Shown: positions 1 through 43,412 of the stretch, in pieces
Layout: every line of letters starts with the position of its first letter
Numbering within the stretch: position 1 is the first letter of the stretch
Position numbers and translations under genes: made by a program
Notes under the pieces: generated by a model
What the model saw: the letters and a program-made list of their open reading frames with translations, nothing else
Databases searched by the model: none
Told to the model about the DNA's origin: nothing
Source: Bacillota bacterium
Lineage (GTDB): Bacteria > Bacillota > SHA-98 > UBA4971
Assembly: GCA_012842395.1 (NCBI GenBank)
Contig: DUSX01000020.1
Location: 1 to 43,412, forward strand
Length of the DNA stretch: 43,412 bases
Direction: 5' to 3'

Positions 1-127
1 CTCGAGCGACCTGCTGAAAGGGAGAAAACAATAAGGGGGGTCCTTTACCCCACACCGCATTCCCCCTGAATCGATCCCTTGCCAACCCACCGTAGGTACA
101 ACGTCCTGCAATTGATCGGGTTTTTCA

Positions 128-1945
128 CTCATCTTCTACAGTTGGCTTCGTGCAGTGCCCGTGTGGTGGGCGTTTGCGTGTACACGGAAGGGCCTTGGCA
201 CCACACTACACCGCCCGCACATGAGGGGGCACCGCGACCCCCACGGCCTGGAACACCTTGCCACAAACCCCCTGAAGGGGCAAGCGTAGGCGGTAGCGAC
301 GACCATCCTGCTCTACCTCGACTTCCTGCAGCGCGGCAAGGTCCCGCACGATGTCGGCCCATTCGGGCTTCTCTCCGCGAAGTGCGAGCAAGCTCATGAG
401 CTCGTGCCTTAAGAGCAGCGCAAGGAAGCTCGAGAAGATATGGCCCCTGATAGTGTCATCATACTTGTGGTACACCGGCCTTGTCTCCAAAAGGCTCTTC
501 GCTGCCCGGAAGAACGCCTCTACCATCCAAAGCTCCTTGTACCTCAGTGCAACCTCATCGGCTGGTAACGTGGTGTTGGTCCTGAGCACGAACCTCCCGT
601 CAAAACGCTCCTCTTCGGCCACCTTGTCCTTGTTTATGCTGATGGCCTTGCCGTCTATCTTGAGAAACCGGCGGTACCCACGATTGCTCACCAGCGCCTT
701 GGGATTCCTCTCTAGCTCCTCCTGCAAAGCTTCAATGATGGCCTCTCTATCTGCCTTGTCTTTCGCTGCCTCCTCGGGGTTATAGCACAGCACGTAACGT
801 CTGTCACCGACCCAGACTTCCTTCACCTTGAGGTTGTCATCGACGTCGCGATACCGGCCAGCCCGCGAGAGAACCTCTTCCCACACCTCTTTGACTGCAC
901 GCATCCGAACACCCAAGATATACTCCATCTGCCGCTCTTCAAGCCCTTCGATGATATCCTTGCTGCACATCCCCCGGTCCGCCACCCAGCACACCCTCTT
1001 GAGCCCAAACCGGGCCCTGGCCCTGTCCACCATCGGCAAGAGGGCTGTCACGTCCGTCTGGTTGCCAGGAGCAACATCGCAGCTTATCGGCCTCCCTGTC
1101 TGGGTCAGGAGCGCTCCGACAACCACCTGCTTGTGGTCGCCTCTGCGATCCTTGGAGCACCCAAGCTGCCCGAGCGTCTCCCCACCCCTGCCCTCGAAGT
1201 AGATGCTGGTGGTGTCGAAGAATACCAACGAAAGCTCAGTGAACAGATCCTGATGAGAAAAGAACAAGCCATCTTCGACGCGGTCCTTGACCCCTCCCAG
1301 CCAGCGCATCGCACGGTACAGATGGTGTAACTGTATCCCCTCCGCCCCAGCCACGGACACCCCTGTCATCCAGCGCGCCGCCTGTCGGTCAGAGCCTGCC
1401 TCGAACAGACGGTGCAGCACCGTGACGAAGATGGCCTTCTCCACGTCGAACTCGAACTTGCGCCCCTCCAATAGCTCCCCTATGATCGCCGGAAGCTTGA
1501 GCCGGTCCCATAGCCTCCCGAAGATGAGCTCCGGCCCTATGCTCCATGCTCCCAAAGCTCTGAGCTCTCCCCGCGAGTGGGCCTCCTGGAGCTTGACCTG
1601 GGCGCAGAAGCGTTCGAGGGACCGCATGAGCGTATCTATGTCCCCATCAGCCTGGAGGCGGTCAAGCCGTCCGAGAGTTGCAACTACTCGTTGGCGGGTG
1701 TGACTACCTTCGCGGTGGTTTTCCACCACCTGGAGGTAATCGTATTTGCCGGCGCGTTTCTTGCGGATGAACATGGGGCTACCTCCTTGTCACCCCAATT
1801 ATGGCATGCCCATACGGCCATGTCAAGGCTTAGCCGCCGCAGCTGTGGCACCGCATTTTCCGCGCCTCAGAAACGGAAATGGCTCCATTACTGCATTTCC
1901 GGGTCAACGATCACCCCAAAACCTCGATTTGCTGTAGAAGATGAG
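128..1945 (-). mobile_element. Complete IS1634-type insertion sequence, 1818 bp
   Basis: The 14-base sequence CTCATCTTCTACAG begins at 128. Its exact reverse complement ends at 1945, giving perfect terminal inverted repeats. The bases directly outside are TTTCA at 123-127 and TTTCA at 1946-1950, a 5-bp target duplication. One full-length transposase gene fills the interior. Intact ends, a perfect target repeat and an uninterrupted reading frame point to a fairly recent insertion. The flanking DNA, once rejoined, shows no recognisable interrupted gene. Family assignment comes from the transposase and is known-family knowledge; the end positions are read directly from the sequence. Confidence 0.88.
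206..1774 (-). CDS. IS1634-family (IS4 superfamily) DDE transposase
   Basis: This 522-residue DDE transposase carries out cut-and-paste movement of the surrounding element. The first catalytic Asp is in the FFDTTS context near residue 187 and the second in VADRG near 266. The Glu is in the helix LWMVEAFFRAAKSLLETRP near 419, with the Y-x(2)-hydrophobic-E-x(2)-F-R-x(2)-K pattern of IS4-like enzymes. The N-terminal part with YDYLQVVEN and LGRLDRL is typical of IS1634-type proteins. An AAGGAGG site lies seven bases before the ATG, which supports this start. Length fits the family and I see no frameshift. It lies inside the inverted repeats at 128 and 1945. Confidence 0.93.
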   Translation of the reverse strand: MFIRKKRAGKYDYLQVVENHREGSHTRQRVVATLGRLDRLQADGDIDTLMRSLERFCAQVKLQEAHSRGELRALGAWSIGPELIFGRLWDRLKLPAIIGELLEGRKFEFDVEKAIFVTVLHRLFEAGSDRQAARWMTGVSVAGAEGIQLHHLYRAMRWLGGVKDRVEDGLFFSHQDLFTELSLVFFDTTSIYFEGRGGETLGQLGCSKDRRGDHKQVVVGALLTQTGRPISCDVAPGNQTDVTALLPMVDRARARFGLKRVCWVADRGMCSKDIIEGLEERQMEYILGVRMRAVKEVWEEVLSRAGRYRDVDDNLKVKEVWVGDRRYVLCYNPEEAAKDKADREAIIEALQEELERNPKALVSNRGYRRFLKIDGKAISINKDKVAEEERFDGRFVLRTNTTLPADEVALRYKELWMVEAFFRAAKSLLETRPVYHKYDDTIRGHIFSSFLALLLRHELMSLLALRGEKPEWADIVRDLAALQEVEVEQDGRRYRLRLPLQGVCGKVFQAVGVAVPPHVRAV

Positions 1946-1950
1946 TTTCA

Positions 1951-2927
1951 GAGACCTCGTAAGACGCCGATGCTGCGGGCGCTCGTGTGCCTGGTGGTTC
2001 GAGACCTTGTGCTGCCAAAACGGAGGTGGCAAGCAGATAAACACACGTGACGACCTGAAACAGCTGATTCAAAAGAGGATAAGTCCGGAAATGGCGACTA
2101 GGTTCATTAGAGGGCTTGTCACTACAGGCGCGCTGAGATGGCCGCCTTGGCGGCTCAAGTGGCGGCCCTGCGTATCCCGCCAATGTCGTCGTGGGTATCA
2201 AGGCCGGTCTGAAACTCCCCCGATGGGGTCGGTCGAGAATTCCTCCTTTGGGGTCACTAGAATCACTCCCCTCTGCCCCTTAACGGTGCCACCTGACCTG
2301 GTTCACAAAGCCCCTCATCCGAGGTGGTACGAACGGATTCGGACCGTCCTTGTATCCTAGGTATCCTAGGGCGAGGGTGCAGACCTGCACGCACCCATAT
2401 AGAGCCCCCAGCGACCGCGCGAGTTCAACACTCTCTTTCGACTCACTTCCTGAGATTCCGTGGCGAGCGCGATGTTGTGTGTAGCCGCCACACAGTCGAA
2501 CTGCGCGAGTTTGCCCTTGGCATCAGCACAGAAAGGTGAGCCCACACCTGCACCCAAAATGGAAGCTCATAGCATGGGATCTCTAGATGTAACAGCTTGT
2601 AGATGATGCCTTCCGCCAAGAAGCGTACCGGCTGGCGCCCAAGGTCGGTGCTGAAGACGAGGCGTCCTCACGATGAGCAACATACCCACTTCCGCTTCAT
2701 AGGCCGCACACGAATCTCCCTAGGTATTCACCTCGATGCGCTCTGCCTAGGCTGTCACTCCAGACTTGAGCACCTTGACGGACGCAAACCTTTCCGGTGG
2801 GGCCACTCGAATATCGAACTCTGTCTCAGGATAGCCTCTTCTCGGAATTCGTTCCGCAAGTCCGGCTGCTCTTGACCCCAAGATCTGTGAGCACTTCGAA
2901 GAACAAGGCCATCCGCAAACTTCACTC
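1951..2927. other. Gene-poor stretch with no intact gene
   Basis: About 980 bases lie between the insertion sequence and the methyltransferase-endonuclease gene. No frame holds a convincing complete gene. Short protein-like runs occur on the minus strand near 2747-2935 and 2366-2557, broken by stops and frame changes, so this may be decayed coding DNA downstream of the restriction gene. I could not match them to a family. A 9-base tandem duplication (GTATCCTAG twice) lies near 2350 and seems trivial. Confidence 0.4.
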
Positions 2928-5465
2928 CTATTCATACGGACCTAAGAAACGCTCCCCATTAAAGTGAATGAGATGATCGGGGTTTTCCGCTATCCATACT
3001 TCGGTTTCCCATGCAATATGCCTCAGGTATTTCGCAAGCACATGGGAATCAGGGAACACCGTAACAAACACTAGTCCTGCCTTTGCAGTTCCGAATATCT
3101 CCTTAAGCTCAACATGGCGTTTATGATCGACAGGACCGTGGCTGCTGCACGCCTCTATCAGTACTAGCCAATTCCTGTCTCTAAGATAAACGACAACATC
3201 AGGCATCTTGCCATGTTCGCTAACAATCACACCAAGATCTGCAAGGATCGTAGGATCAAAATAGGCCCATTTTCGCGCAGTATCTCCGACATAGATGACA
3301 TCGGCACCAGGGGTAAAACGTGGGCAGAACTCCTCAATGACCTGCTTTATTAGCTCGTTCTGTCCGCCAGGCGAGAGTTCTAATGTCCTTCCCGGCTTAA
3401 GTCGTACTGGCACCTTCCGCATGTTCCGTCTCCTGGCATACTTATCTCTCAGCGTGCCTACTGAAGCTAGATATTCCTTTAATCTACAGGTCCACTCAGC
3501 TGTACCGTACGCCCGTAGCACGTTGAGAAGCATCGGGTCGACCTGATATCTATTGTTCGGACTATTGGTAGGCCTGTCCGGATCATCAGGATTCTGCACT
3601 ACCAGCCGCGCCTGGATGAACTGATGAACGGTGAAACGACGCACAGTCTCCCGGGTATTAGGTGCATACTCCTTTCCGTAGTGTTCCTTGAAAAAAGCCA
3701 TCATCTCTGTAATGCCCCGTAAAGCAGGCGAAGCCTGTGACCAAGGCGTATCTGGTTTCATATCAAGTAGCGCGAGTAGGGTCAGTGCGGACCTCTCATT
3801 AACTTGATTGCGGGGCAACCCCAAAGCCTTGAGTATCTCGATGGCCTCGTCAATTCTTTTCTTCACACGAATAGGACCAATTGTATTCCCTTCATCTGCC
3901 ATTCGCACCAGACCTTCCTCAACTAATCTGTCAATCTCGTCTTGACTCAATGGCTGATTCCCAACCTTGACTCCTAGAGCCTCTAGTTCATGCTTTGTTG
4001 GATACCTCAGCTTCCGCAAATCCGTTGCATTAACTTGAGTATGACCGTTGAACTGACGGAAGAACGCATCGACGACTGTGGAGTTGAGAAACACGGCCAA
4101 ACCTTTGGCCAAGTTCTCGTCAAGCCCGCCACCGTTTTGATGAAAGTAGTTGAGATGATTCTCAAAGGCCACCTCGCCCTGGAACACCTTTGCCGAATCA
4201 TAAATAGCCGCAACTACACGTTTCCGTTCTTCCTTGGTTGAGAATCGCTTTACCAAGACGTATACACCTGGAGGCACAAGCAATTCCTCTGTTTCTGGCG
4301 CTCTGACTATCGCATTCGGCTTCCCTCTCAACTGCTGCGGCCACCGAATGCCTCCGTTATCGAAGTGCCCGGGGTAGATCAACGGGACTGTATCCGGCCC
4401 AGGGTTTGCTCGCAGGAATCCCTTTGTTCGAAAATCCACTACTCGCCCTGTAGATACCTCGAGGCCCAGTTCTGCCAGCGTTGATCTAAACCCTTGCATT
4501 CTATCTGCTATCTGTTGCTCAATTCGGTCTGTAGGAATATGGATGAAGTAATCAGGGTCATTAGGGGTGACTAACTCAGAGTAACTTGCGTGACGCTCTG
4601 TGATAAGGTCATCCCCAGGCCCCTCGCTTGAAGTGATAACAACTTCTCTCGGTGGCTCACCTCCCCGTATAGCGTGGAAAATCACATTCTCCTGAAGCAC
4701 TCCATCATCTTTGAAAGCCTGGCTCCTTGCATTAAACAAATGCACTTGCCTCAGCACCATGTTGCTAAGAAACAGCTTCCGGAAGGGTTTAAAGTATGGC
4801 CCATTGCAGAAGCTACGAGGAGTAATCGCGACCAATTCGCCTTCGGGGCCTAACAAGTGAATAACAACGGAAAGAAATCCTGCATACAAGTTGCTTGTCT
4901 CGACACCAATTGACCGCAAAAGAAGACGCTCCTTCGATTTGCTGTGAATCTTCCGGTAAGGAGGGTTCAGAATCGCGCAGTCGAAGCCAGCAGTCAAATG
5001 CGACGAAAACAGATTACCGCGAATCAGGGAGACCCCTGCTTCGATAAAATCTTCGTCGAGGATCGTAGAACTAAAGTCAATGCCAGCGCGTTGGCATTCG
5101 GCTTGGCATGCTGCAAGCGTTTCCTTAAGGTATTCAAGGAAAACCGGTTCAATTTCATATGCTGCTATTTCGATCCTTTGTGGCCTATACTCACGGTTAC
5201 AAAGCTCTGCCACGAACGCCGCACAAAGCGTACCAACACCAGCACCTGCATCTAGCAATCTAATAACCGGCCGTTTTGCATCAAACATAGAGGCCATACG
5301 CCCCGCCACAGGTGCCGGAGTCAAAAACTGGCCCATCTTGCTCCGTTGAGATCTGTCGATCTGTTGATTCGCAGCGATTCGGAAAAACTCCACTTTATCA
5401 AGAAGCGACCAGGAAATAGACCCTAGTTTGGGCTCAACAGTTATCCCCTGTCTCATGGGTGCCAT
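2928..5465 (-). CDS. Fused N6-adenine DNA methyltransferase / BsuBI-PstI-type restriction endonuclease
   Basis: This 845-residue protein looks like a single-chain restriction-modification enzyme. The N-terminal part is an Eco57I/TaqI-class adenine methyltransferase: GQFLTP (45-50), the AdoMet-binding DAGAGVG (72-78) and the catalytic NPPY (167-170). A middle region of about 400 residues probably recognises DNA. The last roughly 200 residues match the BsuBI/PstI endonuclease family, with PD followed by LIEACSSHGPV (from about 769), in which the Glu and SHGP are the family hallmark. In BsuBI and PstI these activities are on separate proteins, so fusion is the notable point. A CTGCAG-like target is possible but is inference only. 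The stretch is less GC-rich than the window average, which suggests transfer. The upstream EVE-like gene is 86 bases away on the same strand, probably one operon. Confidence 0.88.
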   Translation of the reverse strand: MAPMRQGITVEPKLGSISWSLLDKVEFFRIAANQQIDRSQRSKMGQFLTPAPVAGRMASMFDAKRPVIRLLDAGAGVGTLCAAFVAELCNREYRPQRIEIAAYEIEPVFLEYLKETLAACQAECQRAGIDFSSTILDEDFIEAGVSLIRGNLFSSHLTAGFDCAILNPPYRKIHSKSKERLLLRSIGVETSNLYAGFLSVVIHLLGPEGELVAITPRSFCNGPYFKPFRKLFLSNMVLRQVHLFNARSQAFKDDGVLQENVIFHAIRGGEPPREVVITSSEGPGDDLITERHASYSELVTPNDPDYFIHIPTDRIEQQIADRMQGFRSTLAELGLEVSTGRVVDFRTKGFLRANPGPDTVPLIYPGHFDNGGIRWPQQLRGKPNAIVRAPETEELLVPPGVYVLVKRFSTKEERKRVVAAIYDSAKVFQGEVAFENHLNYFHQNGGGLDENLAKGLAVFLNSTVVDAFFRQFNGHTQVNATDLRKLRYPTKHELEALGVKVGNQPLSQDEIDRLVEEGLVRMADEGNTIGPIRVKKRIDEAIEILKALGLPRNQVNERSALTLLALLDMKPDTPWSQASPALRGITEMMAFFKEHYGKEYAPNTRETVRRFTVHQFIQARLVVQNPDDPDRPTNSPNNRYQVDPMLLNVLRAYGTAEWTCRLKEYLASVGTLRDKYARRRNMRKVPVRLKPGRTLELSPGGQNELIKQVIEEFCPRFTPGADVIYVGDTARKWAYFDPTILADLGVIVSEHGKMPDVVVYLRDRNWLVLIEACSSHGPVDHKRHVELKEIFGTAKAGLVFVTVFPDSHVLAKYLRHIAWETEVWIAENPDHLIHFNGERFLGPYE

Positions 5466-5551
5466 TTACCTTCACCCTCTCCCTCCTCCTCTTCATTACT
5501 TATTATTGGCAGTAACGCCTCTACGCATGCAGGATCTCCCCTTTAAGTCCG

Positions 5552-6028
5552 CTACTTCCATGCTACCATCCTTGCCTTGCCTATGATTCTGTCAAAATCC
5601 TCGCGTTTGATTTGTACGATGGGTAGGCGAAGATGCAGGCCATAATTCTCCTTATTCACAATGAAATCTAGATTTGGAATCAAGGGTCTTATTTCTATAA
5701 AGGGCTCAAGCCGACGGATATTGCTCAACACAATGCTATGTTCCATAAACGATAAACCAAAGCCTCTTAGGATATCCCGTTGTTCCTTCGACACTTTGCC
5801 AGATTCAGCGGCTACTTGTGCAGCGGCGACAAAGTACCTCCGTCCAGGTCCTGCGAGGTAAACTAACACTTCGTCTCCCTTAACTAGCTTTGTCCGCAGA
5901 GGCGCTTGTGTCGTAAACGCCCAGAATCCTCGGCCCAATAATGCATCAGCAATATCGTAGGCTGAAGCCACCTCTTCTGGTGAAATCTGCACATCATTGG
6001 CTACGAAGATAAAGTAGTTTCCTGCCAT
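5552..6028 (-). CDS. EVE/PUA-like domain protein
   Basis: The protein of about 158 residues begins MAGNYFIFVAN and contains GFWAFTTQAP and KGDEVLVYLAGPGRRYFVA, the pattern of EVE-like members of the PUA superfamily. Such small domains bind modified bases and are often encoded beside restriction systems; here it lies directly upstream of the fused methyltransferase-endonuclease. The inference is that it senses or protects against DNA base modification, or helps regulate the neighbour. I chose the start at 6028 because AGGTGG lies eight bases before that ATG. An earlier ATG at 6058 would add ten residues but has a weaker site. No signal peptide or membrane segment is visible. Confidence 0.7.
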   Translation of the reverse strand: MAGNYFIFVANDVQISPEEVASAYDIADALLGRGFWAFTTQAPLRTKLVKGDEVLVYLAGPGRRYFVAAAQVAAESGKVSKEQRDILRGFGLSFMEHSIVLSNIRRLEPFIEIRPLIPNLDFIVNKENYGLHLRLPIVQIKREDFDRIIGKARMVAWK

Positions 6029-6465
6029 AACGGCCACCACCTGTCTTGTCGATTTCATGAACCAATAACCTACCTTACCTGACCTGAACCGACATCGTTC
6101 GGAATCGAAGCTTCACACCATTGTCGGGAATTGCGACAGGATACATCTCTTGACTTCGGCCGCGTCTATCGTTCCTAGGGGCACGTAGGTTGCCTCTCGA
6201 ACCCAGTTTGTGCCAGGGTTGACAGGTCTAGTGTGTGTTTGGCCACACACAACCCGTTGACTGCTCGACAGCCTATCAACCTGGTACATCGTCTGCCCCA
6301 TGCCTTAGCGCCGATGATGGTGCGAATCCCTGACGTCCCGTCTGGCTTATCTCCGCCCGCAGCGGGCAATGACTCGAGAAACACGGATCTTGAAGCGAGA
6401 GAAAACAGGCGGCTGCGGGCAGCAAGCATTGTCTGTACACTCATAGAACGGGTTTAGCGCTGTCG
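6029..6465. other. Intergenic, no gene seen
   Basis: About 440 bases upstream of the EVE-like gene. Short open frames exist on both strands, but none has a ribosome site or a protein-like composition. It probably carries the promoter of the leftward restriction operon, but I cannot point to convincing -35 and -10 boxes. Confidence 0.35.
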
Positions 6466-6654
6466 CTACCCCAGTACCCTGTAACGCACCATTCCCACAG
6501 GCAGCCCGACCCTAGCTGCGAACCGCTCTATAGTTTCGCCAAGTTTCGACTCTTCTCCTCCCCACAAGAGCCCCTCAGCAAACCTTTTGGCTTCGTGCTC
6601 CACCTTCTTAGGTCCATACGGCACCCATCCGCGACACCGTCGTGTGGAGTTCAT
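6466..6654 (-). pseudogene. Probable C-terminal remnant of an ImmA/IrrE-like metallopeptidase
   Basis: A 62-codon open frame contains KVEHEAKRFAEGLL followed by IERFAARVGLPVGMVRYRVLG. This resembles the C-terminal part of ImmA/IrrE-family peptidases, where the pattern E-x-EA-x2-FA-x2-LL carries a zinc-ligand Glu and is followed by a helix ending in VRYR. The HExxH half is absent and no ribosome site precedes the ATG, so I read it as a truncated remnant. These proteases are common in integrative elements, where they relieve repression. The fragment is short, so the assignment rests on pattern only. Confidence 0.4.
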
Positions 6655-6912
6655 CCGGTTTCGTGGACACTCAAAGGCTACGCTGCGGACTCTCTAACTT
6701 GGTTGTGATTTCTCTCTGAGATGGCCCATTTCCTTTCGTGCTGCGGAGAACTTAGACATCCAAGGGCGGGGTACCGAGGCTTCCGGTTATAGAAGCTTTC
6801 GATGTATTCGAAGATGGCCGAGGCTAGAGTCTGACGGCTTGGCTAGCCGGGCCGCCCGAGAGGTTGTCGCGATCATCATGGAATCTCGCGTACCGTACCC
6901 CCGCTTGGTTTG

Positions 6913-7185
6913 TCACGTGTTTGTTGCCTCGCTCGTGGTGGTGCAGAGAACCTCGCCGTTGAGAGGCATCCATGGGAGCGGCAGCTCCCCATGGGCTGCC
7001 AAGCGTCGAAACCCCGACTCTGCTTCCTTGAGCCCCGCCAGCGTCCTCCTCAAGACCCCTTTCCACTACGCCACCTCTTGACTCTGCGTGGTGGTTGGTC
7101 CTTCCCCTTTCTACGGCGGACTCTATCGGATTCGTGGAATGTAAGGTGCGCCGGAGAGCGCCTGTCGGTATGGCCTTGATAGCGC
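6913..7185 (-). pseudogene. Decayed IS256-family transposase, C-terminal part
   Basis: Reading leftward from about 7185, one frame gives GALRRTLHSTNPIESA, the hallmark of Mutator/IS256 transposases. A neighbouring frame gives RRVKRWRSGK, and a third gives LRRTLAGLKEAESGFRRLAAH and a run into PLNGEVL before a TGA at 6913. Joined, these follow the order expected near the end of IS256 transposases, so at least two frameshifts have broken the gene. No N-terminal half or inverted repeats were seen. The remnant ends just upstream of the S-box promoter at 7284. Confidence 0.7.
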
Positions 7186-7283
7186 CTATCCCGCCAATCC
7201 CCACAGAAGTGCCGAAACACTTTAAGAGCGCGTTGTCACTCGTGCGGAATCTGTCTGTCTCTCGCATTCTCGTGTATTCTCAT

Positions 7284-7312
7284 TTGACAGACTAGGAAGA
7301 AGCTGGTTTAAT
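7284..7312 (+). promoter_or_regulatory. Consensus promoter of the S-box leader
   Basis: TTGACA (7284-7289) and TTTAAT (7307-7312) are separated by 17 bases, a near-consensus vegetative promoter. Transcription would start about 7319, just before the riboswitch helix P1 at 7328. The promoter is intact although decayed transposase DNA lies directly upstream. Confidence 0.75.
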
Positions 7313-7327
7313 AAAAATTGGAACATA

Positions 7328-7453
7328 TCTCATCAAGAGTGGCTGAGAGAACGGCTCGATGAAGCCCGGCAACCTGCCTAGGTCGCGCTGTGGTGGCGCG
7401 ACGCGGGTAAGGTGCCAAGTCCGGCAGCGGAGATCCTCCGCTGAGAGATGAGA
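7328..7453 (+). promoter_or_regulatory. SAM-I (S-box) riboswitch aptamer
   Basis: This leader RNA binds S-adenosylmethionine and normally shuts off methionine or SAM genes in Bacillota. Helix P1 is formed by TCTCATC (7328-7334) and GATGAGA (7447-7453). The conserved S-box blocks are present in order: AGAGTGGCTGAGAGA, then GATGAAGCCCGGCAACC, then AAGGTGCCAAGTCC, then a GCGGAG/CTCCGC P4 hairpin and CTGAGAGATGAG. A terminator hairpin follows at 7477. The next gene (7547) is not a recognisable methionine or SAM gene, which is unusual. The aptamer itself is highly characteristic. Confidence 0.95.
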
Positions 7454-7476
7454 GGCAATACCAGGTTGTCTTGCGT

Positions 7477-7510
7477 GCCCTCTTCCTCGGCGGAAGAGGG
7501 CTTTTCGTGT
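7477..7510 (+). terminator. Rho-independent terminator of the S-box expression platform
   Basis: GCCCTCTTC (7477-7485) pairs with GAAGAGGGC (7493-7501) across a short loop and is followed by TTTTCGTGTTT. It lies 23 bases after the aptamer, as expected for SAM-induced transcription termination. I did not fold the competing antiterminator. Confidence 0.88.
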
Positions 7511-7546
7511 TTGGCAGGGCGGGATATGTAAGAGAGGAGGAACGGT

Positions 7547-8035
7547 ATGGACCGTCTGAAAGAAGTAGTCATGAAAGCCCTGGCGAGTGTAGGAGTCGAG
7601 CACGATGATCTGGAAGTGTTCACGGACAGCGTGTGTTCCGCTCTTACCGCGTCGTTCGATTGTCTTTCCAGAGGGGAAGACGACATCACCCAGGCGCTGA
7701 ACCGTGCTCAAGAGAAAACTCTGAAGGGCGCGGAAGGTGCGGGGATAGAGCTTGACGCGATATGCGACATGATCGAGGAGCGCATGGCGTGCGTCCGCTC
7801 CGGGGCTCTTACGTTCGAGGAAATGCAAGCCTTGAAGCAGCAGCGCGCGAAGGTGGACTACCTCCGCGACGTGCTTGCGCACCAGCAGTACCGGCAGGCT
7901 GTCCGGAGATTGCAGGATGCGCTGCAAAAGCGGGTCTCGCCGGAGGCGTGGGCCGTTTACCTATCCATCGAAGAGCTGGTGAACGACGAACTCTGGCGCC
8001 TGGACCAAAAGCAGGCAGAGGGCGCGAAGTGGTGA
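7547..8035 (+). CDS. Helical protein of unknown function behind the S-box
   Basis: I do not recognise this 162-residue protein. It is hydrophilic and mostly helical by composition, rich in Glu, Ala, Arg and Gln, and has Cys at about residues 28, 37, 71 and 78, with no clear metal motif. It lacks a signal peptide and membrane segments. A strong GAGAGGAGG ribosome site six bases before the ATG fixes the start and shows it is a real gene. It is the first gene after the S-box terminator, so if the riboswitch controls anything here it controls this gene. No resemblance to methionine synthases, SAM synthetase, cystathionine enzymes or methionine transporters is visible. Confidence 0.72.
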   Translation: MDRLKEVVMKALASVGVEHDDLEVFTDSVCSALTASFDCLSRGEDDITQALNRAQEKTLKGAEGAGIELDAICDMIEERMACVRSGALTFEEMQALKQQRAKVDYLRDVLAHQQYRQAVRRLQDALQKRVSPEAWAVYLSIEELVNDELWRLDQKQAEGAKW

Positions 8036-8191
8036 GCCAACTGCCCCCTGCCAGCAGGACGTGATGTGAATAACCCGCCCTGCCCTTTTATTCTATCACG
8101 CATGACCGGAGCCGGGAAGACATGGACGGCAACGGTGCGCACCCGCGCCGTATTCAAGAGCCGAACACAGAACAGAGAGGGGGCACTTGAG

Positions 8192-8632
8192 ATGAAGAGT
8201 CTAGGGAAAACAGTGACGGCATTGGCAATCCTGCTTGCGGTGCTCGTGGCCTGGCCTGCGCTTGCCCAGGACTACGTGACAATCGCGCAGACAAACAGCC
8301 CGTCCTATTGGTACGGGCTACCTTACCTGGGCATCATCTGGTCACGGCCAAAGTACGATGTAACCCTAGCGGTCCGCGTCGAGGGCGTCTTCCCGAACTC
8401 GCCCGCCGACTCAGCCGGTATCCGCAAGGGAGATTACATCGTAGCGATCCAAAAAGGGTTCGACTTCTTCTTACCCCATGAACTCAGCGACTACTGCCGA
8501 GCCGGAGACACGGTGCTAGTGGTCCTCAAGCGCAAAACAGGCACCGAGCCATGGTGGACGTACTCAACTATAGGCCGGTATGTGCGCCTTGGGGTAAGGC
8601 CGGAGAGGCCATTGCAGGAGGGGGAAGTCTGA
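8192..8632 (+). CDS. Secreted protein with a PDZ domain
   Basis: The start at 8192 gives a textbook signal peptide (basic MKSLGK, hydrophobic stretch, cleavage after WPALA-Q near residue 26), preceded by AGAGAGGGGG. The mature part of about 120 residues is almost entirely one PDZ fold: YLGIIW near the front, VEGVFPNSPADSAGIRKGDYIVAI in the middle (hallmark NSPA-x2-AG-x2-GD), and DTVLVVLKRK near the end. No protease or other domain accompanies it, so it may bind peptide ends or act as an adaptor outside the membrane. An upstream open extension to 8066 lacks a ribosome site and was left out. Part of the small-gene group between the S-box and the integrase. Confidence 0.82.
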   Translation: MKSLGKTVTALAILLAVLVAWPALAQDYVTIAQTNSPSYWYGLPYLGIIWSRPKYDVTLAVRVEGVFPNSPADSAGIRKGDYIVAIQKGFDFFLPHELSDYCRAGDTVLVVLKRKTGTEPWWTYSTIGRYVRLGVRPERPLQEGEV

Positions 8633-8730
8633 GCAGGGGCGAGAAGCCCCTGCTCCCTTCAGCAGGATCCGCATTTAGACCAGGCTGCGCGGCAAGACCA
8701 AGAGAGGGAGAGGAAGAGGGAGAAAGGCTG

Positions 8731-9222
8731 GTGAACGGGATGGGGAAACCCGGCATACCTCGTTACGTCGCCGTGCTGAAAGGCATGGATGTTTGTTCTG
8801 CCAAGGTGGACCTCGCAGAACATGATGTGGAATACTGGCGCGCGCATCCTGAAGAGTTGCAAAGGCTTGTGGAGAGGATTCGGACCGGAATGCGTGCTCT
8901 GCACGAAGCGGGCTACCCGGAATGGGGCACCGCGATTCCTGTAGATGCGCACAGGCTCCACGAGGCACAGGGTTGGACGCCTGGGCAGTACATCTATGAT
9001 GAGATAGAGGAGAAGGCGGTTGCGGAGGCTTTTAAGGAAAAGGGCGAGGCGGCCTGGGATGATCCGCGCGTTACCGGCAGCAAGTGGTATAAGGATTACA
9101 TCGGCGAACAGGTGTATTGGCAGCGAGAGCGCAACAGGGCCATCCAGAGAGGTGAAGAAATTCTGGGGCAGCTAGGCTTCAGGGCGGACGGCTCCGCTAT
9201 CGCAAGCGGGGGGGTTAGTTAG
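8731..9222 (+). CDS. Hydrophilic protein of unknown function
   Basis: About 163 residues, not recognised. The frame is open further upstream to 8551, but that part reads like non-coding DNA and overlaps the PDZ gene. I start at GTG 8731, preceded by GAGGGAGAAAGG; ATG 8740 in the same frame is an alternative. The protein is rich in Glu, Trp and Tyr (for example DVEYWRAHPEEL, KWYKDYIGEQVYWQRE) with no signal peptide or membrane segment. The end runs into a pair of nested hairpins that may terminate transcription. It probably belongs to the integrative element's cargo. Confidence 0.6.
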   Translation: MNGMGKPGIPRYVAVLKGMDVCSAKVDLAEHDVEYWRAHPEELQRLVERIRTGMRALHEAGYPEWGTAIPVDAHRLHEAQGWTPGQYIYDEIEEKAVAEAFKEKGEAAWDDPRVTGSKWYKDYIGEQVYWQRERNRAIQRGEEILGQLGFRADGSAIASGGVS

Positions 9223-9270
9223 GTAATAAGCCCAGTCCCCCCGCTGTCTCATTCTTCAAAGAATGAGACA
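9205..9270 (+). terminator. Two nested inverted repeats at the end of the 8731 gene
   Basis: AGCGGGGGG (from 9205) pairs with CCCCCCGCT (9237-9245). Directly abutting, TGTCTCATTCTT (9245-9256) pairs perfectly with AAGAATGAGACA (9259-9270) over a 2-base gap. The first arm overlaps the end of the coding region. There is no T-run after the second hairpin, so it may be a factor-dependent terminator or a protein-binding site rather than a classic terminator. Confidence 0.45.
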
Positions 9271-9331
9271 CTAATAACAAGCAGCTTGGGCGGGTGGATG
9301 GCCTTCTAAGTCGTCGAAACATTTCACGGTC

Positions 9332-9556
9332 GTGTACGCGCCAGGATACGAAGGCTGTGCGGGCAAAACACTGGGATACGCGGAGCAGGCATGGCAGATC
9401 CTCAGGGACTACGCCAGGCTGGTAGCCGGCATGAAGCGTTGGTGGTTCAGGCAACTCGCAGTCAATCCTGGTCGTGTCGATGCTTGGATCGTGGCTGTGG
9501 TCGGTATTCTGGCAATGCTGGTCATCGTAGCAGTGCTCGCGCGCCTTATTGGCTAG
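9332..9556 (+). CDS. Possible small membrane protein
   Basis: A 74-codon frame from GTG 9332 ends in one strong membrane helix (DAWIVAVVGILAMLVIVAVLA) preceded by KRWWFRQL, the usual positive, aromatic edge. The N-terminal half (LGYAEQAWQILRDYARL) looks like an amphipathic helix. The GTG has no clear ribosome site, and the frame is open upstream to a TAA near 9276 with coding-like content but no better start, so the gene may be truncated. Function unknown; a holin-like or anchor role would be pure guesswork. Confidence 0.4.
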   Translation: MYAPGYEGCAGKTLGYAEQAWQILRDYARLVAGMKRWWFRQLAVNPGRVDAWIVAVVGILAMLVIVAVLARLIG

Positions 9557-9668
9557 CTGAGGCCGGGCACGTCCTCGACGCATGGGAGGCCGACGAAGCA
9601 AGCCCCTTCCTTGCGACGACGCGGCAGTTCGGACCGCAGACGGCGGTGATAGGAAAGGAGGCCAATCG

Positions 9669-9998
9669 ATGAATCAGCTTACGAGTGACATCGTATGGGT
9701 GCGCAGGCAGTGGAATCACTGGCAGAAGGCGGCATACAGATTAAAGGATTTAACAGGCATCCATTGGGATGTAGTCAGTGGGGGTTGTCAGGCCCCCGCT
9801 CCCAGACCGTTTATTCATGCCTATGTTCAGTGCGATGCCATGATAGAGGGAGAGCTTGCCCACAGCGGCGTACATGGACCATGTCCCCACACCATAAAGG
9901 TTTGTATCGTAAAAAAAGACAATGATCCCAAGGTTTTTGCCAGACTCGTACAAGTAGCCGATGGTTTTTACAAAAGCCAGACGGTCAGAGAAAAGTAG
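9669..9998 (+). CDS. Small protein of unknown function
   Basis: I place the start at ATG 9669 because AAAGGAGG stands seven bases in front of it; the longer frame from 9582 overlaps this site. The product has 109 residues beginning MNQLTSDIVWVRRQWNHW, with a Cys/His-bearing centre (SGGCQAP, YVQCDAM, HGPCPHTIKVC) and a basic end. No family is recognised and no membrane segment is seen. Local base composition is a little less GC-rich than neighbours. It is part of the small-gene group ahead of the integrase. Confidence 0.65.
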   Translation: MNQLTSDIVWVRRQWNHWQKAAYRLKDLTGIHWDVVSGGCQAPAPRPFIHAYVQCDAMIEGELAHSGVHGPCPHTIKVCIVKKDNDPKVFARLVQVADGFYKSQTVREK

Positions 9999-10272
9999 GG
10001 AAACCGTTTCCCCACCTCACGCACGGTCCAACAGGACGTGCAGATTGCTACCTAGCGACGCACAGGAGGGCGTACGGGCGCCTCTGAAGGGTGCCCGGGC
10101 AAAGAGAGCGCCGACGCGCCTACGAGGCCGCCTAGCGTGTCAAACAAACTACCGCACGAACGCGTACCTGCGCGCTCGTGGTGCCTTCGGACGGCGCGTC
10201 TGAGGAAAGAACTGCCAGCTGCTGTCGTGCAGGTGCCGCTGAGGAGGTAGGGCACAGGAGGGTATCATTCGG

Positions 10273-10515
10273 ATGGCGCCGGTACAGGTTGCGCCGGAGC
10301 CGGAGCCTCCGCGTTCGCCGCTTCTTCCGGCAGCGATTCCTCCGTTGAAAGGCAGATGAACGCTGTCTGGACTTCCGGAAACTCGCGGGCGAGGAAATCG
10401 CCGACCGCTTGACATTGCATTCGAGGAGCACAAGAGCATTGCCCGCATGGCGCGGGACCTCATCATCGAGGCGAGGCGCAGGGCCGAAGAATCCAACCGC
10501 GAGCGCGGACAGTAA
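10273..10515 (+). pseudogene. Possible broken small gene upstream of the integrase
   Basis: An ATG at 10273 has AGGAGGG ten bases in front and opens a frame reaching TAA at 10513-10515, interrupted by one TGA at 10357-10359. The part after the stop ends in a clearly helical, protein-like stretch (DIAFEEHKSIARMARDLIIEA). A neighbouring frame between the two parts reads CLDFRKLAGEEIADRL, so two compensating frameshifts are an alternative explanation. The position directly before an integrase gene would suit an excisionase or control protein, but no such family is recognised. Could be an assembly error. Confidence 0.3.
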
Positions 10516-10565
10516 AAGGCCAATTGCAACTAGTCTGAGTATGCAAACACAGGGAGGGAATACTC

Positions 10566-11753
10566 GTGGCGGGACAGATCATTCAGCGCGGAGAGAACAT
10601 CTTCCTCGTCCGGGTGTTTCTCGGGCGCGATAAGGACGGGAAGCGGCGTTACCACAACAAGACCATTCACGGGACCAAGAAGGATGCGCAAAGATACCTG
10701 ACCGCCGTTCTGCGGGAAAGGGACCTCGGAACCTTCGCCGAGCCGACACGTATGACGGTAGACGAATACCTGGATAAATGGTTAGCGACTGTTGCGAGAC
10801 CGCGGGTAAGCCCACGCACATATGAGGACTATGACAGCAACCTGAGACGGTACGTACGAAAGCCCCTGGGCGCGAAACGGTTGCACCAGGTAACACCCCT
10901 GGAGATCCAGGAGGTTTACACGACTATGATCGAGCGTGGGTTAGCACCCCGGACCGTGCGTTACGTCCACGCAGTGCTCAACAACGCGCTGGAACAGGCG
11001 GTGAAATGGGGTTTCATCGCCCGGAACCCTGCTCAGTACGTCGAACTACCCGGGCGGGCGTCAAAGGAAATGCACGCCATGTCGCGCGAGGAAGTGGAGA
11101 GATTCTTACAAGCCGCGCAGAGCGACCCTTTCTATACCCTCTTCCTCGTGGCCATAACTACGGGCATGAGACCGGGGGAGTACCTAGCCCTGCAATGGAA
11201 GGACGTAGACTTCGAGGCAGGAAAGGTTTCCGTGCGGCGGACTCTCGCCAGGCGCCATGACAGGCAGGACGAGAACGACCCCGTGCCATCGTGGTATTTC
11301 AAGGAGCCGAAGACGCCTGGGAGCCGCCGGAGCATAAAACTGTCGCCCACGGTGTTACAGGCTCTGCGCGTTCACAAGGCGCGGCAGGCGGAAGAGAGGC
11401 TGGCGGCGGGCCAGAAGTACCATAATCTTGACCTCGTGTTCGCGACGGACCTCGGGCTTCCCGTGCACGAGCACAACCTCGTGCGCCGTCACTTCAAGCC
11501 CATCCTGCAGAAGGCGGGGTTGTCCTCGGAGACCCGGTTGTACGACCTGCGACACACCTGCGCCACCCTGTTGCTGAAGGCTGGCGTGCATCCCAAGATA
11601 GTCTCGGAACTACTCGGACACTCCACGGTGAAGTTGACGCTTGACACTTACTCGCATGTTCTGCCGGACATGCAGCAGCAGGTCTCTGACGGCATGGAGG
11701 CCCTGCTGTTCTCGGACGGCAACCCGAAAGCGAAGAAGAAGGGAGTGGAGTGA
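10566..11753 (+). CDS. Phage-type tyrosine site-specific integrase
   Basis: A 395-residue tyrosine recombinase that would integrate and excise the element at an att site. The N-terminal part (about 1-60) is an AP2-like arm-binding domain, 62-160 is the SAM-like core-binding domain (MTVDEYLDKWL onward), and 170-380 is the catalytic domain. Visible catalytic residues are Arg202 (TTGMRPGEYLAL), Lys about 249, Arg329 in YDLRHTCATLLL, His352 (LLGHSTVKLTLDTY) and the nucleophile Tyr362. The His before the second Arg is replaced by Tyr, a common variant. Start is GTG 10566 behind GGGAGGG. It points toward and ends 90 bases from the 3' end of tRNA-Lys, the usual arrangement for tRNA-targeted integrases. 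Confidence 0.94.
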   Translation: MAGQIIQRGENIFLVRVFLGRDKDGKRRYHNKTIHGTKKDAQRYLTAVLRERDLGTFAEPTRMTVDEYLDKWLATVARPRVSPRTYEDYDSNLRRYVRKPLGAKRLHQVTPLEIQEVYTTMIERGLAPRTVRYVHAVLNNALEQAVKWGFIARNPAQYVELPGRASKEMHAMSREEVERFLQAAQSDPFYTLFLVAITTGMRPGEYLALQWKDVDFEAGKVSVRRTLARRHDRQDENDPVPSWYFKEPKTPGSRRSIKLSPTVLQALRVHKARQAEERLAAGQKYHNLDLVFATDLGLPVHEHNLVRRHFKPILQKAGLSSETRLYDLRHTCATLLLKAGVHPKIVSELLGHSTVKLTLDTYSHVLPDMQQQVSDGMEALLFSDGNPKAKKKGVE

Positions 11754-11843
11754 CGGCAAGCACACTCTTGGGAGTCTGGCACACTATAGGCACACAAGCA
11801 TTGCTGAAAGAACCTTCATCGCCTGCCCAAACCCCAAAATAGC

Positions 11844-11919
<76 letters not shown>

Positions 11920-11984
11920 ACCCAAACTTTGGACTATTCATTTTTACACGGCCGGGAAATCCCGGTCGTGTCGCGCTTACAAAA

Positions 11985-12061
11985 TGGTAGCGGCGACTGG
12001 ATTCGAACCAGTGACACCGCGGGTATGAACCGCGTGCTCTGACCAACTGAGCTACGCCGCC
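11985..12061 (-). tRNA. Elongator tRNA-Met (anticodon CAT)
   Basis: Acceptor GGCGGCG/CGCCGCT, anticodon stem CGCGG/CCGCG with loop TTCATAC (CAT), T arm ACTGG-TTCGAAT-CCAGT and encoded CCA. It pairs at position 1-72 and lacks the GGG/CCC anticodon stem of initiators. The sequence resembles elongator Met of Bacillota more than the CAT-anticodon Ile species, though modification state cannot be seen. Confidence 0.92.
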
Positions 12062-12132
12062 GCCTGAACCTATATGGACTGCGCGTGGGGCGTCGGACGC
12101 TGTCGCCTCCGCACGTCCCACGCTAAGAAAAA

Positions 12133-12208
<76 letters not shown>

Positions 12209-12268
12209 ACGTAAACTTTGTCGTCGGCACCGCGCCCGTTCTATGCACGGCGCCCCGCTACATTCGTT

Positions 12269-12296
12269 ATTATAACACACGAACCAGTGTCGTCAA
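12269..12296 (-). promoter_or_regulatory. Promoter of the fMet-Met-Lys tRNA operon
   Basis: On the minus strand TTGACG (12296-12291) and TATAAT (12274-12269) are separated by 16 bases, close to consensus. Transcription would begin about 50 bases before tRNA-fMet. The short AT-rich box stands out in very GC-rich DNA. Confidence 0.8.
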
Positions 12297-12507
12297 GTGG
12301 TAAATGCGGCCTGGCCGCGCTGCCGCCCCGGCCCCGCCCGACGCGTCCTGCGCTCGTACGGCAGCCATCACAGCGTCACAGCCGATTCAACGCAGCCGTC
12401 ACAGCGGCGTCGCCGCGGCGGCGGCGTCAGCGTATGGCGTCGTCAGCGCGCAGCATCCCCGAAGCCGCCGAGGCCACCCGCCATCGCCGCCAGCTCTAAA
12501 CCGCTCG

Positions 12508-13692
<1,185 letters not shown>

Positions 13693-14202
13693 GGAATTCC
13701 GTCCCCGCACGACCCCGCTACACCCGTTCCCAGCGCCGCCCGCGGCAGCCGCACTCGGCGCGGCCTTGCACGGCACCACCTGACCCGACGCGGGCCGCCC
13801 GGCGCCCGGCACCCGGCTCGGCCCCGCCCTGCGCCGACGGCCTCGCTCCGCGCAGCTGCTTTGCGTGTCGCGCTTCCGGCTTCAGGGTCTGCGGCGTTCC
13901 CTCCCTCCGATTAGGTTATTCGGATACGCCATTGAGACTGCCCGTAATCTCATCTGCGCTGTCACCCGTCCGCGTCACCATAACGGGACCGCCATGGCAC
14001 CATTGGCACGTTGCGACCTTAGTGTCGCCAGGGCGCCACCGCACCCGCGCTCTGTTCGGCTGTTCGCCCTCACCCCGCCGGACCAGAACCCACCGCGCCG
14101 CACTGGAGTCCCCGCACCGCCCGCCGCCCGCCACGTGTCACGCGCCGGGCGCCAAGCAAGTGCAAGGTGCAACGCACCTCGCGCCATGCTACGCTACTCG
14201 CG
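13693..14202. other. Intergenic between tdh and kbl, no gene seen
   Basis: About 510 very GC-rich bases between two genes of one pathway. Open frames here are composition artefacts without ribosome sites. The length makes a separate promoter for kbl possible, but no clear promoter is visible. Confidence 0.4.
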
Positions 14203-15240
14203 TCAGGGGAAGAGCACGATCTTGCCGCAATTCCCTGAGCGTGCAAGCTCCATGGCTTGCTCGAATTCGTCCAGCGGGAACCTGTGGGTGATGACGGGCG
14301 AAACGTCGAGGCCCGCCCTCAGCAGGGCCGCCACCCTGTACCAGGTTGCGAACATCTCACGACCAGAGATGCCCTTGAGGGTAGCGCCCTTGAATATCAC
14401 GCCGTCCGCGAGGTCTATCTCGACCGGCCGAGACGGCAACCCCAAGAGGCTCATCTGCCCGCCTTTTCGCAGCGCCGCAAGACCCTGCCTGATGCCGTCG
14501 GGATGGCCCGACATCTCGAGCACCACGTCCACGCCCATCCCGTCAGTAGCTTCGGTCATCGCCCTCACGGGATCTTCGCGCCGGGAGTTGATGACGAGGT
14601 CTGCTCCGAGCTTCCTCGCGAGGTCCAGTCGGCACTCGTTGACATCCGCGACGAAGACGCGAGTCGCCCCCGCCATGCGGGCTATGGGGATCGCGCACAG
14701 GCCTATGGGACCCACCCCAACGATGGCAACCGTGGCCGCCGCCACGTCCGCCGAGAAGACCGTGTGCACAGCGTTCCCCAGGGGATCGTGGATCGCCGCG
14801 ATCTCGATCGGCACGTCAGGCGCGACCTTCCACACGTTTTCTTCGGGCACTACCACGTATTCGGCGAAGCACCCGTCCCTGTCGACGCCTATGATCTGGA
14901 CGTTCTGGCAGATATGGCCTTTCCCGGTGCGGCAGTGAAAGCATACCCCGCACGTGATGTGGGTCTCGGCGGAAACGAAATCCCCCGGGGCGGTGGACCT
15001 TACTTGCGGCCCGACTTCGACCACCTCGCCGCAGAACTCGTGGCCGAAGACCCTCGGGGGATGGATCCTTGACTGCGACCATGGATCCCAGTTATAGATA
15101 TGAATGTCCGTGCCGCATATAGCGGTGGCCTTCACCTTCACGAGCACATCCCTCGGACCCACGCCCGGGATCGGCACCCTGGTCATCGCCGCCCCGGGCC
15201 CCGCGGTCGGCTTGATGACGGCCCTCATCTCCCCTGTCAT
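14203..15240 (-). CDS. tdh: L-threonine 3-dehydrogenase
   Basis: A 345-residue zinc alcohol dehydrogenase-type enzyme oxidising L-threonine with NAD to 2-amino-3-oxobutyrate, which kbl then cleaves. The signature ICGTDIHIYNWDPW (41-54) is specific for threonine dehydrogenase. Catalytic zinc ligands are Cys42 and His67-Glu68 in GHEFCGE; the structural zinc loop has Cys97, 100, 103 and 111. HDPLGNAVHT is near 151 and the Rossmann motif GVGPIG at 175-180. I start at 15240 (MTGEMRAV) behind GGGAGG; the ATG four codons later is possible, and the frame's longer extension is unsupported. Length matches the E. coli enzyme (about 340). Confidence 0.94.
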   Translation of the reverse strand: MTGEMRAVIKPTAGPGAAMTRVPIPGVGPRDVLVKVKATAICGTDIHIYNWDPWSQSRIHPPRVFGHEFCGEVVEVGPQVRSTAPGDFVSAETHITCGVCFHCRTGKGHICQNVQIIGVDRDGCFAEYVVVPEENVWKVAPDVPIEIAAIHDPLGNAVHTVFSADVAAATVAIVGVGPIGLCAIPIARMAGATRVFVADVNECRLDLARKLGADLVINSRREDPVRAMTEATDGMGVDVVLEMSGHPDGIRQGLAALRKGGQMSLLGLPSRPVEIDLADGVIFKGATLKGISGREMFATWYRVAALLRAGLDVSPVITHRFPLDEFEQAMELARSGNCGKIVLFP

Positions 15241-15847
15241 TACGCTTTGCGCCTCCCTTTTACACCTTAGCCAACCCGGCAGCACACCGACCTGACCCGG
15301 CTTGCCGCCCGCCACATCACCGCGCCGCTCTCCTATCGCCGCCCCACCGGTCGCCCCCTAAGGCGCCGCGCGGCCGCCCGCTGGCATCGCCGCTGCCGTT
15401 CAGCCCCCTCGGACGGCGACGCCCTCTCCGACGGCCCGAGGGGCTAGGACGATGAGACGCAGACGTTCCCGCGTCTGTGCCCCCTTTTGTATTATTCGCC
15501 GCAAGGCGCGGAACTCCTCGCTTCGCGTTAAGGATGCAGCCGAAAGGGACAAAGGGCAGCGAGAGCGCCCTCCCACCAGCCCACTAGCCCACCCGCCCGC
15601 CCCGCTCGCCAGCCCGCCGCTCGCCCAGACCCGTCCCACGCCGACGCCCAACGCCCCTTCCCGCGTGTGCTACGCGCTACGTGGCAATGCGTGGGACGCG
15701 CAGCAGCTCAACGTTTTGACATACTTTCTCCATAGAATCCTGAAAAGAGGTAGGTATAATCATTCTTGAGGATGATTGACAGCGCAGGTCTCCTGTCCGA
15801 AGATTAGAGAGACCCGTTATTGCCGTCTCTCGGGAGGCGTTGAGGAA
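15241..15847. other. Divergent intergenic region between tdh and the response regulator
   Basis: About 600 bases. The left two thirds are GC-rich with no credible gene. Near the right end are TTGACA at 15716-15721 and TATAAT at 15755-15760, separated by 33 bases, too far to be one promoter. The TATAAT may be the -10 of the two-component operon used with an activator, with start near 15767. This is a candidate only. The leftward tdh promoter was not located. Confidence 0.4.
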
Positions 15848-16531
15848 GTGAGCACCATTCTCGTGGTTGAAGACGAGGAGTCCGTGCGGGAGCTCGTTCG
15901 CATGTACCTCGAGAACGAAGGCTTCCGCGTCGAAACCGCGAGCGACGGCGAAGAAGCCCTCAATAAAGCCAGAATCGATCCGCCCGACCTCATCATTCTG
16001 GACATCATGCTGCCCAAGTTCGACGGATGGACGGTATGCAAAGAGGTGAAGAAGACCTCCAACGTACCCATAATCATGCTCAGCGCCAGGACTGAAGAAT
16101 TCGACCGCGTGCTCGGCCTGGAGCTTGGCGCGGACGATTACATCCCCAAGCCATTCAGCCCCCGCGAGATGGTGGCCCGCGTGAGGGCGGTCTTGCGAAG
16201 GGCCGGTGCCAGCCCCGGGGCGAGTGGCCGGGTGCTCACCTACCGCAATCTCACGATCGACCGCGACGCCAACCGGGTGACCATAAAGGACAAGGAGATA
16301 CCCGTGACCCCCAAGGAGTTCGACCTACTCTGGTTCCTGGCGTGCCACCCGGGCCGCGTGTACAGCCGCGAACAGCTCATCGCGGAAGTTTGGGGATACG
16401 ACTACATGGGTGACGCACGCACGGTCGATACACATGTCAAGCGCTTGCGCGAGAAACTCCACGCCGACGGCGACGTTACGTACATTAAGACGGTCTGGGG
16501 ACGCGGCTACAAATTCGAGGCGGGCGAATGA
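15848..16531 (+). CDS. OmpR/PhoB-family DNA-binding response regulator
   Basis: A 227-residue response regulator. The receiver domain (1-118) has the acidic pair VVEDEE, the phospho-acceptor Asp52 in LIILDIMLPKFDGW, the Ser/Thr in MLSARTEE and the Lys in YIPKPFSPREM. The winged-helix effector (about 130-225) ends with the typical VDTHVKRLREKL and TVWGRGYKF. Start is GTG 15848, with GGAGG ten bases ahead; the open frame upstream to 15776 has no better start. Its stop is immediately followed by the kinase ATG, so the two are co-translated. The phased 11-bp half-sites upstream of the efflux operon (18468) are the best candidate binding site. Closest in type to PhoB/PhoP/ResD regulators; which one cannot be settled from sequence alone. 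Confidence 0.92.
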   Translation: MSTILVVEDEESVRELVRMYLENEGFRVETASDGEEALNKARIDPPDLIILDIMLPKFDGWTVCKEVKKTSNVPIIMLSARTEEFDRVLGLELGADDYIPKPFSPREMVARVRAVLRRAGASPGASGRVLTYRNLTIDRDANRVTIKDKEIPVTPKEFDLLWFLACHPGRVYSREQLIAEVWGYDYMGDARTVDTHVKRLREKLHADGDVTYIKTVWGRGYKFEAGE

Positions 16532-18349
16532 ATGTCTAGAAGCCTTTTCGGCAAACTCCTGACGTCGTACCTTGTGGTGGCGCTGCTGACATTGCTTGCC
16601 GTAGGCATCGTCATGTCGCAGCTTTTCGCCAGCTACTACTACTCCGTCAGGGAGCGTCAGCTCATTCAACGAGGCAAGGCCATCGGGGAGCTGATGGAAT
16701 CGCACCTCGAGAATGGCGAGACCCTCGCGTCGCTGGACAGCGTACTTGGGCCCCTCGCCTACGCCCAGAACGTGCGCATGGCCGTGGTAGACCGACGGGG
16801 GTTCATACTCGCGGGCGGGGCCCGGCTGCCTGGCCCGCCGCACCTCCAATTCGAGACCGAGGAAAACCGCCGGATCCTGCAGGGAGAGGTGGTCTCAAGG
16901 CGTGACTATAATCCCCGCTTCAATCAGGTCGTGCTCTCGGTGGCCGTCCCCCTGAAGGCGCGGGGCCAGGTGGTAGGCGGGCTCCTGCTCTTTACGCCCG
17001 TCGCCGACATCGCGGCCACGGTAAGCGCCGTTGAGCGCATCATCGTATACGCCGCAGGCATCGCGATACTTGTGTCGGCGGTCCTCGGTTATTTCTTCTC
17101 CCGCTCCATCTCCCGTCCCATCAAGGAGATGAGCAGGATAACCCTGGAGATGTCCAAGGGCAATTTCGAGCAAAAGATACAGGTGACCTCCCAGGACGAG
17201 CTGGGCGAACTCGCCCATAGGTTCAATCATCTATCCGACGCCCTCCAAGAAACCATTAGCACCCTACACCAGGAGAAACTGAGGATCGAAAACATCCTGT
17301 CCAACATGTCAGAGGGAGTCGTGGCCACCGACGACCGCGGGAAGCTGATCCTCGCCAATCCCGCTGCCGCGCGCATGTTGAGATACCAAGACACCGGCCT
17401 TCTCGGTCTGTCGCTCAAAGACCTCTCTGCCTGCCCTGGGATGGCCGAGATCTTCGGAAGCGTGTTGGAGTCCGGCCGGGAAGAGGCGGCCGAGTACAAG
17501 CTTGGGGATGGCAAAACGTTCGTCCTCGTACATGTCGCTCCGCTGAAGGAGACCGATGGCAAAGTGTACGGCGCGGTCGGCGTATTCCAGGACATCACCG
17601 AGCTTCGGCAGCTCGAGCAGCTTCGCCGCGATCTCGTCGCGAACGTGTCTCATGAGCTGCGCACGCCCTTGACTTCAATCCAGGGCTTCCTCGAGGCCAT
17701 GATGGACGGAGTGATCTCCGACGAATCCGTGAGGAACCAATACCTCGAGCTCATGCACAGGGAGACCCTGCGTTTGAACCGCCTCATACACGACCTGCTC
17801 GACCTTGCGCTCATGGAGTCGGGCAAGGTGAGCTGGGACCTCAATACCGTTGATGCATCTGAGGTCGCGGCGCGCGTGGTGTCCAAGCTCACGCCGCAGC
17901 TCCAGGAGCACAAGCTCCGGGTTGAGAGGGATATTCCAGAGGATCTTCCCCTCATACTCGCGAACGAAGATCGAGTGGAGCAGGTCCTCATCAACCTCCT
18001 GGGCAACGCCGTCCAGTTCTCCCAGCCGGGGGGCGTGATCGCGATCCGTGCCCGGTCCTCGGGCAACGAGGTCACCGTGAGCGTCCAGGACCACGGCCCC
18101 GGCATTCCTGCCGAGGACCTCCCTTACATATGGGAACGCTTCCATCGGGTTGACAAGTCGCGTGCGCGTGCTCTGGGCGGGACGGGCCTCGGCCTCGCCA
18201 TCGTCAAACAGATAGTTGCTAGCCACGGGGGCCGGGTCGCCGTAGAGAGCGAGCCGGGCAAGGGTTCTACGTTCAGTTTCACACTGCCGGCGGTGCCGCC
18301 GGATGAGGCGGGCGGGACCGGCGAAGCCTACGGCGCAGCACGGTGCTAA
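16532..18349 (+). CDS. Membrane sensor histidine kinase with HAMP and PAS
   Basis: A 605-residue sensor kinase, partner of the adjacent regulator. Order: membrane helix 1 (about 8-34), an extracytoplasmic sensing part of about 130 residues, helix 2 (about 168-190), HAMP (190-242), a PAS domain (about 255-360, with VVATDDRGKLILANPAAARML), then HisKA with His374 in NVSHELRTPLTSIQGF. The ATP-binding domain has the N box NLLGNAVQFS, the G1 box DHGPGIP, the F box ERFHRVD and the G2 box GGTGLGLAIVKQI. This architecture is that of PhoR/WalK/ResE kinases of Bacillota. The signal is unknown; with an envelope efflux operon next door, envelope damage or phosphate limitation are the obvious guesses. The frame ends before a 490-base leader region. 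Confidence 0.93.
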   Translation: MSRSLFGKLLTSYLVVALLTLLAVGIVMSQLFASYYYSVRERQLIQRGKAIGELMESHLENGETLASLDSVLGPLAYAQNVRMAVVDRRGFILAGGARLPGPPHLQFETEENRRILQGEVVSRRDYNPRFNQVVLSVAVPLKARGQVVGGLLLFTPVADIAATVSAVERIIVYAAGIAILVSAVLGYFFSRSISRPIKEMSRITLEMSKGNFEQKIQVTSQDELGELAHRFNHLSDALQETISTLHQEKLRIENILSNMSEGVVATDDRGKLILANPAAARMLRYQDTGLLGLSLKDLSACPGMAEIFGSVLESGREEAAEYKLGDGKTFVLVHVAPLKETDGKVYGAVGVFQDITELRQLEQLRRDLVANVSHELRTPLTSIQGFLEAMMDGVISDESVRNQYLELMHRETLRLNRLIHDLLDLALMESGKVSWDLNTVDASEVAARVVSKLTPQLQEHKLRVERDIPEDLPLILANEDRVEQVLINLLGNAVQFSQPGGVIAIRARSSGNEVTVSVQDHGPGIPAEDLPYIWERFHRVDKSRARALGGTGLGLAIVKQIVASHGGRVAVESEPGKGSTFSFTLPAVPPDEAGGTGEAYGAARC

Positions 18350-18467
18350 GTGGGGGTACAGGAGACGGCTGGCCTTTCCCCAAGCACCCCTCACCCCTGC
18401 CAGTCTCTGTGACACGGCGTCGCAGACCGAGACCGCGCCGCTCGTTTACACGCCAGGCGGACGGGCG

Positions 18468-18522
18468 TTCACAAAACGTTGCTTTCTCTGTCACAATTTC
18501 TTAACATCCCGCGCGTTATACA
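18468..18522 (+). promoter_or_regulatory. Pho-box-like regulator site and -10 of the efflux operon
   Basis: Four hexamers start exactly 11 bases apart: TTCACA (18468), TTGCTT (18479), GTCACA (18490) and TTAACA (18501). The stretch CTGTCACAATT resembles half of the E. coli Pho box. TATACA (18517-18522) follows after 10 bases and there is no good -35. That is the layout of promoters activated by PhoB-type regulators, which bind direct repeats on one face of DNA and replace the -35 element. The adjacent two-component pair is the natural candidate. The phasing is seen; the function is inferred. Confidence 0.55.
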
Positions 18523-18701
18523 TAGTGAAGAATCCAACCTCAGGGAGAAAACCCAATTCCGCGGCCTCCAGACAAGGTTTGGCCCGGGATGGCAGGAGGT
18601 GGGAGCTTGGGGCCGAGCGGCCGATACCTGAATCCGCTCGTCCGAAATGCCGCAATGCCCCGTGAGACACGCCGCGTCAGAAACAAGGTTTCACGTTCGT
18701 C

Positions 18702-18731
18702 GGGGGCTGCCTCCGGGCACCCCCCTCTTTT
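18702..18731 (+). terminator. Terminator or attenuator hairpin in the efflux-operon leader
   Basis: GGGGGCTGCC (18702-18711) pairs with GGCACCCCC (18717-18725), with one bulge, and is followed by TCTTTT. This is a good intrinsic terminator. It lies 350 bases after the kinase stop but downstream of the Pho-box-like promoter and upstream of the first TolC-family gene. It may end the kinase transcript, attenuate the efflux operon, or both. Confidence 0.6.
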
Positions 18732-18842
18732 GGGCGCGGGGACGCAGGCGTGGTATAGGCGAACCGCTGAGGCGGATTGTTGGGAAGTCCCGTGGAAAAC
18801 ATCATATGGAACGTCGGGTGTTGGAGGGAGGAGTGGTTCAGG

Positions 18843-20006
18843 ATGTCGCTATCCAGACGTCGCTCGGAGAACAGGTTATGGCTCGATTGGGTTGCTGTGC
18901 TCGCGCTGTCCCTTGTGACGGGTGTGATGGTGCTTTCGCCCACAGCGCTGGCGGCTGATGACGCAGTCCAATCCGCTCAGTCCGCGGTGAGGGAGGTGAG
19001 CCTCCAGGAATGCCGTGAGCTCGCGCTGAAATCCAGCTCAAGCGTGCTCCTTGCCGCGAACGCAGTGAAGGATGCCGAGCTCGCGCTGGCGCAGGCAGAG
19101 GCCAGCAACCTCACAAAGCCATCTCCAACGTCACTCTATCAGGCTCGTGTGAACCTTTCCGTCGCACAGAAGAATCTCGAGATAGCCAAGCAGGACGCCG
19201 TGCTCAACACAGACCAGCTTTATTACTCTCTTCTCAAGGCCGAACACCTGGTGGACATCTCCGAACAGGCGCTTACCCTCGCAGAGAAGCAGCTCGAGGT
19301 GGCGAAGGCCAAGGAGAAAGTGGGCATGGCGACCAAGCTCGACTTGATGAGGGCGGAGAACCAGGTCGCCTCAGCGCGGAACAGCCTCGAGAGCGCCACG
19401 CTCAACAGGGATCTCGCGATGGTCTCGCTGAATCAGGCCATCGGGCTCGCGCCGGAGACGGTCCTCCGTCTGAGCGATGAGTTCTCCTACGAGAAGACGG
19501 GGGACCTCGACCTCGAGGCGAGCATTGAATTCGCTCTCGCCAACCGCGTTGAGGTCGCGCAAGCGCAATCGAGCGTCGATGTGGCGGACATGGAGGTCAG
19601 CCTCGCAGACAACGACTTCACGCCTAGGCTCACATACGAGCGGGCCAAGCTCGCAGCGGACGATGCGAGGGTGAGGCTTGCGGACCAGCGCAACAAGATA
19701 GCCATGGCAGTCCGCCAGGCATACGTCTCCCTCAAGCAGGCCGAGGCCAAGGTGGACCTCACGGCCAAGAAGGTCGACGAGGCAAAGGAGAACCTCCGCG
19801 TGACTCAGTTGCTTTTCGACGCGGACATGGCCACGAACCTGGACGTCCTGACCGCTCAGAACCAGTATACTCAAAGCCAAATCGACGCGCTCCAGGCAAT
19901 ATACGACTACAACGTCGCAAGATCCCAGTTTAGGCGGGCTTGCGGTGATACGAACGTCGGGAACACCAACACCACGAGCGCCGAAAACGGAGGTACCGCG
20001 TCGTGA
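18843..20006 (+). CDS. TolC-family protein apparently lacking barrel strands
   Basis: A 387-residue exported protein with signal peptide (cleavage about residue 37, after TALA). It has the two-fold TolC repeat of long coiled-coil helices with the motif GMATKLDLMRAENQ near the middle and FDADMATNLDVLTAQNQ near the end. Where TolC has its two strand hairpins per repeat there are only short turns: NLTKPSPTSLY in the first half and DNDFTPRLTY in the second. It thus looks like a helical tunnel without an outer-membrane barrel and is about 130 residues shorter than its neighbour. Start ATG 18843 has GGGAGGAG nine bases ahead. Its stop overlaps the next gene by four bases. It may act as a periplasmic or cell-wall duct; this is inference. 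Confidence 0.85.
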   Translation: MSLSRRRSENRLWLDWVAVLALSLVTGVMVLSPTALAADDAVQSAQSAVREVSLQECRELALKSSSSVLLAANAVKDAELALAQAEASNLTKPSPTSLYQARVNLSVAQKNLEIAKQDAVLNTDQLYYSLLKAEHLVDISEQALTLAEKQLEVAKAKEKVGMATKLDLMRAENQVASARNSLESATLNRDLAMVSLNQAIGLAPETVLRLSDEFSYEKTGDLDLEASIEFALANRVEVAQAQSSVDVADMEVSLADNDFTPRLTYERAKLAADDARVRLADQRNKIAMAVRQAYVSLKQAEAKVDLTAKKVDEAKENLRVTQLLFDADMATNLDVLTAQNQYTQSQIDALQAIYDYNVARSQFRRACGDTNVGNTNTTSAENGGTAS

Positions 20007-21565
20007 CGAACATACGAACGACAGTCAAGCGCCTCCCCAGGCTCTTGCTCCCGCTCTTGTTCATTCTCGCTGCGATTGCGGCGGGGACCGCCTTCCCAGC
20101 TGCGCCGGGCACCGGGTGGGTCGAAGCTGCAGACAGCGCCGCGCCGCCGGCACCTGCGTCCCCGTCGACGCCGACGTCGACTTCGCCGTCGACGTCCACT
20201 CCAGCGTCGCGAGCGTCGCAACCGGTCCATTTGACGCTGGCTGAGGCGCTCGACCTTGCCGCCAGACAAAACCCGGACCTCGTCAGCAGCATGCAAGCGC
20301 TCGAGCTCGGGCGCTCCAAGCTCCGCGAGAGCAGCGGCGGCAGGCAGCCGAAAGTTGCCGTCCAGGGCTATTATGGTAACACATTCCTCGACTCGGCATC
20401 GGACGCGAGTTCGTCTGTAAGCGTCACGGTGAGCCAGACGCTGCCTGGTGTCCTCCCGGCACCGTTCAGCGTCGGGCTCTCGGCCACCCAACTCGCCGCC
20501 ATGGACCTGGACGAAGCAGAGCTGGAACTTGCCAAGGCCAAACAGAACACGATGTTCAACGTGATCTCCGCGTACCTCGGCGTGCTCAGGGCCCAGCAGA
20601 TGAGGTCTTTGAGCGACGGGTCGGTGGAGTCCGCGTCCAACCTGGTGGATGAGGTGAACACCAAGTTGGCGCTCGGAGTGGCGACTAAGCTCGACCTCAT
20701 GAAGGCGGAAAGCCAGCTCGACCAGGCGAAGTTCAACCAGCTCAAAGCACAGGACGACCTCAATGCCGCGATGCGATCCCTCGCACTGCTCTTGGGTCTG
20801 CCTGCCGAGACTGAGTTCGACCTGGTCAACGAGTTCCAGGTCGAGACGAACGACGAGAGCCTCGAGGAACTCGTGCAGCTCGCCTTCGAAAACCGGAGTG
20901 AGGTGAAACAGGCGAGCTTGTCAGTGGAAAAGGCCCGCGCCGCCGTGGACACGGCACGGCGCGCCCTGTGGCCCTCGGTTGGCCTTTCCGCAAGTTACTC
21001 TAAGCCCGGGGACGTTTCCCTCACCGCCACTGGATCGCTCGGCCTCACAACAGGGCAAGCAGGCTGGACGCTCACGCTCTCGAAAGGGGACGCCGAAGAC
21101 TCTCGCTCCGCGGCGGGAACGCCCGGCGGGATCGGGCTGGGGTCCAAGTCGTCCGAGCCGGTGACGAACGTCGGCATCGAGGTGTCGTGGTCTCTCTGGG
21201 ACGGTGGAGTGACCCGCGAGAAGCTCACGCAGGCCGAGACGACCTTGAAGATGCAACAGGACGCGCTGGAGCGTCAGAAGCAGGCGGTGGTCGAGGACGT
21301 GTACGCGGCCGCAGTGGGATTGAAGCAGGCCGTGCAAAAGCTGGAGCTCGCCGGGAAAGCGGTGGGCGAGGCGGAAGAAGCACTCCGCGTGACCAAGGCG
21401 CGTTTTGATGCGGGAGCGGCGGTCATGGCGGAGGTCATCGACGCCACCCAATCTCTCGCCAGCGCAAAAGTCGAGCAGATCCAGGCCTTGTTCGATTGCT
21501 ACCTCGCACGGGCCCGCTTGGGCAAGGCGGTGGGATTGTTGGGACATGAGGGGTGGAAGCTATGA
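20003..21565 (+). CDS. TolC-family outer-membrane efflux protein with barrel strands
   Basis: A 520-residue TolC-type exit duct. It has a signal peptide (about 1-43), a Ser/Thr/Pro linker (about 44-75), then two helical repeats. Unlike the preceding gene it keeps the strand pairs: KVAVQGYYGNTF and SVSVTVSQTLPG with FSVGLSATQLA in repeat one; SVGLSASYSK, SLTATGSLGL, WTLTLSKG and VGIEVSWSLWDGG in repeat two. GVATKLDLMKAESQ matches the same motif in the neighbour, so the two are paralogues. Start is GTG 20003, in a 4-base overlap with the preceding stop, and it overlaps the next gene by four bases. With the adaptor and ABC genes it would complete a tripartite pump. A true barrel implies an outer membrane. 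Confidence 0.9.
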   Translation: MTNIRTTVKRLPRLLLPLLFILAAIAAGTAFPAAPGTGWVEAADSAAPPAPASPSTPTSTSPSTSTPASRASQPVHLTLAEALDLAARQNPDLVSSMQALELGRSKLRESSGGRQPKVAVQGYYGNTFLDSASDASSSVSVTVSQTLPGVLPAPFSVGLSATQLAAMDLDEAELELAKAKQNTMFNVISAYLGVLRAQQMRSLSDGSVESASNLVDEVNTKLALGVATKLDLMKAESQLDQAKFNQLKAQDDLNAAMRSLALLLGLPAETEFDLVNEFQVETNDESLEELVQLAFENRSEVKQASLSVEKARAAVDTARRALWPSVGLSASYSKPGDVSLTATGSLGLTTGQAGWTLTLSKGDAEDSRSAAGTPGGIGLGSKSSEPVTNVGIEVSWSLWDGGVTREKLTQAETTLKMQQDALERQKQAVVEDVYAAAVGLKQAVQKLELAGKAVGEAEEALRVTKARFDAGAAVMAEVIDATQSLASAKVEQIQALFDCYLARARLGKAVGLLGHEGWKL

Positions 21566-23097
21566 CTGCAAATCGCACAAGAGGTAAAGGCAAGCGCCGC
21601 CTAGCGGTCGTCATGGTCGTCGCCGTGTGCGTGGTGGGGATAGCGGGATACGGCGTCTATAGGGCATTCTTCGCCGGTAACCGGGGTGCCGCAAGCTCGC
21701 AGCAGTTGTACCGGCTTGTCCCGGTGCAGAGAGGGTCGATCACCCTGAAGATCACGGCCTCGGGCACCGTAAGCGCAGGTTCGACCTACGAGGTGGCTCC
21801 CAAGGTCAGCGGCACCGTCACGCAGGTCCTGATTAAACAGGGAGACGCTGTGAGGAAGGGCCAGGAGCTCGTCATTCTCGATGATACCGATGCCCGCCAG
21901 CGTCTCCAGGAAGCCAAGGATAACCTGGCAGTTGCAGAGGCGAAGCTCGTACAGGCTCAAACGCAGGCGAAGCTCGCCCCCACGCAGAACCAGCTCGCTG
22001 TCGAGCAGGCCAGGGTAAACCTGCTCAACGCTGAGGCAAAGCTGGCACAGCTCAAAGAGGGAGCAACGACCCAGGACATCGAGCAGGCCAAGTCCCAGGT
22101 CACCCAAGCGCAGCTCTCGGTGGATGCCGCGAATAAGGAGTACGAGCGCAACAAGACCCTCTTCGAACAGGGCGCGGTGACGCGGCAGCAACTGGAGAGC
22201 GCCGAGAACAAGTATCTTACCGCCGTTGAATCGCTGAAGTCGGCGCAGCAGAAGCTCGATTCGCTGCTTGCGGGGCCAGATCCTGACGAGCTTGCGGCGG
22301 CTGAGGCGGCGGTGTCCCAGGCCAAGCTGAACCTAAGCCTCGCCGAGGCCAACGCCGATACAACGAGCGCCCAGCAAGAGCTCCTCACCGCGCAGGCTCA
22401 GGTAGTGCAGGCCAGAAACGCTGTGAGCGCGGCAGAGCGTGACCTCGCTCTCACGCGGGTCGTGTCTCCCATAGATGGAACGGTCACGCAGGTCTCGGCG
22501 CAGGTAGGACAGGTTGTGGGACAATCGAGCGTCCTCGCGACCGTGGCGGATCTCACGTACCTTCAGGTCGTGGCGAATGTGGATGAGACGGACGTCCACA
22601 GCGTTAAGGTCGGCCAACAGGCCGATGTCAAGGTGGAGTCCCTCCCGGACAAGGTCTTTAGCGGTGTAGTTGAAAGCGTTGCTTCCCAAGGCAAGGTCAT
22701 CAGCAGCGTGGTTTACTTCGAGGTAACCATCAAGGTCACCGACGACACCAGGACCTTGAAACCCGGGATGACGGCCGACGTCGACATCGTCATGGATCGC
22801 CGCACAAACGTGCTCACGATCCCCAACGCGGCGCTGGAGGAGCGGCGAGGGCGCCTGATGGCGCGGACCCTGGATGAAAAGGGTGAGCCGTTCTTCAAGC
22901 GGGTTGAGCTCGGCATAACTGACGGGACCACAACCGAGGTCATATCGGGGCTCGCGGAGGGCGACATGGTAGCAGTCAGAAGCTCTGCTGCCGCCTCCAC
23001 GGGTACTACCGGAACGAGCAATCAGCGGAACTCGAACCGCACGACTCGTGGCATGCCGGAGGGCCCGGGAATGTTCATCATGGGGGGACCTCGATAG
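21562..23097 (+). CDS. macA: MacA/HlyD-type periplasmic adaptor protein
   Basis: A 511-residue membrane fusion protein linking the inner-membrane ABC transporter to TolC. One N-terminal membrane anchor (about 14-33) follows basic residues. Next come a barrel-like strand segment, the first lipoyl half (GTVTQVLIKQGDAVRKGQELVILD), a very long coiled coil (about 115-300, rich in Gln, Ala and Glu) and the second lipoyl half (VVSPIDGTVTQVSAQVGQVV). The beta-barrel domain (VNVDETDVHSVKVGQQADVKVES) and a membrane-proximal domain follow. The C-terminal tail is Ser/Thr/Asn-rich with an MFIMGGPR end. Start ATG 21562, overlapping the preceding stop by four bases. The coiled coil is longer than in E. coli MacA, which may suit the barrel-less TolC-like partner. 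Confidence 0.9.
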   Translation: MTANRTRGKGKRRLAVVMVVAVCVVGIAGYGVYRAFFAGNRGAASSQQLYRLVPVQRGSITLKITASGTVSAGSTYEVAPKVSGTVTQVLIKQGDAVRKGQELVILDDTDARQRLQEAKDNLAVAEAKLVQAQTQAKLAPTQNQLAVEQARVNLLNAEAKLAQLKEGATTQDIEQAKSQVTQAQLSVDAANKEYERNKTLFEQGAVTRQQLESAENKYLTAVESLKSAQQKLDSLLAGPDPDELAAAEAAVSQAKLNLSLAEANADTTSAQQELLTAQAQVVQARNAVSAAERDLALTRVVSPIDGTVTQVSAQVGQVVGQSSVLATVADLTYLQVVANVDETDVHSVKVGQQADVKVESLPDKVFSGVVESVASQGKVISSVVYFEVTIKVTDDTRTLKPGMTADVDIVMDRRTNVLTIPNAALEERRGRLMARTLDEKGEPFFKRVELGITDGTTTEVISGLAEGDMVAVRSSAAASTGTTGTSNQRNSNRTTRGMPEGPGMFIMGGPR

Positions 23098-23176
23098 ACG
23101 CGAACGGCACGCCGGGGCCGCGGGCCGCGCCGGCCCGTGACCCGTCCCGGCGGCGCACGTATGGGGTGAGTTGAGC

Positions 23177-23947
23177 GTGATCAGAGTTGACGGGTTAAAA
23201 AAGACATACAAGCTCGGCAGCGTCGAGGTCGAAGCGCTCCGGGGCGTGTCTCTCAGCATCGACGAGGGAGAATTCGTCGCTATCATGGGCCCGTCTGGCT
23301 CGGGGAAGACGACGTTCATGAACATCCTCGGTTGCCTGGACCAGCCCACGGAAGGGACTTATTCCCTCGATGGGGTGCTCGTGAGCGACATGAACGACAC
23401 TGAGCTCGCCCGCGTGAGAAACCAGCGCATAGGGTTCGTGTTTCAGACGTTCAACCTCCTCCCGAGGCTGGATGCTGTGGCCAACGTCGAGCTGCCGCTG
23501 GTTTACGCGGGCGTCCCGAGGCACACCCGGAGGCTCGTTGCGATGAAGGCTCTTGAGGCGGTGGGGCTCGCGGAGCGTCTCCATCACAAACCTTCGGAGC
23601 TCTCGGGCGGGCAACAACAGAGGGTCGCCATAGCGCGAAGCCTAGTGACGCGGCCAGAGATAATCCTTGCGGACGAACCCACGGGGAATTTGGACACCAA
23701 AGCGGGCGCGGAGATCATGGCGATATTCCAGGCGCTCAACAACACCGGCATCACCGTGGTCCTTGTCACCCACGATGCTGACATTGCGCAGTACGCCAAG
23801 AGAATCGTCCGCTTTCGCGACGGCGTCATAGTCGCGGATGAACCGGTCGCCTCGAGGACGATAGCGGAGCGGGACGAGGCGCTGGACGCGTCGATCGCCG
23901 GCCTCACGCGTGGGCGCGCCCCTGAGGAGGAGGTGAAGGCTGGATGA
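23177..23947 (+). CDS. ABC transporter ATPase, MacB/LolD/FtsE type
   Basis: A 256-residue ATPase that powers the adjacent permease. Walker A is GPSGSGKT (38-45), the Q loop [10 protein letters not shown] (88-97), the signature [14 protein letters not shown] (142-155), Walker [13 protein letters not shown] (162-173) and the switch His199 in VLVTHD. This spacing is typical of the MacB/LolD group. I start at GTG 23177 behind GGGGTGAG; TTG 23171 in the same frame has no room for a ribosome site. A C-terminal tail of about 35 residues after VRFRDGVIV is longer than usual. Overlaps the permease start by four bases. Confidence 0.93.
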
Positions 23948-25152
23948 ACCTGCTCGAAAGCGTCCGCACCGCACTCCTCGGCATCACCAGCAACAAGATG
24001 CGTTCGGGCCTCACGATGCTGGGGGTCATCATAGGGGTTGCCGCAGTGGTCATCATGGTAGCGATCGGCGAGGGAGCAAACCGCCAGGTGTCATCGCAGA
24101 TAGAGCGACTCGGCTCTAACCTCCTCGTCATCATGCCTGGCCGGACCCGGGAGCCGGGTGCACAGATAAGGGGAGCGTTCGGAAGCATGGACGTCCTCAC
24201 GATGGACGACGTCCAGGCGATACGCGACGAGTGCCCATCCGTAAGCGCCGTGGCCCCGGAGGTTTCACGAGGCACCACTGTAAGGTACGGAACGAGCAGC
24301 CTTCAGACGCAGGTCGTGGCCACGACCCCGGATTACCTGACGGTCAGGGCGTTCAACGTCGCCTCGGGCTCGTTCTTCACAGAACAAGACGTTGAGTACG
24401 CCACGAAAGTTGCCGTGGTGGGGCAAGGCGTCGTAGACGAGCTCTTTTCAGGCGCTGACCCCATCGGGCAGGAGCTCAAGGTCGGCCAGGTACGCCTGAA
24501 GGTCATCGGCGTCATGGAGTCCAAGGGACAAAGCGGCATGACCAACATAGACGATGCCATATACGTTCCGATAACGACCGCGCAGAGGCGCCTCCTCGGG
24601 ACCAAGTACGTGCGCACAATCTACGCCCAGGCCAAGGACGCGAAATCCATGGACGCGGCCAATGACGAGATAAGCGCGGTCCTCGCTGCCCGCTTGGGTA
24701 GCACCGACGCTTTCTACGTGAGAAACCAGGCCGATGTCCTCAGCGCCGCCCAGGACGTCACGCGCGTGTTCACGGTGCTTCTCGCGGGCATCGCCAGCGT
24801 GTCCCTGCTTGTCGGCGGGATCGGAGTCATGAACATAATGCTCGTGTCCGTTACCGAACGAACGAGAGAGATAGGGCTCCGCAAGGCCATCGGCGCGAGG
24901 ACCGTGGATATCCTGATGCAGTTCCTCATAGAGTCGATCGTGCTCAGCCTGGTGGGGGGAGTCGTCGGGATCATCGTCGGCATCGCAGGGTCGAGGATCG
25001 CGGCGCGCGTCGCCGGATGGCCGTCGGCCGTCTCTGTCGGTGCCGTGTTGGTGCCGTTCTGCTTCTCGCTTGCCGTCGGCCTGTTCTTCGGGATTTACCC
25101 GGCGAGCAGGGCGGCACGGCTGAACCCCGTTGAAGCCTTGCGCTATGAGTGA
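23944..25152 (+). CDS. macB: MacB-type ABC transporter permease
   Basis: A 402-residue type VII ABC permease without its own ATPase domain, unlike E. coli MacB. The N-terminal membrane helix is near 15-38 ([20 protein letters not shown]), followed by a large extracytoplasmic MacB core (about 45-275). The FtsX domain has three helices near 275-395, with the [20 protein letters not shown] motif and [10 protein letters not shown]. Such proteins drive the adaptor-TolC tunnel by mechanical movement rather than carrying substrate across the membrane. Substrates in the family include macrolides, peptides and lipoproteins; none can be chosen here. The ATG overlaps the ATPase stop. Confidence 0.93.
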
Positions 25153-25262
25153 GCACGAAGACCAAACGCGAGTGAGACTCTTGACAGCTCCCACGTTGAG
25201 GTTCAGCGGTCTTGTGAGCAAGTGATAAGTAATGGCAGTAATGGCCGGCGGAGAAGGGCGCG

Positions 25263-25319
25263 GAATTCGGGGATCCGGCCGGTTCGGTTGGCGGCTGAAC
25301 TGGCCGGATTCTCCCGATC
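25263..25319. repeat. Imperfect inverted repeat after the permease gene
   Basis: GGATCCGGCCGGTTC (25271-25285) pairs with GAACTGGCCGGATTC (25297-25311), and outer bases extend the pairing imperfectly. The hairpin lies between the permease stop and the next gene's likely ribosome site. It could be a processing or attenuation element; no T-run follows. It resembles the dispersed repeats in the window only loosely. Confidence 0.4.
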
Positions 25320-25360
25320 CGTGGCTGGCCTCGCTCCCTGGGGAGGAGGTGGAACGCGAA

Positions 25361-26383
25361 GTGGAACGCGAAATGGTTCGTGCGAAGCGTGGCTTGGACT
25401 CGGAAACGGCGGGAATCGCAAACCTGCCGCGTTGTGCGCGAGCACAGGAATGCGCGCGAGGAGCGGATGGAACACCGTGGGCGCCGCCAGCCCGTCCGGC
25501 CGGCCCCGCTGTCGGCTCCACTGCCGAAGCACGCAGGCTCGTGACGGCCTGGAGCACCGCGAGGCACATCAGGGGCAGTAGCAGTAGCAAGGGCAAGGGC
25601 AGCGCTAGAACCGGGACCAGGGGCGCGCAGACGGTGCTCGCGGCACTGGCGCTGACCATGATAGCTGTCACGGCAAGCGTGATCGCCGACGAGCCCGCCG
25701 CGCGTGCCGCGGCCATGGGGCTGGCCCAAGCCGGCGTCCAGGTCCAGGCTCAAGCGCCGGCGACGCGAGGCGGCCAATTGGTGGTGCAAAGAGAAGCCGT
25801 TGAACAGGACCTCGTTTGGCTTCTTGCCGGCATCATGGACATGGACCGCGACAAGAAGCTCGCCCTGACCCGGAAGCAGGCGGCGGACATTTGGCCGACC
25901 TTCAAGTCGCTCGCTGACAAAGGCCTCATCCGCCTGGAGGTTGACCCGGCCCAGTTCGAGTTCGGAAATCGTTTTGGATGGCAAGGCCCGGTGCCAGGAC
26001 AGACACAGGGTCAAACCCAAGGGCAGGGCGGCGGCCCGTCACAGGTAGACAGCGCGAGAGCCCAGGAGCTTCGCAAGCAGCGGCAGGCAAGGGAGGAAGC
26101 CCTCCGGCAGGCCATCGATGACATAGAGAAGACCCTCTCGGCGAAGCAGCTCGCGTACGTCGACAACTTCGACTTCAACCCAGCGGACTACGGCCTGGCG
26201 CCCAGGCTGGGAGGGGCTCGCCCGCAGGTGGCGCAGAACCAAAACCAGGGGCAATGGAGTCCGCCGAGCCAGCAAGAGATGCAGAGGCTCATAAAGACAG
26301 CAAGGGAAAACGCCCAGAAACTCGCGGACTTCTACAAGAAGTTCCAGGCCTTCATCCAGAAAAAGGCGGGCATCAAGGCATAG
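25361..26383 (+). CDS. Membrane-anchored or secreted protein with LTxxQ-like motifs
   Basis: About 340 residues, no firm family. A low-complexity N-terminal part is followed by one hydrophobic segment (about 90-112, TVLAALALTMIAVTASVIA), then an exported Gln- and Ala-rich part. Two LTxxQ-like motifs, LTRKQ (about 169) and LSAKQ (about 259), sit in helical surroundings (KQAADIWPTFKSLADKG; ARAQELRKQRQAREEALRQ), reminiscent of Spy/CpxP-type envelope chaperones. The spacer has Gly/Gln repeats (GQTQGQTQGQGGG). The true start is unclear: the frame opens at 25232, but I chose GTG 25361 behind GGAGGAGG, after the hairpin. A shorter product starting just before the hydrophobic segment is possible. Placed last in the efflux operon, it may help fold or sense envelope proteins; that is inference. 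Confidence 0.6.
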   Translation: MEREMVRAKRGLDSETAGIANLPRCARAQECARGADGTPWAPPARPAGPAVGSTAEARRLVTAWSTARHIRGSSSSKGKGSARTGTRGAQTVLAALALTMIAVTASVIADEPAARAAAMGLAQAGVQVQAQAPATRGGQLVVQREAVEQDLVWLLAGIMDMDRDKKLALTRKQAADIWPTFKSLADKGLIRLEVDPAQFEFGNRFGWQGPVPGQTQGQTQGQGGGPSQVDSARAQELRKQRQAREEALRQAIDDIEKTLSAKQLAYVDNFDFNPADYGLAPRLGGARPQVAQNQNQGQWSPPSQQEMQRLIKTARENAQKLADFYKKFQAFIQKKAGIKA

Positions 26384-26442
26384 CGCGGCGGAGGCTGACG
26401 CGCAGGCGCGCGCATGCGTGGACACCTCCGTCCTGGTGGAGG

Positions 26443-26543
26443 GGCCGGCCTTGCCCGCCAGGGACGGCGTGCTTGCGGCACGTCTCGTTCGAATTCGGCG
26501 CGCAAGATAGCCGAATTCTCCACGCCCCGTCGTGCAAGGCCGG
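26443..26543 (+). repeat. Dispersed palindromic repeat, copy A
   Basis: Shares with copies at 34630 and 41166 the blocks GGGACGGCG, GCTTGCGG, TCGTTCGAATT, GGCGC and ACGCCCCGTCGTGCAAG. Internal inverted repeat GAATTCGGC/GCCGAATTC, and outer repeat GCCGGCCTTGC (26443)/GCAAGGCCGGC (26533). It lies between the convergent 25361 gene and tRNA-Leu, so it may act as a two-way terminator or a REP/MITE-like element. Confidence 0.75.
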
Positions 26544-26630
26544 CAAGTCCGCTGCCATCGCTATATCTCGTTAGCCATTGTTGGCTTCGGCAACCTTCAA
26601 TAGGGGGGCCAGCAGGTCGGTACATGGAAA

Positions 26631-26718
26631 TGGTGCCGGAGGCGGGGCTCGAACCCGCATGGGCCTAGGGCCCGAGGGATTTTAAGTCCCTTGCGTCTGC
26701 CTGTTCCGCCACTCCGGC
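26631..26718 (-). tRNA. tRNA-Leu (anticodon TAA)
   Basis: Class II tRNA of 88 bases with encoded CCA. Acceptor GCCGGAG/CTCCGGC, anticodon stem AGGGA/TCCCT with loop CTTAAAA (anticodon TAA), a long variable arm (GGGCCCTAGGCCC region) and T arm GCGGG-TTCGAGC-CCCGC. Stands alone, read leftward. Confidence 0.96.
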
Positions 26719-27174
26719 ACTCGTGTGCTTCAGTTTCGTCTTGCGCCCCAAAACCCCGGGGACCTCCGCGCCGCCCTCGGGCGCTCGCGACCTCGGCGTT
26801 CCACCACTCCCCGGCGCCCCGGTTTGCGTTTACGTCCGCACTGCCTATCGTAATTATACCACGTCGTCCAGAAACCGTGCTAGGAGTTTTCGCCGCGCCT
26901 CACCGTCCGCCGCCATACACATGCGTCCGGTGCTTCGACTACTGGCAAGAGAGTGCCCCGGCACGTGCATATGGCCCACCCGTTTCGAGCAGACTCCTAA
27001 TTGGCGAGACACCGCGCGGGTCCGGCGCTAAGCCACGCCCGGCCCATAGGTGCAACCGGGCCACCACCGGGGCCGCCGAGGCCGCCCGCCCGCTGGCGCC
27101 GCGCCTGGAACGCTGCTGCCGCCAGGCTCACCCATTTCGCGCTGGCGGAACATGAGAAGAAATGAGAACGAACG
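26719..27174. other. Intergenic between tRNA-Leu and korA
   Basis: About 455 bases. On the minus strand TATAAT (26858-26853) is preceded by TG one base away, an extended -10 type promoter likely serving tRNA-Leu about 135 bases downstream; its -35 is poor. No gene is seen. The promoter for the rightward kor operon must be here or nearby but was not recognised. Confidence 0.45.
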
Positions 27175-28260
27175 ATGAGACTCGTCGAGGGAGAACAGCG
27201 CAGATTCCTGACGGGGAACGAGGTTGTGGCATGGGCCGCGGCTGCCGCCGGCGCTGACATGATGTGCGGCTACCCGATCACCCCGCAGAACGAGATCATG
27301 CACACCTGGGCCGCCCTTGCCAAGGAGCACTCCCTCGGGTTTCTGCAAACCGAGGATGAGCTCTCCGCGGGCTTCGCAACTATCGGGGCGGTCATGGCCG
27401 GGAGAAAAGCATTCTCCGCAACGGCCGGCCCCGGCAACATCCTCATGCAGGAGCCGATCACCATGGCCGAGATGATGCGTATCCCCGTGGTGTGGATCAT
27501 CCAGCAAAGAGGAGGTCCATCCACGGCGACGGTCATCTACAGCCAACAGGAGGTCCGGCTCACATGCACCGGAGGCAACGGTGAGGGACATCGTATCGTA
27601 TACTCTACCGCCTCCCACCAGGACCTTTTCGACTACACGATCAAGGCGTTCGCCACGGCGTGGAGGACACGCTTCCCCACGTTCGTGCTGGGCGACGGCT
27701 ACCAAGGCAAGATGTTGGAGGCCCTTACCCTCTATAACCCCGAGGACAGGGGCCTCGCCCTTGCGGCCCAAGAGCCCTTCGTTGGAAGACCCGGCATCCC
27801 GGGCCAGGACAGGCCGCCGGCGCATTTCCGGAACACCTTCAGCATCGAAGAGGAGCTATACGACGCCCTCATGCCCAACATCCGCGACTATGAGGAGATG
27901 GCCCCGACCGTGGTTGAGTTCGAGCAAGAGGGCTGCGAGGACGCGCACGTCATACTGGTCGCCCACGGCATCGTTTCTCGAGCCGCCCGCGAGGCCGCGA
28001 AGACGCTGCGCGCTCGGGGCGTGCGGGCCGGATACTTCAGGCCCATCACCTTGCGTCCGTTTCCTGCAACAGCGCTCGCCGACGCTGCCCGGCAAGCTGA
28101 CTGGCTGCTCGTGGTAGAGTCGGCGTGCGGTCAGCTTGCAGGCCTGGTCCGCGAGGGACTGTACGGGCGCGCGGCTATAGATGTGCGAACTTACTTTAAG
28201 CCGGGCGTTGGGATCACCGCGGAGGAGCTCGTGGACTCCGTCAAGGATGGCCATCGGTGA
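27175..28260 (+). CDS. korA: 2-oxoacid:ferredoxin oxidoreductase, alpha subunit (KorA type)
   Basis: A 361-residue subunit of a thiamine-diphosphate enzyme that oxidatively decarboxylates a 2-oxoacid (probably 2-oxoglutarate) to the acyl-CoA while reducing ferredoxin, or runs in reverse for carbon fixation. The motif GYPITPQNEIMH (32-43) and the segments TEDELSAGFATIGAVMAGRKAFSATAGPG and RGGPSTAT are typical of the KorA/VorB group. C-terminal domain II has RPITLRPFP. Four subunits in the order alpha, beta, gamma, delta follow. Substrate preference among 2-oxoglutarate, branched-chain oxoacids and pyruvate cannot be fixed from sequence; the split four-gene form fits Kor or Vor. Ribosome site is weak. 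Confidence 0.88.
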   Translation: MRLVEGEQRRFLTGNEVVAWAAAAAGADMMCGYPITPQNEIMHTWAALAKEHSLGFLQTEDELSAGFATIGAVMAGRKAFSATAGPGNILMQEPITMAEMMRIPVVWIIQQRGGPSTATVIYSQQEVRLTCTGGNGEGHRIVYSTASHQDLFDYTIKAFATAWRTRFPTFVLGDGYQGKMLEALTLYNPEDRGLALAAQEPFVGRPGIPGQDRPPAHFRNTFSIEEELYDALMPNIRDYEEMAPTVVEFEQEGCEDAHVILVAHGIVSRAAREAAKTLRARGVRAGYFRPITLRPFPATALADAARQADWLLVVESACGQLAGLVREGLYGRAAIDVRTYFKPGVGITAEELVDSVKDGHR

Positions 28261-29182
28261 GCCCTCGACGGGCGAAGAGGATGTGGAACGCTTGGATCAC
28301 ACCGACGCATTGGACGGACCCGGCGGGACGTTTCGTGAAGCGCTCTCGTCAAGAGCCGCGGCACAATCCCTGGCGGGCGCGGCGGCGCCCGGCCTGGGCA
28401 GCGGCGGCGCAGGCGGCGGGCCCGTCGAAACCGCCGTAATGCGGCCTGGGCGCATGCCACGGTCGTGGCGCGCCGAGACCAAGCCCCACCCGTTTTGCCC
28501 AGGCTGCGGACATGGCATCATCCTGCGTGCCCTGGGCGAGGCCGTCGACGACCTTGGCATAGCGGAGAGGACCGTGTACGGTTGCGACATCGGATGCTCG
28601 CTCCTGAGCTGGAATCTCTTTAACCTCGACACGGTCCAGACCCATCACGGCCGGACCATCCCCGTGATAGTTGGAATCAAGCGCGCGAGGCCGGACCTCG
28701 TGGGCATAGCATACATGGGCGATGGCGGAGCCTACGCCATCGGCGCGCAACACCTGGTGAGCGCCGCGATCCGCAATGAGAAGATCACGGTGATCGTGTG
28801 CAATAACACGGTTTACGCCATGACAGGCGGACAACTCGCACCCACCACGCTTGCTGGCCAAAAGACGACTACCACTCCGGACGGCCGCGATCCTGAAGAG
28901 ACAGGGCTTCCCGTGTCAGGCCCGGAGCTCGTGACGTGTATCCGCAAGGACGGAGTATACGCGGCCCGCGGCACCGTGGCCAACTTCCGCCAACTTAAGC
29001 TCTTCATAAAGCGCGCTCTCGAACACCAACTGGCCGGATACGGGCTCTCCTTCGTAGAGGCCCTCTCCACGTGCCCCACCAATTGGCGGACGGGCCCGGG
29101 GGAGACGTGGCACTTCCTGCAACACGAGATGGGCAAAACGTTCAAGGTGGGCGAGTTCGCCGGGGAAAAAGCGGAGATGTAG
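28247..29182 (+). CDS. korB: 2-oxoacid:ferredoxin oxidoreductase, beta subunit (KorB type)
   Basis: The thiamine-diphosphate-binding subunit. CPGCGHGIILRAL (84-96) is the usual start of the fold, followed by GCDIGCS, the cofactor motif GDGGAYAIG (158-166) and NNTVYAMTGGQ (186-196), all in the expected order. The unusual point is a Gly/Ala-rich N-terminal stretch of about 70 residues before the conserved domain. The ATG at 28247 overlaps the alpha-subunit stop, suggesting coupling, but the real start may be ATG 28439 or 28454, close to the CPGCGH motif. Known partners usually start about there. It acts as a dimer with the alpha subunit in the cytoplasm. Confidence 0.88.
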   Translation: MAIGEPSTGEEDVERLDHTDALDGPGGTFREALSSRAAAQSLAGAAAPGLGSGGAGGGPVETAVMRPGRMPRSWRAETKPHPFCPGCGHGIILRALGEAVDDLGIAERTVYGCDIGCSLLSWNLFNLDTVQTHHGRTIPVIVGIKRARPDLVGIAYMGDGGAYAIGAQHLVSAAIRNEKITVIVCNNTVYAMTGGQLAPTTLAGQKTTTTPDGRDPEETGLPVSGPELVTCIRKDGVYAARGTVANFRQLKLFIKRALEHQLAGYGLSFVEALSTCPTNWRTGPGETWHFLQHEMGKTFKVGEFAGEKAEM

Positions 29183-29309
29183 GGCAAGATGGGGCCGGCG
29201 GCCCGCACCATCGATCCAAACGAGGCGCGGAGCGGCGAGCCAAGCGCGCGGTCCCGGGGGGCCGATCCCCGTGGCAGGCCCCACCGCCGCCATAAAGAGG
29301 CGATAGCTT

Positions 29310-30152
29310 GTGTCATCACACCCTGTAACACGGACGGAAGAACGCACTGGGGGCGAGGCTCCGGATGAATCGGCCGCTTTCAATAACATGAAGATCGCCC
29401 TTGCCGGCGAGGGAGGGCAGGGCGTCCAGCTAGTGGGCGAGGTGCTCGCTCTGGCGGGGTTTCTCTCCGGGCTGCACGCCCTCTATATCCCCAATTTCGG
29501 CGTGGAGCAGCGCGGCGGGGTGTCGCTCGCGTACGTCCAGCTCGGCCGAAACCCCATAGGCTCCCCCAAATTCAGGCACGCCGACGTCCTGGTCGCTTTG
29601 AGCGACCGGTCCATCGAAAGGACGAGATCACTCGTGGGCCCGGGCACGCTTCTCGTTTACGATAGCTCCAGCGTCCGGCCGCCCGTGATCGACGACGACG
29701 CCATCGGGATTCACGCTTGGGACACGGTGGCTCCCGAGGCCTTCGCGAGCATGACGGGAACGGCTGCTGCCGAGCCAGCCCGTGACAACGGAGGGCGTGG
29801 CGCAGGCGGGCGCCGCGAGTGGACGGGCGCGGCGCCGTTTGTGGTGGGCCTGCCCGCCGCCGACATCGCGAGGCGCGAGTTTATTCCACGGGCGTTCAAC
29901 GTGATCGTGATGGGCGCGGTAGTGGAGGTCATCGGGATGCTCGGGATGGACAAGGTAAAGGAAGCACTCGACCTCAAGCTGGGGCACAAGTTCAAAGACG
30001 ACCCGCGCCTCCGCGACATCAACCACAAGGCCCTCCAACGCGGAGCGGCAATCATCCGGGAGGAGCGCAGCCGCGGGGCAGCGGCCCCAAAGGCAAGGCC
30101 GCGGGACGTGCCCGAGGCTGGAAGCCGGAGACTCGAGACCGGAGACTGGTGA
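29310..30152 (+). CDS. korC: 2-oxoacid:ferredoxin oxidoreductase, gamma subunit (KorC type)
   Basis: A 280-residue gamma subunit. AGEGGQGVQLVGEVLALAG and YIPNFGVEQRGG are the family hallmarks, followed by SDVLVALSD-like DVLVALSDRSIE. Two oddities: an N-terminal extension of about 25 residues before MKIALAG, and a Gly/Arg-rich insertion (about 152-172, EPARDNGGRGAGG region) in the middle of the domain. The charged C-terminal tail (about 253-280) is also extra. GTG 29310 has AAAGAGG nine bases ahead; an internal ATG 29388 (MKIALAG) is the classical alternative. Same operon as korA and korB. Confidence 0.87.
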   Translation: MSSHPVTRTEERTGGEAPDESAAFNNMKIALAGEGGQGVQLVGEVLALAGFLSGLHALYIPNFGVEQRGGVSLAYVQLGRNPIGSPKFRHADVLVALSDRSIERTRSLVGPGTLLVYDSSSVRPPVIDDDAIGIHAWDTVAPEAFASMTGTAAAEPARDNGGRGAGGRREWTGAAPFVVGLPAADIARREFIPRAFNVIVMGAVVEVIGMLGMDKVKEALDLKLGHKFKDDPRLRDINHKALQRGAAIIREERSRGAAAPKARPRDVPEAGSRRLETGDW

Positions 30153-30167
30153 GAGGCTGGTGCACAT

Positions 30168-30536
30168 ATGGCTCGCGACAACCCTGCGGGCACGGATGGA
30201 CCGACCATGGACGAGAAGACGTTTACCGCAAAGATCTACAAGGTCCCGCGCGGAAGATGGATCGTCTTTCCTGAGTTGTGCAAGGGGTGCGGCTTCTGCA
30301 TCGAGGCGTGCCCGGAGGACGTGATCCATTGGTCGAAGGAACTCGGCGCGTACGGCACTCCCACGGTAGAGGTGGACGCGTCAGCATGCACCGCGTGCCG
30401 CACGTGTGCCGACCGCTGTCCGGATTGCGCCCTAGACGTCGACCGAACGACCCCCAAGGCCGGGGTGCGTACCGATGGAGAATCCCGGAAGGGCAACGGA
30501 ACCCGAATAAACGCGGGGGTTTCGGGAGCAAACTAA
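30168..30536 (+). CDS. korD: Ferredoxin-like delta subunit with two 4Fe-4S clusters (KorD type)
   Basis: A 122-residue iron-sulfur subunit carrying electrons between the beta subunit and external ferredoxin. Two cluster motifs are complete: CKGCGFCIEACP (Cys38, 41, 44, 48) and CTACRTCADRCP (Cys74, 77, 80, 84). The N-terminal segment and the polar C-terminal tail of about 30 residues flank the core. Start ATG 30168, 15 bases after the gamma subunit stop, with GAGAGG ahead; ATG 30207 is an alternative. In-frame neighbours complete the four-subunit enzyme. Confidence 0.9.
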   Translation: MARDNPAGTDGPTMDEKTFTAKIYKVPRGRWIVFPELCKGCGFCIEACPEDVIHWSKELGAYGTPTVEVDASACTACRTCADRCPDCALDVDRTTPKAGVRTDGESRKGNGTRINAGVSGAN

Positions 30537-30600
30537 GCGCGGTCCCACGCGCGTCTCGCGCGACCGCACACGAACCGTCACATGAAGGGAGGCTGATACG

Positions 30601-30810
30601 GTGGCTCAGGAGAGATTGACCACGCAGGAGTTGATGTTCATTGAGGAACACCTCAGATCCTCGGCGTCCGTGACCAAACTGCTCGACTATGCCTCACAGG
30701 TGAGCGCGGACCCGGAGATCAAGTCCCTTTGCGACCGGCTCGCGAAGGACCACAGGGCCGAGATGAACGCTTACTCGGCGCTCATCGGGGCTCGTCCGAA
30801 CTTGCAGTAG
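30601..30810 (+). CDS. Small coat/ferritin-like helical protein
   Basis: 69 residues from GTG 30601, with GGGAGG ahead. Two amphipathic helices carrying EEHLRSSASVTKLLDYASQ and DPEIKSLCDRLAKDHRAEM resemble small CotF/ferritin-like proteins common in spore-forming Clostridia. No metal-binding set is complete in this short form. It is followed 110 bases later by a second protein of related type. Spore association is inferred from the family. Confidence 0.72.
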   Translation: MAQERLTTQELMFIEEHLRSSASVTKLLDYASQVSADPEIKSLCDRLAKDHRAEMNAYSALIGARPNLQ

Positions 30811-30921
30811 CATCTTGGTGGCGGCACCCTGGGTGTCACGACACGGACGAACGCGGACGCGGACGAACCGGGGCCACAGCGCAGCCGCCCATCAAATCCA
30901 GCATCCAAGGGGGGAACCAGC

Positions 30922-31221
30922 TTGAACATGCCGAATATCAACGTTCGCAGGGGTGACGCCGGCTTCACCGACCGGGACCTCATGCAGGTGCTCCTAGACG
31001 AGCACAAGCTCTGCATAAGCAACCTGGCGAAGGGCGCCATCGAGGCGTCAAGCCCCGAATTGAGGCGGCAGATCATGAGCAGCCTCGATACAGACCTCAA
31101 GCACCAGAAGGAGATCTGGGATCTCATGAACAGGAAGGGCTGGTATCAACCGGCCATGGCCCAGCCCCAGGACGTCGCGAGGGTTCAGAACTTCGTGAGC
31201 ACCATGCAGCAGCATGTCTAG
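30922..31221 (+). CDS. CotF-type spore coat protein
   Basis: 99 residues. DRDLMQVLLDEHKLCISNLAKGAIEAS, LRRQIMSSLDTDLKHQKEIWDLMNRKGWYQP are the pattern of coat protein F-like sequences of spore formers, with the GWYxP end followed by a short tail. TTG 30922 has AAGGGGGG seven bases ahead; ATG 30928 is the alternative. Probably expressed late in sporulation; no sigma-specific promoter could be seen. Paired with the 69-residue gene upstream. Confidence 0.8.
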   Translation: MNMPNINVRRGDAGFTDRDLMQVLLDEHKLCISNLAKGAIEASSPELRRQIMSSLDTDLKHQKEIWDLMNRKGWYQPAMAQPQDVARVQNFVSTMQQHV

Positions 31222-31237
31222 CTAACTTGTCACGGGA

Positions 31238-31287
31238 CCGTTGAACTCCCCCATGACGCGGTGACATAATGTGGGACGGTTCAACGG
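31238..31287 (+). repeat. Stem-loop after the CotF-type gene
   Basis: CCGTTGAAC (31238-31246) pairs exactly with GTTCAACGG (31279-31287), with further partial pairing inside the loop (CTCCC with GGGA). Not followed by a T-run. May stabilise the transcript end or bind a protein. Confidence 0.4.
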
Positions 31288-31386
31288 CCTCGTCTACATG
31301 TGACCGCCTGTTCCAGAGAGCACCCGCGGCTCAGCGCAGCCGGGTGGCGCGCTCGGGAACTGCATCCGGGCGGGGCGCACCTCGCC

Positions 31387-31421
31387 AAGAGCCGGCCATT
31401 TGCGGTGAGCGGCCGGCTCTT
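31387..31421. terminator. Bidirectional terminator-like hairpin
   Basis: AAGAGCCGGCC (31387-31397) pairs perfectly with GGCCGGCTCTT (31411-31421). It lies between the converging CotF-type gene and the NTPase gene, so it may end transcription both ways. T-runs are short. Confidence 0.55.
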
Positions 31422-31485
31422 CTGACACCCATGATGCCGCCACCGCACGACGTGTGGCGTCAGCGGCGTCCCGTCACATCCAGCC

Positions 31486-32004
31486 TCAGTCGACTGGCAT
31501 CGCGATATCCGCGAGGAAGCTCCTGAGCTTTCGCGCAGCTTCTCCCCGGGTTTCGGGCGTGACCTCAACAACCTCCGTGTCGTTCCGGGCGCGGATGGCG
31601 TCGAGGAACGGATTGGAATCGGCCTTGAGGACGCCGACCACCGGGACCGGCCCGTCAAGCGCGTCCATGACTGCTTTGATGAAAGCAGGCGCGCGAAGCT
31701 CGAAGCGGCCGAGCTCGTCCATGACGACGACGCGTGCGGCCGCCAAGGCACGTTTAATCGCCCTAACCCCCACGCGCTCGAAGACATCGGCGTGAACATC
31801 CCAGCCGCCCCGGCGCGCGGACGCTATGAGCCCCGCCTCGCCGGACATGAGGTCCACAAGGCGGAACGCACGGAGGCGTCTTCCCTCAAAGACCCTCTCG
31901 ACGCGGAAGCCACCGACCGGCCAAGGGAGAGCGCCAAGCACGTCCGAGAGGATCGTGGACTTCCCCACATGCTTGCCGCCAGTCAAAAAGAAGTTGCGGG
32001 CCAA
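31486..32004 (-). CDS. THEP1-type nucleoside-triphosphatase
   Basis: A 172-residue P-loop NTPase of the THEP1 (DUF265) family, which hydrolyse various nucleoside triphosphates. Walker A is GGKHVGKST (9-17), then the glycine-rich strand GGFRVERVF, and Walker B VVVMDELGRFEL (about 92-103). Later come VVGVLKADSNPFLDAI and a C-terminal helix. Start is TTG 32004 with AAGGAAGG six bases ahead. Directly upstream on the same strand is an ECF S component, a pairing seen in other Bacillota and possibly reflecting a salvage role. Confidence 0.86.
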   Translation of the reverse strand: MARNFFLTGGKHVGKSTILSDVLGALPWPVGGFRVERVFEGRRLRAFRLVDLMSGEAGLIASARRGGWDVHADVFERVGVRAIKRALAAARVVVMDELGRFELRAPAFIKAVMDALDGPVPVVGVLKADSNPFLDAIRARNDTEVVEVTPETRGEAARKLRSFLADIAMPVD

Positions 32005-32111
32005 CCTGTTCCTTCCTTTCCCGGACGCTCGTCCTCCCGCTCGCCAGCCACACGTAAGGGTGGCAAAGGAGCGTTGCCGTTGCGCGCCCCGAGGCGGCGG
32101 CGCATGACACG

Positions 32112-32636
32112 TCAGCTCTCGCGACGCTTGCTCAGGTCTGACAGGCGCTTCACAGCGCCCGTGCGAAGCAGGGCCTCGCTCACCACGAACGCGATGGCGC
32201 CGCCGGCGAGCGCCGTCACGAGCTGCGGGGTCTGCATCATATTCGCGATGGCTGGCTTTACCTGAACCACGAACCGAACCGCGCCCGACAGGACGAGGAA
32301 CTTCAGCACCGAGGCGGCCACTATGCCCACTATGGCCGCGAGCCTGCCGCGCCGCTCGAGTAGACCGAACACGATGACGAGCACGGCGTTTCCAATGGCT
32401 ATGAACGGTATCATCGGCCCCAGGGGCGGCGGTAGGATCCCGCGCCAGAAGGCGATGACCGGGGTCACCACGCCGATGGCCACCCCGCCACCGATGCCTA
32501 CGAACGTGGCGGCGATGTAGAGCATCGTGTTCACGAGCGGCCCCGTGGCATACTGGGGCATCCCGATCATCTGAATCGCAAGCGTGAGTGCCAGCAACAC
32601 AGCGGTCCGAGTAAGAAATACAACGCTTCTGTTCAT
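32112..32636 (-). CDS. ECF transporter S component (substrate-binding membrane protein)
   Basis: 174 residues, about five to six membrane helices (first about 8-28, RTAVLLALTLAIQMIGMP; others near 38-60, 70-95, 100-120, 140-160). This is the size and layout of ECF-type S components, which bind a vitamin or similar small compound and share an energy-coupling module encoded elsewhere. No ATPase or T component is in the window. Substrate unknown. Upstream is a GC-rich empty stretch; downstream is the NTPase gene, probably one transcript. Confidence 0.8.
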   Translation of the reverse strand: MNRSVVFLTRTAVLLALTLAIQMIGMPQYATGPLVNTMLYIAATFVGIGGGVAIGVVTPVIAFWRGILPPPLGPMIPFIAIGNAVLVIVFGLLERRGRLAAIVGIVAASVLKFLVLSGAVRFVVQVKPAIANMMQTPQLVTALAGGAIAFVVSEALLRTGAVKRLSDLSKRRES

Positions 32637-33244
32637 CTCTTCATCGCGCCAGTCTACGGTCTATCGTGAGCCCCGCGCCCCACGAGCCCGCCGCGCCGGC
32701 ATGCCCTACGGTCGCCGTTGGGCGGTGGCTCAAACCAATCACCCTCATGCCAGGCCATACGTGCACAGGCCTGCGTTTCGCCTGGCAGTGCGGTATCCCA
32801 GCCCGGGCGGCGCCGGCGCCACGCGAGGCCGCCTCCCCGACCGGCGCTCACTCTCCCTTCCTGCCGACTGCGCCGTCCGCGCTCGCCGCGGCAGCGCACG
32901 CGGCCACGAGGAGGCTCCTGGTCGCGCTTTCCACACATGTGATCTTCGACGCCCGGCGTCTGCCTCCTCCCTTACGAAGGCAGGCTTTCGGGAGACAGGC
33001 TCCACCGCCGCCCAACTGCACGCCGTGCGGCCCGCACGCGTCGCCTCTTGCGGCCGTCCTTCGGTCCTAGGTCCGCCCACTCGCTGCGAGCCTGTGTTAA
33101 GCCACCGACGCAGCGGATAGACTATGAGAGGCGGATGAAAGATAGCGCACAAAGATACCTACGTCCAAGGGCGATCCACAGTAGGCATATACAGTAGGCT
33201 ACACGATAATGGGCGCTGGCGTAGCTGATAGGAGGTGTTGTTCG
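32637..33244. other. Divergent intergenic region, no gene seen
   Basis: About 600 bases between the leftward ECF gene and the rightward Met/Cys-rich gene. The left three quarters are extremely GC-rich with many overlapping chance frames. The last 120 bases are less GC-rich and must hold the promoter for the rightward genes (GATAAT near 33206 is a possible -10). No RNA family recognised. Confidence 0.4.
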
Positions 33245-33481
33245 ATGCAGGATGAGATGCGTCGCCCGATGATGCGACACCGGATGCACCACTTCGGCCC
33301 GGCGATGATGGGGATGGGCGGACCGTGTCCGATGTGCGGGGGAACGGGCGTGGCTCACCGCCGTTACCTGAGCGAGCAGGAGGAGAGAGAGTTCCTTCAG
33401 GAATATCTCAGCGATCTCCAGGCTGAGGTCGAGGGCGTCAAACGCCGCATCGCTGAGCTTGGGGGCGCGGCAACCACGTAG
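33245..33481 (+). CDS. Small Met/His-rich protein with CPMCGGTG knuckle
   Basis: 78 residues from ATG 33245, fixed by AGGAGG nine bases ahead. The first part is rich in Met, His and Arg (MMRHRMHHF, PAMMGMGG), followed by CPMCGGTG, a possible half zinc or iron site. The C-terminal half is a coiled coil (EEREFLQEYLSDLQAEVEGVKRRI). The layout recalls small DUF5320-like proteins of anaerobes, but identity is not established. Metal binding is inference. It ends 12 bases before the transporter gene, so the two are probably co-expressed. Confidence 0.72.
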   Translation: MQDEMRRPMMRHRMHHFGPAMMGMGGPCPMCGGTGVAHRRYLSEQEEREFLQEYLSDLQAEVEGVKRRIAELGGAATT

Positions 33482-33493
33482 CCGCGAACCGGA

Positions 33494-34561
33494 ATGGCCG
33501 ACAAGCGCGTTTCCACGTTCGGGGTGGCGGCCACTTACATTGGCACGGTCGTGGGCGCCGGCTTCGCCTCGGGACAGGAGGTGCTCCAGTTCTTCGGGCA
33601 CTTCGGCCTGAGAGGCATCCCGGCCATAGCAGTGGCCGTCGCCCTGTTCTCGCTATACGGGTATCTGATCCTGGAGCTCGGCAGGAAGCTCGGCGCTAAG
33701 TCGCACCTGCCCGTGGTCCGGGCGGCAGGCGGGCGCATAGTCGGGACGGCGGTTGACGGCGTGATCACGTTCTTCCTTTTCGGCGCGCTTGTGGCCATGA
33801 CCGCCGGCGCTGGGGCCGTTCTCGACGAGCAGTTCGGCCTGCCGTCCTCCGTGGGAAACGTGCTCCTCGTAGTCGCCGCGCTCCTCACCGTCCTCGCGGG
33901 GATCCACGGGGTCGTGACCGCCATAAGCCTGGTGGTTCCGCTTCTCCTCGTCGCGGTCGTAGGGATAAGCGCGGCCACCCTCCTGCGCGCGCCGCTCAAC
34001 CCAGCCGCGATCGGCGCCCTCGAGGGGGCACGGGCCCCCGTGCCGTCGTGGCCGCTCTCCGCGGTAGTGTACGTCTCGTACAACATCGTCCTCGCGGTGG
34101 GGGTGCTCGCCCCGCTCGGCGCCATAGCCGCAAGCCCGCGCGCTCTCCAGTTGGGTGCCCTCCTCGGAGGCCTTGGCCTGGGAGTAGGGGCACTCGCCAT
34201 CCAGCTCGCGCTGCTTGCCACGCTCCCGCAATCCGCAAGACTCCAGGTGCCCATGATCTACATCGCCGGGCGCTTCCCCGCGCTCGTCCAGGTGGCCTAC
34301 AGCGTGGTCCTGCTCCTCGAGATATACACCACGGCCGTCGGCAACCTCTACGGGTTCGTCGTCCGCATCGCGAAGCCGCGCAGCGCGGCCTTTCGGTGGC
34401 TCGTAGTCGCCACCAGCGCCGTCGCGCTCCTTGCGGGCCGGCTCGGCTTCAGTAGCATCGTGAGGACGCTTTACCCAGCCGTAGGGTACGCCGGCCTCCT
34501 TCTCTTGCTCGCTCTCACATACGCGCTCCTGCGCGGCCTGCCTGAAAACGCCCGGCCCTGA
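33494..34561 (+). CDS. YkvI-family membrane protein (APC-superfamily transporter type)
   Basis: A 355-residue membrane protein with about ten helices. The N-terminal YIGTVVGAGFASGQEVLQFF is the hallmark of the YkvI group in the amino acid/polyamine/sodium symporter fold, where this broken helix lines the substrate site. Other conserved parts are YNIVLAVGVLAPLGA and LEIYTTAVGNLYGF. Substrate is unknown; YkvI itself is uncharacterised to my knowledge. Start ATG 33494 has a weak ribosome site and is probably translated by coupling to the small gene just upstream. Confidence 0.88.
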   Translation: MADKRVSTFGVAATYIGTVVGAGFASGQEVLQFFGHFGLRGIPAIAVAVALFSLYGYLILELGRKLGAKSHLPVVRAAGGRIVGTAVDGVITFFLFGALVAMTAGAGAVLDEQFGLPSSVGNVLLVVAALLTVLAGIHGVVTAISLVVPLLLVAVVGISAATLLRAPLNPAAIGALEGARAPVPSWPLSAVVYVSYNIVLAVGVLAPLGAIAASPRALQLGALLGGLGLGVGALAIQLALLATLPQSARLQVPMIYIAGRFPALVQVAYSVVLLLEIYTTAVGNLYGFVVRIAKPRSAAFRWLVVATSAVALLAGRLGFSSIVRTLYPAVGYAGLLLLLALTYALLRGLPENARP

Positions 34562-34629
34562 ATGCGCGAGCCCGCCCGGGGGCAAGGCGACCCACCTGGC
34601 GTTTGCGCCATCTTTCCGGACCGTGTTGA

Positions 34630-34739
34630 GGTTGCCGGTGCTTGCACGACGGGGCGTCGAGAATTTGGCTGGCCCGTGCGCCAAATTCGAACGAGGCGCG
34701 CCGCAAGCGCGCCGTCCCCGGAGGGCAACACCGGCAACC
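34630..34739 (-). repeat. Dispersed palindromic repeat, copy B
   Basis: Reverse-complement relative of the copy at 26443: CTTGCACGACGGGGCGT, GAATTTGGC/GCCAAATTC, CGAACGAGGCGCGCCGC and CGCCGTCCCCGGAGGGCAA. Outer inverted repeat GTTGCCGGTG (34631)/CACCGGCAAC. Lies between the convergent YkvI-family and SYLF genes. Confidence 0.75.
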
Positions 34740-34797
34740 TTGGACAGCGCTCACCCGCTGAAAAGTAGCGCGAACTCTTGATGATCTACTTGGCTCC

Positions 34798-35511
34798 CTA
34801 AGCCGCGTTCGAGATCATACGGTTCAGCTGCTGCACGAGCGGCTTGACCCTTCCGTCCACGGCCTTGCGTGCGAGTATCGAGTCGGCCGCCACCTTGGCG
34901 CCCCAGTAAAGCTGGTTCGCGGAGTCGTCCGTGGCGATGCGCGCGCCCTCCAGGGACGCCCCGGCAAACACGCCCTTGCTCATGGAGTAGCTGTATATGG
35001 CCGCCTTCAGCTCAACGTCGGTGCCAGCCTCAGCATGGCGACCTACCGGGCCGGCCGCCACCGAAAGCTCGCCTCCGAGCGTGATCTTGCCCTCCTGGAA
35101 GCCCTTCAGCCCACGCTCGTTCGTGATGACGAGCACGAGCGACGTGGACTGAACGCCTATCTGGGGACCCCAGGAAAGGCCTGTTATCGTGACGAAGCTC
35201 GGGCCGTACCACGTGCCCGTGCGCGGGTCGCGACGAAGGACAAGGCCTTCCCCGTGCCTCGCGCCGATCATGAGGCCGGCCTTGAACACTGAGGGGAAGA
35301 TGGCCACGCCGTGCGCCTTTTTGAGGATGTAGGCCATTGCCTCGTAGTCTTCCTGCGCGGACATCTCCCTGAGGACCTGCACGGCCTCGTCGATTCTTTC
35401 GGTGGGAGAGCTCGCGAGCGCCGTCCCGGCGCAGCCAACCGTCGCCAGGACCGCGACACAGAGGATCGCCACAAGGCTCCTCGCAAGGCCCCGTGTGCTC
35501 CGCTCCATCAT
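34798..35511 (-). CDS. Exported SYLF (YSC84/DUF500) domain protein
   Basis: 237 residues. A signal peptide (about 1-33, ARSLVAILCVAVLATVGCAG region, cleaved after ALA) is followed by a complete SYLF lipid-binding domain. The landmarks are the helix EAVQVLREMSA, then AYILKKAHGVAIFPSVFKAGLMIGAR, GEGLVLRRDPRTGTW, and the strand-rich end with LVLVITNERGLKGF and GRHAEAGTDVELKAAIYSYSMSKGVFAGASLEG. Such proteins bind phosphoinositides in eukaryotes and act as exported, envelope-associated proteins in bacteria. A Cys near 26 could be a lipobox Cys but fits poorly. Start ATG 35511 has AAGGGGGG six bases ahead; the longer frame to 35676 lacks support. Confidence 0.85.
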   Translation of the reverse strand: MMERSTRGLARSLVAILCVAVLATVGCAGTALASSPTERIDEAVQVLREMSAQEDYEAMAYILKKAHGVAIFPSVFKAGLMIGARHGEGLVLRRDPRTGTWYGPSFVTITGLSWGPQIGVQSTSLVLVITNERGLKGFQEGKITLGGELSVAAGPVGRHAEAGTDVELKAAIYSYSMSKGVFAGASLEGARIATDDSANQLYWGAKVAADSILARKAVDGRVKPLVQQLNRMISNAA

Positions 35512-36005
35512 GATCTGCCCCCCTTCAGAGTGAAATCCGCTCGAAGCAACCCCGGGCCAAGATGGCTCCCGGCTCGAAAGCGGCTTCACATTTGATTGTA
35601 TCAGATCGGGGGTCTTGCGGAAACCGGAGCCGACCACGGTTCCTGCGAACATGTCGCGAGCTTTGCCCGTGCACATGGGCGGAAAGGAGGCTCACGGGCT
35701 GCGTTTGCGGGAGGCGTCCGACACGCTTGCTCGCCGCCAGCCGCTTCGAGAGCTCACAACCGCGAGACAGCGCAAGTCCCCCTCGATCGTCTCGAGGAGG
35801 ACTTGCGCCGCTCGCCCGTAAGCCCTTCATGCCGTGCAGCGAGGCCTGCATCATCATGGAATAGAGCTTCGGGCCACCATGAAACTGTGAGTCATGAGCC
35901 TGCGCCTCGCCCCGGTTGCCCCCGGGCGTCCCGCCCCGGACAATGGCACGGGACCCGGCGCACGCAGGCGCAGGCCCGCCGGCACACCCCGGCAAGGATG
36001 GCGGG
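35512..36005. other. Intergenic between SYLF gene and barrel gene, no gene seen
   Basis: About 490 bases. Apart from the hairpin at 35770-35808 no structure stands out. Small frames on both strands have no ribosome sites. Confidence 0.4.
35770..35808 (-). terminator. Strong hairpin downstream of the barrel gene
   Basis: GCGCAAGTCCCCCTCGA (35770-35786) pairs with TCGAGGAGGACTTGCGC (35792-35808), 17 pairs with one mismatch and a 5-base loop. It lies about 200 bases after the barrel gene's stop in the leftward direction and probably ends that operon, though there is no T-run. Confidence 0.5.
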
Positions 36006-37415
36006 TTAGAAGGCCAGCTTTATCCCGAGGCTCGCCGAGCGGCCGTCGCTGAAGCTGCCGAACTCGCTGTCCGCGGCGCCGCCGGGCACCGCGAGACCCA
36101 GCCATACGCTGGTGGATTCATCCACCTGGTACGTGTATCTCGGCACGACGACGTAGCTCCGGTCGTTCATGCAGTAAACGGCGGAGAGCTCGAACTTGTG
36201 GTCCTGCCCCGGCTGCCATCGCGCCGCGCCGGCCAGGTACTGCTTCGCTTCCCTCTCGCCTGGCGCGAACTGGTAGGGCGTGAGGATCGACCCGCTCGAA
36301 TTATAAATGTATTCGGCCATCACGTACACATCGTTCGAATCCCCGAACGATCTATCCGCTCCAACGACCGCCTGCCAGTGCGGGTCGTTGGACGAGAGCG
36401 AAAACACCGTGCTGTCTGAATCGTCGAGCCCGGCCACCTTGTCGGGCCACGCATAGCTGCCCTCGCCCCAAAGCGTGTACGGGCCCCACGTGCAGCTCGC
36501 GGCAAGGCCCGCCTTTGTCTCTTTCCTGTAAGCCGCGTTTGGATCGACCGTCACCTGCGTAAGGGAGACCGGCGTCGCACTCACCCAAAGCACGGGGTAG
36601 TCTTCCCATCCCCTGTACCCACTCAGGTAGAGGTCCCATCTGCCGATCCTTGCACCAACGCGCGCCGCGTACTCCAGCCTATCGGAGAGCGACTCGGGCG
36701 GCTCCACGGTAAACCGCAAAGATGATGGGATCGCCTGGATGCCCGGCCAATCTTGCATGATCTTACCGGCGGCCATCTGCATGATGACGGCCTGCGTGTC
36801 CCCGGGGACGGGTATGCCCTGCAGTCTTGGGTTAACCACAGCGACCAACCCCACCTCGCCCCAGGACGGGTACAGGGTCGCGCTCGCCGCGGGCACGGCA
36901 AGGCCTGTAAGCTCGAGGCCGGTGCTTCCTATGACCCCCGCTAGGCTCGTGCCGCCTGCCTCCGATACGGGGTTAGGCACCGGGTTCACATAGCTCGTGG
37001 GGTTGAGCCCGTAGGCCGTGCCCCAGCTCACAACCTGCTGCCCAAGGCGCATGTCAGCGCCGGTGAGGTATAGGTCGACGTATGCCTGGTCGAGGTCCAC
37101 AAGTTTGCCTGATTCGTTTTGGAGGTCGTACGAGCCCTTAAGAGATATGTACGCGTTCCCGGAAGGAAGCCACCCGGCCCCACCGAACCCGCTTGATAGC
37201 GAGAGATGGTAACCAACCGTGTTGGCAGTGACGCCGTCACCTCGCAGGGAAACCGCGAGACCGTACTCGACGTCCCCGGACACCGTAAGCCCAGGCCCGG
37301 CCTCCTCCGCCAGGACGATCCCCGCGCATGCGCCGCAGAGCGCGAGCACTGCGGCAAGCGCGAAGCCGCCGACACTCGCCCACTTGGTCCACCCACCGTT
37401 CCTACGTAGCATCAT
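36006..37415 (-). CDS. Predicted outer-membrane beta-barrel protein
   Basis: 469 residues. A signal peptide (about 1-35, GGFALAAVLALCGACAGIVLA) is followed by many alternating short strands rich in Tyr, Trp and Gly (for example WDLYLSGYRGW, YTLWGEGSYAW, VYVMAEYIYNSSG, HKFELSAVYCM). It ends LGIKLAF: Phe last with alternating hydrophobics at -3 and -5, the usual barrel-assembly signal. Adjacent motif VSWGTAYGLNPTSYVNP resembles DUF1302-like barrels, which commonly travel with RND and LolA-like genes. ATG 37415 has AAGGAGG nine bases ahead; the longer frame to 37592 is not supported. A barrel in a Bacillota-type genome implies a second membrane. Likely passes or accepts the substrate of the RND exporter upstream. 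Confidence 0.78.
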   Translation of the reverse strand: MMLRRNGGWTKWASVGGFALAAVLALCGACAGIVLAEEAGPGLTVSGDVEYGLAVSLRGDGVTANTVGYHLSLSSGFGGAGWLPSGNAYISLKGSYDLQNESGKLVDLDQAYVDLYLTGADMRLGQQVVSWGTAYGLNPTSYVNPVPNPVSEAGGTSLAGVIGSTGLELTGLAVPAASATLYPSWGEVGLVAVVNPRLQGIPVPGDTQAVIMQMAAGKIMQDWPGIQAIPSSLRFTVEPPESLSDRLEYAARVGARIGRWDLYLSGYRGWEDYPVLWVSATPVSLTQVTVDPNAAYRKETKAGLAASCTWGPYTLWGEGSYAWPDKVAGLDDSDSTVFSLSSNDPHWQAVVGADRSFGDSNDVYVMAEYIYNSSGSILTPYQFAPGEREAKQYLAGAARWQPGQDHKFELSAVYCMNDRSYVVVPRYTYQVDESTSVWLGLAVPGGAADSEFGSFSDGRSASLGIKLAF

Positions 37416-37618
37416 GACATTCAACCTCCTTGGGACCGGCGGCGCCCCCGCCCCAGCCGGGGGCGCCGCAAGTTCGTCATCGTGAGCACTATCAGCCTTC
37501 GACTGACGCGGGTACGCGCAAAGCCAGGAACACTCCACACGCACAACCCGAATCACTTCCCACGCACCAGCGGAAGCGCTCCCGACGCGCAACCGGAACC
37601 GCCAATGCGTCGTCGCAA

Positions 37619-38464
37619 CTAGCGTCGCCTTAAGTAACGGACGGTGAAGTATTCATCGGATACAGGTTTGTCCGAGATCTCCAGGATCTTTATTGTCGTT
37701 TTCGTCCCCGCAGCAACATCGCTCATCTCGAGCGTCGAGGGCTCCCACTTGCCCTTGCTGTTCTTCTTGAGGTCGAGATTCGAAAGGACCTTGCGCACCT
37801 TGCCGTCTTTGTTGTAGAACTCGATCTTTAGCGGAATGAACTCGTCACGCCAAACCCACATCTTCACGTAAGCGTAGTCACTCTCCGTGGAAGGCGTAAG
37901 GCGCAGCACGTAGCAGCCACGGCCGCCCAGATCCTCATCCGCCAATCTCTCGGCCTTGTAGTTCTCTTTGTATGTAGAGCCACCGGATATCTCCTCATAC
38001 GTGAAGTCCGTCCCCATGAACTTGGAACGCGTCTCGGTGCCAGCGATCCTTCGCTCCCTCCCCAGGGCGGGCATGAAGAGCCAGATCTGGCTTTCCTGGC
38101 CGCCCCCGGTTATGCTGAGGAGCTTGGTACCCGCAACGTCCGCAGGCGACAGGTACTCGAGGAGTTGCTTATCCGTGCCGTCGGAGTCCTTGGCCCGGTA
38201 GACTTTGAGCTTATTGCTTCTCTGCTGGCCACGCTTGTTCTCGGTGATAAGCTCGATCGTGGCCGACCCGTTCCCCGTGAGCATGGTCGTGCCCTCGATC
38301 TTGTCCAGGATCTGCTGAGCGGTCAGATCCGCCGCGCCCGCCCGGCCCGAGGCCAGAGGGACACACGCCACAGCCAACAACCCGGTCAGCAGTGCGCAGG
38401 CCGCCACCCGCGCCAATGCTGCCTTGGCCGATCCCCTTTGTTGCCGTCGCATCTCACAGAGCAC
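37619..38464 (-). CDS. LolA-like outer-membrane lipoprotein-sorting protein
   Basis: 281 residues with a signal peptide (about 1-46, ending GAA) followed by a LolA/LolB-like fold: AQQILDKIE, then repeated strands ATIELITENKRGQQRSNKLKVYR, LLSITGGGQESQIWLFMPALGRERRIAG, and DYAYVKMWVWRDEFIPLKIEFYNKDGK. Such proteins carry a lipid or lipoprotein between membranes and are typically next to RND exporters. GTG 38464 has GGTGG nine bases ahead; ATG 38452 is a plausible alternative. Lies between the exporter and the barrel, apparently cotranscribed. Confidence 0.87.
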   Translation of the reverse strand: MLCEMRRQQRGSAKAALARVAACALLTGLLAVACVPLASGRAGAADLTAQQILDKIEGTTMLTGNGSATIELITENKRGQQRSNKLKVYRAKDSDGTDKQLLEYLSPADVAGTKLLSITGGGQESQIWLFMPALGRERRIAGTETRSKFMGTDFTYEEISGGSTYKENYKAERLADEDLGGRGCYVLRLTPSTESDYAYVKMWVWRDEFIPLKIEFYNKDGKVRKVLSNLDLKKNSKGKWEPSTLEMSDVAAGTKTTIKILEISDKPVSDEYFTVRYLRRR

Positions 38465-38548
38465 CGTGAATCACCACCATCATTCAGATGTCACCTTCCT
38501 CTGACTCGCCCCGCGTGAGGGTGCGCCAGTGATCGATTCTCCAGTCCT

Positions 38549-41035
38549 TCAGTGCGCCGCGCCTCCGGCTGCGCCCGGCAGCGCGCGCCCCCGCTTTCCG
38601 CCGAACCCTGCGTCACGCACGCTCTCGGGCGCCACGAGCCTCAGCACCGCGGGCAGCACGAGCAGGGCACCGAGCGCGCTCGTGAACATCGTAGCCGCCA
38701 CCAAAAGGCCGAATATGGAGATCGCCTTGAAGCTCGAGAAAACGAGGAGCCCGAACCCAAGGACCAAGGTAGCGGCATTGAAGAACACGCCCCGGCCCGT
38801 GGACCCCACAACCTTTGCGAGCGCGGCCTCTCTCCCCATTCCACCTCGAAGCTCCAGACGGTACCGGCTCAGGACGTGGATCGAGTAGTCGACGCCCACA
38901 CCGATGGCTACGCCCGATATCATTATCGTCACTACGTCGAGGGGGATGTTGATGAAGGACATGAACCCAAAGTTCACGATCACGGTGATGAAGAGAGCCA
39001 CGAGGCACAGGAGCCCGAGCCACGCCGAACCCGTGATCAGGGCAACGACAGCCCACACGCCCACCATGGACACGACCAGGCTCTTGATCTGGCTGTCCAT
39101 GAACCTGTCCATGAGCCTTTGCAGGACTTTGGGCAACCCCACCACCGTTGTCTTGACATTCGTGCCGTCGAAGACCTCAGCCACGACATCCTCGACCGCG
39201 CTTATCACGCGGTGCAGCTGGGACGTGGGAAGATTGACGATCCTCGTGCTAACGAGCGCCTTCTGAAAGTCGTAGCTCACCATCGTGTCGAGGCCCGAGC
39301 CGCCCTGCATCGTGAAGAGCAGGAGCTCCTGGGCCACAGCCTCCCGGCTGTCCGGGATCTTGTGGTATGCCGGGTCGTTGCCGTTCAGGGCCTGGTTCAC
39401 ATCGCAGATAAGACCCGCCACTGAGGTCGGCTCGCTTACCTCGCGCAGCTCTCTGAGCCTGTCCTCCAACTCCAGCATGCGGTTGAGGATCGCCGGGTCC
39501 TTGACGCCGTCCGGCTCACCCGTGTCCACCATCACGGATAGGCCGAGGGTCCCGCCGAAATACTTTTCCACGGCCTTGGTGCCTTGAACTACAGGACTAT
39601 CCTGCCTGAAGTACTGGAGGAAGTTCGTCTCCACCACAAGCCCGGGGATCCCGGCGGCAAAGACCGCGGTCACCACGACCGCTCCGCATATTATCGCCCA
39701 TGGATGCGTCACGACAAGCCTTCCGGTGGCGTCAAGCAGTCTTTGGAGTGGAGAACGCCTATCGCCCTCGCTGTCGCTACACGCCCTGCCCTCACTGTGC
39801 GGCGCACCGCCGCCCCCAGCCGGCACGTCTCCCCCGTCTCCGGCAACCACGACCCCTGCAACGTCCGTGCGGAGGGCCGCGGCACTGAGGTCAGGTCGCT
39901 GGCAGGGCTGCTCCTGCCGCGCGTGAACGGCCATGCGCTTCGCCCGTATCGCCAGCACCGACGGTATCCAGGTAAGCGAGATCAGCATGTTGAGGATGAT
40001 GCCGACGGCACTGAAGCCGCCGAACTCTCTAACAGGGGGCACGAAGGACGTGACGAAGGACGCGAAGCCCGCGGCGGTGGTGAGGGTCGTCATGGATATC
40101 GGGCTCGTGAGCTGGGTTACTATCTTCACGATCGACTCATCGACGGGCGTCCCCAACCTCGTTTCCTCGTGGAAGCGGTTGAGGATGTGGATGCCCGCGG
40201 CGCTGCCCATGGATACGAGGATGGTCGGCAACATCATGGACACGATTGTGATGTCGTAGCCCAAGGCAGCCATGAGGCCTACGGTCCATATGACGCTCAT
40301 CACGATGCTCCCGAGGAGCGCACCGACGTCGGACATGCTTCCGAAGCTCACATAGAGCGAGGCCACCACCACGGCGATGGCGAGCGGGAACAGGAATTTG
40401 AGATCTCGACGCATGTTCCGGGACGCGCAGTAACCCATGTAGGCCTCGCCGACTATGTATATCTTCTGTCCCTCGGTCTCCTCCGATCTCACCAGGGCCT
40501 CTATCTCGCCTGCCAGTTCTTGAGCCCTGTCGGAGGCCATCACATCAGGCTCAAGGGTTACGAATATGGCCATGGCCTTGTCATTAGAGGCGACCATAGC
40601 AGAGCCCTGCGCTGTGGACGCGAGGGCTTCCCGAAAAGCCTCCACCTCCTCCGGCGTTTCAGGTACGTGGTCGGTAACGGGAGCGATCTGGAGGCCGAAT
40701 TCGTCCCCGCGGACGACATCCGCATCAAGCGGGGTCATCACCCGGTCCACCCCGTCCAGGCCCGCGATGCCGTCTGCGAGGCGGCGGACCTTGGCAAGGG
40801 CCTCCGGCGTGAAAACGTCCCCCTCGAGAACGACCATCATGACATCCTGCGAGCCGAAGTCCTCCACGGTCTCGGTAAGCTCTTTGATGACTGGGTCGTC
40901 ATGCGGAGCAAACGAGGCAGTGTCCGTCTTCAGGTGCACTCGCGGTAGGAAGCAGGCAAACACCAGCGTCAACGCACAGAGCGCGATAACAACCCTCTCG
41001 GGGTGTCTCACAATAGCCCGCGCAAGTCTTTCCAC
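38549..41035 (-). CDS. RND-superfamily (MMPL-type) exporter
   Basis: 828 residues with the two-fold RND layout. One membrane helix at the start (about 15-33) is followed by a periplasmic loop (to about 200) and a set of five helices (about 215-380). A low-complexity cytoplasmic linker comes next (about 375-430), then a second helix (445-465), a second loop and five more helices (about 660-810). The second half carries the proton-relay-like VGVDYSIHVLSRYR, whereas the first half has GSAAGIHILNRFHEE without that Asp. It resembles exporters of hopanoids, lipids and other hydrophobic compounds. Start GTG 41035. Downstream are the LolA-like and barrel genes, and upstream is TetR, so it is probably the central pump of a trans-envelope lipid-export system. 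Confidence 0.9.
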   Translation of the reverse strand: MERLARAIVRHPERVVIALCALTLVFACFLPRVHLKTDTASFAPHDDPVIKELTETVEDFGSQDVMMVVLEGDVFTPEALAKVRRLADGIAGLDGVDRVMTPLDADVVRGDEFGLQIAPVTDHVPETPEEVEAFREALASTAQGSAMVASNDKAMAIFVTLEPDVMASDRAQELAGEIEALVRSEETEGQKIYIVGEAYMGYCASRNMRRDLKFLFPLAIAVVVASLYVSFGSMSDVGALLGSIVMSVIWTVGLMAALGYDITIVSMMLPTILVSMGSAAGIHILNRFHEETRLGTPVDESIVKIVTQLTSPISMTTLTTAAGFASFVTSFVPPVREFGGFSAVGIILNMLISLTWIPSVLAIRAKRMAVHARQEQPCQRPDLSAAALRTDVAGVVVAGDGGDVPAGGGGAPHSEGRACSDSEGDRRSPLQRLLDATGRLVVTHPWAIICGAVVVTAVFAAGIPGLVVETNFLQYFRQDSPVVQGTKAVEKYFGGTLGLSVMVDTGEPDGVKDPAILNRMLELEDRLRELREVSEPTSVAGLICDVNQALNGNDPAYHKIPDSREAVAQELLLFTMQGGSGLDTMVSYDFQKALVSTRIVNLPTSQLHRVISAVEDVVAEVFDGTNVKTTVVGLPKVLQRLMDRFMDSQIKSLVVSMVGVWAVVALITGSAWLGLLCLVALFITVIVNFGFMSFINIPLDVVTIMISGVAIGVGVDYSIHVLSRYRLELRGGMGREAALAKVVGSTGRGVFFNAATLVLGFGLLVFSSFKAISIFGLLVAATMFTSALGALLVLPAVLRLVAPESVRDAGFGGKRGRALPGAAGGAAH

Positions 41036-41165
41036 AACTATGTACCCCCTGAAACCCGCTTTCGGAACCCCGATCCGCCAAGCCGAATCCGGCGACTACG
41101 CATATCGCCGGAAGTTCCCGCTGCTATTCGGCGCGGTGGCCCTGCCTAGGGCAACCGGCCCTGCG

Positions 41166-41234
41166 CTCCGGGGACGGCGCGCTTGCGGGCGCCTCGCTCG
41201 GATTTGGCGCGTGAGATGTCCAGCCAGATCCTGC
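41166..41234 (+). repeat. Dispersed palindromic repeat, copy C
   Basis: Shares CTCCGGGGACGGCGCGCTTGCGG, interrupted later than in the other copies, then CTCGCTCGGATTTGGCGCG and a degenerate second arm GCCAGATCC. It lacks the CCGTCGTGCAAG end of copies at 26443 and 34630. It sits between tetR and the exporter gene, ending two bases before the tetR stop codon. Confidence 0.6.
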
Positions 41235-41235
41235 C

Positions 41236-41925
41236 TCACACGCGCGCATCGCCCTCCTGAAGGGCTATGCCGTTGAGACAGAGGTCCACCACTTGCGAGA
41301 TGTGCTCGTCTGACATCTGGGCACCCTGTCCTATGGTCAAGCCCATGGCGCCGTGTATGATCATCCCTTCTACGGCATATGAGGCCAAGCGCGGGTCTAT
41401 GTTCCGGAACTCACCGCTACGCATCCCCTCACTGATGATCGCCTCCATCACGCCGACGAACGCACGCCGCGCGTCTTTGGTGCGCTTGTCAAGCTCCTGC
41501 CCGAGCTCACCGATATCCCCTGACATCACGGTGAGGAAGTCCTGCGACTTCCGGAGGACTTCCATCTGAAACAGGATCGCCTGGCGGAGCTTCTCAGTGC
41601 ATGTCCGGAGGCCAGCCGCAACAGCTTCGACGCGTTCCTTGAGCTCTCTCGTGAACTCCCTGAGCCGCTCCTCGATCATGGCGACGAGGATCTCTTTCTT
41701 GCTTGGGAAATACAGATAGACCGTGCCCTTCCCCACGCCTGCCGCATCCGCGATCTCCTCGACGGTGGCCTGGTGAAAGCCTTTCTTCGAAAACACCTGC
41801 TGAGCCGCGTCCAGGATGAGCTCGCGCTTCCGCGCATCTTTGGGTTCGCAAGAGGGCCGCGCTTCCTCCGCGCCCATGCCCACGTCCGAGCGCTCGCCCG
41901 TTTCCATGTCCGTGTCCATGTCCAT
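41236..41925 (-). CDS. TetR-family transcriptional repressor
   Basis: 229 residues. After a polar N-terminal tail (about 1-28) the helix-turn-helix domain (about 30-80) reads ILDAAQQVFSKKGFHQATVEEIADAAGVGKGTVYLYFPSKKEILVAM, fully typical of TetR. The C-terminal ligand-binding helices (about 90-225) are variable. It is first in a leftward operon with the RND exporter, LolA-like protein and barrel, so it probably represses that operon and itself until a hydrophobic ligand binds. The palindrome at 42008 is the likely operator. Two in-frame ATGs near the start (MDMDTDM) leave the exact start slightly open. Confidence 0.93.
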   Translation of the reverse strand: MDMDTDMETGERSDVGMGAEEARPSCEPKDARKRELILDAAQQVFSKKGFHQATVEEIADAAGVGKGTVYLYFPSKKEILVAMIEERLREFTRELKERVEAVAAGLRTCTEKLRQAILFQMEVLRKSQDFLTVMSGDIGELGQELDKRTKDARRAFVGVMEAIISEGMRSGEFRNIDPRLASYAVEGMIIHGAMGLTIGQGAQMSDEHISQVVDLCLNGIALQEGDARV

Positions 41926-42007
41926 CTATACGGCACTCCCTCTCCGTCGGCCGCTCGGATAGTTCCCTTAGGCAGCCGGCAGGCAGGCTTGAGCGTCTCG
42001 CGGCAGC

Positions 42008-42025
42008 TGACTGACCGGTCAGTCA
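42008..42025. promoter_or_regulatory. TetR operator, perfect 18-bp palindrome
   Basis: TGACTGACCGGTCAGTCA equals its own reverse complement. It lies about nine bases downstream of the predicted transcription start of the tetR operon. TetR proteins commonly bind such TGACTGACCGGTCAGT-like palindromes, so bound repressor would block transcription. Confidence 0.85.
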
Positions 42026-42040
42026 TTCGCCACACTTGGT

Positions 42041-42069
42041 AAATTACCATGCTCAGACCGCAGTGTCAA
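42041..42069 (-). promoter_or_regulatory. Consensus promoter of the tetR-exporter operon
   Basis: Reading leftward, TTGACA (42069-42064) and TAATTT (42046-42041) are separated by 17 bases, close to the vegetative consensus. Start would be near 42034, so the 18-bp palindrome at 42008-42025 covers the start of the transcript. Confidence 0.8.
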
Positions 42070-42240
42070 GTCTGGCCGCGGTGTCCTGCCCACTAGGCTC
42101 TACACTAGCCCGTATTTGAACACAGTCGTGAACGGCACGCCGACGCATGGGGACGTCCGCGCAGGATTCCATTGGAGCGTGGTGATGGAGTCGGGTGACG
42201 TCACGTGGGAGGCATCAGCAGCATCGTCGCGCTGTAGTGC

Positions 42241-43407
42241 TCAATGATACTCGACGACCACTCTCTTGCCCATCCCCCTGAGGACTTGGGCCAGCTCGTC
42301 GACGATCTTCTGCTTCAGCGCGAGGGTGACCGGCACGTCGGGGCTCTGGTGCGCGGGGTTGATGGCCCGCCCCACGATGATGCGGACGCTGTCGGCCTCT
42401 AGAAGCGCGGCGGCAAGCCGACTCGCCCCGTCCTTCTTCCACGCTACGTCGCGCAGCCTCGTGCCCGCCTTGAGTTTCTCCAGCGTGTACGACAGCGTGA
42501 GCATGCCCTCGGTGACGAGGTCTATGCCCTCGATCTCAGCGGTGGGAGGCACGCGCCTATCCTCGGAACTGAGGTCCACCGTGATGGGTTTCCCGAGGAT
42601 GCGCGCGACCATATTCCCGGTGGTGCCGCCGCAAACGACCTTCTTCCCCGTCTCCTGCATGAGCTCGGCCACAACCTCGGGATCGTCTCTTCGGTCAACG
42701 GGCGGGCCCACCAGCATCGTCAGGCTTCGCGCCCGCCTCACGCGCACTGCCACGACCGTAGCGTCGTCGCCGGGTTTCTCGCCGTACAGCTTGCCGGTGA
42801 CCCTGGCGATCTCCTCGGCAAACTCCTGTGCCGTCTCGGCCCAGCCCGCCACGGACCTGACGTATTCCGCCACCCTGTCCCATCCCCAGCCGATGTTCCA
42901 CACGCCGCCGATGCCAGCGTGCAGGACCCCGTCGCTCACCATCACGATCCAGTCCCCGTCCTGGACGGAGAAGAAAGCCTCTTTGACCACGCGCCCGCCG
43001 ACCACGCGGTCTGATCTCGGCACGGACACAAGGTCGCGCCCCCGCCCGATGAACGCGGGCGGGCCGTCGTACTCGGCGATGTGAGCGGAGCCATCGCAGA
43101 AGATCTGAAGGATGCTGAACGTGGAGTATGCAAGGTGCCGCTTCTCGCACACGGGAAGCGTGCGGGCAAGCGCATCGATGACGTCCTCGAGGGCAAGCCC
43201 GCCCTTGAGCATCGTGGCGATCATCCTGACGGTGAGCGAGGACAGAATGTTGGCCTTGACCCCGCTCCCGAGCCCGTCAGATAGGACCACGATGGTGGAG
43301 TCGGGCCCCTCGCCGATCTCGACGCTGTCGCCGCAGAGCTCCTCACCGTGCTTGTTCAGCTGGCTTACTCCGAGCTCAACCCGGAGCTTTGTGCTGAGGT
43401 CCACCAT
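42241..43407 (-). CDS. SpoIIE-type PP2C serine phosphatase
   Basis: 388 residues. The N-terminal half is a SpoIIE/RsbU-like PP2C domain: CGDSVE (25-30), VVLSDGLGSGVKANI (about 40-54, metal-binding Asp), IVMVSDGVLHAG and GDDATVVAVRV (metal-binding Asp). No receptor or membrane part is attached. The C-terminal half (about 230-388) has its own pattern (CGGTTGNMVARILG; LTLSYTLEKL) of a conserved domain seen with such phosphatases in anaerobic Clostridia, often near hydrogenase genes. Probably dephosphorylates a regulatory serine or threonine phosphoprotein; the partner is not in the window. Starts at the window edge with only five bases before the ATG, so a slightly longer N-terminus cannot be excluded. 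Confidence 0.86.
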   Translation of the reverse strand: MVDLSTKLRVELGVSQLNKHGEELCGDSVEIGEGPDSTIVVLSDGLGSGVKANILSSLTVRMIATMLKGGLALEDVIDALARTLPVCEKRHLAYSTFSILQIFCDGSAHIAEYDGPPAFIGRGRDLVSVPRSDRVVGGRVVKEAFFSVQDGDWIVMVSDGVLHAGIGGVWNIGWGWDRVAEYVRSVAGWAETAQEFAEEIARVTGKLYGEKPGDDATVVAVRVRRARSLTMLVGPPVDRRDDPEVVAELMQETGKKVVCGGTTGNMVARILGKPITVDLSSEDRRVPPTAEIEGIDLVTEGMLTLSYTLEKLKAGTRLRDVAWKKDGASRLAAALLEADSVRIIVGRAINPAHQSPDVPVTLALKQKIVDELAQVLRGMGKRVVVEYH

Positions 43408-43412
43408 TCTGC

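Follow-up and report, generated by a model that had tools for sequence, protein, structure and literature searches.

This locus raises the question of why a single export operon should encode two TolC-family proteins, one of which apparently lacks the strands that build the outer-membrane barrel. Known tripartite pumps make use of one homotrimeric outer-membrane factor. The window, by which we mean the whole stretch of 43,412 nucleotides analysed here, comes from a Bacillota genome of 3.1 Mb (98% complete). Genes for BamA/Omp85, TamB, and LpxC are found in this genome, all three on contig C10, and the organism should therefore have an LPS-type outer membrane. The operon consists, in this order, of a response regulator, a histidine kinase, a gap of ~490 bases, the strandless gene, the barrel gene, the adaptor, an ABC ATPase, and a MacB permease:

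15776..16531, + strand: OmpR-type response regulator (Response_reg and Trans_reg_C), upstream of the pump genes; also found beside pump genes in loci L037-L039
16532..18349, + strand: sensor histidine kinase (HAMP, PAS, HisKA, and HATPase)
18843..20006, + strand: strandless (barrel-less) TolC-family protein, 387 aa, with signal peptide
19110..19124, + strand: turn 1 (residues 90-94) at the position of the first strand hairpin, from the AlphaFold2 secondary structure
19608..19625, + strand: turn 2 (residues 256-261, NDFTP region) at the position of the second strand hairpin, from the AlphaFold2 model; locally conserved
20003..21565, + strand: barrel-bearing TolC-family partner, 520 aa, GTG start
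20351..20446, + strand: repeat-1 barrel insert of the partner, ~39 extra residues, two putative strands (insert length, sequence inspection)
20975..21202, + strand: enlarged repeat-2 barrel insert of the partner, ~80 extra residues, four putative strands (insert length, low-confidence AlphaFold2 model)
21562..23097, + strand: periplasmic adaptor (MacA/HlyD type) with a long hairpin and an RLS-like tip (ERNKTLFEQGAVT)
23171..23947, + strand: ABC ATPase, MacB-type, as a separate gene (ABC_tran)
23944..25152, + strand: MacB-type permease (MacB_PCD and FtsX)

The operon thus unites MacB permease, ATPase, and adaptor of a MacAB-type set with TolC-family genes. MacB and MacA are the best-fitting NCBIfam models for permease and adaptor, respectively, with scores below the NCBIfam equivalog cut-offs. 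The barrel gene overlaps both of its neighbours by 4 bases, GTGA at the junction with the strandless gene and ATGA at the junction with the adaptor, whose ATG (21562) lies within the barrel-gene stop overlap. A profile search with PF02321 (OEP) finds full repeats in the window genome only in the genes 18843-20006 and 20003-21565; the third match is weak and partial, extending over 64 profile positions. Downstream of the permease lies an ORF (25232-26383) with no Pfam or NCBIfam match, whose C-terminal part (from ~25709) is conserved behind the permease in L037-L039 with 65% identity.

The strandless gene extends from ATG 18843 to the stop at 20004-20006. Its product matches PF02321 in two stretches with 115 bits (cut-off 22); both matches begin at profile position 85-86, leaving positions 1-84 unmatched in either repeat. 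The AlphaFold2 model (mean pLDDT 79.5, body mostly >80) is all helix, consisting of helices 66-89, 95-159, 165-200, 236-255, 262-326, and 332-367 that are connected at the upper end through a five-residue and a six-residue turn (90-94 and 256-261); two additional 3-residue strands are located in linkers, and there are no barrel strands. In a Foldseek comparison with the PDB, all 44 of the 44 matches at E <0.001 are TolC-family chains (TMq ~0.5-0.7, probability 1.0), and the alignment of the family profile jumps over TolC residues 247-300, the region of turn 2. The proposal, made from the sequence alone, that this protein has short turns where TolC has strand hairpins is borne out, and the predicted structure contains no ordinary four-strand barrel. 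From helix start to tip the two repeats measure 109 and 105 residues; unpaired barrel proteins have values of 144-163 (one 184) and 143-155, strandless proteins from BamA-negative genomes of 120-138 and 105-111. The lengths of 109 and 105 are near-constant over ~30 family-level groups, which were set by genome and sequence similarity. The canonical TolC-family tips are kept and are, together with turn 2, the best conserved elements of the protein. We note that the otherwise conserved glycine of tip 2 is an aspartate in the window clade (residue 328, window 19824-19826) and in L048, L049, and L055; the glycine of tip 1 is kept.

The barrel gene runs from GTG 20003 to the stop at 21563-21565 and encodes 520 amino acids. 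The protein matches OEP profile positions 1-187 twice, in agreement with the sequence-only reading, which had assigned strands to both of its repeats. Its AlphaFold2 model is poor (pLDDT 53.7; six close sequences) and has four strands in repeat 2. The barrel inserts, counted as extra residues relative to strandless proteins, differ between paired and unpaired barrel proteins. Unpaired proteins (n=20) have median values of 41 for the longer and 39 for the shorter hairpin, paired proteins (n=40) of 73.5 and 35.5, with a total of ~110 extra residues in paired as against ~80 in unpaired proteins. The insert is asymmetric in 38 of the 40 paired and in 2 of the 20 unpaired proteins, and the difference persists if only one locus per group is retained (27 groups, p = 1.3e-7). 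By this measure the inserts are small in the two paired exceptions, L096 and L098. Repeat 1 contains the enlarged hairpin in 24 loci and repeat 2 in 14 loci, and both types separate on the tree (support 76); the partner in the window has 39 extra residues in repeat 1 and 80 in repeat 2. A crude count of amphipathic strand-like segments yields medians of 8 for paired barrel proteins, 6 for unpaired barrel proteins, and 2 for paired strandless proteins. If the latter is taken as background, about six strands result for paired and about four for unpaired barrel proteins. Insert lengths, the crude count, and one low-confidence model therefore suggest that paired barrel proteins have six strands per protomer instead of four. 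The window protein also carries a Pro/Ser/Thr-rich stretch behind its signal peptide (20132-20224), which is absent from five relatives.

In diderm lineages the strandless gene is regularly paired with a barrel gene. Among 44 such loci (36 from genomes in which BamA was found and 8 from genomes of the same class in which BamA was not looked for), 43 have a strand-bearing partner adjoining or in the same operon; in the single exception, L091, the contig ends behind the strandless gene. Three of the 43 partners are incomplete (L049, L095, and L101). Loci were chosen for the strandless gene (L107 for the barrel gene), hence the count applies in one direction, from the strandless to the barrel gene. 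No strandless neighbour is present beside 20 barrel genes taken from BamA-positive genomes, and these barrel genes are of the ordinary balanced type. The pair spans ~30 family-level groups and is kept in related MAGs of the window clade; a search with the single protein recovered close relatives and, beyond them, a few distant genomes. A search of related genomes for the same two genes, as proposed with the sequence-only reading, thus recovers them both nearby and across diderm lineages. The transporters encoded along with the pairs are of the ABC/MacB or the RND type (RND confirmed in L049), the order is short-long, long-short, or split by adaptor, ATPase, and permease, and the genomes G001, G013, and G031 harbor two or three pair operons each. 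What is conserved is therefore the pair rather than one particular operon.

The distribution across the phylum was surveyed in 199 genomes, of which 49 encode Omp85 and 149 have OEP matches. Among the ~150 best OEP matches listed, by E-value, those including the strand part come from at least 38 BamA-positive and at least 1 BamA-negative genomes, those without it from at least 11 BamA-positive and at least 20 BamA-negative genomes. As read from the table of a search with the strandless profile, a strandless protein is encoded by about 28 of the 49 BamA-positive genomes. BamA-negative genomes contributed 19 loci in which the stretch taken contains the strandless gene and no barrel gene. Strandless proteins occur alone in BamA-negative genomes and paired in diderms, and the strandless part is therefore the one that is independent of an outer membrane. 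Relatives in which one of the two genes is missing, which had been named as possible counter-evidence, thus do exist, namely the solitary strandless genes of BamA-negative genomes and the unpaired balanced barrel genes of BamA-positive genomes, but all are of a different kind. Several of the 19 loci have an RND-sized gene between adaptor and strandless gene; in L077 (9077-12220) it encodes an RND (ACR_tran) transporter, i.e. a tripartite-type RND set in a BamA-negative genome without an outer membrane. The strandless proteins of BamA-negative genomes (L068-L087) have an insert of ~10-30 residues in hairpin 1, helix-like by sequence, which is absent from paired ones (120-138 versus 109 residues). 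The barrel-type TolC operon in the one BamA-negative MAG with a strand-bearing match (L086, G097 contig 160) is probably contamination, since it is located on an 8.8 kb contig of a fragmented assembly and a congener has no such gene.

Both genes are under purifying selection (dN/dS 0.12 for the strandless and 0.14 for the barrel gene), and together with the conservation in related MAGs this argues that the pair is not an artefact. It has been suggested that the shared TKLDLM motif reveals a duplication. This argument does not hold: TKLDLM is the usual tip motif of the TolC family, the two window proteins are 2.54 substitutions per site apart on a 125-sequence tree, and each groups with its counterparts from other loci. 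Near-sister short and long proteins within one locus are absent from that tree, and we rejected a recent duplication in favor of an old divergence. A further possibility, that the strandless gene is a decaying and functionless duplicate of the barrel gene, would account for the missing membrane part. It is incompatible with the selection and conservation data, namely a dN/dS of 0.12, an amino-acid identity above that of the barrel gene (82.5% versus 76.1%), the near-constant repeat lengths over the ~30 groups, and the old divergence of the types, and we consider it ruled out. The best tree places 11 short proteins among the paired barrel proteins with support of 60-72. Two independent origins of the strandless type were not adopted in view of this limited support and because forcing all strandless proteins into one origin, at a cost of 33 log-likelihood units, is not rejected (AU p = 0.17).

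Barrel-less TolC-like proteins have been described for monoderm Firmicutes (Stubenrauch et al. 2022, PMC8809574). That paper reports that part of the barrel is omitted in the C. difficile protein, contains an S-layer hypothesis, remarks on one operon with two TolC-like genes in L. gingivalis, and leaves open what the monoderm proteins do. The statement that no pump of this form is described therefore needs restriction: barrel-less proteins and a two-gene operon are published, whereas neither the pairing of a barrel-less with a barrel-bearing protein nor an enlarged insert occurs in the sections of PMC8809574 consulted, and a literature search of open-licence papers found no paper on such pairs or enlarged barrel inserts in diderm Bacillota. 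The fixed pairing of both types in diderm Bacillota and the enlarged asymmetric insert of the partner are thus apparently new. With the monoderm proteins the strandless protein shares the missing barrel part and an operon with adaptor and transporter; the window host differs by BamA, TamB, and LpxC. Compared to strandless proteins of BamA-negative genomes, the window type lacks the insert in the first hairpin and comes with a barrel partner. The duplicated OEP repeat, the helical tunnel fold, and the tip motifs are common to TolC, OprM, and CusC, which in known structures form homotrimers and contribute four strands per protomer, as opposed to zero and apparently six in the window pair. MacAB-TolC likewise combines a MacB-type permease, a MacA/HlyD-type adaptor with an RLS-like tip, and a TolC-family duct, but the window encodes ATPase and permease separately, has two genes for the duct, and its adaptor hairpin measures ~94 residues per arm.

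Since the pair of strandless and barrel protein is conserved over ~30 family-level groups, a two-component duct, either stacked or heteromeric, is a reasonable reading, and we assign a probability of roughly 0.8 to both proteins being used jointly in one duct. Each of the two genes would then supply one part of a common exit duct of a MacAB-type pump, whatever substrate it may carry, in an LPS-type diderm of the Bacillota. The strandless protein would assemble as a trimer into a purely helical tunnel and, like TolC, contact the adaptor hairpins through its conserved tips; the solitary relatives in BamA-negative Bacillota presumably dock likewise. The barrel partner would form the outer-membrane end with some six strands per protomer. 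For an obligate duct of strandless and six-strand protein, whether as a 2:1 heterotrimer with 12 barrel strands or as two stacked tunnels ending in an 18-strand barrel, we see even chances; neither is described in searchable (open-licence) papers. If true, a conserved pair in which one protein has lost its strands and the other has apparently gained some would represent a new design of a trans-envelope duct. The occurrence of the strandless protein alone without BamA and paired with BamA also bears on how pumps changed upon loss or gain of the outer membrane in the Bacillota, and provides a handle on the role of the monoderm TolC-like proteins.

We rank an end-to-end stack as the most likely arrangement, tentatively and at slightly below even chances, with the strandless protein as inner segment on the adaptor and the barrel protein beyond. 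Both ends of a strandless trimer would carry six hairpin turns, as would fit a tube placed between adaptor and barrel protein. The upper ring of turns could interlock with the six tips at the lower end of the barrel protein, similar to adaptor tips with TolC. Stacking is further favored by the association of the enlarged insert with pairing, by canonical tips on the strandless protein together with the RLS-like adaptor tip, whose role is known from MacA and AcrA, and by the stop/start overlaps that join short, long, and adaptor genes. The barrel partner is the more diverged of the two proteins, which would fit a protein that has lost contact with the adaptor, but measured with profiles of unpaired proteins the divergence is spread over all segments; a tip-specific loss of adaptor docking was rejected accordingly. 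The main rival, doubtful in our view, is a single TolC-like trimer of two barrel proteins and one barrel-less protein. It would suit the ~110 instead of 80 extra residues of paired barrel proteins, consistent with six strands instead of four, as 2 x 6 + 0 gives a canonical barrel of 12 strands on a 12-helix tunnel, and also the location of the extra hairpin in repeat 1 or repeat 2 depending on the clade, as if only the total counted. Nor does it require a longer envelope, while the ~94 residues per arm of window-clade adaptor hairpins mean that stacking would need a wide periplasm. Yet we know of no asymmetric 2:1 outer-membrane factors, adaptor docking would be required of all six tips although those of the partner are degenerate in many loci, and a homotrimer with an 18-strand barrel accounts for the six strands equally well. 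Improbable, finally, are two separate homotrimers that work with one transporter, each at its own time or for its own substrates, or a strandless protein that acts outside the duct, as a chaperone or spacer in the periplasm. In BamA-negative genomes the strandless protein evidently functions with no barrel partner, and tips can still be recognised in both proteins; however, the pair is kept across very different operons and gene orders, and an insert that is enlarged only in paired proteins points to structural dependence of one protein on the other.

An added tunnel might be offset by shorter adaptor hairpins. This idea was dropped, as there is no overall difference in hairpin length between paired and unpaired loci (p = 0.69 and 0.21), which also counts against stacking. 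A subset deviates: in 6 of the 35 measured paired loci (L051, L089, L090, L095, L097, and L106) the adaptor is almost without a hairpin, with 42 aligned residues between the lipoyl halves as compared to a minimum of 61 in 31 unpaired loci. In those six loci the strandless protein might substitute for the hairpin that the adaptor lacks.
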